A stretch of DNA of 64,000 nt, taken from assembly GCA_963383645.1 (NCBI GenBank), contig OY726557.1, positions 129,924,650 through 129,988,649 on the forward strand. Reading direction: 5' to 3'. The notes under the pieces are model-generated. The model was not told the origin of the DNA and ran no database searches. It was given only the letters and a program-made list of their open reading frames with translations. Numbering within the stretch: the stretch's first letter is position 1; each line of letters starts with the position of its first letter. This DNA comes from Muscardinus avellanarius. Lineage: Eukaryota > Chordata > Mammalia > Rodentia > Gliridae. The translations under genes and the position numbers were made by a program. This document shows positions 1 to 64,000 of the stretch, piece by piece.

Positions 1-66
1 AAGGCCTTGGATTTTATTCCCAGCATTGCAAAACAATAAATAAATAAATAAATAAATAAATAAATT
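1..66 (+). repeat. 3' end of a SINE with (AAAT)n tail
   Basis: ttattcccagcattgcaaaac is the ID-like 3' box, followed by (aaat)7. The rest lies outside the window. Confidence 0.6.
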
Positions 67-129
67 CCAAGAGAGCTCACCTAACTCCTAAAATAGTCTT
101 TCGTAGCTTTTTAAATTTTTAAGAAAATA

Positions 130-560
130 TTATTTATTTATTTATTGTGGTCCTGGGGATTGAACACAGGGGCATTTTACCTCAGAGCTATAGCCCCAGT
201 CCTATTTTATTTTATTTTTATTTTATTTTTATTTTGTGGTGGTACTGGTGTTCCTGGAAACTCTTCTACCTCCAGGCTATACTCCCAGACCTATTTTATT
301 TTTTTTTATTTGGAAACAGGGTCTCTTAAGCCAGCAAGGCTGGCTTCGCACCTGTGCAATCCTCCTGTCTCTGCCTCCCAAGCACGGGGATTACAAGTGT
401 GTGCCACCACGACCGGCCTATTTTATTTTTTATTTGGAAACAGGGTCTCACTAAATTGCTGAGTGCCTCACTAAGTATTTTGAGGTTGTCTGAACCTGTG
501 ATCCTCCTGTCTCAGACTCCAAGTACTAGGATTATAAACATGTGCCTTCATGCCAGTTTT
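130..560 (-). repeat. Antisense B1/ID-type SINE with a second antisense SINE nested inside (226-420)
   Basis: The outer copy has ggggattgaacacaggggcatt and, after the insertion, gatcctcctgtctcagactcc. The inner copy runs from gtggtactggtgttcc to ccaccacgaccggcc. Short frames here come from the SINEs. Confidence 0.8.
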
Positions 561-689
561 CTCTTAGAGTTTTGCTGCATCCACTCTGTCCCCTCTCTGT
601 CTATTTAAAACAATTATAGACAATTTTAAGCTCTGAGAAAAGTTTACAGACTAGTGTAAAAACACTCTGGCTAAAGCTTCACTTTGGAA

Positions 690-1120
690 AAAAAATTTTG
701 TGTGTATGGTACCAGAGATTGAACCCAAGGGTTGAATTCTATCTCTGAGCTGTATCTCAGGCCTATTTTTTGTTCTTTATTTTAAAATAGAGTCTCATTG
801 CCAGGCATCGTGGCACATGCTTGTAATCCCAGCATTTGGGAGGCTGAGACAGGAGGATCTCAGTTCGCTGCCAGCCTCAGCTGCTTAGTGAGGCCCTTTG
901 CAACTCAGTGAGATCCTGTTTCGAAATAAAGAATGAAAAATAGGGCTGGGGGTGTCACTCAGAGGTAGAATGCCCCTGGGTTCCATCCCCAGTACTGCAA
1001 AAAAAAAAAAAAAATTAGATGCAGAAGGCCTCAGAAACTGAAGTTGGCCACAGACCTGCGATCCTCCTGTCTCAGCCTCTCAAATACTGGGATTATGAGT
1101 ATGCACCACCACACCTGACA
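690..1120 (-). repeat. Antisense SINE split by a sense SINE (798-1015)
   Basis: The outer halves are 690-797 and 1028-1120. The inner, plus-strand copy is complete: ccaggcatcgtggcac, agcctcagctgcttag, gggctgggggtgtcactcagagg and a poly(A) of 15. Confidence 0.8.
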
Positions 1121-1949
1121 CTCATTGTAGACATAAACAGCTTCGGCTCACATCCTGGTTTGCTAGCTGGGTAATTTAGGGCAAGTGCCATAACCTCTGT
1201 GTTCCTTGGTTTCTTTCTTTGTAAAGTGAATGAGAACCACGCACTGACTCTGTAGAGCTGTTATGAAGATTGAGTGAATTTCTCTTCTCAGGGTTCTGTG
1301 TGTTCGTTTTCATGATTACCTTTTTCTGATTTTGTCAAACTCAAACCACTCTATACTCTGCTAGAGACAGCGATCAACAACACAGTCTCATTGTGTCATC
1401 CCTTTCCTAAATGTGTTAATGGTTTGCAGCTGTCCTCAGAACCGAGTCCAACCTCCTTAGAAGGACTCACTAGAGCCTTCAGAGGGGCCCAGGCCAACTC
1501 CCATTTGTAGAGAAATGTGATATCTGAGAGAAGGCCTCCAGGGCTGGGGATGCTTTGTGAATAAGGCCTAGAAGGTAGAGCCAAGGCAAGGGAATTGCAG
1601 GCCCAAGTGAGTCCCAGCACCATAGCTGGAATGCCTAGGTTCCTGCCATGTCTCTGCCTTTTTAGTGTCAGGATGTGACCTCGAGCCAGTTACTGAACTT
1701 CTCTACATCTATTTTCCTATTTGTAAAAAATTTAAAAGAATGCACCTACTTCGTGAGGTTGTGAGGGAGATCAATTGATCTAAAACAGCCCTCCATATTC
1801 CTGGATTCGACTGTGGATCAAATTTTTAAAAAATTTTTTTGTTACTGATGTAGAATACAAGAAATAAATAGGTAAAAAGGAGGCATACAGGAACAAAAAG
1901 GAAGAGTAAAATATAACTTTAATATAAGAACCTGGTGAAGTGCTTCAAT
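1121..1949. other. No gene or repeat recognised
   Basis: Mixed-composition sequence. One open minus stretch (1396-1623) has no recognisable motif. Confidence 0.5.
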
Positions 1950-2100
1950 TTTTTTTTTTTTTTTTTTTTGGTACTAGGGATAGAACCCAGGGGCATTCTA
2001 CCTCCAAGCTACACCCCAGCCCTATTTTTTATTCTTTGTTTTGAAACAGGGTCCCACCGAATTGCAAAGGCCTCACTAAGTAGCTGAGGCTCTCTGCATA
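1950..2100 (-). repeat. Partial antisense B1/ID-type SINE
   Basis: T20, then ggtactagggatagaaccc, acaccccagccc and ttgaaacagggtccc. It ends at ctgaggctctc. Confidence 0.75.
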
Positions 2101-2705
2101 CCTTTACTCCCCAAACCAGTTCTCTTTTTCAGACCTGTCTCTCCCATATTTCTGGTAATTCTGCAGCTCCTAGAGTTAACTGAATCCATAGTAGTCATGT
2201 GCTTCGTTAACAAGATAGCTATAATACCTTGAGAAACATATAATTTAGATCACTCTCCAGCTTATCTGTGAATCAGATACTAAAGATCTCAATCAGCCTG
2301 AGGACACTAGGAATGGCCTCTATTCCATGGAGGAAGAGAGGGACCTGACCTATCATCACAGCCTTTTAGTGATATTGGGCGATGACCCAGTACATAACTA
2401 CTTCCTGCTGTCAGAGGACATTGTAGGGGGCCATTGGCCAGGAGAGGTCAGGTCATTCAGAAGTGGGCAGGTGGGGGTAAGGCTGTAGCAGGAGTTGATT
2501 GGAGGCTACCCTGAACAGCTCAGTAATGCATGTTTGAGTGAACTTTAGAAAACGAGGAGTTATGACTATCTGGCATCCAGAGAGGGAGAGCACCATACTG
2601 ATCTCAGCTTGTGGTCGGTCCAACGTTTTATGAAGGGGAGGCAGAAAGGTCGCTTGCACAGTTAATTTCCAGACATAAACAAGTGGGCCTGCTGAAATAA
2701 AAGCA

Positions 2706-3960
2706 TTAAAGAAAATTATGCTGAGAAAAAACAGAGCTTAGTCGGCCCAACACTGTACAAGAGAATTTGTCATGAGGCTGTTGTAATGGAGCCCTTTTTA
2801 GCCGAGTAAGGTGATGCCCGTTGGGGTCCCCCAGCAATTTGGTTGCAGTAGGTGTGGTAAGGATCATTGTAAAAGGCCCAGTCCACCATGATTGGAGATG
2901 TTTTGGTTGAAGCGACTTGAGGACTTGGTCTCCTGGCTTAAGGGCATTGGCTGCTGGGTGTAGAGTTGCTTCTTCAGTCTCAGGTTGGGGAAGATATCGG
3001 TCAGCATGTTTCCTAAGGAGGTGCCTGAGAAAAGACAAGTAAGGGAGATAGGAAGCCAAAGGGAGGGGATCCGAAGGGAGAGCATGATTAAGCCAAAAAG
3101 GGCAAACATACAGCAATTCAAAGGGGCCCATGAAGGTGGGGCTTCAAGGGGTGGCCCGTACTTGGGTCAGAGCCAGTGGTAGGAGTTCAGACCATGACAC
3201 CTGCAGCTCCAGGGAAAGTTTTTTTAGATGCTTTTCAAGAATCCCATTCATGGTTGGGCATGGTGGTGCACGCTTGTAATCCCCGCGCTTGGGAGGCAGA
3301 GACAGGAGGATAGCACAGGTTCAAAGCCAGCAGCACTGGTTTAAAAGACCCTGTTTCCAAATAAAAATATAAAATACATCTGGGAGTGTAGCCCAGAGGT
3401 AGAACAGCTTCCAGGAACCCCAGTACCACCAAAAAAAAAAAAAAAAAAACCCACTCATTTTTTCAACCTTTCCTGATGACTGTGCTTAATATGGGATGTG
3501 GAACTTTCAAGAAATGCCAAGGGCTTGTGCCACCTGTTGAGTAACCTTAGAAATAAAAGCTGGTACATTATCAAACTATAAGGAATTGGGGAGTCCAAAC
3601 TGAGGGATAATATCTGAGCATAGAACATTGGCCACTGTGCTGGCTGTCTATTTTAGTTTTTTTGTGAGAAGGCATATGAGTGAAATCAATTTGCCAGTCT
3701 TGTTCTGGCAAATGTCCTCTCATTTAGTGGGTAGGAAAAGAGGAGCAAAGGCCTCCTTGGGGAGAAACAGCAGTGCAAGTAGAACAGGAGGCACTGACTT
3801 TACTAATCAGCTGTTGCAGGAGGGGAGACTAAAACAAGGAGTTTAGGAAATGTTTAAGTGCCACAGGCCCAACATGTAGGGAATTATGTATTAGGTTAAT
3901 GACCGCTTTGGCCTGAGCCTCAGGCAAGGCAATTTTGTCCTGTGAAAGAGGGCCCCTAAT
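2706..3960 (-). pseudogene. Pol integrase remnant of element 1, split by a SINE
   Basis: At 2706-3131 the minus frame reads an integrase C-terminus: PFELLYVCPF, then WWTGPFTMILTTPTATKLLG and HHLTRLKRAP, a GPF/GPY domain. Upstream (3460-3960), with stops, are pieces resembling the zinc domain (ASCSTCTAVSPQGGL) and core (QALGISWKFHI). A SINE at 3253-3450 interrupts it. Confidence 0.7.
3253..3450 (+). repeat. Sense B1/ID-type SINE inside the element 1 integrase
   Basis: It runs from ggttgggcatggtggtgcac to agaccctgtttcc and gtgtagcccagagg, with an A18 tail. It splits the pol remnant. Confidence 0.8.
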
Positions 3961-4014
3961 GCATGGGCAGGAGGGCTTACGTCAATCCCCTGTACCAAGA
4001 TTGGAAAAGGAAAA

Positions 4015-4248
4015 CTAGCACCTGGGGCTCACTGCTTTTCCAAGGGCACTGTTCCAGTGTCTCTCCTGGCTGTACGCCAAGCATGGTCTGGTTGGTGGGT
4101 GTGGCCTTGCCACACTTGCAGGCTCCTGGGGAGGTAGTTGTCGTTGCTGTCCTCCACTCATAGGTGGCGCTCCAGAGGGCTGAGGCACCACTGCCAGTCG
4201 CAGGGCAGCTACCAGGGATCTGCCTTTTGGCGAAGTCAGAGTGTACAC
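4015..4248 (-). pseudogene. Gag nucleocapsid remnant of element 1
   Basis: The minus frame has RPCLAYSQERHWNSAL, a decayed zinc knuckle that lost its second and last Cys. The element 2 copy (30273-30545) keeps CLACGQEGHWNSAL. It follows CA directly and is joined downstream to pol sequence. Confidence 0.65.
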
Positions 4249-4339
4249 TCCATTTCAGCCTGTTCCTCTTGGGAATTAAAGACTTTAAATGCCATGTTCA
4301 CCAAATCTTGGATAGGAGTCTGAGGGCCGTCCTCAGCCT

Positions 4340-4732
4340 TTCTTAATTTTTCAAATACCAGGAGCCAATTGCCCAATGAAATAGGTTGCCAACACCACAG
4401 ATCCTGCCTCAGTAGATGGATCTAAGCGGGTATAGAGGGTAAAAGCCTCCTGAAGCCAATTAAGAAAAAATGGCTGGGTTTTCATCTGGAACTTGGGTGA
4501 TTTCCTTAAGTTTATCATAATTAAATGCTTTATGGGAAGCAGCCTGCATGCCATCAAGAAGGCATAGTGTCATACGGTCACTCATTTTTATTCTCTCACT
4601 CCCACCATTTGGGGCTGGCTGAAAATGCCAGTGGGGATCTTCAGAATGTACCACAGCCACTCCCATAGGGAGGTCTGGGTTAAATGAGCCTGGTTGGCCC
4701 ATTTTCGGGTGACCTTTACAATATAATCTCAT
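4340..4732 (-). pseudogene. Gag capsid remnant of element 1
   Basis: Two minus-strand frames share this stretch. One carries LLDGMQAASHKAFNYDKLKE. The other carries NWLQEAFTLYTRLDPSTEAG followed by VVLATYFIGQLAPGI. Together they match the C-terminal capsid and major-homology region of class I Gag, split by a frameshift near 4500. Confidence 0.7.
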
Positions 4733-5232
4733 TCATTCAGAGTTAAAGGCAGAGGTTAAAATCACATGAAGATCCTGCCATGTGAGATCATATGCTTGCA
4801 CTATGTATTAAAAATTTTAATAAAACCAGATGGATTGGTGGAAAAGGAACCCAGTTTTATTTTAAGCAAAGTCTGGGAGTGAGAAAGGGAAATGGGTGTG
4901 GACCATGCCTTCTGCACTGGCCACCTCACGGAGCAAGGCCAAGAGAGAAGGTGGGTCCTTGGAGTGGGTACAGTAACTTACAGAGGAAGGCGAGGGAGAG
5001 GTAAGGGTTGATCTCTTAAGGGAGGATGGGGGTGGGGAGGAAGGAGCAGGTTAGAGTGAGAAGCCGTCCTAAGGTAGGTTTGTGGTCAGGAGGTGAGGAG
5101 AGATCCCAGGGGTCAGGGCCTTCAGAAAGCGGGGTCTGTAACCCAGCAAGGTCACAAACTGGTGACCATGCACTGCCACAATCGGTGACCAAGATGGCGA
5201 CCTTGTGACATCACCAGGTCACGACCGCACCA

Positions 5233-5529
5233 TCACAAAATGGTGGCTGATGGGGGAGAGTGGTCAGAGGGACAGGAGCACAGGACAAAGAAGGCCTGGA
5301 CATAAAGGACTTCCGACCACTTACAAAAGTTGCTGAGATCGGTCAGGGTATTAAAATCTTGAATTCTGTTTTCAGGCCACCACGACCCATTATTTTTGGA
5401 ATTCTGGCAAGAATGAAGAACAGAAAACAGGCATCCCCAAGTATCCTGATCAACATTAGGAGACAGGGGTTGAGAGGGCAGGAAAGACGTCTCTATTCCC
5501 TTTTCAAAACTGGAGAACAAACTAGTCAT
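5233..5529 (-). pseudogene. Gag matrix remnant of element 1
   Basis: The minus-strand frame contains WWPENRIQDFNTLTDLSNFC followed by KWSEVLYVQAFFVLCS. This is the same matrix pattern as in the intact gag at 57855 (an NFC or LFC motif, then a KW-E-YLQ-type segment). The frame decays on both sides. A donor-like AGGGTAAGT lies upstream near 5730. Confidence 0.65.
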
Positions 5530-5885
5530 CCAGGGGTCCTCAACTCAAAGAGCCCAATCGTCACTGGGGTCTAATGGGCGAGTGGTCCCAGTGGAACAGA
5601 GGTCCTGGTGGACCGGAGGACAAGGGTCACCAAGCGCTTAGATTTTAGATCACAATGGACCAGCAGAAAGGGAGGACCCAAGTCTGACCAGAAGCCGAAC
5701 CCACTGACCAGAGAAAGAGAAAGAACTTACCCTGTTTGAAAGCAGAAGCAGTTGGTCCAAATAAGGGCCAGAGAGTCCAGGTTCCTGGGAGTAAAGAGGA
5801 GGGCTCCTGAGGGAGTCACAGGGGCTCAGGGAGAGGTTAAAAAAAGAGAGAGAGAAAAAAATTAAAAAATAAGTCCTCTTGGGTT

Positions 5886-5903
5886 TGAAGGGTTTTGGCA
5901 TCA
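5886..5903 (-). promoter_or_regulatory. Degenerate primer-binding site of element 1
   Basis: The plus strand reads gaagggttttggcatca, next to the LTR. It is a mutated version of the tRNA-Phe-like site seen intact in element 2 at 32115-32132. Confidence 0.5.
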
Positions 5904-5905
5904 GA

Positions 5906-6235
5906 TGTAACGTTGAAATGGAGTCAGGAGTCGCAAAGGAGATAAATCCAGCAAATGGGTGTGGGATTATGCCTCTTTATTAAAAGGGAATGTTGTTCCC
6001 AGTCAAAGTCTGGAGACCAATATTGTGATCTGTCTGCAGAGTTGCCCAGCAGTGAGGAAGTGAGGGTATTTATGTAGCTGGGGTCTTGGGGTGGAGCTAG
6101 CAGCTGGTCCTCTCATGATACCCGGAGTCTCACAACACCTGGAGTCTTGCAACATCTCTGCTTCTGGCTTCTGGGATTCTGCCTCCTGTCTCCACTGCAG
6201 GGTCCTGTGAGGGAAGGGAGGAACCCGACCTATCA
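5906..6235 (-). repeat. 5' LTR of element 1
   Basis: The 330-bp stretch starts TGATAGGTCGGG and ends in TTACA on the minus strand, next to the primer site. Its outer end (gacctatca) recurs at 2347-2355, where the 3' LTR should begin. An AATAAA on the minus strand lies near 5976-5983. Its U3 resembles the LTR of element 2 (CTTCTGGCTTCT and CTGGAGTCT motifs). Confidence 0.7.
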
Positions 6236-6345
6236 CTAAATAAACCTCTATGTCTCTGATTCACACATGCTGGAATTATTTTCTGTTGTGTTTGCCAAGG
6301 ACCCCACAGATTCTGAGTTCTTGAGTTGAGGAATGGATCTGTCAC
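6236..6345 (+). repeat. LTR-like remnant flanking element 1
   Basis: Starting ctaaataaacctctatgtctctgattc, this stretch resembles 33900-34015 (aataaaccgctgatcatgtatctctgactggc). Both have an AATAAA, then CTGATT or CTGACT, then TTTTCTG, CCA and GAGTTGAG or GAGCTGAG. Both look like R-U5 ends of one LTR family. Element 1 may have inserted into such an LTR. Confidence 0.4.
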
Positions 6346-6510
6346 CTCTAATAGTATTGAGTACTGAATCCAGAGGTATTCTATCTGAGCTATGCTCCCA
6401 GATCTTTTTATTTTGAAACAGGGTCTCTATCCTTGAATCTGCAATCCTTCTGTCTTAACTTCCCAAGTGTTGGGATTGTATAGGTGTGTGCCACTACCTT
6501 GACAATTTTT
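6345..6510 (-). repeat. Old antisense SINE
   Basis: agtactgaatccagaggtattc, ttgaaacagggtctc and ggtgtgtgccacta mark it. More diverged than most copies. Confidence 0.6.
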
Positions 6511-7140
6511 TTAAATTAATACATGTGTACGGACTTTCTTTTTTTGTCATTATTCTCTAAACAATACAATATAAGGACCATCTATGTAGTATTTGCATCT
6601 AGAGATGATATAAAGGCTACCAGAGGATATGTGGGATTTGCATCCTGGGGATGCTGATTCTAGGTCACTTTATAAGGACTGGAGCATCTGGAGATTTGAG
6701 TATCTATGGGGATCCTGGAGCCAAACCTCGATGGATTCTGAGCCCAGGACGACTGCCTATGTTAAGTAAAACACTCAGAACAAGGTCATTCCCCTAGCTG
6801 CTACACAGAAACTGCTCATTTTTATTTTGAGGTAAGAAAAGAAGTACATTGATGTAGATTGGTGTAGATTTCTACACCAATGAAAGGTGAGAGAGATAGG
6901 CTGGGATAAAATAAATCAGGAGAATGCAGAATAGAATTTGGGTGGAAAAACTGGTGCAGTGCAGCCAGGAGGCCGCTGGCTGGACCAGGAGCAAAGACAG
7001 AACTAGAAGGAAAAGACAAATCTGAAAATGATCTCAGATTAGATACAGGGGCAAAAGTTAGCAGCTACGGAGAGCACTCGCTAGAGCACTAAGTTCAGAA
7101 AGCACTGCACGAAAAGCAGGTTTTTACCTAAAATCCTGAC
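6510..7140. other. No gene recognised
   Basis: Single-copy-looking sequence with a short inverted motif gtagatt...tctac near 6855-6875. Nothing else stands out. Confidence 0.5.
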
Positions 7141-7143
7141 ATG

Positions 7144-7375
7144 CACGGGGCGTGGTGGTGCATGCCTGTAACCCCAGTACTTGGGAGGCTGAGACAGGAG
7201 GATCATAGGTTTGAGGCCAGCCTAAGCAAAATGGCAAGATCCTTAGCACCTCTGCCAGATGCTGTTTCAAAATCAAAAAAATTTAAAATTACAAGAGCTG
7301 AGGTGTAGCTTAGAAGTAGAATGCCCTTGGCTCAATCTTCAGTATCAAAAATAAATAAATAAGATTATATAAAAA
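7144..7375 (+). repeat. Sense B1/ID-type SINE
   Basis: cggggcgtggtggtgcatgc, gggaggctgagacagg and gctgaggtgtagcttag, with an (AAAT)n tail. Confidence 0.8.
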
Positions 7376-8489
7376 TAAAATAGTGAAATGCCACATATTT
7401 CCCTTTTTGGAAAGTTACAATGCACACTAGCAGGTTAAAGGGACTACAAAATTCTGTAGTAAAGAACCATTGAAAATCGGGGGGTGGGGAGGAACGCAGT
7501 GTTTCGAAAGTGGTTTGATCTCAGGACATTCTGGACTTTCTCCCCCAGCAATAACACAGATATCATGGACAAGAACCAGTGCTGGGCAGGACCCCCTGAA
7601 GAATACCCTGCCCTGGGGTAGTGGAGCAAATTGTAAAAACAGCAGCTGAGCAGGAACACACACATCCACACTGCACAATGTTACTGCTTTCCTGCCTCTG
7701 TTCTCTGGTGGGCTCCTGCAGCAGGGAACCCAGGAGGACAGTTTAAAATTAAACGCACATTTCCCTTTCCTTGCCTGGTGTGAATATTGCTGCTCTCCCC
7801 ACCTCCTCCCACTTCCCTCTCCAGTGGAGCTCCCTGGCCTGGAGAGAGCCATCTGGAATAGCCATGTTGCGATAGTAATTCTTTCAAGGGACCTCCTTTT
7901 GGCATTCAGGTTCATTCCTGGTATTTTACTTTCATCCTACCGTGTTAAAAAAAAAAAAATCAGCTGACTCCTCTAAGTGTTTTCTTTGGGGTAATATCAT
8001 TATTAGAGATTTCCCTTTTCCCTGAAATCAAGGCTATTTTCCCCCCTGAAGGACTTCTTGGGATTTCTGTGAGGTTTACTATTCTGTTGCGCTTAAAGGA
8101 TGTGACATCCTGTGTGTGCTGCAAGCATGAAAATAAAATCAGCCCCAAGATTCAAGTTATCAAGTTTAGCTGTCAAAGATAAAATATTCCATTTTAATTT
8201 CATTTTGTTCTATGAGTTTTGTATAGAAATTCTTTATATTCCTACTAACACGAAATATATTAAATTCAAGATACCAATGATATATTACAGAAATAACAGG
8301 TATATCTTTTATTCTGAATGTCTATTAAGCAACCAGTCTTCTATTTAATTAAAATAGATGAAACTTTACTAGCAAAAAACCTGAAATATGAATAAGTATT
8401 TTCACATCTACATCTATATTTCCAAGCCTGGCTAATTTGCTAAGAATTAGGTCTCTTTTCCTTTTTAAAAAAAATTTAATTATTTATTT
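7376..8489. other. No gene recognised
   Basis: An open minus stretch at 7427-7915 (162 codons) has low-complexity, cysteine-rich content and no domain. The rest is AT-rich. Confidence 0.45.
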
Positions 8490-8705
8490 GCTTATTTATT
8501 TTTGTGGCATTGGATATTGAAGCCAAGAATATTCTACCTCTAAACTACACTCCCAGCCCTATTTTATTTTTTATTTTGAAACAGGGTTTCACAAGGTGTG
8601 GAAAGCCTCACTAAGTTGCCTTTGCAGGTTGTCCTCAAACCTGGGATTCTCCTGTCTCAGCCTCTCAAATACTGGGATTACAGGTATGTACCCCCAAACC
8701 CAGCT
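8490..8705 (-). repeat. Antisense B1/ID-type SINE
   Basis: Complete order: ID part, ttttgaaacagggtttc, ctcctgtctcagcctc and gggattacagg. Confidence 0.8.
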
Positions 8706-8794
8706 TTGCTGTGAATCTGGTCTCTTTCCATCCAGAGAAAGTAGTCAGGTTGCAATTCCCTACCTAATACTTATTTCATCTTGAAAATTTTCCC

Positions 8795-9015
8795 TTCCAT
8801 TGGGTGTGGTGGTGCACTCTTGTAATTCCAGCATTCAGGAGGCTGAGACCAGAGGATCATGGTTTGCGGACAGTCTCAGCTACTTAGTGAGGCCCTCCTC
8901 AACTTAGTAAGACCCCTGTTTCAAATAAAGAATAAAAAATAGGGCTGGGACTGTAGCTCAGAGATAGAATGCCCCTGGATTTCATCCCCAGACCCGCAAA
9001 AAAGAAAAAAAAATC
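8795..9015 (+). repeat. Sense B1/ID-type SINE
   Basis: tgggtgtggtggtgcac to gggctgggactgtagctcagag, A-rich tail. Confidence 0.8.
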
Positions 9016-9064
9016 CATTCCTTCCTGTCTCCCTCCCTTCTTGTCTTTCTAAAAAAATTTGTTT

Positions 9065-9700
9065 CTTTTCTTTTCTTTTTACAATCTGGGGAGGGGCATT
9101 CTACCTTGGAGCTACAACCCCAGCCCTATCTTTAAATTATTTTATATTTTTATGTGGATCATATTGAGCATGGCATACATTCAAACTGTGCTTGGTGCCC
9201 TCCGCCCCCACTTGCCCTTTCCCCCTCCCAACAATGAGTGTCCAGGTTGACCATGCTACATTCGTACTTTTACACATATTCGGATGTAGCTCCTCCATTA
9301 ATCAACCTCAGCCTTCTTCCTCTTCTACCCTTCCATTCTAGCTTTGCTGAGGTTTCCCCTCCATTATCTGGACAGCTGAGGCTGTCAGCAAACTGGGATC
9401 CTCCTGTCTCAGCCTCCCAAATGCTGGGATTACAAGCATGAGTCATCACGCCTGGCTCAAAAGAAAGTTTTTTTTTTTTTTTTTTTTTTTTTTTGGTGGT
9501 ACTGGGGGTAGAACCCAGGGGCTTTCTACCTCCGGGCTATACTCCCAGACCTATTTTTTTATATTTTATTTAGAAACAGGGTCTCACTAAGTTGCTGAGA
9601 GCCTCACTAAGTAGCTGAGGCTGGCTTCGAACCTGCACGATCCTCCTGTCTCAGCTTCCCAAGTGCGGGGATTACAAGCGTGTGCCACCACGCCCGGCTT
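9065..9700 (-). repeat. Two antisense SINEs (9065-9455, split by L1; 9467-9700)
   Basis: The second copy is complete with T25, ggtggtactgggggtagaaccc and ccaccacgcccggc. The first is interrupted at 9140-9360. Confidence 0.7.
9140..9360 (-). mobile_element. Probable L1 3' UTR fragment, antisense, inserted in a SINE
   Basis: gagcatggcatacattcaaac, a CCCTCC-rich tract and ctcctccattaatcaacc resemble other antisense L1 tails. It splits an antisense SINE whose halves are 9065-9140 and 9370-9455. Confidence 0.4.
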
Positions 9701-10650
9701 CAAAAGAAAGATTTAATTGCCTGGCTCAAAAGAAAGCACCAATAAAATATTTTAAAAAAAAGATTTAATTTGGGGGACACAGAAAGGGTAGTCATGAAAG
9801 GTCACTGAGTTCGCTGGTTCGGGGGCAGCAGAATGAAGGAAGAAGGGAAAGGGGCAAGTAAGTGTGCCACAAGGTGAGCTTTTAATACTGTCCAGAAATC
9901 CCATCGCACTCATACAGAGTAATTTGGGGCGAACACTGCTTAGTGCAACTGCATTACGTTTACCGTGTGGGATTTTCCGCTGGTATCTAAAGCTGCAATG
10001 CCATGGCTCTGGTGTCTAAGCACAGCTGGGTGGGGCGATCCTCAATTCTTCTCAGGAGGGCTCCTCCCTGACCCATTTCTTTCCCTGCTTATAACTACCT
10101 AACACTTCCTTTTAGAAAAACCTGCCTGGGAAGGACTAGCGGAATCAGGCTTCTAGCTGCAGCTAGCTGGCTGTCTTGGGGCTCTTGAAGACGCAGAGGC
10201 CCTGTTTTGCTTAGGGTCACATAGCTGGTTGCTGACTGAACTCCTTAGACAGTGTTCTCCTGAGAGATCTTGACCTTGGCATTGAAGTCTGGATTATCTG
10301 TCTTCTATCCCAGAAGACAGTCCTCCATCTCTCCTCCAGGGCTCCCACATTGCCCTTCCTATTAGCACAACTGCACACACTTTCAAAGAATCGCCACTCC
10401 ACTCTTCCAGCAGAAACGTGGAGTCCCTGCAGAACTCGATTTAGGACTCATTTCTGACACAGCTTCCAAATCAGGTTGGGAGAATTTGTTTGAGGATGAT
10501 TAAGAGGAAAGACAAGTGTTCAGGACCCTGGTTTGCATCTTGGCACACTTTCTTTAATGGCTATCTACATATATCTATTTGATGCACACCTGGGGGTTCA
10601 GGAAAGCAGGAAGAGGATGGAAGAAGACCCTTGTGTGTGCATTCATTCAT
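9700..10650. other. No gene recognised
   Basis: Single-copy sequence between SINE clusters. The short duplication ctggctcaaaagaaag occurs at 9453 and 9721 and may be a target-site duplication of the SINE between. Confidence 0.5.
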
Positions 10651-10654
10651 TCAT

Positions 10655-11065
10655 TCATTCGCTTTTGGTACTGTGGGTTGAATCCAGGGGCATTCTGCCA
10701 CCAATCTACTCTCCAGACTTTTTATTTTTTGGAACTGGAAACAAAACACAAGAGCCTTCTACCTCTGGGCTACAACCCTAGCCCTATTTTTTTTTTTATT
10801 TGAAGCAGGGTCTCAGTAGTTTTAGTCTCACTAAATTTCTGAAGCTGTCTTTGAACCTGTGATCCTCCCGTCTCAGCCCCCTACATACTGGGATTACAGG
10901 TATGCGCCACCATGCCTAGCTTAATTTTTTTTTTAATTTTGTAACAGGTTCTTACTAAATTTCTGAGAGTCTCACTAAGATGCTGAGGTTGGCCTCAAAC
11001 TTCTGACCCTCCTGTCTCAACCTCCTAAATACTGAGATTATAGGTGTGTGCCACCACATCCAGTG
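10655..11065 (-). repeat. Nested antisense SINEs
   Basis: Parts of three copies overlap: ID parts at 10660-10715 and 10730-10790, and B1-like parts at 10800-10920 and 10925-11065. (ATTC)5 precedes them. Confidence 0.7.
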
Positions 11066-11121
11066 AGAAAATACGTTCTTTTAAAATTTTTGTTTTGAGT
11101 TTTTCCTTTATTAACATAACT

Positions 11122-11124
<3 letters not shown>

Positions 11125-11174
<50 letters not shown>

Positions 11175-11342
11175 GATAGAACCCATGAGCCTTTTACCCC
11201 AGGTTATACCCTCAGAACTATTTTATTTTTTATCTGTAAACAGGGTCTCACTAAATTGCTGAGGCTGGCTTCGAACCTCTAATCCTCCTTTCTCAGCTTC
11301 CCAAGTACTGGGATTACAAGTGTCCATCACCACACCAGGCCT
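11125..11342 (-). repeat. Antisense SINE with (TG)n at its tail
   Basis: (gt)20 at 11127-11168 replaces the T run, then the usual order to ccatcaccacaccaggcc. Confidence 0.75.
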
Positions 11343-11429
11343 AACATAACTCTTCTGTAAGATTAATTTTAGCTCAATAAATTAATTCTTCACTGCTACT
11401 AATTTAAGTGAAAAGCTTGTATTTCCAAT

Positions 11430-11880
11430 TTTCTTCTTTGTTTTAATTGTCATTTGTATTTATATACTTGTATTGGTGTTTTGTAGTCTCACATGCTGTA
11501 GTTCTGAGTGGTAGGGACACACGTGCACCCAGCACTTGGTAAGTTCTCCTTCCCTCTCCTCTCCCCCCCTTTTCTAGACATGAAATTGAGATTGGCATTG
11601 GTATGTTCATGTATGTACATAACATCAATGGAAATGTTTCCTTCATTAATTCTTCCTCCTCCCACCCTGCCCTAGACCACCTCCATCACTCCACTGGGGT
11701 TTCTCCATTATATAAAGACCCTCATATATCCTGATTACTCCTAGCTTCTACATATGAGAAAAAAAATATATAACCTTTACTTCTAGTGACTGGCTAATCT
11801 CATTTAACATAATGTTCTCCAGGTCCATCCATAGAAAAGAAATTCTTAATGTGTTTTGTTCTCATGTTGTCTTGAAAGTA
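11430..11880 (-). mobile_element. L1 3' end, antisense
   Basis: It follows 34660-35090 closely: tagtctcacatgctgtag, agcacttggtaag, tgagattggcattgg, ccactggggtttctcc and gtgactggctaatctcat. No open frame remains. Confidence 0.65.
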
Positions 11881-12324
11881 ATGAGAGCCTGTATATGTAG
11901 GTCGACGGCCTACATAGATTGATGAAAGTTATTTTTATAGATATGAATAGATTAAAGTATTTGTGTTCACACACATGCTGATTTCCACACATGAAGACAA
12001 TGGTCCTTTGTGGCTGGTTTGGAAATTGTCCTGCTCCCGGTCTTGGTCCTGCTCCTGATCTTGCAAAATTCAGATTTGTATTAACTGTAGTGATCACAGA
12101 CGCTTAGACCACAGAGATGATGTAATGCAACAACTTTATTTTTATAGCTAGTAAGCCTGAGGCCCAGGGAGTGACTTGCTCATCGTCTGTGTGTTGCTCG
12201 CTTAGTGGGAGCTCCAAGCAAGAATTTGGATGTTTCTATGGGTTGAGCTGTCTCTTCCCAAAATTCATAGGCTGAAGTTCTAATCCCCAGCAACTCAGAA
12301 TGTGACCAAATTTGAAGACAGGCG

Positions 12325-12540
12325 CTTTTTTTTTTCCTTCTTTTTTTTGTACTGGGGATTAAATAAAGAGGCAGTCTATCTCTGAGTTATATCCCACCCT
12401 TATTTTTATTTTGTATTTCAAAACAGGGCTTTGCTGAGTTGTTAGGGGTCTCATTAAGTTGTTGAGGCTGGCATCAAACCTGTAATCCTCCTGTTTCAGA
12501 CTCCCAAGTACTGTGTCACAGGTGTGTGCCACTTCCAGCT
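12325..12540 (-). repeat. Antisense SINE inside the MaLR LTR
   Basis: T-rich head, gtactggggattaaa, caaaacagggctttgctgag and gtgtgtgccacttcc. Confidence 0.7.
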
Positions 12541-12687
12541 GAGACAGGGTCTTTCAAGAATGATAAAGTTAAAATGAGGATATTAGGATGGCCCCTAATC
12601 CAGTCTCACCAATGTTCTTATAAGAAGAGGATATCAGACACAGATAATACAGAAGGAAACTATAGGAAGAAGCTATCTGTGTATCAA

Positions 12688-12717
12688 AGAGATAGATAGA
12701 GATAGAGATAGAGATAG

Positions 12718-12780
<63 letters not shown>
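12688..12780 (+). repeat. (GATA)n then (GA)n microsatellite
   Basis: agatagagatagagatag and then about 26 ga units. Confidence 0.9.
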
Positions 12781-12783
<3 letters not shown>

Positions 12784-12903
12784 CAGAAGAAACCAGTCAT
12801 GATCTTGGGCTTCAAGCCTCCAGAGTCATGACGAAATAAACTTCTGTTGCTGAAGTCATCCAGTCTGTGGTAGATTGCTTTGGTGTCCCTGGCTGACTAG
12901 GAC

Positions 12904-14050
12904 AGGAGTCCTGATGGAAAGGCCCATGCTCCTGTCACCACTCCGTGGCCTCCCCAGGCCAGTGGGTTGAGGCTGTGAGGCCAGGACTTCCCGGCTGCTG
13001 CGGGAAGGGTGAGCCCGTGCTTGGCCACTGGGGCTGGCTCCTGACACCCTGGTACCTCTGTGGCCCTCTTGGAGAATCTTCTTGGAATGAATGTTATCTT
13101 AGGCTGTCTGTACAACTTGTAACATCACTCAGTGATTTCAATTTCATCTACAAGACTCAGAGATTGAATCAGTATAACTGGTATTTTGCAATTGATAATA
13201 GTGATGATGATGATGATTTAATTGGGACACAGTGACTATCAATAAATATTATGGACTTGTTTGTGTGTCTTAACTTCCTATTCTGATTATAGTCTCAGAG
13301 TGGGCAAAGAGTATATGGTAACATTCACTTTATAGTCTTGGCTCTTTTTTGTTTAATTTTTTTATTTTTGGCACTGGAAGCTGAACCTAGGGTCATTCTA
13401 CCTCCAGGCTAAACCACCAGTCCTATTTTATTTTTTACTTTGAAATAAGGTCTTACTAAGCTGCTGAGGCTGGCTTTGAACCTGTGATTCCCCTGTCTCA
13501 GCCTCTCGAGTACTGGGATTACAGGCTAGGCCCCCATGCCTGTCTGCTATTCTTTGCTTGTAATTAAAAAATCGTCATTAGATAATGAGAAAAAACATTA
13601 TCAGCAATAAGGCAAACAAGCAGTTTCCTTGCTCTGGCATCTGGAAGCACAGGTCACTGACTTGGGGCTCCTGGAGGCGCTCCCGGGGACTCCCCGTCGA
13701 CATACCGCCACCTGGTGGAGCTGGGCCTGCGGATCAGCTTCTCAGTCGCTGAGGCCCATGTCCTGACATATGTTTGTTCCTCATTCCTGCTGATTTTCCT
13801 GACAGCTGTCCAAATCCAGGGGCGAGCTCATGCAGGCTCAGGCCTCGGCAAAATATTGAAGGAGCCAACACTTTTCCTCGGGTTTCTCTTGCTTTCTGTA
13901 GCAATGAGGCTCACAACCTGTTGTTTCTCTGCTTTGGGAGTAAACCTTGAATTTCATACCCCAAATTAACATCTCTTTCTCTCCCCCAGATTTCTTTTAC
14001 TTTCACAGAACTCACAGTTTATGAATTGCATCTGAGAGTTCTCTTCTGTT
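12904..14050. other. No gene recognised apart from a SINE at 13355-13548
   Basis: Frames at 12945-13235 and 13715-13969 (plus) are short, with no domain, splice or start support. Confidence 0.45.
13355..13548 (-). repeat. Antisense B1/ID-type SINE
   Basis: tttggcactggaagctgaacc to gggattacaggctagg. Confidence 0.75.
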
Positions 14051-14054
14051 TGAT

Positions 14055-14113
14055 TTTTTCTTTTTTGATACTGGGAATTTAACCCAAGGACATTCTACCT
14101 CTAAGCTACCTTC

Positions 14114-14175
<62 letters not shown>

Positions 14176-15475
14176 AACTATGGGTTTGAACCCAGGGGCA
14201 TCCTACCTTTGAGATACTTTTTTTTTTTTACAGGTTTGGGGATGGAATCCAGGGGCATTTGACCTGTGAGCTCCACCCCCACCATAGTTTTTATTCTTTA
14301 TTTTGAAACAGGGTCTCACTAAGTTGTGGAGGGCCTCACTAAGTAGCTGAGGCTATCTGTGAACCACGATCCTCCTGTCTCAGCCTCCCAAATGCTGGGA
14401 TTACAAGCTTGTGCCACCACACTGGGTTCCTCTGAGCTACTTTTATTTTTTTAATTTTGAAATAGAGTCTTGATAGGTTGATGAGAGTCTCTCTACTTGC
14501 TGAGGCTGGCCTTGAACCTGCAATCCTTCTAGCTCAGCTTCCCAAATACAGGATTTACATGCCTTGGACCATTATGCCCAACTTATTTTTTTAAATTTAT
14601 TTATTTATTTTGTGGTATTGGAAATTAAGCCCAGGGCATTCTACCTCTAATCTATATTACCAACCCTATTTTTTATTTATTTTAAAACAGGATCTCACTA
14701 AATAGATCAATAACAGGGCCTCACTAAGTAGCTGAGGCCAGCCACAAACCTGTGATCCTCCTATGTCAGTCTCCCAAATACTGGGATTACAAGCATGTGC
14801 CACCATGCCAGCCTTATTTTTAAGTTTTTGAGACAAGGTCTTACTAATTTACTGAGATTCTTGCTTGAGTTGCCGAGGCTGGCTTCAAACCTGAGATCTT
14901 CCTTTTTCAGCCTCCTAAATATCAGATTGAACCCAGGTGCGCTCTACCTATGAGTAATACTTTCAGCTCTTTTTTAAAAAAAACTGGGTCTTACTAAATT
15001 GTTGAGGGTCTTGTTACATTACTAAGGGTCTTCCTACATTGCTAAGCTGGCCTTTGACCTGGATCCTCCTGTTTCAGCCTCATTAATACTAGGAGTATAG
15101 GCATAAGCCCCCATGCCTGGCTAAACTTTTGACTTTTGCTAATAACTTAAAATACAAACCTGTTGTTCAGCTGTGCAAGATATTTTTTTCTTCATAGTCT
15201 CATTCTATAAGTCTTTTTGTTTGTTTTGTGGTAGGGATTGAGCCGAGGGGTATTCTACCTCTGAGCTAAACCTTCAGCCCCCTTTATTTTCTGCTTTGAA
15301 ACAGAGTCTGATTAGGTTGCTGAGAGTCATGCTAAGTTGCTGAAGCTGAACCTTCGATCCTCCTGTCTCAGACTCCCAAATGCTAAGGTTACAGATGTGT
15401 GCCACTGCACCTGGTTTAATATCAGCCTCCCAAGTACTGGGATTACAGGCATGTGCCATCATCTCTGGCTAAACT
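14055..15475 (-). repeat. Pile-up of antisense SINEs
   Basis: At least six full or partial antisense copies lie head to tail or nested: 14060-14585 with a second copy at 14208-14440, 14600-14815, 14815-14950, 14950-15122, 15215-15420 and 15422-15475. (TTTC)17 at 14109-14176 sits in the first. Two copies share the end taaacttttgactttt, at 15123 and 15469. Confidence 0.65.
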
Positions 15476-15629
15476 TTTGACTTTTTGCTAACAGCTTAAA
15501 ATATGAATTTGTACAGCTGTACAGAATGTTTTCTTTCTTCATTTCCTCATTCTACAAACATTTTATGATTTTTAAATTTTCAATTATTTTACTTTTTAAA
15601 CTTTTTTTGTTAGAAGCAAAGGAATGAGC

Positions 15630-15820
15630 ACACACATTAGCCTAGGTCTCCACAAGGTCATGATCATTGCTCCACCTCCACATTCTATTCCGGTGGAAGG
15701 TCCTCGGGGGCAACACTAGTCATGGGGTTGTCATCTCCTGTGATGACAAGATCTTCTGGATTCTTCCCAAGGGGCAGCCGAGGCTCTTCTTGAACAGGCA
15801 TTAGTTTTTTCAGATCGAGG
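15630..15820 (-). pseudogene. Unidentified processed-pseudogene-like fragment
   Basis: The minus strand is open for about 44 codons (LDLKKLMPVQEEPRLPLGK, then DLVITGDDNPMTSV and APEDLPPE) to a TAG at about 15688. A short UTR-like stretch and A7 follow near 15601-15612. The acidic tail reads like a protein C-terminus. The MaLR LTR cuts its upstream side. Source gene not recognised. Confidence 0.35.
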
Positions 15821-15821
15821 T

Positions 15822-16145
15822 TGTTATAGTTAGATCTTGAATGTCCCCCAAAGGCCCATGCATTGGGTTTGGTTCCAACTCATGAAGATATTGGGAGGTG
15901 GTGTGGGAGGAGGGATGCTTGGGAGAAAGTTAGGTTATTGGGAAGTATGCTCTTGAAGGACCCCATTCATTTCTCCTCTTCTTTTTGTAGCCAGAATGAG
16001 GTGAGTAATTTTCTTCTCTGTGCAAACAGGTCTGAAGGCAATGGACGCAGTGACCATGGACTGAAATCATGAGCCAAAATAAACCTTTCTTCCAAGCTGG
16101 TTAACTAGGGTATTTTGTGACAGTGACAGAAGGCTAAATAATACA
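15822..16145 (+). repeat. MaLR (MST/THE1-like) LTR
   Basis: It starts tgttatagttagatcttgaatgtccccc and has gatattgggaggtgg and gagccaaaataaacc. It ends ggtattttgtgacagtgacagaaggctaaataataca. These are the hallmarks of class III MaLR solo LTRs. Confidence 0.65.
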
Positions 16146-16399
16146 TTTACCCATAGTGGTACGTTTTACTTTTTGTTTTTGATTTGATTTGCTTCTTCTT
16201 TAAATCATAGATTGCTTGTAAGCAGACAATGCACCATGAACATTCCTTTCTATTATCAAAAGCTTTTCAGTGTTGGGGATCACGCCATCAAACATCTAAG
16301 ATGCTAGCTCAGTTCTGTATGTAAAAACTTCTGCTGAGCCCTTCCCTGTGAACTTTCATAAGGCTTCTTCCTTTCTCCTTCTCCTTCTCTTTCTTCTTT

Positions 16400-16646
16400 T
16401 CCTTCTCCTTCTTCACACTAGGGATTGAACTCAGAAGCCTTCAATATACTCAGTCCTTTTTTATTTTTTGTTTTGTGTCAGGGTCTTGATAGCTGCTGAA
16501 AGTCTTGCAAAGTTGCGGAGGCTGGCCTTGAACCTGTGATCTGCCTATTTCAGTCTCTCAAATTCTGGAATTACAGACATGTGCCACTATGCCCAGCTTG
16601 GAGATTCTTCTTTTCCTGCAGCTTCTTATTTGCCTTTTCTCTTGCT

Positions 16647-16693
<47 letters not shown>

Positions 16694-16912
16694 CGCACGC
16701 ACGCGCGTGCACGCATGTGTGTGTGATTGAGCCTACGGGCATTTGACCTTGAAGCTACACCCCCAGTCCTTTTAATGTTTTTGTTTTAAAACAGGGTCTT
16801 GCTAGGTTGCTGAAAGCCTCACTACATTGCTGAGACTGTCCTCAAAACTGTAATCCTCCTTTCTCAGTCTACAAAGTACTGGGATCACAGCTGTGGGCCA
16901 CAATGCCCAGCT
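16400..16912 (-). repeat. Two antisense SINEs with a (TG)n(CG)n tail between
   Basis: Copy 1 runs 16415-16600. Copy 2 runs 16645-16912 and starts in (tg)18 plus gcgcgcgc and acgcacgcgcg (16650-16722), a possible Z-DNA-forming run. Confidence 0.7.
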
Positions 16913-17039
16913 TTCTCTTGCCTCTTTAGCTGTGTTTCCTGTTCCAGTTCCACCTACTCCTCCTTGTTAGTTCCTCAGGAACCTCTCCTAGGTGCCCCTC
17001 AGTGTCATCTTCCCCACACCCAAGGTGAACTTGTTTCCC

Positions 17040-18575
17040 TCTCAAACACTGCCTGTGGATTTCTGCAACCCCCACATACTTAGAGAATCACATGGGGCCA
17101 GAGTGAACCTCTGGAGTCTCTTCCTCCAGGTGCCCTTCGTATAGTCCTCAGTGCCCTCACCCCACGACCAAGAAAGGTCCTGAGAGCCACTGATGTTGCA
17201 ACCCTCCCAGATCTGCACTGGCTCTTCCTTGGTTGCAACAGTAGCCTGTGCAAAGGTCCTTTTCCGCTGCCTTGGAAGCTTCAGGAGTTCCCTGATCCAT
17301 GGGCTGGATGAAAGAGGTGGTGTTTGGAGGGCAGAGCACCACTTGGATATTGGGACGAGGATCATCAGTGAAAGGAAGATGTGAGGGAGCATTATCAACA
17401 ATAAGTAACATCTTGAAAGATACCTTATTCTCCAAACAGTACATCTCCATTTTCCTGGCACGGCGATTTGCAAAGGAATCTTGGAAGAGGAGCTGATCAC
17501 ACGATTCTTTACTGCTCCTGTGGCACCTGGCAGAGTGACGTGTTGACACATTTGAAGGCCCCGGGTTCTCACTGTGCCAGATCACAGACGGCTCCAGTTC
17601 TCAGCCTGCAACATCGCCCCCAAGAAAGACTGCTGTCCGTCCTGACATGCCTTGAAACCTGGCATGGACCAAAGTCCCTCAGGCATCAGCTTCCAAAGAC
17701 GTGGGTTTCCTGCACCTGGAAGATATGCTCTGGAAGAACTATTCCTCCACCACTGGCTTAGGTTGTTTCCAAAAATTCTTCAGCTGCCTTCACGTGAGAA
17801 CTTTCAGACACACCGCTCAGTTTCACGTTGCATAATGCATGATTCTTCAATCCTTCAAACCAAGTCCAGCTACCAGTGAACTCAACACTGTAGTGGGATC
17901 CAGTGTTTCCTTTCAGCCTCGCAAACACACTGCACTGGCTGTGACTGCCACGGTGCTGAAAGGGAAACACTTCTTTAGTCTTCAATCCAGATCATTAGAT
18001 GTTTCTGCTTATATGTTACAGACCTTTCTTTGCCTTCAAGGAGAGACCCTTCTGCCACTTTCTTCTTGTTCTTTCAGGTGGTAGCTGGGTAGGACGGGCC
18101 ACAACTAACTAGCAAGCAGTAACAATTGGGGCTGTTCCACCTTTGTAGTCCTTAGTCACTTAATTCTGCTGTCAGGACCGTGACACAACATGGCCTCCTC
18201 CTGCCAGTGTTAGCACTCACTGGGTTTTGTACATTGAAGGCACATAATGAACAAAGCAACGCAAGACTGAGTTAAGCACAAGAGAAAACGACACAATCAG
18301 AGCTGTGTCACACACAGGTAGATGAGGCCGCTACCAATGTAATTTGGTACACTGTTTTCAAGCTATATAAATACTTTAAGTTTTATTGGTTGCAGTGCTG
18401 GGTGGGGATGGAACCCAGGGCCTCATACATGCTGGGCGAGCACTCTACCACTGAGCTACACCCCAGCCCACTTTTAAAAATATGTAGACAGTATATTCTA
18501 ACATAAACGGCCAGTATTACAGTAGTTTAAAATCATTTCAAGTACTATGTATTGTTCATAACTCTATTTACTATA
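17040..18575 (-). pseudogene. Tigger (pogo-type) DNA transposon with decayed transposase
   Basis: The minus strand encodes MLLIVDNAPSHLPFTDD, then PPNTTSFIQPMDQG. These are the two Asp motifs of the pogo/Tigger DDE catalytic core. Upstream, LKNHALCNVKLSGVSESSHV and EAAEEF-type sequence fits the region after the DNA-binding domain, and IWHSENP fits the core start. The frame shifts several times. An ID element (18381-18469) lies in its 5' part. It could also be a TIGD-type domesticated copy, but the breaks argue against function. Confidence 0.75.
18381..18469 (-). repeat. ID element (free tRNA-Ala-derived SINE)
   Basis: The minus strand reads GGGCTGGGGTGTAGCTCAGT, then GGTAGAGTGCTCGCCCAGCA and a CCCTGGGTTCCATCCCCA box, then an A-rich tail. 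It keeps recognisable A and B box promoter parts. Unlike most copies here it is not fused to a B1-like part. Confidence 0.85.
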
Positions 18576-18579
18576 TGTT

Positions 18580-19219
18580 TTTTGTGTACTAGGGATTGAA
18601 CCCAGGTAATTCTACCTCTGAGCTACATCTCCAGCCCTTTTGATTTTTGTTTTAAAACAGAGTCTCGCTGGGTAGCTGAGAGTCTTGCTAAGTTGCTGAG
18701 GCTGGCCTTGAACCTGTGGTCCTCCTGTCTCAGCCTCCCAAGTACTGGGATTTCAGATACAGGCCATGATGCCCAACTGTATGTACTATACCTTTTTTTG
18801 TGTGTGTATGTATAGTCCTGAGGATAGAACCCTGAGGCATTCTACTTCTGAGCTATGCCTAGCCCTATTTTAGTTTTTATTTTGAAACAAGACATTAGCT
18901 GGGCGTGGTGGCACAGGCCTGTGATCCTAGTACTTGGGAGGCTGAGACAGGAGGATCTCAGGCTTGAAGCCAGCCTCAGAAATTTAGCAAGGCTCTCAGC
19001 AACTTAGTGAGGCCCTGATTCTAACTAAAAAAATAAATAAATAAAATAGGGCTGGGAAAGTAGTTTGGAAGTAGAATGACTCTAGGTTCAGTCCCCAATA
19101 CCAAAACTAACTAACTAACTAAATACAAACGGAGTTTCACTAAATAACTAAGGCTCATTTTGAACCTGCAATTCTATCTTAGCCTCTAAAGTACTGTGAA
19201 AATAGGCATGTACCAACAT

Positions 19220-19220
<1 letters not shown>
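18580..19220 (-). repeat. Antisense SINE (18580-18780) and another (18790-19220) split by a sense copy (18896-19110)
   Basis: The inner plus copy reads gctgggcgtggtggcacagg to (ctaa)n. The outer copy continues at 19125 with ggagtttcactaaat. Confidence 0.7.
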
Positions 19221-19580
<360 letters not shown>

Positions 19581-20609
19581 TTTTTATTGTTAAAATCTAT
19601 AAACTTTCATAGTATGCCACTAAATTCCTGACAACACAAAATAATTTTTCTGAAAAATTTCTTAACAGAACATCAGAGTATTGCAATACTTTATTAAGAG
19701 TATTGGCTTTCAATTAGTTACTGAGGTAACAATAGCATGCAGGCAGATTCGGTATACTGCATAACACTGCATAACACTCATACTTGATTTATTGACATTA
19801 CCTGGCAATTTATTGGACAAAGGTCAAACTTTTGTTTTTTATTAAGCTCATTTCACAGTACAAAGCTGTCATGAAAGATAATCTGTACAATTTGTTTCAA
19901 TAGCTGTTCAGACACAAAGTTATTTCAAACAGATAATTGGCAAACATAATTAATTACAAATTAGAATTAGACGATCCCAGTGCTTTAAAATGTTAATATA
20001 GCAGTAATTTACAGTTGCTCAATTATGGTTAATAAAATAAAGTCCAGAGTACACCTGGCAGTTACTACTGTAATCCCAGAAAGTCAGAATTCCTTGGATG
20101 CTAGAGTCTCCTGCTAGAATTTAGTAGGCACACACAGTTCAAAGGTTGTGTGCATACTCAAAGGCCATGATTTTCCAAGGAACTTCTATATTAAACATGC
20201 AAAACCACCACCAACAACAAATCCATTTGTACAGAAGAATGGCCTCCTCCCTTCCCTCCCCTTCCTCCCCCTGGGCTTTCCTAGCTAGTTTGATAGTAAA
20301 GTTGCAAGTCACTTCCACCACCACTACCAAGCTTACAGCATCTACCTTATAACTGGAGGTTTACATTTTTACACTTTGAGATTTAACCTCTCGAAAACAG
20401 AAATTAATTTAGTAAATTGTGGGAAGGAAGTGTAGATGTTAAAAAAATTAAAAAGAAAAATAAGAAAGCCAAGCCAACCCAATCACACACAAACACATTG
20501 ATCCCCACACTGTGCTCAATGCAAAGGACAGAGCCCAGGGGCCTTCCATTCCTCTAATAGAGTGTGCTTCCATGGGAAGAGGTTCCATTCACAGGAGGTG
20601 GTTTTCTTA

Positions 20610-20900
20610 AATTTTTAAAATTTATTTATTTTTAATAAATTTTATTGGTGCATTGTAGTCATACATCTTAATGTGATGGAAAATTTGTGATGATATACAT
20701 GCATACCTCACCCAATCAGCCCCTACTCAATCTCTAACCCCTTCCCTCCCCCTCCCTCCTTCCCACGCTTGACTTTGATATGTTTAAGTACATCATGTGC
20801 TTTAAAGAGTTGCCCTCTTCCCCCTCCCACCCCCTCAGATAGGTCACCTTAATTGCTCCTCTGTAGGATCCCTTCTTCATCTAGAGTTCCTCCTATTACC
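20610..20900 (-). mobile_element. L1 3' UTR fragment, antisense
   Basis: ttttattggtgcattgtagtcatacatc is the exact complement of an L1 3' tail. CCCTCC-rich sequence and gtacatcatgtgc follow, complementing the sense copy at 43500-43540. Confidence 0.6.
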
Positions 20901-21769
20901 CATTTCTCCCTAGTTTTTGCACATTAGGAAAAGCATCTGCTTTTTTTTATTATTTGTGACATTTCACTGTAAATGCCATAATTTCCTTCTCCCTTATGGC
21001 TGATCTCTGGAGACAATGGCGAGAGCAAATCAAAACCTACTATTGGATGAGGGAAAAGAGTGCTGACTGGACGCCAGTGTCCTCTGCATGCATGGTCAGA
21101 GCGGCAGTGCCCATTCTCACACTCAGGAACTTTGAGACCTGCTAGGACAGAGCAGTGGACAGCAGAGCTGACCAGGATGGGATCAGTGTGTGGCAGCTCA
21201 GTGCCACTCAGGAGTGGCCTGCCTTCCACAGGGGCCGCTGGACCAGCCTGACCTGCTCTGTGGGCTTCACCACAGTGGGGGCCACTGCACCCTGGCAGGG
21301 CCGGACGCGTGGACCTGAGCCTGGAAGCCCCATCAATGGGCCTCCCGCTCTTTCTTCTCAGGGCTGCTACACACAGAAGGATGGTTGCTTTTTGATAGTG
21401 AAGACAAATGAATACTGTGGGAAGTGGCCACTAGTACTCAGGAGCACTTATAAGGAAAATAACAGCAATAAAAAAAAACCCTCAAGGTACCTCTCTATCG
21501 CATATACTGCACAACAAATAAAACATTTTTGTGTTAAACTTTAGAAGATTTCCATTAAAACACACACCACACACACACAATACAGTGACAAAATAAAAGT
21601 GCCATATGAACACTGCAGGAAGGGTCCTAGTCACCCACATCAGCCTGGTACAGGTGCTCTAGCAGCCTGTGGCTAAGCGGGAGCTTGCTCTCCATTAGTG
21701 TCTCAGGCACAGGGGGCCACTCCAGCCACCTTGAGGTTAAACTGTGATGTACATTATGTCTACATGCGG

Positions 21770-21945
21770 ATACACTTCCGGGCTATACTCCCAAACCTAT
21801 TTGATACTTTATTTGGAAACAGGGTCTCACTAAGTTGCTGAGAGCCTCACTAAGTAGCTGAGGCTGGCTTCGAACTTGTGTAATTCTCCTGTCTCAGCCT
21901 CCCAAGCATGGGAATTACAAGCGTGTGCCACCATGCCCGGCTTGG
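21770..21945 (-). repeat. Partial antisense SINE
   Basis: ccgggctatactcccaaacc to ccaccatgcccggc. Confidence 0.75.
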
Positions 21946-22521
21946 ATATAGTATTTTAAATTAGGAGGCAAGCACATGGATAAAGACGTTACTCTACCAA
22001 ATATCAAGAGATGGTTGGGAGTAGAACAGTTAATAAAGGAAAAGAGCTACATTATCTATAGGAAGATAATATAACTGGCTTGTAGTTCTTAAAATTAAAA
22101 GAAACTGGTACAGAAAGGAAGTGCAATCCAAAAAATATTACTAAAACAATCCAAAGAGATTTTGTCATTGTCCAGCATTTCCCTAATGCAAGTCAGAATT
22201 CATAATGACTTGGCCAGTAATAAGGAGAATGCTAACTTCTGAAAAGGAAAGCCCTGGGCTTTCTGGGTAGGTGTTTGGCACCCAAAATTTCACTCAAGAC
22301 GAATGTTGTTTCTTAATATCAGACCAAAGTGCAAAGCAATATAGAAGCCAAGTTTTTTCTGACTGTTAATTTATTTCTGTAAAACAGACTGTATATTCCT
22401 CTTATATGAACAATTTATATTTGGAGCTTTAGGTTTTTTTCACTGATGAGGGTAGGAAATGGGCTTCTGTTCTACCTGAAATCGGTGAAGTGAAGGTATC
22501 CTTCTCCAAGTAGAGCTGGAA

Positions 22522-22671
22522 TCAGAGGTGAGAAATGTCGGCACTTGAAGAGTGAGGCTGCTGTGCATCTACCCGGCGTCTAGAACCAATCCCAGCTTCA
22601 TAACTGAGCTGTGAACGAACTCCCTTAGGCATCTGGTAGCTATGTTGCCAGTAGTTCAAGACTAGGAAACC
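22522..22671 (-). CDS. Possible terminal coding exon of a host gene (unidentified)
   Basis: The minus strand has a pyrimidine-rich tract and TTTCAG acceptor ending at 22672. Exactly 49 codons and a stop follow in phase 0 (GFLVLNYWQHSYQMPKG, then a basic, Ser-rich tail ending SSSADISHL). I do not recognise the protein. Possible 3' UTR follows down to AATAAA signals near 19838 (minus). No upstream exon was found in the window, so it may also be a chance frame. Confidence 0.3.
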   Translation of the reverse strand, partial: GFLVLNYWQHSYQMPKGVRSQLSYEAGIGSRRRVDAQQPHSSSADISHL

Positions 22672-22759
22672 CTGAAATGGGTAAAGTTGCAGACTGTTAT
22701 CTGGAGATGTAAGTTCTGAGAAAGTGTTGCCTTTTATTTTTATTTGAAAAATTCGGGGA

Positions 22760-22945
22760 AAACTAGGTGTGGTAGTGCATGCTTGCAATCCCAGTATTTG
22801 GGAGGCTGAGACAAGGAGGAGTGTAGGTTCGAGACCAGCCTCAGCAACCTAGTAGGACCCTGTTTTAGAACAAAAAATAAAAAAGGTTGAAGGTGTAGCT
22901 TGGAGGTAGACTGCCTTTAGGTTAACCCCCAGTGCCCACCTTTCC
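22760..22945 (+). repeat. Sense B1/ID-type SINE
   Basis: ctaggtgtggtagtgcatgc to ggtgtagcttggagg and taacccccagtgcc. It lies just upstream, in gene sense, of the possible exon. Confidence 0.75.
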
Positions 22946-23039
22946 CCTTCAAAAAAATTCAGGGAATACTTCCTTTTCTCTCTATCCCCTCTCCCCTTTT
23001 CTCTCTCCCTTTCTTCCCTTCTTCTACCAGGGCCTTGCA

Positions 23040-23215
23040 AATTTGAAGTTTCCAGCTTTTAATTGCCTTTTTACTCTATATAATGTCTCTGAATGTGCAA
23101 AAATCTTAAATTTTCATGAAGTTCTGTTTGTCTACTTCTTCTTGTGATGTCTGTGCCTTGGTGTCGTACCTGAGAAATCAGTATCAAGTCCAGTGTCCCC
23201 ATGCTTTGGCTTTTC
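23040..23215 (-). mobile_element. Old L1 fragment, antisense
   Basis: tttttactctatataatgtctctgaatgtgc, attttcatgaagttctg, cttggtgtcgtacctgag and aaatcagtatcaagtcc look like a common mammalian L1 tail, antisense. The degree of decay suggests an old copy. Confidence 0.45.
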
Positions 23216-23639
23216 ACAACTCTGTGTCCGGACACTCCCCTCGTTTGGGATTCATTTTCTTGTTTTCTGGCGATTCAGATTATTCCGGTGGAGTCTTACC
23301 CTCTCTTACCATGTTAAGACTCTGCTGTTGCTGCGGGAGGCGCAGCTTTGGCTGCCCACAAAACTGTCATTCTGGGACCACAGTGTTTTTGGTAGGGCTC
23401 TTTTCTGCTCTTTCCTTGACCACACTCAGCTGTTTGACTCCAGAAAATGCCAGTTGATTGCTGGCCAGTTTTTAACAATTTCCTGGTGCACTAAGTTCTC
23501 TACTAACTCATGCAATAAAATTGTGGCTCTTTTGAGGAAATCGTTTCTGAGGTCAGTGTTTGATATTTTTCCAAGAGCACTCCTCATAGTTGTCTTGTTC
23601 TGAGCTTCTGTCCTACAAAGTATACAGTTTAGCTTCTAT

Positions 23640-23825
23640 TTTTTTCCCTTGCAGTACTGGGGATTGACTGAACCCAGGGGTATCCCACCACTGATCTATA
23701 CCCCCGACCTGTTTAATTTTTTTTATTTTGAAACTGAGTCTCACTAAGTTGTCTAGGCCAGCTCTACCCTGATGACTTAGACTCCTAAGTACTGGGATCA
23801 CAGGTGTGTGCCACCATGACTAGTT
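23640..23825 (-). repeat. Antisense SINE
   Basis: cagtactggggattgactgaaccc to gtgtgtgccaccatgac. The left-part repeat unit is shortened. Confidence 0.7.
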
Positions 23826-24454
23826 TAGCTTACACTTTTAATTTCCTCCCAGTGGCCATCTATTACAATCTCAACTTAGGAGCTGACTTTTCCAGGCTCT
23901 GTTGCAAAGGAAGTAGATTCCTTTGGGAAGAGATTAGGAGCTACCTGTTTTATGGCCCACTTCCTTGCCCTGTAAAGTCTCTGAGCCTGAAGCATGAGGA
24001 CTCTGGGAAGCTTCTGTCCTAATGATACTCCTGCTTTAGTGGCTGAGCCCTGGGTGGAGGAAAAAAAGCAGCAGCCTTGGTGCTCTCAGCCTACCTCTTC
24101 TGACATAGACCCACTGCCTCATTGACCAGTGCAACGGTGAGCAGGGCACCAGTCTTCTCAGCGCGCTGCACCAATGAGTGGGCTGAATGACAGAAGGAAG
24201 CCCCCACCTCTCAACTGTACTAGCCTGGGACTTGGCCTCACCAACAGGTTTCTGGGGTCAGAAGAAGCCCTGACATCCCCCTCTCCCGGGATAAAGCTGT
24301 TTGCTTGGGAGCCAGAGGGAAGGGAATCTGTGCTCTTAGCTGTAGTGTTTGGAGTGGAGTGGGCCTCCCTGAACTTGGGGGCAAGGAAGAGAGAACAGTC
24401 CTGGTTTAATTAACATACTTTCATCTTCGTTAGTAAATCCTCATAGACTTTTTT

Positions 24455-24650
24455 TTGTGAGTGTGGTACTGGGGTTGGAACTCAGGGGCTTTCTACCTCC
24501 CAACCATACTGCCAGACCTATTTTATACTTTATTTGGAAATAGGGTCTTGCTAAGTTGCTGAGAGCCTCACTAAGCAGCTGAGGCTAGCTTCGAACCTGT
24601 GCGATCCTCCTGTCTCAGCCTCCTAAGCACGCACCACCATGCCTGGCTTC
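24455..24650 (-). repeat. Antisense SINE
   Basis: gtactggggttggaactcagg to gcaccaccatgcctggc. Confidence 0.75.
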
Positions 24651-24889
24651 ATAGACTTTCTTGATTGATGTTTCTTCATTCACTATATTTCTGGGACATT
24701 TCAAATAATTGTTTCTTTAATAGTTTACCCAGGTTTCACTGGAGAGAAGATCAGTGTTGCTCCTTGTGCTATTATAGTTTTAGAAAGTCTGTAAGTCCAT
24801 CTTTGAACATATAGTTCATGGGTCACAATTTCTTTCTTTTTTCTTTTATCCTTTCTTTTCCTTTTTTCTTTCTTTTTCTTTTTTCCCCT

Positions 24890-25490
24890 TCTTTTGTTTT
24901 GGCAATGAGATTGAACTCAGGGCATTTTATCTCTAAGCTACACCCAGCCTTTTTATTTTTTATCTTAAAACAGGTGTCACTAAGTTGCTGAAGCTGGCCT
25001 CATCTGGCTGTTTTATTGATTTCTTTAAGTTGCTTATGACCAGGAATGATGGTGGGCATCTGTAATATCAATACTTGGGAGCCTGAGATAGAAGGGTTGC
25101 AGACAGAAGGTTCAAGACCAGTCTCTTCAGCAATTTAGCAAGACTTTCAGCAACTTAACAATCCCTTATTTTAAAATACTTTTTTTTTAAACCAGAGCTA
25201 GGGAGCTGAGTGTGATGGTGCACACCTTTTATACAAGTACTTGGAAACTGAGACTGGAGGATCACAGGTTTGAGGAAGCTTCAGCAAGTAGTGAGACTCT
25301 CATCAACCCAGCAAGACTCTGTTTCAAAATAAAAATAAAATTGGGCTGGAGGTATAGCTTGAATGTAGAACACTCCTGGGTTTAATCCCCAGTACCAAAA
25401 ATAAAATAAAATAAATAAAGGGCCGAGGATGTACCTTGGTGGTAAAATGTCCCTGGGTTCAATCCCCTGTCCCTTCCTTCATGCCCCCAA
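24890..25490 (+). repeat. Partial antisense SINE (24890-25010) followed by two sense SINEs (25035-25190, 25200-25490)
   Basis: The sense copies start accaggaatgatggtgggc and ctgagtgtgatggtgcac. The last ends with two ID-like boxes in tandem (25350-25400 and 25420-25470). Confidence 0.6.
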
Positions 25491-25539
25491 ATTAGCTGCT
25501 TACAGAAAATTAGAGAGGTTTTAGTTTTCTTATGTAAGA

Positions 25540-27345
25540 ATTCCAGAGCATTAGTGCCACCTTAGACCTAGTCTTAGCCTTTCAATGAATAGTACCATAG
25601 CCTGGCCAAGTTGATTCATGAAACTGACCATCACGGCCACCCCAGGTTAACTTGACCTCTGTGCACATCTATTTTTTTTCCCTTCTTTGCCTGATGATTC
25701 AAAGGCATCAGGAGCTCAAAATGGCCCCAATGACAGTTGCAACATCCAGTTCAATGGCATCATTGTTGTGTTTCCAGAAGAAGCAATTTTCCCTTTGTAA
25801 CTTGGATCTCTAGACTGTCAGAGCATAAAGTCACCCTTGATTCCTGGACCTGTGAATCCTAGCTATCCTAAAAAGCACTGTATATTATTGGATGCTACTT
25901 AGAAAACATACAGCCTCCTGGAGAAAGTTGTTTCAGGCCCACAAGAGATTGCACCCTCAGCTGGCACTGAGTCTTCAAAAGGCTATTCCATTTTGCACTG
26001 AGCTGGCTGCTTTTGGCCTACTGCAGCACTTCACTCACTGATAAGTGTGTTCTTCAATTAGTGGGGAGTAGCACAGTGGTGGATGAGGTGTTTTGTAAGT
26101 CACTCCATAGATGGTTATTTTTACAGGAGCATTGTGTGCAGGGAAGGAAGGCAAACTTATATCTAGAACATCTATTCTGGTAAGAACAAAGCACCGCTCC
26201 TTCTGTGACAGAAGCAACCTAATGTAATCAACCTGCCCGAGCAGCCAGGCTGGTCACCCCAGGAATGGTGCCACAGTGGGGACACATGTCATTTTCTGCA
26301 CCTGGCAGATGTCTCAATCGCCCTTCCTCTATAAGCTATCACATCCCTACTTTGATGATGTTACACCGATTGAATCTAGTGGGCAAGACATAGTACCCTC
26401 TCCATACCTAGATATATCAGATATATCAGAGGGTAGGAAATAAATCTGAAAAAAAAATCCAATTATCTTCTACTTCTCTATATCCTCTTGGTATAGAGAA
26501 TATTGAAATATCCATTCTAGAGTGAAGGATGTGTTCATATATCTGACCCTTCTTACAACCAAAATAGAGATAGGATGTTTGTTGAGCTGGCTTGGAGTAT
26601 GGTGACAGCATAGTTTTCATTTGGGTATATAATTCTGGCCCACTTACTGAGTGGTGCTCAAAGCTACTATATTTGAGGAGGATCTAGAACAAGAAAAGAC
26701 CCTGTCATAGGTCCAGGCTGCAGACAAGCTGCCCTGCTACTTCAGTCACATGATCCTAAAGATTGATGGTATGTACGATGTCAGGCCTCTCAAAATCACC
26801 ACCCTGTATCTTTCAAGTCTTTGGTGGTGGCGTTGACCTCTGAAGTCCCTTCAGGAATGTGGTATTGCTTTTGCTTTACTACTTTTTTTTAGAAAGAGGC
26901 AGTTCTAGTAACTTCCATTTGGCCATTCCCTCCATAATGGCCCTCACTATTGTTCAGAGAATCAATATGGGGATTCTTCCAGTTTCTGTGCATGTTTATC
27001 CCAATCATGCACTATAGGACTGAGAAAATGAACCCAGGTTGAGTTCACAAGCCCTCTGGGTCCATTGTGGGAGGGACCTAAACTAAACCTCCTTTGATCT
27101 CCTGACCTCTCTGGGCCCCTGCATTGAGCAGTGGGGCACAGTGATATCTTGGGTCTCCTATGATTAGTATCAGTACAGAGTGTGTGTCTAGTTATCTTTG
27201 AAAAGTATAATTATTTCCTTCTCCTCAGTGCATATTTGCTCTTGTAAAATGCCAAAGGTCCCTGGAAGGAAGGCTTTGAGATTTCAGCATACATTTTCTG
27301 CAGTGTGGTGAGTCCTTTCTCATTCAAGAGATTCTGTGGCTATAA
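25540..27345 (-). pseudogene. ERV-L-like pol remnant
   Basis: The minus strand has FPAHNAPVKITIYGVTYK near 26080-26150. A longer stretch near 26220-26300 and 27060-27260 I recall as typical of ERV-L integrase DNA. No frame is open for more than about 60 codons. It stops where the plus-strand class III LTR starts. Confidence 0.5.
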
Positions 27346-27352
27346 ACTGGCT

Positions 27353-27747
27353 CATGTCTGTGAATTAACTGAGGGACCATGACTTTATGTTTTGGTGATT
27401 CCAGTTAAACTTTCCTTTGTGTGATGCCCAGAGTATGTACAAGCCAGCAGTAAGGACATGATTTTGTTCATCTTGTGCAGCAGCAGATGAGCACCTAGTT
27501 ATATAAGCATGACTGGGAAGGTCATCCTGCACAGCTACAGATGTGTATATAGTCATATGAGTAAGCAGAGCACAATATGCATCTGCACATCGTGCTGGCA
27601 TGGACCATGGCATTTTGCCCAAACCCTGTATAAGAAACAGGTCTGCAGAATAAAGCTGCTGTTGTCCTCCTGATGTCAACTCCGTGTTTTCTTCTCTCTG
27701 GGGAATCCCACCTCCAAAATCTCTGCAATCACAGCTGGCCCCTGACA
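27353..27747 (+). repeat. Probable 5' LTR of a plus-strand class III (ERV-S-like) element
   Basis: The right edge is clear: it ends CTGACA two bases before a primer-like site. It has TATAAG motifs at 27500 and 27630 and an AATAAA near 27650. The left edge is a guess from the start TGTCTGTG and the end of an unrelated pol remnant. Confidence 0.5.
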
Positions 27748-27749
27748 CT

Positions 27750-27767
27750 TAGTGTAGTCAGCAGGAT
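27750..27767 (+). promoter_or_regulatory. tRNA-Ser-like primer-binding site
   Basis: tagtgtagtcagcaggat differs at three positions from the complement of the tRNA-Ser 3' end (from memory). It sits 2 nt after the LTR end. HERV-S-type elements are named for this primer. Confidence 0.5.
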
Positions 27768-28425
<658 letters not shown>

Positions 28426-29046
28426 GTGCAATGTGTTCTGGCACTAGTGGATATGGTAGCAGATAGCACCTTCCTCTTTGGCAATCTGAACACATTTACC
28501 AGACCTAGATCTGTGATACAGAGTTATGGAGGCCATCCCAACACAGTTCAATGTGTTCAGGTGACTTTGGTAATAAGGCTCCTGCCTCCTAAGCAAAATG
28601 ACATGTATATATCTCCCATGGCTGAATACTTCCTGGGGGTGGACATATTGCAGGGATTGACTGTGCAGATAGCTAGAGGAGAATTCTGGCTACAGGTGTG
28701 TATGGTAAAGACCATCACTAGAAGAAATTCCCATCATGCTCCCTTACAACTACTCCAAGCCACAAGGACTGTGAATATATGGCAGTATAGGATACCAAGG
28801 AGGCATGGGGAAATTGGACAAATAATACTAAAGTGAGAAGAGGAAAGTGTAATCTGCCTCATAGCCTATTCAATTCTCCTATGTGGCCAGTGCAAAGACC
28901 TAACAATTCCTGGTGCATGACATTGGACTCTTGGGAGCTAAATCGAGTGACACTGTCCTTGTATGCGGTGATACCCAATATTTCAAATAGATGGATTATC
29001 TATCACATGAACTGGGACAGTACCATTACATTGTAGACTTGGTGAA
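28426..29046 (+). pseudogene. Protease and N-terminal RT remnant of the class III element
   Basis: The plus frame has VDMVADSTFLFGN, a protease active site with DTG altered to DMV, then YFLGVDILQGLTV. A shifted frame has FNSPMWPVQRPNNSWCMTLD and ELNRVTLSLYAVIPN, the RT fingers. It ends in YHYIVDLVNDFF, where element 2 interrupts it. The RT continues at 32276. Confidence 0.75.
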
Positions 29047-29059
29047 TGACTTTTTTTTT

Positions 29060-29385
29060 AAATCAGAGACCACTGCTTTATTTGGACCCAGCACCCTCCA
29101 GGGAGTCAGCCAGCCATGGGGGAAGGGACCGACAGGCCACGTGTCTGGAGAGTTGTGCATAGTCCTGATTGGCTGGCTGAGTCACATGGTGGATTGGAGG
29201 CACCAATGTTTTATAGGCATGCCGATTCTCTCGTGACATCTGTAGTCTCAAGACCTCTGGAGTCTGTCTTGCGATGTTTGGATCTTGAGGCACCTGGAGT
29301 CTCGCTATATTTCTACTTCTGGCTTCTAGGGTTCAGTCTCCTGTTCCCACTGTGAGATCATGTGGGGGAGGGACCCAACTTATCA
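29060..29385 (-). repeat. 3' LTR of element 2 (U3-R only)
   Basis: U3 starts TGATAAGTTGGG on the minus strand (29385). TATAAAA lies at about 29209-29215 and AATAAA at 29077-29082. The sequence stops at the expected poly(A) site. The roughly 57 bp of U5 present at 32134-32190 are missing here. Confidence 0.75.
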
Positions 29386-29887
29386 TCTCAGCCTTTTGGT
29401 GATAATGGACAAAGACTGAATCTTAAGCTACTTCCTGATGTCAGGGGGTGTCATAGTGGGGGCCCTTGGCCAGGAGAGGTTGGGTCCTCTGGAAGTGGGC
29501 AGGTGGGAGTATGGCTGCAGCAGGAGTCAGAGGTTACCCTGGACAGCTTGGTAATGTGCATTTGAGGAGACTTTAACAGATGAGTTATTAAAAGAAAAGG
29601 CAAATCGTGAGAGCGAGTCCTGGGAAAGGCAGGAACCCATCAGCTATTGGCCTTTGCCGGAAGGGAAGGAGACAAGCAGCTTCTGGCCCTTGGAGCCCTT
29701 TGAGATATAAGGTAGATTGTCACTGGATTTATTAATATGATAGCAGCATTTTTTCCTGAGAAAGCATGCTATTGGGTCAGGAGCATCAGTAATGGATTTT
29801 ACAGAGTTTAATACTTATGGCTGTCTGGAATCCGGAGAGGGAGAGCACCTTATTATGTAAACAAGTGGACCTGCTAAAATAAAAACA

Positions 29888-30203
29888 TTAAAGAGAATTA
29901 TGCTGAGAAAAACGAAGCTTAGTGGGCCCCAACACTGTACAAGAGAATTTGTCATGAGGCCGTTGTAATGATGCCCTTTTTAGCTGAGTAAGATGATGCC
30001 AGTTGGGGTCCCCCAGCAGTTTGGCTGCAGTAGGTGTGGTGATAATCACTGTAAAAGGCCCAGTCCACTGTGCTGAGCAATTTTGTCCTATAAAAGAGAG
30101 CCTGTAATGCGTGGGCATAAGAGCTTGCCATCAATCTCCTGTACTGAGATCTGAAAAGAAAAACTAGAACCTGAAAGGATGGAAGGACTGAGCAGGCAAC
30201 CAA
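29888..30203 (-). pseudogene. Pol remnant of element 2: RNase H end joined to integrase end
   Basis: Reading minus, YAHALQALFYRTKLLST is joined to AQWTGPFTVIITTPTAAKLL and HHLTQLKRAS. The zinc and core domains of integrase, kept in element 1, are missing. The end corresponds to the GPF/GPY region. Confidence 0.65.
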
Positions 30204-30272
30204 AAAGGAGATTGGCTTACCCGTTACCTGGAGAGTTACCCTGGGCTGGCAAGGAGGATGGAGGATGAGGGA

Positions 30273-30545
30273 TCAGGAGCCATCAATCTTTGGCCAGGCT
30301 GAGTAGGGCCAGCGACGGGGCCTGTTCTGGAAAGGTGGTCCCCCTGTGTTGAGGCACCTGGGGCTCACCACTTTTCTAAGGGCACTGTTCCAGTGGCCCT
30401 CCTGGCCACATGCCAGGCATGGTCTGATTGGTGGGCGTGGCCTTGCTGCACTTGAGGCAGGATCCTGGAGGTAGTCATCATTGCTGTCTTCCACCCCTAG
30501 GTGGCACTCCAGAGGGCTGAGCCACCACCACCAACCGTAGGGCAC
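30273..30545 (-). pseudogene. Gag nucleocapsid remnant of element 2
   Basis: It contains RPCLACGQEGHWNSALRK, a zinc knuckle with three of four ligands left. The flanking proline- and arginine-rich sequence is shared with element 1. Confidence 0.65.
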
Positions 30546-31004
30546 CTACCAGGGATCTGCCTTTTGGCGAAGTCAGAGTGTACACTCCATCTCCACCTGT
30601 TCCTCTCTGGAATTAACAACTTTAAATGCCATGTTAACTAAATCTCGGATAGGAGTTTGAGGACCGTCTTCAGCCTTTCTTAATTTTTTTTTCGAAAAGC
30701 CTCCTGAGTTGGTTCCTTAAGGGAGGATGGCAGGGGGAACAGAGCAGGTTAGAGTGGGAGGCTGTCCTGGGATAGAATGGTGGCTGTGGCAGTGAGGAGA
30801 TCCTCAAAAAGTGGCACCTGTAACCCAGCCAGGTCAGATGCTGGCATTCACATATCACCACAAAATGGCGACTGTGTCTGTGACTCAGCAAAACTGCAGG
30901 CTGGCGCAGGCCAAGATGGCGACTGTGTGATGTCATAAGGTCGTGATTGTGTGACATCACAAGATGGCAACCAATATGGCGATCGTGGCGTCACCAGGTA
31001 GCTA

Positions 31005-31382
31005 CTACATGCCATCAAAAATTGGTGGCTGATAGGAAAATGGCAGCTGATGGGGGAGAGCATTTGGAGGAATGGGAATGCAGGGGAAAAAGAGCCTAGA
31101 CATAAAGACTTCTGACCATTTACCAGACTGCTTACAAAAGTTGCTAACCATTCTTGGGCCATCGCAACCCATTACCCAACTTGTATCAAAGCCAGACAGG
31201 TGCTCAGGGCATAAGTCCTCTGCTATTTTGGAGGTTCGACTTCCCATAATTGGTTCACGGGTGAAAACGAAGAACAGGACACAGGTGTCCCCATTTTCCT
31301 GATCAACTGTTTGAAAACAGGGGTTAAGAGATTGGGAAAGATGTCTCAATCCCTTCTCAAAACCGGAGGATGACCTGGTCAT
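31005..31382 (-). pseudogene. Gag matrix remnant of element 2
   Basis: The minus frame has VSNFCKQSGKWSEVFMSRLF, a matrix signature shared with 5233-5529 and with the intact gag. The N-terminal half is scrambled. CA is missing: sequence equivalent to 4345-4990 of element 1 is absent near 30690. Confidence 0.6.
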
Positions 31383-31499
31383 CTAGAGGGTGGTCCCAGT
31401 GGACTGGGGGATGGTGGGTCACCAACCGCTTGGATTTCGGGGTCCCAGTGGACCGGTAGACCCAAGTCCGGAACTTGCTAACCAAGGGAAGGAGAGGGA

Positions 31500-32110
31500 G
31501 CTTACCAGAGTGAAGTGTTACTGGGCAGCGCTGGCTGTGGTAGAAGTGCTGAGAAGCTGCTAGGGACATGATGGAGCCGAGGTGCATGGCATGGAAACAA
31601 AATGGCTGGGCCATGGGGCACAGCACCAGTGAGCCTGGCTCGGGGCAGGCAGAACGGAGCGGTGGCAGGGAGTGGAGCTATGCCTTCAAGCCAAGCCTGG
31701 CACAGGGCACTGTGGTGGACGCAGGGGCCGGACCATGAGTCAGAGATTCCAGCGGCAACCAGAGCCAAGCTGGAATGGTGGTTGTGGGAGCTCCAAGCAG
31801 TGGGTGGAGGTCCTGGCCCGTGCAGGCAGTCAGCAGGCTGAGCAGGCGCCAGCAGCTGCGGGGCATGCACCCCCAAGAAGCCTGGCTCAGGGCGGGTGCA
31901 ACTGGAAGCCTGGCGGCTGGCAGAGCCTGCAATGGCCACACAGAGCCTATAAATGGCGGCAGGATTGGAGCCTGCACACCGCAGTAGCAGTGATGGCAGG
32001 CAGAGCCACGACTGCAAGCGAAGCACTGGTGCAGGACCTCGCTGTTGAGCTGCTGGCGGGTCAGAGTCCGGGGCTCAAAAAGAGAGAGGAAAAAAAGGGG
32101 GAATCCAAAA
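31500..32110 (-). other. GC-rich leader of element 2
   Basis: About 600 bp between the primer site and gag, rich in GC and CCTGGC/GCCAGG motifs, with overlapping frames on both strands that match nothing I know. A donor-like CTGGTAAGC lies at about 31500-31510. It replaces the unrelated AG-rich leader found at the same place in element 1. Confidence 0.4.
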
Positions 32111-32114
32111 CTGC

Positions 32115-32132
32115 TCCCGGGTTTTGGCACCA
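32115..32132 (-). promoter_or_regulatory. Primer-binding site of element 2, tRNA-Phe-like
   Basis: The minus strand reads TGGTGCCAAAACCCGGGA. It matches the 3' end of tRNA-Phe except for one base (A for G at position 8), by memory of the tRNA. Confidence 0.55.
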
Positions 32133-32133
32133 G

Positions 32134-32266
32134 ATGAAAGGTTGAAAATAGAGTTAGGGAGTTTAGGAGGGAGGTAAAAACACCAACCGGGTTATCAGAG
32201 ACCGCTGCTTTATTCAGACCTGGCACCTTTTGGGGAGTCAGCCGGCTGTGGGGAAAGGGACCGACC
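32134..32266 (-). repeat. 5' LTR of element 2 (R-U5 only)
   Basis: It matches the R part at 29060-29135 (cagagaccRctgctttatt, a gggagtcagcc core, gggaccgac) and continues through U5 to the primer site. It has no U3. Its outer edge lies about 75 nt downstream of the TATA box position, so it is at or slightly inside the transcription start. Confidence 0.7.
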
Positions 32267-32275
32267 TGACTTTTT

Positions 32276-33430
32276 CTTCATTGACATTTGGTATTGCCCC
32301 AGGGATACCTGCATAGTACCACCTCATGTGATGGTTTGGTGGCACAGGATTTAGCCTCTTGGCAGAAGCCTGAGCCTGTACAGTTATACTATTATACTGA
32401 TGATATTATGCTAACCTATAGTTCTCTTACAGAGTGGGAGGCATCTGCATGCAACCACCTGGCTGCTCTTCAGGAATGGAGGTGGGCTGTCAGTGAAGAC
32501 AAGCTTCAGGGACATGGGTATTCTGTCAAATTATTGAGAGTTGCCTGGTCAGGTAAGACAAAGGTGATACCCAAACAAAACACTGATAGACAAGAAACAA
32601 GCCTATCCTCAACCAGGAACACTTACCTATGTATTTGGGTCTTTTAGGGTTTTTGTAGACTTTTATACCCCCACTTAGCTATGTGCCCCTTATATAACCT
32701 TGTCTGTAAGGGGGAAACTTGGGATTGGACCCCTGAAATAGAAACCTCATTTATTGCCACCAAGAGAATGGTGGCGCAGGCACAAACTCTGTGGATAGTA
32801 GAACTTGCCCTTCCTTTCCTGCTAACAGACCAAGTGAATGACACAAGTTTTGGATAGGAGTTATGGTAGAAACAAGGCTCTAGAAATAGCCCAGTTGGAT
32901 TTCAGTCACAGCTATGGAAAGAAGCAGAGGCACACTGCTCTCTCATTGAGTAACAATAGCCAGATAAACTACCCTTTTAGCTTGTGAACCCATTACAGGT
33001 ACTGGATCAGTCATGGTGCAGGCCCCCTCTCCTACCAAAAACTTGCTGAGTTCCTGAGCTCCAGCTCCCCAGAAAGGGAAAGCCTAGCACCCACTCTGAC
33101 AAAAAGGTATGCATACTTAGAGCAACGAGTATGATTTTTCTAGTAGCCCTTTGTATGAGCTGCTATATACCCTGCTGGGGCATTTTCAAGCAACAGCTCT
33201 CTTGGAATGCATGGAAGTTGGAGACACCCCATGTCCCTATGAAGAAGGGAAAGCCCAATACCCACAGAAACATGGTATCACCAACGTGAGAGATGCCCCA
33301 AGTCCTGATGAGGGAGAGCCCCTATACCTGCAGAAGCATGGTATACTGATGGCTCATGTCATGGACTGCTGCCCATGTGAGAGGCTGTGGCCTTACATGC
33401 CCTCCACAGGAACCTTTTGGTATTGAGGTA
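32276..33430 (+). pseudogene. RT palm and RNase H remnant of the class III element (second half)
   Basis: It resumes after element 2 with VLPQGYLHSTTSCDGLVAQD and YYTDDIMLTYSS, the RT active site with the YxDD box, then WSGKTKVIP. Stops follow. At about 33340-33366 the sequence encodes WYTDGSCHG, an RNase H signature. The style of this RT is that of ERV-L/ERV-S elements. Confidence 0.75.
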
Positions 33431-33789
33431 GAATAGGACAAATAAAAGTAATAGGTAAAAGGGAAATGATCAGGAGAGAAAAGGAAGACTGTAGCTTTAA
33501 ATCTAGAAACTCCACGATGGTCCTCATCTTTACCTTGAAGGCCTGTCAAATAAATCTTAAAACACTATATGTCTAATAAATTGTGCATGCATATTCTGTT
33601 TTTAGACTGATCAAAGTAGTCTACAGAAAGATACTGTTCAAGGCCTGATGATATGGGCACAGTCTGAGTGCTGTCCATCAAGTAGATAATGTCAACTTGA
33701 AGACTCTAAGGAGAATCAGATCGCCACCACCTGCTCTGTGCTCCACGATCAAAGGAATTCAATCATTACATGAAAACCCCAGCACTCAA

Positions 33790-34060
33790 GTTTTACATGT
33801 ACAAAGTTTATTTTAAAAGAAGAACCCTCCACTCCCAAAACACGCCTCTCTCATTTGGGAGATGGCCTGTGTTCTCCCCAGAACATGTATTTCTTATTTT
33901 CCAATAAACCGCTGATCATGTATCTCTGACTGGCTCATGCTGAAATTCTTTTCTGCCACAGAAGCTCAGGACCTGCAGATACTGAGCTGAGAAATCAACC
34001 CTTCTCTCATGACAGTATGAAACTCGTGCCTGACACTACGGCAAAGGGGCCAAACTCTGA
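33790..34060 (+). repeat. LTR-like remnant with AATAAA
   Basis: An ERV1-style R-U5 end: ccaataaaccgctgatcatg, then ctgaaattcttttctgccac and gaagctcaggacc. It resembles 6236-6345. The left limit is uncertain. Confidence 0.4.
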
Positions 34061-34219
34061 TCACTTTAGTTAGTCCTTGTGAAGGAGACGGACCTGTAGC
34101 ATGTTATACAGACAGCAGGGCAGTCTACCCAGGGCTAACCTTGTGGTTGCCCTGATGGGGGGGGGGGGAGAAAAAGGCAGCAGAAGTCAAGAGTTAGATG
34201 TAAAAAATCCCTGTTTCAA

Positions 34220-34370
34220 AACAAAAAATGGGCCTGGGGGTGTAGCTCAGAGGTTATAGCACCCCTGGGTTTAATTCCCCAGTACCCTCAACCCCTAAAA
34301 AAGGGCCAGGGGTGTAGCTCCAAGAAAGAATGTCCCCAGGCTCAGTACCTGGTACCAAACAACAACAAAA
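34220..34370 (+). repeat. Two sense ID-like boxes
   Basis: gggcctgggggtgtagctcagagg and gggccaggggtgtagctcc, each with a cccagtacc-type end and an A-rich tail, without a full B1-like part. Confidence 0.65.
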
Positions 34371-34419
34371 AAGTTGCCCATATGTGCACACATCAGTTTT
34401 CAGAATCTCATTCCATCCT

Positions 34420-34635
34420 TTTTTTTTTTTTTTTTTTTGGCAGTACTGGTGGAACCCAGGGAAATTCTATCTCCAATTTACATCCCCAGCCCTATTTTTT
34501 ATTCTTTATTTTGAAACAGGGTCTCACTGAGTTGCAAAGGGCCTAAGTAGCTGAGGCTGTCCAAGAACTGCGATCCTTCAGTCTCAGCCTCCCAAATGCT
34601 GGAATTACAAGTGTGTGCCACCATGCCCGGTTTTA
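34420..34635 (-). repeat. Antisense SINE
   Basis: T18, ggcagtactggtggaaccc to ccaccatgcccgg. It adjoins the antisense L1 tail. Confidence 0.75.
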
Positions 34636-34639
34636 ATTT

Positions 34640-35490
34640 CTCTCTTTTTAGAAAAAATATTTTTATTAGTGCATTGTAATCACACGTCATAAAGTAGTTC
34701 AGAGTGATAGGGACATACATGCACACAGCACTTGGTGAACTTCCCTCGGGCCCCACTCCAGTCCCCCCCCCATACATGATATTGAGATTGGCACTAGTAA
34801 TTTTATATGTGTATATGGCATCCATTGAAGCATTTCCTTCACAAGTCTCCCCCTACCCCTCACGTCTAGACTCTTTCCATGGCTCCACTGGGATTTCTTT
34901 CTTATTTCTCCTCCTCCTCCTCCTCCTCCTCCTCTTTTTCTTCCTCCTCCTCCTCCTCCTTCTTCTTCATCTGTAGTCCTTCTTTGTATCCCGATTTCTT
35001 CCTAGCTTCCACATATGAGAGAAATCATATGACCCTTTATTTTCTGTGACTGGCTAATCTTAGTATAATATTCTTCTATTTCATCCATTTTCCTACAAAG
35101 GACAGAATCTTGTTCTTTTTGTGTGTGTGTCTGTGGCATTAAGGATTGAACTCAGGGGCATTCTACCTCTAAGCTACACCCCCAGCCTGATTTTATTTTT
35201 TATTTTGAAATAAACAAGGTCTCACTAAGTTGTTGAGGGCCTCACTAAATTGCTGAGGCTTGCCCCAAACCTACAAACCTCCTGTTTCAGCTGCCCAAGT
35301 ACAAGTGTGTACCACCATGCCCGTCTAATTTTGTTCTTTTTTATGGCTGAGTAGAATTCCACTTTGAATATATTTGTAATTTTGTAATTCATTCATCTGT
35401 TGATGGATACCTAGGCTGGAATTGTGCTGCTATAAACATGAATATGCATATATCACTGCAATACTCTGGTTTCAATTTCAGGATGTTATT
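34640..35490 (-). mobile_element. L1 3' end, antisense, split by a SINE and a CTC repeat
   Basis: attagtgcattgtaatcacac at the start is the 3' tail complement. tatggctgagtagaattccac and catctgttgatggatacctaggc are ORF2-tail complements. A SINE (35120-35330) and (CTC)n (34907-34970) lie inside. Confidence 0.75.
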
Positions 35491-35829
35491 TATTCCCAAT
35501 CAATACCCTTACTTCAATACAGATGACCTGCAAAGTTGGTAGTTCAATTTGCATTATAGTTCCCCTACTCACAGGATGAGACTCTGAGTTTGATTTTCAA
35601 CAATCTCAGCTCTGTGGCTATCAGAGATAATGGTTTCTTCCAGGGCAGACATAAAAAAAAAAAAAAAAGGCAGCAGAAGTCAAGCTCCATTGTATATGAA
35701 GCTTGAGCTAGGAATTAGAGTCCCAAAACCCATTCCTTTCTTTCCCCACTTTCTCCAACTCAGTTGGGAGTGATCAGCCAATTATACTTATTAGTTTGAC
35801 AAAACTGTTCTAAAGTATCTATATTATCA

Positions 35830-36600
35830 CCTGGAACCCTGCCTGACATGTGTTTGACCAGGAGTATCCGATGGTGATATTTTGCCTATCTGTGCTGCCC
35901 CAAGAAGCCACAGGCTCTCCTGACCTCTAAAATTAGTCATTGGTGCCTTTGAATATAGTACTATTAGAAAACTGAGTAGAAATTTAGGTGTACAGAGAGA
36001 ACACTGAGTCTCAAAGAGAAACACTCATAAGCCGTTGGAATGCAAAACAACTTTCAAGCAACCAAGCCCGGGTTCTTGTGCCTGTGTCCTTGCCGAAGTT
36101 TGCCAACTGGCTCATAAAAAGCACCAGGCCTGCAAGACAACCACAAGGCATCCAAAGGAAACACTTCTTTAGGGATTATGTGCACTAGAGACTCTGGTGA
36201 CTGAGAAATGACCCTAGCCTCATTACAATAGCAAGACACCCCTGGATGGAGGTTTAAGATGCTAAAGAGACATGTAACATAGGAAGTGGAAGGGGCAGAA
36301 CATGCAAAGGCAATGCACAGACAAGAGGAAGACTGGTGCAAGCTTGCACAGCCCCTCCCTCTGTAAGTGCGAAAGCCCAGGCCAAGGTGAGGCCACGCAC
36401 GCTCTCATCACCCACACTCCCGTTCTTGAGTGTGTACTTTTCCTTTATAATGAAACTTTTGCTCTAATGCTCATATCCCACACATTCTTAAATTCTTTTC
36501 TGTGACATGATCAAGAAGCTGGAAAGTCTGAGTAGAGGTCTCTGCTGCTCTACAGAATTCCTCAGACCCCTGCACAGTGAAAAGAACCAAAGTCAGAGAT
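35830..36600 (+). repeat. Possible ERV1-type LTR remnant
   Basis: GC- and CA-rich U3-like sequence is followed by a TATA-like tttataatgaaac (36443-36456), gctctaatgctc and aattcttttctgtgac. The order resembles an LTR promoter and R-U5. No second copy or frame supports it. Confidence 0.3.
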
Positions 36601-36613
36601 CCCTGAACCATAA

Positions 36614-36845
36614 GCTGGGCGTGGTGGCGCACACTTGTAATCCTAGCATTAGGGAGGCTGAGACAGGAAGATCACAGTTCGAAGACAGCCTCAGCTACTT
36701 AGTGAGGCCCTTTGCAACTCAGTGAGACCCTGCTTCAAAATAAAGAATAAAAAATAGGGCTGGGGGTGTAGCTCAAAGGTAGAATGCCCCTGGGTTCCAT
36801 CCCCAGTACCGCAAAAATAAATAAATAAATAAATAAATAAAATAA
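36614..36845 (+). repeat. Sense B1/ID-type SINE with (AAAT)n tail
   Basis: gctgggcgtggtggcgcac to gtaccgc plus (aaat)7. A near-consensus, hence young, copy. Confidence 0.85.
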
Positions 36846-37106
36846 ATTGGCTAAATAAATGTGACATAATGAAACCTACCATTCTGTATAATTGAGATGC
36901 ACCAAATAGAAAGAAGAATAAAAGAAAAATTGGAGGAAAGAGGAGAAAAGGAAAAAAAAGAAAAAGAAATTGGCTGATATAATTGGAGGAGGTACAAGTC
37001 CAAAATTCTACTGAAGAATTTTTGTGGCAGTCTTGAGACAGAATTTCTTTGCTCAGAAACCTCAAATTTTTACGTCTACAACCGGGCCTTTCCTCATCAA
37101 TATTTA

Positions 37107-37322
37107 ATCATACTGGTGTGGTGGTGCACATTTGTAATCCTAGTCCTTGGGAGGCTGAGACAGGAGGATTACAGGTTTGAGACCAGCCTCATCAACTTAG
37201 AAAGGTCCTCAGTAACTTAGGGACACCTTGTTTCAAAGTTAAAAGAATAAAATAGAGCTGAGGGTGTAGCTCAGATGTAGAATGCCCCTGGGTTCCATCC
37301 CCAGCACCCCTCCCTACAAACA
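37107..37322 (+). repeat. Sense B1/ID-type SINE
   Basis: actggtgtggtggtgcac to ctgagggtgtagctcag and tccatccccagcacc. Confidence 0.8.
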
Positions 37323-37574
37323 TATACTAATTAATCATTGGATAGCTTTCTATTCTATAAATATACATTATTTGACAGTTCACTGAAAGGTCTTTTACAG
37401 TATACTTGTGGTGAAGGAATAAGACCATGTGATGGAGACCTTTGGACCAGTCTGAACAAAGATGACAAATTTCAACCCTCAAATATCTCTGAGTATCTCT
37501 TTCTGAAAAAGGTAGTCTTGCAGCCCTGTATGAATAAATTGGCACACTTTTCTTGCCCAGAAAGCTTTTTTATC

Positions 37575-37603
37575 TCTTTCTTTCTTCCTTCCTTCCTTCC
37601 TTC

Positions 37604-37638
<35 letters not shown>

Positions 37639-37662
37639 TTCTTTTGTTCATTCTTTTGTTCG

Positions 37663-37709
<47 letters not shown>

Positions 37710-37907
37710 TACCAGGGATAGAACCCAGGGGCTTTCTACCACCGGTGTACACTCTCAGACCTATTTTATATTTTATTTGGAAACAAGTTCTCACTAAGTT
37801 GCTGAGAGCCTCACTAAATAGCTGAGGCTGGCTTTGAATCTGTGCAATCCTCCTGTCTCAGCCTTCCAAGTACTTGGACTACAAGCGTGCACCACCACGC
37901 CCGACTG
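37575..37907 (-). repeat. Antisense SINE preceded by (TTCC/TTTC)n and (TG)n
   Basis: (ttcc)n(tttc)n at 37580-37640 and (tg)n at 37667-37709 form the tail side. The SINE body is 37710-37907, ending gcaccaccacgcccgac. Confidence 0.75.
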
Positions 37908-37909
37908 AA

Positions 37910-38582
37910 AGCCTTGTTATAACTGCACCACTGGGAAATGTTTAACAAGAGCACACCAATTCTCCCATCCTTGGCTGCAGGCCCTGGAGACTTAGATCCC
38001 AACACAACCCAGATTATTAAGAATCTGGGCAACACATGTACAGGAGTGGTTCTGAGAGAGCAAAACCAACCATATGAAATATAAAGTTTGACCAGGCAGA
38101 ATTGTTGATGTTCATTCTAGATTGAAGACTTAATAGGTTGATTAAAGCACTTGAAAGAAACATTATAAAAAATTGCTAGTTTGGCTACCTGAAGCCTGAA
38201 TTTGGAGGTGGGCCATGGTCAGGGAGATTAAAATTCTGCCTCTTTTATGATACGGGAATGCATCTCAGTGGTAATTGCATGTCAATCAGCTTGGGATGCT
38301 GCTTCAGTACCTCTGGACAGTGCCTGAGATCTGGATTCCTAGCAATTCCCACATGAGACTAGTGTGGTTTTGAGAACTTCTGTCTAACAGAAGCCTTGTA
38401 AAGAAAAGTGTTTGAAAGTTTATGGAGATAAATGAGTGACTCTGTTCTGCACAACCTGCTCATCCATGCCTCCGTCAGATGCTCTTGGCAATCCACAAGG
38501 ACACCCTCTTCACCACAGCATAAAAAATGCACCCATAATAAAAGGAATATAAAATGTGTGCTCTGAGGACCAAAAACATTAT
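37910..38582. other. No gene recognised
   Basis: Single-copy-looking sequence up to the target-site duplication of the composite element. Confidence 0.5.
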
Positions 38583-38600
38583 TTAAAAAACTATATAGGT

Positions 38601-39056
38601 CCGGGCCTCTGGCCCCAACCCTGGGCGGGTGGGCAGGCGCTGGCGGGGCACCCCTAGGTGACCCCCCCTTCCACCCAGAAGGACCCTGTGGTCCAGGCCT
38701 CTGGCCTCGACCCTGGGCGGGTGGGCAGGCGCTGGCAGGGCACCCCTAGGCGACCCCCTTTCCACCTGGAAGGACCCTGTGGCCCAGGCCTCTGGCCTCG
38801 ACCCTGGGTGGGTGGACAGGCGCTGGCGGGGCACCCCTAGGTGACCCCCTCCCCACCCAGAAGGACCCTGTGGTCCGGGCCTCTGGCCTCGACCCTGGGC
38901 GGGTGGGCAGGTGCTGGCGGGGCACCCCTAGGTGACCCCCTCCCCACCCGGAAGGACCCTGTGGTCCGGGCCTCTGGCCCCGACCCTGGGCGGGTGGGCA
39001 GCTGCTGGTGGGGCACCCCTAGGTGACCCCCTTTCCACCCGGAAGGACCCTGTAAA
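38601..39056 (+). repeat. Minisatellite 1, 91-bp unit, 5 copies
   Basis: Units start at 38601, 38693, 38784, 38875 and 38966, the first being 92 bp. Each starts ccgggcctctggcc or ccaggcctctggcc, has gggcgggtgggcagg and gcacccctagg, and ends aaggaccctgtgg. Copies differ at a few positions. Frames on both strands come from the repeat. Confidence 0.92.
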
Positions 39057-39600
39057 AAAGGAAAAGAAAAAGAAAAAAGAAAATATTGGAGAGGGGTCAA
39101 GGAGCCCGTGGCGGATACCAGGATACTGGAGATGCAGACAAAACTCATCCAAATGAACTGGAATTATTGGAAAAATTCCCCACTAAGGAGGACTGCTTCT
39201 TCTCTACATTGTTAAGAATCTTGGACATCACCTGTAAGGAGAGAGACTTTAGCGGAGACCAAGGAGAAAGGTGGTGCAGAAAGCAGTCTCCGTGTTGGCA
39301 GTGGAGACTTGTATTCAGGAGAAGCAGAAATCGGAGCCTACCAACCTTATTTTTTTTTTTTTTTTTGGAGAAATTACACCAAAGGTTGAATGCTACTGTC
39401 GTGCATGCTTAGGAACACTGGACAACATTCAGAGTGGAAAAAGAGCTTGGAAAAGATTTGAAATGCTGGAGGCAGTGGCAATGGCAGTGGCCAGTACTCA
39501 GGGGAGGCAGAGATCTGATGCATTACACCTGGAACCTTTGAAGTAATGACCCCAGAGGCAGAATGCTACCACCACGCACCCTCGAGAATGTGGGACAAAT
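39057..39600 (+). other. Single-copy core of the composite element
   Basis: A-rich start, then sequence with short open frames that match no family, and a T16 run at 39349-39366. The motif atcggagcct (39330) already shows the core of the second array. Two loosely similar pieces (ggttgaatgctactg at 39376 and ggcagaatgctacc at 39556) may be ancestral units. Confidence 0.5.
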
Positions 39601-39608
39601 CGTTGGGC

Positions 39609-41335
39609 GAAGAGGGTGCTCGGATTAGAGCCTGCCGAGGGATGAGGCCAACGATGGACACAGCAAAGCTGGGATTGGAGCCTGTCGTGAGGCAAGGCCG
39701 GTGCTGGAGCCTCCGAGGCCGGGATCGGAGCCTGCTGAGTGGTTAGGCCGGTGCTGGGGCCAGTGAAGTCGGGATCGGATCATGCTGTGAGGCAAGGCCG
39801 GTGCTGGGGCCTTAGAGGCCGGGATCGGAGCCTGCCAAGGGGTTAGGCCGGTGCCGGGGCCAACAAGGCCAGGATCGGAGCTTACCGTGAGGCAAGGCCA
39901 GTGCTGGGGCCTCCGAGGCCTGGATTGGAGCCTGCTGAGGGGTTAGGACGGTGTCGGGGCCAGCAAGGCCGGGATTGGAGCTTACTGTGAGGCAAGGCCA
40001 GTGCTGGGGCCTCCAAGGCCTGGATCGGAGCCTGCTGAGGGGTTAGGACGGTGTCGGGGCCAGCAAGGCCAGCATCGGAGACTTCTGTGCGGCAAGGCCG
40101 GTGCTGGGGACTTAGAGGCCAGGATCGGAGCCTGCCAAGGGGTTAGGCCGGTGCCGGGGCCAGCAGCCAGCATCAGAGACTGCCGTGAGGCAAGGTCAGT
40201 GCTGGGGTCCCGAGGCTGGGGCCGGAACCTGCTGAGGGGTTAGGAACCTGCTGTTGGGGCCAGTGAGGCCGGCATTGGAGCCTGCTGTGAGGCAAGGCCG
40301 GTGCTGGGGCCTCTGAGACCGGGATCGGAGCCTGCCGAGGGGTTAGGCCGGTGCTGGGGCCAGTGAGGCTGGGATCGGAGCCTGCCGTGAGGCAAGGCTG
40401 GTGCTGGGGCTTCCGAGGCCAGAATCAGAGACTGCCGAGGGGTTAGGCCAGTGCTGGGGCCAATGGCCAACATTGGAGCCAGCTGTGAGGCAAGGCCATT
40501 ACTCCAGCCTCCGAGGCCAGGAACAGAGCCTGCGGAGGGGTTAGGCCGGTGCCGGGGCCAACGACTGGCATCAGAGCCAGCCGTGAGGCAAGGTTGGTGC
40601 TGGGGCCTCTGAGGCTGAGATCGGAGCCTGCCAAGGGGTCAGGCCAGTGCCGGGGCCAGCGTGGCTGGGATCGGAGCCTGCCGTGAGGCAAGGCCGGTGC
40701 TGGGGCTTCCGAGGCCAGGATCAGAGACTGCTGAGGGGTTAGGCTGGTGCCGGGGCCAGCGGCCGGCATCGGAGCCTGCCATGAGGCAAGGCTGCTAATG
40801 AGGCCTCTGAGGCCGGGATCAGAGCCTGCTGAGGGGTTAGGCCGATGCCGGGACCAGTGGCCTGCATTGGAGCCTGCTGTGAGGCAAGGCTGGTGCCGAG
40901 GCCTCCGAGGCCGGGATTGGAGTCTGACGAGGGGTTAGGCCGGTGCCGGGGCCAGCGGCCGGCATCAGAGCCTTCCGTGAGGCAAGGTCGCTATTGAGGC
41001 CTCCGAGGCCGGGATTGGAGTCTGACGAGGGGTTAGGCCGGTGCTGGGGCCAGCGGCCGGCATCAGAGCCTTCCATGAGGCAAGGTCGCTATTGAGGCCT
41101 CCGAGGCCGGGATCAGAGCCTGCTGACGGGTTAGGCCGATGCCGGGACCAGCGGCCAGCATTGGAGCCTGCCGCGAGGCAATGCTGGTGCTGGGGTCTCG
41201 GAGGCCGGGATCGGAGCCTGCCAAGGGGTTAGGCCAGTGTAGAGGCCAGCGAGACCAGAATCGGGGCCTCCCATGAGGCAAGGCCGCTGCTTGAGTCAGT
41301 GAGGTCTGGATCAGTCCACCGGGTAGCCAGGCCAC
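39609..41335 (+). repeat. Minisatellite 2, 98-100 bp higher-order unit, about 17 copies
   Basis: The marker ggttagg recurs at 39741, 39841, 39941, 40041, 40141, 40238, 40341, 40441, 40539 and so on to 41227, mostly 97-103 bp apart. Each unit is two diverged halves of about 50 bp, one led by ggttaggcc and the other by ggcaaggcc, both with gatcggagcctgcc. It is GC-rich. The period is not a multiple of three, so the frames across it are not genes. Confidence 0.9.
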
Positions 41336-41369
41336 AACTGGGGCCGTCAAGAGTGGGATCGGTATTTGC

Positions 41370-41731
41370 AACATGGCATGCACAGAGAAATATCGCAGAA
41401 AATTAAAACCAGATGCTTCCCCTAATCAGCAATAACTAGGAGGAAACGGGTAACAGGAAGTGGTCGAACTATAGAAAGGGCCCTATAGTGAAGCAATTAA
41501 GTTGACCAATCAGAGGGTATGGAATAGGGGAGGATGGAGCCTCTTTAAAAAGCAGGAGGTACATAAACAAATGTATCAAAGTTAATCACCAAACAAGCAT
41601 GGGATCGAGGGAGGGGGAGGGAATGGGATGGGGACTGAATGAGGGCTAATTGGATGATGTGTGCTTGTATATCCTCTCAAGTCTTCTATTCCAATGTGAT
41701 GTATGATTACAATGCACCAATAAAAAAAAAA
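41370..41731 (+). mobile_element. L1-type 3' UTR and poly(A) tail ending the composite element
   Basis: It matches other L1 3' ends in this window: ccagatgcttccccta, aagcaattaagttgacc, atgtatcaaagttaatcacc, and the end gatgtatgattacaatgcaccaat plus A10. The last motif is the complement of 20644-20668. Confidence 0.8.
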
Positions 41732-41749
41732 GTTAAAAAACCTATATAA

Positions 41750-42100
41750 AAATCTACATTAGTGGGGAAAGATTGTTCATAGATCAAAAACTTAATATTG
41801 TTAACACAACAATATTACCCAAATTAGTCTCTAGATTTAGTTCAATCTCTCTCAAATACCAGCTGATGTTTTTGTACAAATTAGTGAGCAGATCCCTAAA
41901 TTTGTAAGAAAACACTCCTATTAATCTCAAAGATAGAAGGGCTTCCAGGAACCCCAGAACCACCAAAGAAAAAATAAATAAAAAAAAATCAAAGATAATC
42001 TTGAGAAAAGGAGAACCAAGTTGAGGAATTCATACTTTCTGATTTCAAAAGCTATTACAAAGCTATAGAAATCATAATAGTGAGGCACTGACAAGATTAG
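41750..42100. other. No gene recognised
   Basis: AT-rich. The stretch 41937-41970 (agaagggcttccaggaaccccag) is a short SINE 3' end. Confidence 0.5.
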
Positions 42101-42104
42101 ACAC

Positions 42105-42425
42105 ATAAGCCGGGCGTGGTAGCCAACGCTTGCAATCCTAGCATTCAGAAGGCTGAGACAGGAGGATCTCGGTTCGCGGACAGCCTCAGCTACTTAGTGA
42201 AGCCCTTTGCAACTCAGTGAGATCCTATTTCAGAAATAAAGAATGAAAAATAGGGCTGGGGGTGTAGCTTGGAGGTAGAATGTCCCTGGGCTCTATCCCT
42301 GGTATCGCAAAAAGAAGAAAAAGAAGGAGGAGGAGGAGGAGAAGAAGAAGAAGGAGGAGAAGGAGAAGGAGAAGGAGAAGGAAAAGGAGAAGAAGGAGAA
42401 GAAGAAGAGACACACAGACAGATTG
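42105..42425 (+). repeat. Sense SINE with (GAA/GGA)n tail
   Basis: gccgggcgtggtagccaacg to gtatcgc, then about 100 bp of aag/agg triplets (42310-42408). Confidence 0.8.
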
Positions 42426-42469
42426 ATTGGAATATTTGGGAGTACTGAAAAAAACCATTACATTTTTAT

Positions 42470-43020
42470 TTTTATTTTTATTTTTGCGGTACTGGGGATT
42501 GAACCCAGGGGCATTCTACCTCTGAGCTATACCCTCTGCCCTATTTCTTGTTCTTTTTTGGGGGGTTGGACTGGGGTTCCTAGAAACCCTTCTACCTCTG
42601 GGCTACATACCCAGAACTATTCTATATTTTTATTTGGAAACAGGGTCTCTTAAGCCAGCAAGGCTGGCTTCGAACCTGCATGATCCTCCTGTCTCCACCT
42701 CCCAAGCACGGGGATTACAAGAGTGTGCCATCATGCCCGGCCCTATTTTTTATTCTTTACTTTGAAACAGGGTCTCACCAAGTTGCAGAGGGCCTAAGTA
42801 GCTGAGGTTGGCTGTGAACCTGTTATTCTCCTCTCTCAGCCTCCCAAGTACTGGGATTACAAGCATGTGCCACCATACCTGGCTCAACCATTACGTGTTT
42901 TTTCAATTGATTTTTTTGGGTGCTGGGGATGGAACTCAGAGGCATTCTCCCATCCCTGTTTTATTTATATATTTATTTTTTGGTGGAAACAGGGTCTCAC
43001 TAGGTTGTTGTTTCAAAGAG
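42470..43020 (-). repeat. Nested antisense SINEs
   Basis: The outer copy (42480-42545 and 42745-42885) encloses an inner copy at 42560-42742. A truncated third copy lies at 42920-43010. Confidence 0.75.
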
Positions 43021-43105
43021 AGTGAATGAGAGAAAGAGAGAAAAAGGAGGAGGAGGAAGAGGAGGAGAAGAGGAAGGAAAAGGAGAAAGAGGAAAAGAAG
43101 AAAAA

Positions 43106-43150
<45 letters not shown>
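43020..43150 (+). repeat. (GGA/GAA)n and (TG)n tract
   Basis: Purine-rich triplets at 43020-43105, then (tg)22 at 43107-43150. Confidence 0.85.
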
Positions 43151-43153
<3 letters not shown>

Positions 43154-43595
43154 GCCATTTTATGAAATGGTTCTGGGACAATTGGATATCCACATGTAAG
43201 AGAATAAAACTGGATTTCTTCCTTATATCATATGTTAAGAGCTAAAGCTAAAACCGTGTGTGTGCAATGGAATTTTACTCAGCCATAAAGAAGAATAAAA
43301 TTGCATCATTTACAGGGAAATGGATGGAACTGGAGAACATTATGCTAAGTGAGAGTATACAGTCAGAAAAAGTAAAAATCAGATGTTCTCCCTAATGTGT
43401 GAAAATTGGGGAGAAAATAGGTGATAGCAGTAACTCTAGATGAAGAAGAAAAATCTATAGGTGAGCAAATAAGGTGACCTAACTAAGGGGGGTGGGAGGG
43501 GAGAGAGGGAAATTCCTAGTGCACATGATGTACATTCACAAACATATCAAAGTCAGTCACTAAGCCAAACATGAGAAGGAGGAAAGGAGGGCCCT
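43150..43595 (+). mobile_element. L1 3' end, sense, internally deleted
   Basis: ggacaattggatatccacatgtaag is an ORF2 tail. It is followed by atggaattttactcagccataaagaa, ggaaatggatggaactggagaacat and the 3' UTR. A (TG)n and GGA-rich tract sits just upstream. Confidence 0.75.
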
Positions 43596-43599
43596 AGTT

Positions 43600-43712
43600 T
43601 TACTTTTGATTTTGAAACAGGGTCTCACTAAGTTGCTGAGGCCTCAAACCTGTGATCCTCCTGTCTCAGTTTCCCAAGTAAGGGGACTACAGGCATCGCC
43701 CAGCTTTTTACA
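43600..43712 (-). repeat. Truncated antisense SINE
   Basis: ttttgaaacagggtctcac to ggggactacaggcatc. Confidence 0.65.
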
Positions 43713-43969
43713 ATTTAATTATCTTCAAAGATATGTGACTGGCCAATTCATACATGAAAAAATGCTAAACTTGTTTAGTCATCAGGGAACTGCAAATCAA
43801 TGCTATAATGAGATAGCACCTCACAATTATGGTATGTCTATAATATGAAAGATTATGGCAGAGGTTGGCAAGAGTGTGGGGGAATTAGAACTCTCATATT
43901 GTTGCTGATGAGCTACAAAATTATTACTTGGGACAGAGTTTGACAGCTCTTCAAAGTGTTAAGCTTAAG

Positions 43970-44308
43970 CCTGGCGTGGTGGTGCACGTGTGTAATCCCA
44001 GCATTTGGGAGGCTGAGACAGGAGGATCACAGTTCGAAGACAGCCTCAGCTACTTAGTGAGGCCCTTTGCAACTCAGTGAGACCCTGTTTCAAAATAAAG
44101 AATAAAAGGCCGGGCGTGGTGGCGCATGCTTGTAATCCCCGCACTTGGGAGGCTGAGACAGGAGGATCGCACGTGTTCGAAGCCAGCCTCAGCTACTTAG
44201 TGAGGCTCTCAGCAACTTAGTGAGACCCTGTTTCCAAATAAAATATAAAAATGGTCTGGGAGTATAGCCCGGAGGTAGAAAGCCTCTGGGTTCAATCCCC
44301 AGTACCAC

Positions 44309-44347
<39 letters not shown>

Positions 44348-44430
44348 AGAATTAAAAAATGGGGCTGGGGGTGTAGCTCAGAGGTAGAATGCCCTTGGGT
44401 TCCATCGCCAGTATCTAAAAAAAAAAGTGT
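43970..44430 (+). repeat. Sense SINE with a second sense SINE nested in it
   Basis: The outer copy starts at 43970 and resumes at 44350 (gggctgggggtgtagctcagagg). The inner copy is 44108-44348 with an (aaat)n tail. The inner one is near consensus. Confidence 0.8.
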
Positions 44431-44669
44431 TAAACCTAAAGTTACTGTATGACCCATCGATTTCACTCCCAGATATACACCCAATACACATAAAAATACA
44501 TATCCATACAAAAACTTATCCATGAATATTCATAGAAGCATTATTTATAATAGCCCCAACATGGACTGTCCATGGAATGGAATTGGCATGAATGGACATC
44601 AAGTGATAAACAGATAAACAAATATCTTGGAACACCTATACAATGGTATATTATTTTGCCATAAAAAGG

Positions 44670-45064
44670 GAAGCAGGATATAGTGGCACACATCTGTATT
44701 CTAGCACTTGGGAGGCTGGGACGGAAGGATTGTAGGTTCCAGGCCAGCCTTAGCAATTTAGCAAGACCCTCAACAACTTAGTGAGATCCTATTTCAAAAT
44801 GGAAAATATATCTGGGTATGGTGGTGCATGGCTGTAATCCCAGAGCTTGGGAGACAGGAGGATGTGATCACGAGTTCACAGCCAACATCAGCAACTTAGT
44901 GAGGTCCTTTTTCAAAATAAAAAAACAAAATAGGGCTCTGGTACAGCTCAGCCCCTAGATTCAGTCCCTTGGGACATACACACGCGTGCGCGTGTGCGTG
45001 CGCGCACACACACACATGCACATGCACACATATGCACATGCACACGCACACGCACACACACACA
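44670..45064 (+). repeat. Two sense SINEs ending in a (CA)n/(CG)n tract
   Basis: Copies at 44672-44800 and 44812-44975. acacgcgtgcgcgtgtgcgtgcgcgc and CA repeats follow (44980-45064). Confidence 0.7.
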
Positions 45065-45370
45065 GAATGAAATATTGATAGGTACTATAATATGAATGAA
45101 CCTTGAAAACATTAAGCTAAGAGAAAGAAACAAGACACAGAATACCACACATTGCGTGATTCCATTTATATAAAATTTCCAGAATAGATAAATGTATAGA
45201 AACAGAAAGTGGATGAGTGGTCACCAAGGCTGGAAGTCTGTGTGAAGCTGGGCCTGGGTGCTAATGGGCAGGAACTGGGAGTCGGGGGGCAGTGACAATA
45301 TTTGAAAATTGTAATGATTACTCAACTGTATAATCTGTTAAAAGCACTGAATTGTGAACAAGTATAGCTT

Positions 45371-46070
45371 CCATTGAATGAGTATCATTTTTGTACCAGT
45401 GTAAACTCAAGAAATTGTAAGGCAGACCCTTGTGGGTAGAGGCATGCCTACATGTGGACAGCAGAGGCTCACTCAGAACCTCATCCTGTGAGTCACCCTC
45501 CAGCTTGTCCTCCTGAAACAGTCACAGCTCCCTCTTCTGATCACTGACAACCCTGTTCCCACTGTTCTCAACATTTTTGATTAGTTGCTTAATTACCCTG
45601 TGTTACCAGTCTTTTGACTCTGCTGAGTCTCATCCGGCCCCTTCCTTGAAGACCCCAATGCCTGCCAAGCCACCTCTTTGCTTGATCCTAATTGATGATT
45701 CTTGTAATCAGTTACTTAAGAACGAAGGAAGTTCATATCATTTTTAAACATCTTTAACTCTTCTGAAATAAAGTGTTTTCCTTTGCCGTGGGATTAAAGA
45801 AGTATGCATTCAGTTTTCTTTTCTTTTCTGCCTTATTTTTTTTTTTGTCATGTGTCATTTAGCTTACCCATTTGCCTGCTTTTTCTTCCTTCCTTCCTTT
45901 CTTTTTAGAATTTCCATAGGATTTGACCTTAGTGTTTTTCTGCTACTAATTTTTCAGGACAATTCTTTTATCTTAATTTTTACAAAGAGGCATAATTTTG
46001 AGTGGTTCTTTTGAGCTCACAGTTGTGCTCAAATATATAGGGGGCTGGGATGAAACTCAGTAGTAGAGTG
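45371..46070. other. No gene recognised
   Basis: Unassigned sequence. It contains the first copy of a 44-bp duplication (45791-45834). Confidence 0.5.
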
Positions 46071-46074
46071 TGTG

Positions 46075-46560
46075 CTGGGTCTTTTATTCCTTATTCTTTG
46101 TTTTCTCTCTCCTGTGGATCTTCCTTCTTTCCTTCCTTCCCTCCCTTCCTTCCTTCCTTCCTTCCTTCCTTCCTTCCTTCCTTCCTTCCCTTCCTCTCAT
46201 ACAGAGGACTGAACCCAGGGGAATTCTACCTTTGAGCTACACCCCCAGCCCTTTTGGGGTCTTGCTAAGTTGCTGAGATTGGTCTCAAACCTGTGATTCT
46301 CCTGTCTCAGCCTCCCAAGTGTAGGGATTAAAGAAGTATGCATTCAGTTTTCTTTTCTTTTCTGCCTTTTTTGTTTGTTTGTTTTCAGTACTGCGGATTG
46401 AACCCAGGGGTATTTTATTTATTCTTTATTTTGAAACAGGGTCTCACTAAATTGTGGAGGGCCTCACTAAGTAGCTGAGGCTAGCCACAAACCAGCATCC
46501 TCCTGTATCAGTCTTTCAAGTACTGGTATTACAAGTATGTGCCAACATGCCTAGCTCAGT
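46075..46560 (-). repeat. Antisense SINEs with a (TTCC)n tail
   Basis: (ttcc)n at 46122-46192, SINE 46195-46330, then a second antisense copy at 46385-46555. A 44-bp duplication separates them. Confidence 0.7.
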
Positions 46561-46834
46561 TCTCTTAAAACTACTTTTATCCCTCCTTGCTCTTCATTTC
46601 TATAACTTTGGAAGATGGCCATCACCTCCTGAGATGGCCGTGAAAACATTTTCACTGGTTTTCTGTCTCCATCCTGCTCCCCTTGAATCCACACTCAGTA
46701 AACATGTGGCCTGGCCTTCCAGAAGCACACATCTGGTTATTATGTCAACCTCCTAATATATATCCTACAGTCCTCCTTTTTTCAGAATGAAGAATAAATC
46801 AATGGCATTATCTAAAAGATGCTTTATAGCCAGG
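46561..46834. other. No gene recognised
   Basis: Unassigned sequence between SINEs. Confidence 0.4.
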
Positions 46835-46920
46835 TGTAGTGGTGCAGGCCTGTCATCCTAGTACTTGGGAGGCTAAAACAGGAAGATTGGAGACCAGTCT
46901 CAGCAACATAGAGCAAGGCT

Positions 46921-46958
<38 letters not shown>

Positions 46959-47045
46959 ACATTCTACTACTGAGGATGTAGTTCAGAGGTAGAATGCCTC
47001 AAGGTTAAATCTCCAGTACCACAATAAATAAATAAACTAATGAAT
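46835..47045 (+). repeat. Sense SINE with a long internal poly(A)
   Basis: ccaggtgtagtggtgcagg, then A33 (46924-46956), then an ID-like box ending in an (aaat)n tail. Confidence 0.75.
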
Positions 47046-47077
47046 AAAAGCTGCTTTATGATCTGACCCATCTTTCT

Positions 47078-47082
<5 letters not shown>

Positions 47083-47128
<46 letters not shown>

Positions 47129-47300
47129 GTATTTGGTGCTGAGGGTTGAACCCAGGGTCATTCTACCTTTGATCATCTCCAGCCTTATTTTGGAAATAGG
47201 GTCTTGCTATGTTGCTAAGACTATCCTTGAACCTGCAACCCTCTTGTCTCAGCCTACCAAGTACTGAGATTACTGTGTGCCACCACACCCAGCTGTCTCC
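47083..47300 (-). repeat. Antisense SINE with (TC)n tail
   Basis: (tc)21 at 47083-47124, then ggtgctgagggttgaaccc to gtgtgccaccacaccc. Confidence 0.75.
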
Positions 47301-47699
47301 CTTTCTTGACCCTCTCCTCTCCAAAACTGTTCTTCAGCCACCCTGTGTTGTTTCAAGTCCCCATACACATCTTTCACTTGCTTCTGGGCTTTGGAAATGT
47401 CTTTTGTCTACCTTAAATGCTCCTAATATTCTTTTACCCCTCCCTAACTCGAAGTCTTCCTCCAGATCTTAGCATAGATGACAGTTTTTTCTGCAATCTT
47501 TCCCCGATCTCTTTTAAGGCTGGGCTCGCTCCCAGCACATCACCTTGATGATGGCTGTGGCTGACTTGTGTGTCTCCACTACAAGTCTGCCATTTTGCGG
47601 AAAGGGAGTGTGTACTCCTTATCATCATTCTTCTTCAGACAGTTCCTGGGGCAAAGTAGGTGCCCTATAAATATTTAGATAGTATTTGGATTTCTATAT

Positions 47700-47865
47700 T
47701 TATTTATTTTTGTGGTACTGGGGATTGAACCCAGGGGCATTCTACCTCCAAGCTACACCCCAGCTCCACTTTATTTTTTTATTTTGAAACAGGATCTCAT
47801 TAAGTTGTTGAGAGCCTCTCTAAATTCTGAGGCTGGATTTGAACCTGTATTCCTCCTGTCTTGAG
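47700..47865 (-). repeat. Truncated antisense SINE
   Basis: tttttgtggtactggggattg to ttgaacctgtattcctcctgtc. Confidence 0.75.
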
Positions 47866-49000
47866 ATAGGACACTCAGTCAGAGCCTTAGAAATATTGTC
47901 AAGAGTTTTAAGATGAGAAAGAGAGTTCTCTAACCTCTTACCCTAGTTGCCCATGAATAAATGAGCAGACATTTCTGAAAGATAAGGGAGCTGGTCTTTA
48001 GACAGCCCAGAGTCACGATCCAGGAGCTTTCCCTAATGTGAACAAGAGAGAGTCAGTTAAAAGCCTGGAGAGAGCTGGTGGATGGTACATAACTTAAGCA
48101 CCTTGCTAGGTATAATAAATTTCAAACATACTCCTCTCCTCTCCAAAGTGAGAGACTGAGGGTACAAGAATCATGTGAGCTCTTTGTTCGAGACTCAGTT
48201 TCATGAGTTTGTCAACTGAGCCATTTACCAGTAAATAAATAAATATGTCCCTGGTTTTGGCCTCTGGAAATTCTGTTTCAGGAATCAGGGGGAAATTAAA
48301 GACGGGGAGTCTGAGTCTCCTGCAAAATTTTGGCAAGCCAGTCAGAAGCAACTACCCTGGGCCTGGGACAGGACAGGGGAAATTTGCCTCCTTTGGTCTG
48401 TGTTTTCTAGGGAGTCTGCCTTCCCTGTGGTAGATGCTGGTCCACTTAGTGTGCTGGAGGCCCCTTTTTGCCACCATGTGGGAGGCTTCTTCTGGAGGAG
48501 TCAACTCTGGGGAACAACAATTGAGGGTTTAGGCTGGAAAAAAGAACAGGTCATTATATCCATCTTGCGCAGATTTCTGAACCAGGTAAGCCATCCCAGG
48601 GCTCTGTTAGGTCTGTCTCGTCCTAAGTCTAAATCAGGTAAGCCACCCTAGCTCTCTTTTAGGTCTGGTCCCACTACCAGGGTAGTGGAAGAAGAGACTT
48701 ATCCCTTCCTTGCAAAAAATTCCCTAAGTAGCGTACAAAGGGAGGGACATGAAACCAGAATTTAGTTCAGTAATCAGTTCGGGTGAGTGGGCGATGACTG
48801 TGAGTATATAATGTGTGTGACTGAGTTGCCTATTAAAGTTGCAGAGGCTCTTTGAGTATAAAACATGTCTGAAGACACAGAACAGCACCACTTCCCCCTC
48901 AAGAGAGGAGGCAGCAGGAATTTCAAAAGAAAAACTCAAAATTCGACTTGGCCTCTGAGCTATTGGAGAAAGGTCCCCTTATCATGTTTCCATGGCAACA

Positions 49001-49060
<60 letters not shown>

Positions 49061-50190
49061 CCTTGCTGGTTATCTAAACTATCTTGTATTTGGTTAATTT
49101 ATTTATTACCTTTGCATTCTTGGGCCTGGTCAGGCAGGAGGGTAAATGAGAGGATGTTCACTGCTGAAAATAAACAAACAAACAAAAAACAACCAACAAC
49201 ACTCCCCCAGTGGCCAGCATTAGTTAACCTTACAGGAGGCAGCTTTATGTGGGCTCACTACATACAGATACAACCACAAGGGCAAATCAGGTATGGGGAC
49301 CCCAAATCTTGAGTCTCTAGCTGCAGTTAAAAGCTATTTCTAACAGCCAAATTTACATATAAATAAATAACTTATCACCTAAGTGGACAGTGTAGAGAGC
49401 TAATCAAAAACTGAGCCGTTCCATTCACCTAGATTCTAAAAATTGAGAGAGCTCCCATTGGCCAGTTTCTGACCACGGGGGTGGGTTTAAACCTTCACCT
49501 CCCTTGGTGTGGCAGGAAAAAGAAAAAAAAAGGAGCACTCACCATCAACCAAATTTAATATATTTAATATGCATGAGAAAGGAGGTGCAAGGAACATTGC
49601 ACTGGCTAGCAAACTTGATATGGAAAAAGAACAGTTGGAGCCATGGAAATATTAATAGTTAAAAATTTAAACATAGGATAGGGAAAAGTAGAGTGCCACA
49701 CACACCCCTGCTATCTGCCAATGAGCTGACAATCAGCAGAGAAGGAAAACAGAAAGCAGAAAGTGAAAAGTGCTTGCAAATCAGTGGGGCCAGTCCCTTT
49801 TGTATACCTGTGAGACAGGACACAGCAGGGGTCCTCTCTAAATATAAACAAGGCAGCACCAGCCCAGCCACAGTACAGCTGCCAGATGAGAGAGAGAAGG
49901 TCTTGAGTAACAAGCTCTTTCTGCTTTCTGTATCCCATTTTCTGCTGGGTGTAATACATTTCATGTCTTCCCTTTCCTTCCTTTCTTTCAAACTTAAGTG
50001 ATTAACTGTATATAAAAGTTGGACGAAATATCTTTGTTTGGGGTCCAGTGTGTGGGAAATTGCCATTACTGGTCTGGGCCATCAGCCACTCAAAAAAAAA
50101 AAAAACAACTAAGCAAACAAACAAACAAACAACAAACAAACAAAAACAACCCTGTACATCCTATACCTGGCCCCCCAGAGTTTTCCTTTT
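47866..50190. other. Unassigned flank of the young provirus
   Basis: Contains a (TC)n, a 33-bp tandem duplication (48583 and 48635), CA/CAAA-rich stretches and no recognised gene. An LTR remnant is possible but not shown. Confidence 0.45.
49003..49060 (+). repeat. (TC)n microsatellite
   Basis: About 28 uninterrupted ct units, not next to a SINE. Confidence 0.9.
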
Positions 50191-50861
50191 TGTTGCAGGG
50201 GATAGGTTGGGGGGGGGGAAAGGTGTGTGAGGTGAAATAATCCCCCCCCACCACCAAACACACAGAGACAAACAGAAAAACCGTGGATTCTTGTCCTAAG
50301 CTAAGAATAAGTATTCATCGCTTGGACAGCTGCTGCAGATTTAAAGAAGTTTATTAAAAAGATAGAAATATAGAGATAGTTAAAGCCCTGTGCCAGAGGA
50401 GACACAGGGGGGCAATTCGACCGAAAATGCCAGAGAATTCCAGTTTACTGAGTTTTTATCCTGTCTAAGTCCGAGGAAGGTCCTTTGATCTGTAGATATG
50501 CTAGCCTTATCTCTAGCCCAGTCTCTGCTGTTTCCAGGAGGATTTGCCCTGGAAGGTGGGGCTGTCCTGCCTTCAAACACAGTCCTCTACACCTCTTGTT
50601 CCATCCCCCGAGATGTGTGAAATTGTTTCTCCCGGCATCTGGGATTTCTTCCGATTTCCCTTAGGCCATTTGTTTCTCTTTCAGAAATGTAAAGAAGCCT
50701 CTCAGGCTTCCTTCCTTTTCCTTTAGAAATGTAAATTACAAGTCCCTCCTTTCTGCTAGCCCTGGCCTTCTTAGTATAAAGGATATATTTTTAGAATTGG
50801 AACTCTTTTCCCAATACTTATACCTTAATACATTTCAAACCCTCTTCCCAATACCAGTACA
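50191..50861 (-). repeat. 3' LTR of the young provirus
   Basis: This copy is identical to the 5' LTR at an offset of 9107 bp, including the G and C homopolymer runs near 50211 and 50242, which normally mutate quickly. It is bounded inside by a polypurine tract and outside by a T-rich flank. Confidence 0.95.
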
Positions 50862-50872
50862 TTCCCCCCTCT
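50862..50872 (-). promoter_or_regulatory. Polypurine tract
   Basis: The minus strand reads AGAGGGGGGAA directly before the TG of the 3' LTR. This is the expected place and composition for the plus-strand primer of reverse transcription. Confidence 0.9.
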
Positions 50873-51123
50873 GTCTAGTAAGTTCCTGACATCTGTCAGG
50901 CCAATGGTAGGTACAGAAAATATAGTGTGACATCTATAATTTTACAAACATTTAACATGAGCCAAGTTTTCATCTATGTCACCCCATTATGATTACATAC
51001 ATACATGTACCCCTAGCAAAGGAATCAGGGCGACGACTCATCGAGCTACTTCGAGCTGAACAGGGGCGACGTAAGGGGGGGCCCCGGCTTAGGGTACATA
51101 TGTATGAAATTGGCATGGGGAGA
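50873..51123 (-). other. Short non-coding stretch between env stop and polypurine tract
   Basis: About 250 nt with no frame worth reporting. It contains a GC-rich run (51050-51090) and AT-rich stretches. Nothing here suggests a further gene. Confidence 0.6.
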
Positions 51124-52620
51124 TCAGACGGGTTCATGTGGTGTGCGTCTATGACCATCCAGAGGACTCCGATAGATGATCTTGTCAGGGTCTGTTCGTA
51201 ACACCATCTGAAGTCTGAAGGCTTCCAGCCTATGAGAAATAAAGTTTACCACACAATTTAATATACATGGCCCAAAAAATAAAATGACAAGGATGATGAG
51301 AAGAGGAGTTATAAATGGTGTAAGCCATGCCATCCAGGATGAACCATATCCAAACAAACCTTTATATTGGTGAATATGTGTTAATTCTTTCTGCATTTCT
51401 GTTATGAGATTGGTTATTGTTTGTGAATTATCTGTAATATTAAAACAGCACATTCCAGGGAATTCTTGACATCCTATATGGTGAAGTAAAAGCAAATAAT
51501 CTATGGTGGCTCGGTTCTCTAGAGTGGCTTGGCGTACTTCACCCAGTTCTGTGTTAATAGCTGCCAAAGCCAAAGCTGAAGCGTTAATTGTTTTAGTGAA
51601 TAAACATGCGAGTTTATTGATTTGCATATATGCCCCTAGCACTAGCCCCGGAATGGCTAATAAAGTGACTGACAGTCCTGCAACGAGGCCTGTGGACCAA
51701 AGATGAAGATTGTCATCACAATCTGGGGGTAAAGAAGGGAGTGACCGAGTGACTCGTCCACGGGAGGGCACTGGTGGAGTGGGTAAAATCATCCCCAGTT
51801 TGCCTATATAACAACAGCCTTGAAAGCCTTGAGGGATGACAGAATAGGAGAAATTAAAACAGAAAACTGACCAGCCTAAGGGGAGATGTAAATTTGTTGT
51901 TGGAATAGGACTGGTTATTGTATGATTACATTCAAGATTACATGGCACAGGCCCCACACGCAAACAGTCTCCCGGGACAACTACTGAGGTTGGAATAGGA
52001 TCTTCTACTGTCTGAATATGTTTATTAGACGTATACCCCTGATCATTTAGAAATGACGTTATATTAAGGTTTGTTTGTCTTCTAATCTCTTTCTCAGTTA
52101 GTCCCACACCAATTAAGTGAGATGTCAAGACCTGTTGTGCTGACTTTGGCTTAAACATGCAGAAGTGGGATGTATTTAATATATTTTTTGCCATGTGAAC
52201 CCAAAAATTAATATTATTGAGACCTGTAGGAGGCTTCGGGGTAATTTGGATAAAGATATCTGAAGATTCCTTATATGATATATCATTAGGGTATTGCTTT
52301 TGGATTTTAATGCATTTATAAATGCCAGCATCTAGCATAGTGGCTTGAGGCAGAATAATAGAAAAATTAGTATTAGAAGGCTTTGACTGATCCGTTAAAT
52401 TTTTAAATCTGGACTGTTGAATTGTATGAGAAAATATTGTTTTAGAATCCTTTTTCCATATTACCGGGCCTATAGGAGAAGTGCAGTTTGTCCAACAGTG
52501 TAATATCACAGAGTTTCCTATCACTATCATGTTACCGCTGTAGCTAGAGGCTATCAGATAACATCCTTTCGTGAGTGAACACATAATAATCGGAAGAATA
52601 CCACCAATGAATTGCCTCAT
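51124..52620 (-). CDS. env: Envelope glycoprotein with an N-terminal Ig V-like (SIRP-like) domain
   Basis: This is an intact 498-aa frame. Residues 1-19 form a signal peptide. Residues 25-128 read as an Ig V-set domain. The rest of SU runs to RGRVTR (287-292), a furin-type site. In TM, a hydrophobic fusion peptide (about 306-331) is internal and flanked by C301 and C339, as in alpharetroviral Env. A heptad region and an immunosuppressive-like segment precede CX6CC (C384, C391, C392). A membrane span lies at about 432-458 with a 40-residue tail. N-glycosylation sequons are at 45, 74, 85, 149, 186, 232, 256, 346 and 394. It would mediate receptor binding and fusion. The Ig domain occupies the place of a receptor-binding region, so binding a SIRP ligand such as CD47 is an untested inference. 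Confidence 0.93.
   Translation of the reverse strand: MRQFIGGILPIIMCSLTKGCYLIASSYSGNMIVIGNSVILHCWTNCTSPIGPVIWKKDSKTIFSHTIQQSRFKNLTDQSKPSNTNFSIILPQATMLDAGIYKCIKIQKQYPNDISYKESSDIFIQITPKPPTGLNNINFWVHMAKNILNTSHFCMFKPKSAQQVLTSHLIGVGLTEKEIRRQTNLNITSFLNDQGYTSNKHIQTVEDPIPTSVVVPGDCLRVGPVPCNLECNHTITSPIPTTNLHLPLGWSVFCFNFSYSVIPQGFQGCCYIGKLGMILPTPPVPSRGRVTRSLPSLPPDCDDNLHLWSTGLVAGLSVTLLAIPGLVLGAYMQINKLACLFTKTINASALALAAINTELGEVRQATLENRATIDYLLLLHHIGCQEFPGMCCFNITDNSQTITNLITEMQKELTHIHQYKGLFGYGSSWMAWLTPFITPLLIILVILFFGPCILNCVVNFISHRLEAFRLQMVLRTDPDKIIYRSPLDGHRRTPHEPV
52237..52551 (-). other. Ig V-set domain inside Env SU, SIRP-like
   Basis: The visible hallmarks are a B-strand Cys (C42 in SVILHCW), a C-strand Trp in GPVIWKK (W55), RF at 71-72 and NTNFSIIL at 83-90. 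The F-strand signature DAGIYKC (D97 to C103) and a final strand ending ITPKPP complete the pattern. The GPxxW, NxxFSI and DAGxYxC spacing, and the PNDISYKES stretch after the second Cys, resemble the N-terminal V domain of mammalian SIRP proteins. The SIRP comparison is from memory of the host family, not an alignment run. No intron interrupts the domain. Confidence 0.8.
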
Positions 52621-52628
52621 TATTTAAA

Positions 52629-52871
52629 TCAGTTAAGAAAAATAAGTATAATTAAGAAGAGTGAAAAGACACAAATCTGAGTGTCCGTATACTCCAGGAA
52701 AGTCCCCTGGAGCCACTCCTCGTGAATCACTTGTAAGAGTTGTTCAGGAGTATCCAAGGGGCCCCGAGGGAACAAAGTAAGTTCTTGGGTAAAGTCTAAG
52801 AGAAACCTATGAAATTCTTGTAGCGAAAGGGGCATACTAAAGTGTTCTTCGTAATCGAGACTACTTATCAA
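52629..52871 (-). CDS. Small uncharacterised frame between pol and env (80 aa)
   Basis: The frame starts 11 nt inside the end of pol in a different register and stops 8 nt before the env ATG. The protein is acidic and amphipathic for about 65 residues (FHRFLLDFTQEL, EEWLQGTFLEY). It ends in a short hydrophobic segment (VFSLFLIILIFLN) that could be a tail anchor. I recognise no family. It could be an accessory protein, an upstream frame modulating env translation, or chance. In favour of coding are its exact fit between two intact genes and the lack of stops over 80 codons in an otherwise intact young provirus. Confidence 0.45.
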   Translation of the reverse strand: MISSLDYEEHFSMPLSLQEFHRFLLDFTQELTLFPRGPLDTPEQLLQVIHEEWLQGTFLEYTDTQICVFSLFLIILIFLN

Positions 52872-55800
52872 GAGATGTCTTCTTGAACAGAAGTTTAAGT
52901 CCCTCCAGTGGCTCGCAGGAATAGTCCGGGGTGGTCTCTGGGATTTCAGAGGTCACAGCCGGGGCAGGCGGTGGGTTTTCTGCTGTCCACTTCTTAACCC
53001 TGGTATGATGTATCCACGAATCAATGCCAGGTACCTTAACAGCAGTGGGAGTAGAAATGATCACTGGATATGGGCCCATCCAGGGGCTGTCCCTTCTCTC
53101 TATGGATTTGATTAGTACCAGATCTCCTGGACAAAACAAAGGGTCCCCTTTTCCCTCTGGTGCCGTTTGGAGTTTGCTTAAGACCTGTTGATATGTCGCC
53201 AGTTGGGTGACATAATCTGTCAATATTTGAGACTCTGTGTCTAAAACTATATCCTGAGTTAGGAAAGGTCTCCCATATAACTTTTCAAAGGGAGTTAGAC
53301 CTAATCGGCTGGGCGTATTTCGAATCCAAATTAAAGCCATTGGAAGTAATTGCCACCAGGGGGCTTGTACCTCTTGGGCTAGTTTGAGAAGATGTCGCTT
53401 TAAAATCCCATTTGCTTTTTCTACTTTTCCTGAGGACTGGGGGTGCCAGGCACAGTGTAAGTTAAAATCTATTCCCAAAGCTTGTGTAATACCTTGTGTA
53501 ACTTCTGATTTGAATGCTGGCCCATTATCACTCTGTAATGAGCGGGGAACTCCAAAACGGGGAATAATTTCTTGAAGTAGTATCCTTACAACCTCCTGTG
53601 CCTTCTCAGATTTGCAAGCAAAAGCTTCAACCCACCCTGTAAAAGTATCAACTAGAACCAGCATCACCCGATGCCTTTTACCCCCAGCCATGTGGGTGAA
53701 GTCAAGCTGCCAATCCTCACCCGGATATGTGCCCCTCGCTTGTTTTCCTGGCGGGCTTAACAAGCTATTTTTGGGGTTGACTCTAAGACAAATCTCACAT
53801 CCCTGTACAATGTGACTCATAGTTTCTTGCAGCTTGTCTCCCTTAAATAAACGTGAAGCTAATTTTAAGGAATTATCCCTCCCCAAATGGTGCATCTGAT
53901 GGAGGGTTTTAAGTATTTTCCATTGCATGCTCTGGGGAACCCAGAGTTTATTATCAGACGTGACCCACCACCCTCTATTATCCATCTTGCATCCTTGCTG
54001 CTGGGCCTTTACACTCTCTTCATGGGAATACACCGGCCTCACATCAGGCAGCAAGGACCCTTCCCATAGGACAGGGCAGAGTTTCTTACATGGATGGCTG
54101 GCTGCCTCCCGTGCTGCTCTATCAGCCAAGTTATTACCCTGAGAAACAAGATCTGTTCCCCTCTGATGAGCCTGACAATGTAAAATAGCCACTTGCTTAG
54201 GCTTTTGGACTGCCCCTAATAGGTCTAGAATTTGGGACTTATGTTTAATGGGGGATCCTGAGGATGTAAGCAGTCCCCTTTCCTTCCAGATGGCTGCATG
54301 AGCGTGGATAACCAGGAAGGCATATTTTGAATCAGTGTAAATATTTGCCCTTTTTCCCTCTATCAGCTTAAGAGCCCTAGTTAAGGCTATGAGCTCTGCC
54401 AACTGAGCACTGGTGGAGGGGGGTAAAGGTCCTGCTTCCTTCACCTCAAAGGGTGTGGTGACTGCATAACCTGCATATCGTATTCCTTCCTTTACAAACG
54501 CACTGCCATCAGTAAATAACTCCTCGTCAGGGTTTAGGAGGGGCTTATCTGAAAGATCTGGTCTAGGAGTCCAGAGATGTGCTAATGTTTCCTCACAGGA
54601 ATGGACTGGACCCTCAGACTCCTCAGGCAAAAAGGTGGAGGGGTTAAGGGTGTTACATTTCTTTAGTGTTATGTCTGATCCCTCCATAAAAATAGCCTGG
54701 TATTTAAGAATACGACTGTCTGACAACCATAGATGCCCTTTGGATTCTAATAAGCTTCGGAGGTCATGAGGGGTCTGTACTGTGAGGGGTCGCCCTAAGG
54801 TCAGTTTTTGGGCCTCCGGAATTAGAATTCCGACTGCTGCGATTGCTCTGAGACATGCCGGCCATCCCCGGGCCACAGAATCAATTTCCCTGCTGAGATA
54901 AGCCACGGGCTGCGGAATTTCTCCCCTGTTCTGTGTCAACACTCCCAAAGCCACCCCCCTCCTCTCTGAGGTATACAACGTAAATTCCTTTTGGGTAGGC
55001 AATCCCAATGCTGGGGCTTGGCTTAAGGCTTGTTTTAAGTCTTCAAATGCTCGCTTTGCTTCCTCGGGCCACTCAGGGAGTTTAGAACACTCTTGACATT
55101 CCTTAAGAAGGTGATACAATGGTCGGGCTTTTTCAGCAAATCCTGGTATCCAAATACGACAGTATCCTGCCGCTCCCAAAAATCCCCTGAGCTGCCTCGG
55201 GGTGCAGGGGAGGGGGAAGCCTAAGATAGGCTGCACTCTCTCCGGTCCCAGGGAACGTGAATCCCCTTCAAGTATGACTCCTAAGTAAGTAACTTTAGTC
55301 TTACAGAGTTGGGCCTTTTCCCTTGAAACTTTATAACCCTTCTCTGCAAGGAAGTTGAGAAAGGACCCTGTCGCTTTCTCACAACTTTCTTGGGAGGGGC
55401 CGGCAATCAAGAGATCATCTACATACTGGAGGAGTGTGACCCTGGGAAATTCCCAGTCTTCTAAATCTTTAGCCAACACTTGTCCGAATATGTGTGGACT
55501 ATCTCTGAACCCTTGAGGTAGCACCGTCCACGTTAACTGTCGTCCACCCCCCCTTGGATCCTCAAAGGCAAAAAGTAATTGACTTTCCTCATGGAGGGGA
55601 ACACACCAATACCCGTCCTTAAGGTCCAATACTGAGTAACATTGTGTCCCCCCCGGAATTTGGGTTAATAAAGTGTAAGGATTAGGGACTACAGGATGGA
55701 GTGGAATCACAGCTTCATTCACTAGTCTGAGATCCTGTACCAACCGCCATTTGTCTTTTCCCTTCCGTACACCCAGAATAGGAGTATTATATGGGCTGGT

Positions 55801-56364
55801 ACACTCTTTTAATAAACCCAAGCCGAGTAAACGATTTACAATCGGCAACAAGCCGTCCTTTACCTCTGGCCTAAGGGGATACTGTTTTTGCCTGGGAAAG
55901 GCAGATGGATCTCTAAGCTTAATGAGTACAGGTTTAGCTGACAAGGCTCGTCCCACCGTCCTCCCGTCTGTCCATACTGCTGGATTAATATCCACCTCTA
56001 ACAGAGGGAAGCACCCCACTGTACCTGAGGGAAGGATCAATTTTACTTTTGTTTTTGACATTATATCTCTTCCTAGCAATGGGGCTGGGGTTTCTGGAAT
56101 AACTAAGAAACAATGGGAAAAATGTAAGTCCCCCCAGGAGCAGGGGAGCTCTTGGGTAAAAAAATGCTCTAAGGGCTTGCCAGATATGCCTCGAACTGTT
56201 ACTTTACGAGAGGATCTTGGGCCAGGGGAAAACGGTAAAGCAGAGAATCTAGCGCCTGTGTCCACTAAAAACCGGACAGTTTGTGAGCCCACCGTTAAAG
56301 TCACCCAAGGCTCCTCGGTCTTTATCCAGGAGGTGGGGGCCTGGAGAGGCGGCCCTGGGGCCCA
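52861..56364 (-). CDS. pol: Pro-Pol: protease, reverse transcriptase, RNase H, integrase
   Basis: This uninterrupted frame has 1147 codons from the first ATG (56304) and about 20 more back to the UGA. It would be made as Gag-Pro-Pol by UGA readthrough. Counting from that ATG, the protease DTG is at 15-17 with LLGRD near 77. RT has YSVLDLKDGYW (Asp227) and YVDD at 294-297. RNase H has FTDGS (Asp599), a Glu near 637 and YTDSK (Asp658). The integrase zinc domain has H802, H806, C836 and C839. Its catalytic core is D868, D926 and E962, with 35 residues between the last two. WMGPY at 1075-1079 is the GPY domain seen in gamma- and epsilon-type integrases. Every catalytic motif I looked for is present. 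The last four codons overlap the next small frame. Confidence 0.95.
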   Translation of the reverse strand, partial: WAPGPPLQAPTSWIKTEEPWVTLTVGSQTVRFLVDTGARFSALPFSPGPRSSRKVTVRGISGKPLEHFFTQELPCSWGDLHFSHCFLVIPETPAPLLGRDIMSKTKVKLILPSGTVGCFPLLEVDINPAVWTDGRTVGRALSAKPVLIKLRDPSAFPRQKQYPLRPEVKDGLLPIVNRLLGLGLLKECTSPYNTPILGVRKGKDKWRLVQDLRLVNEAVIPLHPVVPNPYTLLTQIPGGTQCYSVLDLKDGYWCVPLHEESQLLFAFEDPRGGGRQLTWTVLPQGFRDSPHIFGQVLAKDLEDWEFPRVTLLQYVDDLLIAGPSQESCEKATGSFLNFLAEKGYKVSREKAQLCKTKVTYLGVILEGDSRSLGPERVQPILGFPLPCTPRQLRGFLGAAGYCRIWIPGFAEKARPLYHLLKECQECSKLPEWPEEAKRAFEDLKQALSQAPALGLPTQKEFTLYTSERRGVALGVLTQNRGEIPQPVAYLSREIDSVARGWPACLRAIAAVGILIPEAQKLTLGRPLTVQTPHDLRSLLESKGHLWLSDSRILKYQAIFMEGSDITLKKCNTLNPSTFLPEESEGPVHSCEETLAHLWTPRPDLSDKPLLNPDEELFTDGSAFVKEGIRYAGYAVTTPFEVKEAGPLPPSTSAQLAELIALTRALKLIEGKRANIYTDSKYAFLVIHAHAAIWKERGLLTSSGSPIKHKSQILDLLGAVQKPKQVAILHCQAHQRGTDLVSQGNNLADRAAREAASHPCKKLCPVLWEGSLLPDVRPVYSHEESVKAQQQGCKMDNRGWWVTSDNKLWVPQSMQWKILKTLHQMHHLGRDNSLKLASRLFKGDKLQETMSHIVQGCEICLRVNPKNSLLSPPGKQARGTYPGEDWQLDFTHMAGGKRHRVMLVLVDTFTGWVEAFACKSEKAQEVVRILLQEIIPRFGVPRSLQSDNGPAFKSEVTQGITQALGIDFNLHCAWHPQSSGKVEKANGILKRHLLKLAQEVQAPWWQLLPMALIWIRNTPSRLGLTPFEKLYGRPFLTQDIVLDTESQILTDYVTQLATYQQVLSKLQTAPEGKGDPLFCPGDLVLIKSIERRDSPWMGPYPVIISTPTAVKVPGIDSWIHHTRVKKWTAENPPPAPAVTSEIPETTPDYSCEPLEGLKLLFKKTSLDK

Positions 56365-56691
56365 TCATTGGGGGTCTGGTGCTGATGTCCTTCGATCCCT
56401 TCGGATCGGGGGGCAGTCAGACTTCCAGTGATTCCCCCTGCATCTTGGGCAGGGCCCTTTAGTCCTGCTAGTTCCTTGAGGGCACTGGTTCCTATAATGC
56501 CCCGGCTCCCCACATTTGAAGCAACAATTTGCCTGGGTTTTCATGGGGGTCTCACACCTTTGTCTCGGAGTCCTTGTGGACTTAGCATTTGAATACATCG
56601 CTGCCAAGATTTCTCCATGGCGCTTCTCTTCCCGTTTTTCCCTGTCCCAATCTCTATTATAATAAACTGAATTGGCAGCCTGTACCAATTG
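56365..56691 (-). CDS. gag: Gag nucleocapsid part, downstream of the internal UAA
   Basis: This is the same frame as the upstream gag, separated only by the UAA at 56692-56694. It has no ATG near its start, so it needs readthrough or a reverted stop. A charged run (DWDREKREEKRHGEI) precedes two zinc knuckles. The first is CFKCGEPGHYRNQC, a canonical CX2CX4HX4C. The second is CPRCRGNHWKSDC, one residue short between the second Cys and the His. NC binds the RNA genome. The frame ends in a UGA at 56365-56367, after which the pro-pol frame continues without shift. Confidence 0.88.
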   Translation of the reverse strand, partial: QLVQAANSVYYNRDWDREKREEKRHGEILAAMYSNAKSTRTPRQRCETPMKTQANCCFKCGEPGHYRNQCPQGTSRTKGPCPRCRGNHWKSDCPPIRRDRRTSAPDPQ

Positions 56692-57855
56692 TTATAGCGT
56701 GTATTTTCCCAAATCTGATGTCACTTTCTGCAATTTTCTTCTTATATCTGGCGCAGATTGCGTTAAAAATTTGTCCCTGAGGAGAGCCTCACCTTCTATC
56801 GAATCAGGAACTATGTTCGTAAATTTTATCATAGTCTCTCTTAATCTTTCTAAGAAAACCATAGGGGCCTCTTCAGGGGTTTGATGTATAGCTGCCAATT
56901 GACTATAATTTAGGGGTTTAACCTTTGCTCTCTTCAATCCCTCCTGTATGCAGTATAGATAATGATTCCTATCCCATTCATTTTTAGGGATATCAGGGTC
57001 CCACTTGGGGTCTACAAGTGGCACAGCTTGTTCCCCTGTAGGAATATTTCGTCTATCCTCCGATTCCCCATTCGTGGAGGCCGCAAAATAATCATCCCCT
57101 ACTGCTTTGGCTTCTTTATATACTCTATCTCTTTCTATAGATGTCAGAGTTTGTTCAAGAAGTAATCTAACATCTCTCCAAGTAAGATCATACAATGAAC
57201 TGAGTAATCTGAATGCCTTTATGTAATGGTCAGGGTCAGTAGTATAATTTCCCAAGTCCTTTTTAATTTCTTTCAGTTCTGCTAGCGAGAAAGGCTGATG
57301 GACTCGCTTCGACCCGTTTTTCCCCCCTCCTACCGTGACAAGAGGAAACATTCCTTCTTGCCCCCAGGCCTCGGGCACCCCCTGGGTCTCCCTCATATCA
57401 GAGTTGCTACCCTGAGGTGGAGGGGCCTTCGTCTGGTTTGATCCCTTGGGCATGAGAGGGGGTCCTGTGGCTCCTATAAGGCCCTCTTCCTGATTGTTCG
57501 GTCCCGTTTGTGTTTTAGATTCTGTTTTAGCCAAAGCTGCCACAATAGCCTCAACCTTGCACACTTTAAGTAACTCTGGGTGTTCCCGTAAGTAGAAAAA
57601 CAACTGAAGATAAGCTATCTCTGTCCATTTACCCTCTTTTCTACAAAATAGGTCCAATTGCCTTAAAATCTTGTAATTGAAACTTCCCTGTGGGGGCCAC
57701 GTGTCTTCGTCCCCTAGCGCGTACTGCGGCCATACTTGGGTGCAAAAAAATATGAGAGCTTTCTTCTTTAGCATCTTAGGGTCACACTTCTCCCAATTTT
57801 GGAGAACACATGCGAGTGGAGATCCAGATTCCACCTTGGAGTGCTGGGAACCCAT
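56692..57855 (-). CDS. gag: Gag, MA-p12-like-CA part, ended by an in-frame UAA
   Basis: The gene encodes the structural polyprotein that builds the particle at the membrane. I chose the ATG at 57855, not the upstream one at 57933, because it gives MGSQHSK, a myristoylation-type N-terminus. Residues 1-110 look like a gammaretroviral matrix domain (WPPQGSFNYKILRQLDLF and an EIAYLQLFFYL segment). Residues 111-170 are a proline- and glycine-rich linker. CA starts near residue 171 (PLVTVG) and has a major-homology-like stretch at 326-342 (TPEEAPMVFLERLRETM). A UAA follows residue 387, before NC, and the frame continues unchanged. No PPxY or PTAP late motif was seen. The stop may be a nonsense mutation or a leaky stop. 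Confidence 0.9.
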   Translation of the reverse strand: MGSQHSKVESGSPLACVLQNWEKCDPKMLKKKALIFFCTQVWPQYALGDEDTWPPQGSFNYKILRQLDLFCRKEGKWTEIAYLQLFFYLREHPELLKVCKVEAIVAALAKTESKTQTGPNNQEEGLIGATGPPLMPKGSNQTKAPPPQGSNSDMRETQGVPEAWGQEGMFPLVTVGGGKNGSKRVHQPFSLAELKEIKKDLGNYTTDPDHYIKAFRLLSSLYDLTWRDVRLLLEQTLTSIERDRVYKEAKAVGDDYFAASTNGESEDRRNIPTGEQAVPLVDPKWDPDIPKNEWDRNHYLYCIQEGLKRAKVKPLNYSQLAAIHQTPEEAPMVFLERLRETMIKFTNIVPDSIEGEALLRDKFLTQSAPDIRRKLQKVTSDLGKYTL

Positions 57856-59275
57856 CTGAGAGGGAAAAGGGTGTGGTTTAGTGTCCTGTCTGAGCGGAGG
57901 TCGTCCCCTCCTCCCCCAGAGCTGTGCACTCAAACCGAAAATCCCGGCGTTTAGGACATGCCTGGAACCTCATTTTTCGACAGAAAAGCATATGGTGCGC
58001 AGAAGGTTGTCCTTCTGACCCTGCACCGTGTGAAAGTGGGGGCCTAGAGGGTGGCCTCATTTCCCACGCTTTGCTGCCCACCGGGAGGGTCTTAAATGGG
58101 AAGAGGCTTTGCCACCCTTTCCCCTTGCCCATATTCCCCTGTCCGATCGAGCTGCTTGGCCCGCTCTCTGTCCGATGAGACTTCCTATCCTAAAGCCATG
58201 GGTACAGCTGTGGACGTCCAGCTGTCCCGTCCGTGGAGAAGCACGGGGCAGTACTTTCCACCAACCGAAATGGATATGGAGATTTAGCCCCCTTACTCCT
58301 GTTCCATTTCCCGCACTTTCACAGTGCCCCCCTTTTCCCGATGGGGTGTCTACTGCCATTTTTCACCAAAAAAATGGTCTTCCTACTGTGTTTTCCTGTA
58401 TTCACTTCACTCATTCAAGGCCTAAAATCCCCACGCCGGCCAGCGGCTGGGCGTTGCCTTTCTTTGAGGCGCCTCCTCGGAGGGCTTTTCCATGCAAATT
58501 GAGCTTTTCCTGCCTGTTGAATGTCAAACAATTCCTGCTGAGTGCTGCAGTCACCTCGCAGACTTGCCTGACTGAAACTTTTCTTTTTGACCTCTTGAAA
58601 AAACTTAACCCTTCATGCTCTGAAATTTAGGACTATTACACGTGGCTCCAGTTACCAATGGCAACGCTACCTAGATGCCGTCTTTAAAAACAAACGTGCT
58701 AGCTTATCTTCCTAGAATCTGTTTCAAATTACAAAAAAAAACTACCATCCCCTAGCTTGGGTCTCCTGTTTGGAGAGCTTCCTCAAGGTGGGCCATGGGC
58801 ATTTTTAGATTTAACTTTGTATAGGGATTTTAACAGTGTCCCATCCGTGATGTGGGCCTAATAGATGGGCACTCATTGGGCCTGACAAGACAATAGCGGT
58901 TTCCGAGAAGCCTCAATAAGGACCAAGCACTGGCCCTGCACCCCCTACGTAGGCATAGGCAGCAAAGATCTTACCCCCGTAGGGTGCGGATCTCAGATCG
59001 CGTACTGGCCGCCACTAAGCCTTGTAGTAGGCCGGGAGGAGGTTCTCAGTCCTCTATCGTCCCCTACACTATTTAATGGGAAATTTTCCCTTCCCCTGGA
59101 GATTCTGCCGTAGCTAGGCCGTGGCAGGGGGGTCTCCATGGTTCCAGAGAGCTCATTGGCGCCGGCAATCCAGTCATCCTCTGAGATCTGGTCCCATTTT
59201 AGGGAAGGTTACTGACCTTCAAGATGCAGTGGCTTTAGAACCACCGTCGGCTGGAGTCACCTGCAGCTGTAGATA
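57856..59275 (-). other. Untranslated leader of the young provirus (packaging and splice-donor region)
   Basis: About 1.4 kb lies between the primer site and the gag ATG. Several frames of 60-170 codons exist on both strands, but none resembles a known protein. Donor-like minus-strand motifs are AAGGTCAGT near 59209-59219 and GGGGTAAGA near 58968-58977. Which one is used to make env mRNA cannot be decided by reading. The gag frame stays open 26 codons upstream of its likely start, to 57933. Confidence 0.6.
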
Positions 59276-59293
59276 GCCCCACGTTGGGCGCCA
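59276..59293 (-). promoter_or_regulatory. Primer-binding site, tRNA-Lys1,2 type
   Basis: The plus-strand 18-mer gccccacgttgggcgcca equals the 3' end of tRNA-Lys1,2 including CCA. The proviral strand therefore reads TGGCGCCCAACGTGGGGC. This primer is typical of several beta-type, spuma and lentiviral elements. It is unusual beside gag-pol of gammaretroviral character. Confidence 0.92.
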
Positions 59294-59456
59294 AATATGT
59301 TGCAGGGGATAGGTTGGGGGGGGGGAAAGGTGTGTGAGGTGAAATAATCCCCCCCCACCACCAAACACACAGAGACAAACAGAAAAACCGTGGATTCTTG
59401 TCCTAAGCTAAGAATAAGTATTCATCGCTTGGACAGCTGCTGCAGATTTAAAGAAG

Positions 59457-59462
59457 TTTATT
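59457..59462 (-). promoter_or_regulatory. AATAAA polyadenylation signal in 5' LTR (copy at 50350-50355 in 3' LTR)
   Basis: The plus strand reads tttatt, so the minus strand reads AATAAA. It lies about 100 nt downstream of the TATA-like motif, as expected for the R region. The copy in the 3' LTR would serve the proviral transcript. Confidence 0.6.
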
Positions 59463-59560
59463 AAAAAGATAGAAATATAGAGATAGTTAAAGCCCTGTGC
59501 CAGAGGAGACACAGGGGGGCAATTCGACCGAAAATGCCAGAGAATTCCAGTTTACTGAGT

Positions 59561-59569
59561 TTTTATCCT
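59561..59569 (-). promoter_or_regulatory. Candidate TATA box in LTR U3
   Basis: The minus strand reads GGATAAAAAC here, about 100 nt upstream of AATAAA. The assignment rests on spacing and composition only. An alternative TATA-like stretch lies near 59880-59900, but it is too far from the poly(A) signal to fit a normal R region. Confidence 0.35.
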
Positions 59570-60439
59570 GTCTAAGTCCGAGGAAGGTCCTTTGATCTGT
59601 AGATATGCTAGCCTTATCTCTAGCCCAGTCTCTGCTGTTTCCAGGAGGATTTGCCCTGGAAGGTGGGGCTGTCCTGCCTTCAAACACAGTCCTCTACACC
59701 TCTTGTTCCATCCCCCGAGATGTGTGAAATTGTTTCTCCCGGCATCTGGGATTTCTTCCGATTTCCCTTAGGCCATTTGTTTCTCTTTCAGAAATGTAAA
59801 GAAGCCTCTCAGGCTTCCTTCCTTTTCCTTTAGAAATGTAAATTACAAGTCCCTCCTTTCTGCTAGCCCTGGCCTTCTTAGTATAAAGGATATATTTTTA
59901 GAATTGGAACTCTTTTCCCAATACTTATACCTTAATACATTTCAAACCCTCTTCCCAATACCAGTACAGTTGTGTATTTGTGTAATGTGTCTGTCTACAT
60001 GGTACTACCAATTAACAGTGATATAGTAAGTATTCATAAAATTTAATGAAAATATAAAATCTGTGCTGGTTTGGGAAATTGCCCCGTATTGATTCCAAAT
60101 TGAACCAGTTACTGAGGGTGATCAGAGCTTGGATGCTGCTCAAACACTCAGGCAGGCAGGAAAAAAAAAGGTACATAACAAGTACACTGACCAACAGTAA
60201 GATAATACCACCTATCTAAAATGAGTTGCTAGCTCCTTGTCTTGGGAATGCTGATAAGAGCACATGCTTTTTTCCCTAGTTAGTTAGGTGGTCAGTCAAG
60301 GTTACAAAGTTTATTGCCTTTAAAAGTCTTCTCTGTGTCAAAAAAAAAAAAATGCATTTAAGACACTGCCACAGCAATTTCATGCAGATCTTGAGAAAGC
60401 TCGATCAGGGGATCCGTAACGGCATAGATCCCCCATGAA

Positions 60440-60940
60440 GTATGTCTGGCATTCCTTTCTTCAAAAAATTATTTTAGGATTATTTGGATTAATATGTATA
60501 GTTGGAATTTTATGTATAAACTTTACAACTAAAACTGATGGGGAGCGGCTTGTGAGACTCAGGTGACAAAGATATCTTCCCAAGGATGAAGATATTGGGC
60601 CAAATATTAAGTTCAAACTGACCTTAGGTAGAGCCACTGTATACAATTAAGTTTGAGATAGTCTTGTGAAGTGAGACAAAATATACTATGTCCAGCACCC
60701 TTGCCCTAAACTTTATAGAAAATAATAATTTTTACTGTCCTTGGCAATCCTGCTTGCATGACTATGCTCTTGCTTTTCTGCCAAAAAATAAAGTATAAAA
60801 ACTGTAACAAATCCTGAATAAAATGGAGAAGATTGAATCTGAAACGTGTGACGTCTTCTCTCATCGGCCTCGGTTTTCCCCCTCATGAACACACGAACCC
60901 CGACTCTGCTAGGGCTGGACCCTGGCAAGACACCAATGAT
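60440..60940 (+). repeat. Possible solo LTR remnant
   Basis: It holds agtataaaaactg (60791-60803), AATAAA (60817-60822), a CRE-like TGACGTC (60849-60855) and an end at CTGGCAAGACACCA (60921-60934). These fit an ERV LTR 3' part. No partner LTR or internal sequence is seen. Confidence 0.35.
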
Positions 60941-62289
60941 GTTTATCTGATGTCTCGATTTTCTGGGGGTAATCTATAATCTAATTATTAAATGAAATGA
61001 GTAAATGCAAAATGCAATGAATGCTTCTTGAGATTTAAAATAACATTTTAGTCAATCAAATGGGCTTGTAAATTGTATACATAAAAATCTATTGTGAAAT
61101 AGATTTGTTTTTGGGTCTTTACTAAAAGACAACAAAGACTTCTGGAAATCAGAGTTCAGGTCAATGTATAATTTTGTATGCATTGCTTTGATGAAAACAA
61201 CTATGTATTCTTTTACCTGAGCATCCTAAAATTTAAAAAAAATAACAAAATCAGATGTGGCCATTCTGGCCACACTAACAGATAAATAACTGTCATACCA
61301 CTGTCATAGAGATCAAATGGACTAAAGGAAAAAAACCTAATATATAAAAGCCTAATAAAGAATTTGAAAGAATTTGTAATATGTAAATAACTTGCTTATA
61401 GGCAGCCCAGATTATAGACAGTGATTAAAAAATTTATATATAAGGCAGGTTAAAACTAAAAGAAAATTTAAACAGTTTTCTACAAGTTACATTTAATGAA
61501 TTCCTTCTATGTTAACAATTGGGTTTTCTTAAGTTATTGAGATGCTCTTTGTAAAGTTTTACAGAACTAGCCTTCAAAAAAAAAAAAATGGAGATTTTGT
61601 TTTATCCAGATAATCTCTTGTGTTTACCTTTTCAAGACGTAAACTACTTAAGAGAAAACTTGAGTTAACAGAGTTGGAATTTAAGTTTCTGTGCATTTTA
61701 CCACCTGTTAAAATGTATAACTTTATAATTCAGACTAAACAAACAATCATTATTCTGGATTGCTATAGTATATTTGATATCCTTTATATCTGTGACTACT
61801 AATCTGTACACATCTGAGGGCTGAATATGCTGTGTATCTAAGCTTTATCTAAATGTTATATAAAGGTTTATAGTATTAGAGATATATAGGTTCAGTCTAA
61901 ACTTACAAGTTTAGAGCTATTTGACTTTAGTAAATGCTGTTAACCTACAAAAAGCTATAATTATAATTGTCTTACTAAATGGTAAATTCTAAATTTCACT
62001 CCAAAAGTAAAAGTTATTATACATACAACTGTGATGTTTATCATTACTGACTTCTTTATGAATTAAGTATGTTTCCTAAGTATCTTCCAAGATATAAAGT
62101 TTAAGAAAACAGTTTATCAAACTGGTGTCCTCTAAGCAAAGATTGTTAATGATAAGAAAATTGTTCTTTCAAATTTATATTTGTATGTCCTTAAACTATA
62201 TTATGACCATTTTTAAACAAAGGTAATTAAAGGTGCTCAAATGTGGCATTCTAAACCATGACACTCTGATTAAAAACTGGTATTAGTAA

Positions 62290-62370
62290 TATATGTATGT
62301 ATATGTATACACATACACACACACATATATATACAATATACATATATATACAATATATATACACACACAC
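62290..62370 (+). repeat. (TA)(CA) imperfect microsatellite
   Basis: tatgtatgtatatgtatac, then acacacacacatatata and a repeat of tatacaatata. Confidence 0.75.
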
Positions 62371-62847
62371 AAATCAAGTTTATAGAGACTAGATATTTGC
62401 TTTGTCACCAATAGTTTTGTTTTACATTTTCTTACAGGCCTTTGTAATTGTTGTCTGTTAACATTACAGACATACAGCTACCAGCATAGCAACCTAAACC
62501 TAAACCTAAGTTTTTTTTCACTTAAAAAATACAGGCCATAATATCGATCCCTATTCATTATGAGAGACTGGTAAAAATTTACCTCTTGGATGTTTAACAA
62601 CTGAGTCTTATAAAACAATCAGAAAATAAAAGGGTAAAAGAAAAATGTAGCCTTGGCCCTGGCCCTCCAAGGTCAATGTTAATGAAACCCAGGAAATACC
62701 ATGGAACTTATAAAACCTCTATGACTTCTGGAAAGTTGTTCCATCCCCCAAGTAGGGAGACAGTGAAGACCCCAGAGACCTAGAGCCACCAGTGCACATC
62801 CTTGGAAAGGAAAGTGTCTGCAGGATGTCAAAAAAAGCCAAATGAGC

Positions 62848-63065
62848 CGGGCATGTTGGTGCATGCTCGTAATCCCAGCATTTGGGAGGCTGAGACAGGA
62901 GGCTCGCAGTTTGCGGACAGCCTCAGCTTCTTACCGAGGCCTTTTGCAACTCAGTGAGACCCTGTTTCAAAATAAACAATAAAAAATAGGGCTGGGGGTG
63001 TGCTTGGAGGTAGAATGCCCCTGGGTTGGCTCCATCCCCAGTAACGCAAAAAATAAAAAATAAGA
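62848..63065 (+). repeat. Sense B1/ID-type SINE
   Basis: gccgggcatgttggtgcatgc to gtaacgc plus an A-rich tail. Confidence 0.8.
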
Positions 63066-63459
63066 GCCAAAAGGTCAGCAAGACCATGACCCATCCTGGC
63101 CATCACAAAATCCCTTGGAGTAATCCTGATGAGCCCTGGCTTCAATAACAAAATAAGTTTATAAAAATCTACTTGCCCCATATAGGGCTAACTACTTGGC
63201 TTAAACACCACATAGGCAAGTTTAACTAAAATAAGTGTGCTAGGCTAAAATAAAAAGAGTTGTACCCATAAAGCTGTTTAATGATCATCTGCACAGTTTA
63301 ACTAGATAAAATCACGCATGACCTGCACATGTGGGTATTGAATGAAATCCTAGTCAGTGCAACAAACCCAGTCTGTTCCTATAAACCTGAAAGCTTAGTA
63401 TGGGTCTAAAATTAAGCCCCCCCCAAAGAAAAGATCATTTATTAAAATACATTTCACCG
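63066..63459. other. No gene recognised
   Basis: AT-rich sequence between two SINEs. The same holds after 63680 to the end of the window. Confidence 0.5.
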
Positions 63460-63680
63460 CCGGGCATGGTGGCGAATGCTTGTAATCCCCGCGCTTGGGA
63501 GGCAGAGACAGGAGGATCGCGCAGGTTCGAAGCCAGCCACGCGCGCTGGCTTAGGAGACCCTGTTTCCAAATAAAAATGTAAAAATAGGTCTTGGAGTGT
63601 AGCCCAGAGGTAGAAGGGCTTCCAGGAACCCCAGTACCACAAAAAATAATAATAATAAAATAAAAATAAAATAAAATACA
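63460..63680 (+). repeat. Sense B1/ID-type SINE
   Basis: ccgccgggcatggtggcgaatgc to gtaccac plus an (aat)n/(aaaat)n tail. Near consensus. Confidence 0.85.
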
Positions 63681-64000
63681 TTTCACAATGGCAGGTGTTA
63701 AAAAGACTGCATCTAACAAAACTCTTAAAATACTACTGAAAATTCTAAGTTAAAAATATGCTTGGGTTATTTTCAGGCTTTGTACTATAAAAACGTTTTG
63801 CAATGTTACATATAGTGACTCGTGTTTTGTGTAAATAGGTTGGCTACCTGGCCTCCAATTTAAAATACTAAAAGATGGATGGCATGAGATAATGGGTTAT
63901 GGAAAGCATTGTGGCAAAATATCTGGGTCACTGTATGATATACCAGTATATCAGTTTTTCATGTAGATACCCACTGAACCACGATAAGTAACTTTGAGCC

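What the first reader, a model, noticed from the sequence alone, without database searches (positions are those of the whole stretch)
52237..52551. Retroviral Env whose N-terminus is an Ig V-set domain resembling host SIRP
Residues 25-128 of the intact env show the complete V-set pattern: C42, W55 in GPVIWKK, RF, NTNFSIIL, and DAGIYKC ending at C103. SIRP-like spacing and a PKPP-type exit follow. The domain sits directly after the signal peptide, in place of a usual receptor-binding region, and has no intron. Capture of host SIRP coding sequence from mRNA is the simplest origin. SIRP V domains bind CD47, so the Env could use CD47 as a receptor or interfere with CD47-SIRP signalling. Both are inference. 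I know of no described retroviral Env with such a domain.
Basis: partly seen in the sequence, partly recalled or inferred. Interest (0 to 1): 0.95.

Follow-up and report, generated by a model that had tools for sequence, protein, structure and literature searches.

The report
Retroviral envelope with SIRP-like immunoglobulin domain
A young endogenous retrovirus in what looks like a squirrel-type rodent genome has an intact envelope protein whose outer domain is related in sequence to the host immune receptor family SIRP, which suggests that the virus once took a host immune-receptor domain and built it into the protein with which it meets cells.

Summary
The ORF 52620-51124 (-) is an intact 498-aa Env in a provirus with two identical 671-nt LTRs. 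Residues 25-131 are a V-set domain (Pfam E 1.2e-6, above cut-off). Against PDB sequences the 19 best rows are SIRP chains (E 1.1e-11 to 1.5e-9); the next, pIgR, has 8.8e-4 over 27 residues. Identity is about 30-36%, slightly higher to mouse than to human SIRP. The rest is a gamma-type Env with alpharetrovirus-like traits: ASLV-like TM columns, Cys-bracketed fusion loop, HR1 glycan site, no CXXC. Gag and pol are gammaretroviral.

Best reading: a SIRP V domain was captured long ago (its base composition now equals the rest of env) and serves as the attachment domain of SU. CD47 as ligand is weakly supported: 3 of 10 hot spots equal human SIRPa, 4 of 10 mouse. 'No intron' does not prove mRNA capture. 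Precedents: nectin3 in place of env in crocodilian ERVs; FeLV tcr. New variant of a known kind. Fold models were too poor to decide, and the window's own genome could not be searched.

The parts
59298..59968 (-). 5' LTR, 671 nt, TG...CA
   Evidence: identical to 50191-50861 over 671 nt, 0 differences; AATAAA and a TATA-like word read by eye in the sequence printed
59276..59293 (-). primer binding site TGGCGCCCAACGTGGGGC, tRNA-Lys1,2 type (recalled assignment)
   Evidence: sequence four bases after the 5' LTR; the tRNA name is recalled, no call tested it
56692..57933 (-). gag, first part (MA to CA); ends at an in-frame TAA (56692-56694), so gag is interrupted
   Evidence: Gag_p30 E 5.4e-21; stop codons
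56365..56688 (-). gag, NC part in the same frame, ends at TGA (56365-56367) before pro-pol
   Evidence: zf-CCHC E 5.1e-6; frames and stops
52861..56304 (-). pro-pol (protease, RT, RNase H, integrase), 1147 aa open, same frame as gag
   Evidence: Pfam; best PDB match 4hkq RT/RNase H p80, 3e-185
51124..52620 (-). env, intact 498-aa ORF
52549..52620 (-). probable signal peptide, residues 1-24 (cleavage place not computed)
   Evidence: hydrophobic 19-residue window from residue 5; inference
52228..52548 (-). SIRP-like V-set domain, residues 25-131
51745..52227 (-). rest of SU, residues 132-292, ending in the furin-type site RVTR (289-292); no CXXC
   Evidence: (residues 129-300, no relative found)
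51127..51744 (-). TM subunit, residues 293-498
   Evidence: TLV_coat E 5.9e-11; Syncytin-2 2.5e-17, ASLV TM 2.4e-11, filovirus GP2 7e-7 at best
51604..51720 (-). putative internal fusion loop between C301 and C339
   Evidence: hydrophobic windows covering 305-334, cysteine positions
51583..51585 (-). N346 glycan site in HR1, aligned with an ASLV site
   Evidence: alignment printed
51445..51471 (-). CX6CC motif, residues 384-392
50191..50861 (-). 3' LTR, 671 nt

Best explanation
This is the env gene of a recently inserted class I (gammaretrovirus-like) provirus whose SU subunit begins with a V-set domain descended from a host SIRP gene. Shown here: the intact ORF, the V-set, its specific likeness to SIRP within the PDB sequences, and a gamma-type fusion subunit behind it. 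Inferred: an ancestor of this env lineage acquired a SIRP V exon or its cDNA; the domain then evolved inside the virus until it kept the Ig frame but only about a third of the letters; it now stands where other gamma-type Envs carry their receptor-binding domain and works as the attachment domain, so that binding of its loops to a surface protein releases the ASLV-like TM for fusion. The ligand is unknown; the changed loops argue for a partner other than CD47, or for a reshaped CD47 contact. Parts, in my estimate: SIRP homology 0.95; origin by capture from a host 0.9; attachment role 0.6; CD47 as ligand 0.2.
For: V-set and ig above Pfam cut-off. The first 19 PDB rows are SIRP, then a gap of almost six orders of magnitude to pIgR (60 of 74 rows were shown). 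Scores 136-145 against a shuffle maximum of 53, and one significant place in the window. The likeness runs from residue 31 to about 132 in the longer alignments. The rest of the ORF is an Env: TLV_coat, Syncytin-2, ASLV and filovirus GP2 matches, RVTR, C301/C339, N346, CX6CC, transmembrane stretch. gag and pol of the same provirus are gammaretroviral and the LTRs are identical. GC3 of the V-set (0.324) is close to that of the rest of SU (0.338) and TM (0.330), while pol has 0.436, the first part of gag 0.428 and NC 0.509: the domain does not look like a fresh import into this env. [quoted passage not shown]
Confidence: 0.6

Rival explanations
1. One reading: the V-set still binds CD47, so the virus uses CD47 as receptor, or occupies CD47 and so disturbs CD47-SIRP signalling.
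For: The scaffold is SIRP-like. G34, P35 and K96 of the ten hot spots named in PMC10304963 are kept, with V33->I and T67->S close; against mouse SIRPa 4 of 10 agree, and mouse itself agrees with human at only 6 of 10, so some drift is compatible with binding.
Against: 3 of 10 hot spots equal human; L30->T, Q52->H, K53->T, R69->P, R95->Q (the two C'D-loop places depend on the alignment with mouse SIRPa, the one with human SIRPa gaps that loop differently). Of the four salt-bridge residues named there (K53, R69, R95, K96) only K96 is kept, although mouse also lacks K53, R95 and K96 in this alignment. A glycan site at N45 and an extra cysteine C46 sit in the BC loop. Two activating SIRPb alleles fail to bind the ligand, by different mechanisms (PMC3664923, passage).
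Confidence: 0.2
2. The domain is no attachment domain but an immune decoy: SU shows a host-like SIRP surface, binds a SIRP ligand other than CD47 or a SIRP partner, or hides the virus from antibodies, while attachment lies in residues 132-292.
For: Viruses do carry mimics of this kind: herpesvirus CD200 (PMC3664923, passages), poxvirus CD47 mimic (PMC9230063, passage). A cysteine-rich SU remainder is present.
Against: The remainder, about 161 residues, has no relative in PDB or Pfam, so nothing shows that it can bind a receptor. The domain is at the N-terminus of SU, the usual place of the binding domain.
Confidence: 0.15
3. No capture: this is an ordinary gammaretroviral receptor-binding domain, which has IgV topology anyway (MLV, FeLV, EnvP(b)1), and the SIRP likeness is convergence.
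For: IgV topology of these RBDs is reported in PMC12051499 (passages).
Against: Likeness by sequence at E 1e-11 to one IgSF family, over the whole domain; no retroviral RBD among the 60 of 74 rows shown up to E 10.
Confidence: 0.04
4. The env is now a host gene (syncytin-like or a restriction factor) and is kept open for the host.
For: Env is intact while gag has one in-frame stop.
Against: pol is also open over 1147 codons and the LTRs are identical over 671 nt, so the copy may simply be too young to have decayed.
Confidence: 0.05

Closest known systems
SIRP family V domain (SIRPalpha/beta/gamma domain 1)
   Same: Best PDB matches by a wide gap; same cysteines, GP.W, D.G.Y.C, K..P(D/N)D loop and KP exit
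   Different: 29/81 identical to mouse and 31/102 to human SIRPa over the aligned lengths; no C-type domains or SIRP tail found behind it; sits in a viral Env; C46 and N45 in the BC loop
Gamma-type Env of alpharetrovirus character (ASLV; also filovirus GP2)
   Same: 27/70 identical to ASLV TM; Cys-bracketed hydrophobic loop, HR1 glycan site, CX6CC, no CXXC in SU
   Different: Lies in a gammaretrovirus-like provirus of a mammal; SU begins with a SIRP-like V-set; by E-value Syncytin-2 is the best match of the whole protein, the match running on through the membrane anchor
MLV/FeLV/EnvP(b)1 receptor-binding domains
   Same: N-terminal SU position; IgV topology reported (PMC12051499, passages)
   Different: No sequence likeness seen (60 of 74 rows)
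CrocERV31 with captured nectin3 (PMC4299795, passages)
   Same: An IgSF host gene carried at the env position of an ERV
   Different: There nectin3 replaces env; here one V domain is fused to a gamma-type fusion subunit
FeLV tcr (PMC12474240, passages)
   Same: A retrovirus carrying a host V-set protein
   Different: A T-cell-receptor-beta-like protein of 321 aa, not described there as part of Env

Membership tests
Ig V-set domain | Pfam V-set above gathering score; Cys pair, Trp, D.G.Y.C | tested here: met
   29.1 bits against cut-off 26; residues checked
Ig V-set domain | Ig beta-sandwich fold | tested here: inconclusive
   models at pLDDT 50.7 and 46.6; SIRP first in Foldseek but E 5.5e-3 at best; VIA-align unspecific
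SIRP family | V domain nearer to SIRP than to other IgSF families | tested here: met
   19 SIRP rows first, next pIgR 8.8e-4, within PDB only; no tree was built
SIRP family | V domain followed by two C1 domains, membrane segment and SIRP tail or DAP12 lysine (recalled) | tested here: not met
   followed by an SU remainder without relatives and a retroviral TM; hence 'SIRP-like domain', not a SIRP
SIRP family | CD47-contact residues | tested here: inconclusive
   3 of 10 as human, 4 of 10 as mouse; mouse agrees with human at 6 of 10
Gamma-type Env | CX6CC with upstream ISD-like stretch in TM, furin-type site, membrane anchor | tested here: met
Gamma-type Env, gammaretroviral kind | CXXC in SU | tested here: not met
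   none in residues 1-300; its absence is the alpharetroviral condition (PMC9967133, passages)
Gamma-type Env, alpharetroviral kind | internal fusion loop bracketed by cysteines; HR1 glycan site | tested here: met
   C301/C339 around a hydrophobic peak; N346 aligned with an ASLV Asn; by sequence only, the disulfide itself is not testable here
MLV-type receptor-binding domain | likeness to MLV, FeLV or EnvP(b)1 RBD | tested here: inconclusive
   no such row among 60 of 74 shown; fold not decided
ERV with captured host gene | host-like reading frame inside a provirus with LTRs, gag, pol | tested here: met
ERV with captured host gene | donor gene identified by phylogeny | not tested
   no squirrel or other rodent SIRP genes beyond one mouse chain piece were at hand; the genome search was unreachable in 9 tries

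The most novel reading that the evidence does not exclude
A retrovirus lineage of squirrel-type rodents has replaced its receptor-binding domain by a captured SIRP V domain and uses it both to enter cells through CD47 and to block CD47-SIRP recognition, so that one stolen domain gives attachment and interference with phagocyte control.
Probability: 0.15. Interest if true: 0.95.

Novelty: new variant of a known kind. Interest (0 to 1): 0.78.

Why it matters
Receptor-binding domains of retroviral Envs are diverse and their origins mostly unknown. Here the donor family can be named, which makes 'Envs acquire new attachment domains from host receptors' directly testable in one young, still open gene. 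[quoted passage not shown] PMC9967133, passage), and a host immune-receptor domain. If CD47 or another myeloid ligand is bound, it would be a natural example of viral use of that axis from the receptor side.

Tried and rejected
Convergence with MLV-type RBDs: thought unlikely on sequence specificity. Chance V-set pattern: rejected. Misplaced or fused host gene outside a provirus: rejected, since the ORF lies between pol and an LTR on the same strand. Insertion duplication as a check of the provirus: the four bases outside the LTRs do not match (CAAC against AAAA, read), so no target-site duplication; the flanks may have changed or recombined, and the age bound (at most 0.5-1.0 My at rates of 4.5e-9 and 2.2e-9, recalled) must be taken with care.

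Led nowhere: protein database search with the whole Env (7999 candidates scored, none at E 0.001) and with residues 25-135 (14 candidates, none); IMG/VR with env (8 pattern matches, none a relative) and with pol (2, none), so the method found no near relative of pol there either and the env miss means little; prokaryote contigs (14 pattern matches, none); NCBIfam and PHROGs (no family); SU remainder against PDB and Pfam. VIA-align on the poor model gave no SIRP V-domain row in its 50. Papers opened for passages that held nothing on Ig or SIRP in Envs: PMC13297096, PMC10152393, PMC10536682; PMC12975943 and PMC3462797 gave nothing decisive. The most complete test, other copies and SIRP genes in the window's own genome, got no answer.

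Full report
What is there. On the minus strand of the window lies a provirus from 59968 down to 50191. Its two LTRs are 671 nt, begin TG and end CA, and do not differ at any base. Four bases behind the 5' LTR stands TGGCGCCCAACGTGGGGC, which I recall as a tRNA-Lys1,2 primer site. gag, pro-pol and env follow. gag carries an in-frame TAA at 56692-56694, before the zinc-knuckle part; a TGA at 56365-56367 separates gag from pro-pol in the same frame. pol is open for 1147 codons and its best PDB match is the RT/RNase H of 4hkq (3e-185); Gag_p30 and MLVIN_C mark it as gammaretrovirus-like. env is open for 498 codons. The surroundings hold B1-like units with what I read as an ID-like tail (sequences printed), a combination that I recall as typical of squirrels and their kin; my recalled B2 and ID words found no place with up to 3 mismatches, and no call named the species.

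The finding itself. Pfam finds V-set and ig above their cut-offs in residues 34-105. In the PDB sequences the 19 best rows for residues 24-137 are SIRP alpha, beta and gamma chains, E 1.1e-11 to 1.5e-9; after them come pIgR (8.8e-4, 27 residues) and CD226 (0.027) (60 of 74 rows shown). The longer alignments run from residue 31 to 132-134; the last letters of some chains may be construct tags. Identity is 31 of 102 to a human SIRPa, 29 of 81 to mouse NOD SIRPa; on a common core (32-113) the mouse chain scores 136, four human chains 111-118. At the 26 columns where human and mouse SIRPa differ and the Env has a residue, it agrees with mouse 6 times and with human 2. That is a hint of a rodent donor, no more: one mouse chain is not a phylogeny.

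The rest of Env. Residues 289-292 are RVTR. TM has a hydrophobic stretch between C301 and C339, a glycan site N346, CX6CC at 384-392 and a membrane anchor within 427-463. SU has no CXXC. Over 70 columns TM shares 27 residues with ASLV TM; over 57 columns it shares 23 with ASLV and 13 with Syncytin-2, and N346 falls on an ASLV Asn (on alignments). By E-value Syncytin-2 is the best match of the whole protein (2.5e-17 over 253-475, against 2.4e-11 for the ASLV fragment over 341-410). [quoted passage not shown] So the Env looks like an alpha-type Env in a gammaretroviral frame. Residues 129-300, given apart, match nothing in PDB or Pfam up to E 10.

Age and origin. GC at third codon positions is 0.324 in the V-set, 0.338 in the rest of SU, 0.330 in TM, against 0.436 in pol, 0.428 in the first part of gag and 0.509 in NC. 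The V-set is at home in this env. Together with about one third identity this points to an old capture, carried by an env lineage that later joined this gag-pol or drifted in composition (inference). The provirus itself is young by LTR identity, under about 0.5-1.0 My at recalled rates, but the flanks show no target-site duplication, so recombination is possible. Absence of an intron does not prove an mRNA step, since the homologous block is one domain that I recall to be one exon in SIRP genes.

How it may work. [quoted passage not shown] The V-set occupies that place, so attachment through its loops is the simplest use (inference). CD47 is a natural guess but the contact surface is altered: of ten hot spots listed by PMC10304963 (passages, abstract among them), three equal human SIRPa (G34, P35, K96), four equal mouse (G34, P35, T at 53, Q at 95); mouse and human agree at six. 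The places 52 and 53 depend on which alignment is taken. R69, kept in mouse and human, is Pro. N45 and C46 put a possible glycan and a cysteine in the BC loop. I therefore put CD47 at 0.2 and leave the ligand open.

Known or new. Seven full-text searches aimed at Envs with Ig or SIRP domains listed no such report; two more looked at squirrel Envs and syncytin-Mar1 (14 rows, 30 of 72 rows). I saw mostly listings, opened 13 papers for passages and read none whole. The library lacks most subscription papers. Near precedents are nectin3 in place of env in crocodilian ERVs (PMC4299795, passages), FeLV tcr (PMC12474240, passages), and IgV topology of MLV-type RBDs (PMC12051499, passages). I call it a new variant of a known kind: a gamma-type Env whose N-terminal region is a SIRP-like V-set.

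Noticed in passing
52629-52871 (-): An open frame of 80 codons (ATG at codon 13) with a hydrophobic C-terminus fills the gap between the pol stop and the env ATG, in another frame than both; no Pfam relative (best DUF7795, E 0.15, below cut-off).
   Followed up: partly
56365-56367 (-): The stop between gag and pro-pol in the common frame is TGA; as I recall gammaretroviruses mostly have TAG there.
   Followed up: no
59276-59293 (-): A Lys-type primer binding site in a gammaretrovirus-like provirus (name recalled).
   Followed up: no
50187-50190 and 59969-59972: The bases outside the two identical LTRs do not form a target-site duplication.
   Followed up: partly
38598-39053 and 39677-41291: Tandem arrays: five copies of a GC-rich 91-nt unit, and about 16 copies of a 98-nt unit.
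   Followed up: no
51583-51720 (-): TM with alpharetrovirus/filovirus-like traits in a mammalian gammaretrovirus-like provirus, which may be a separate recombination story.
   Followed up: partly
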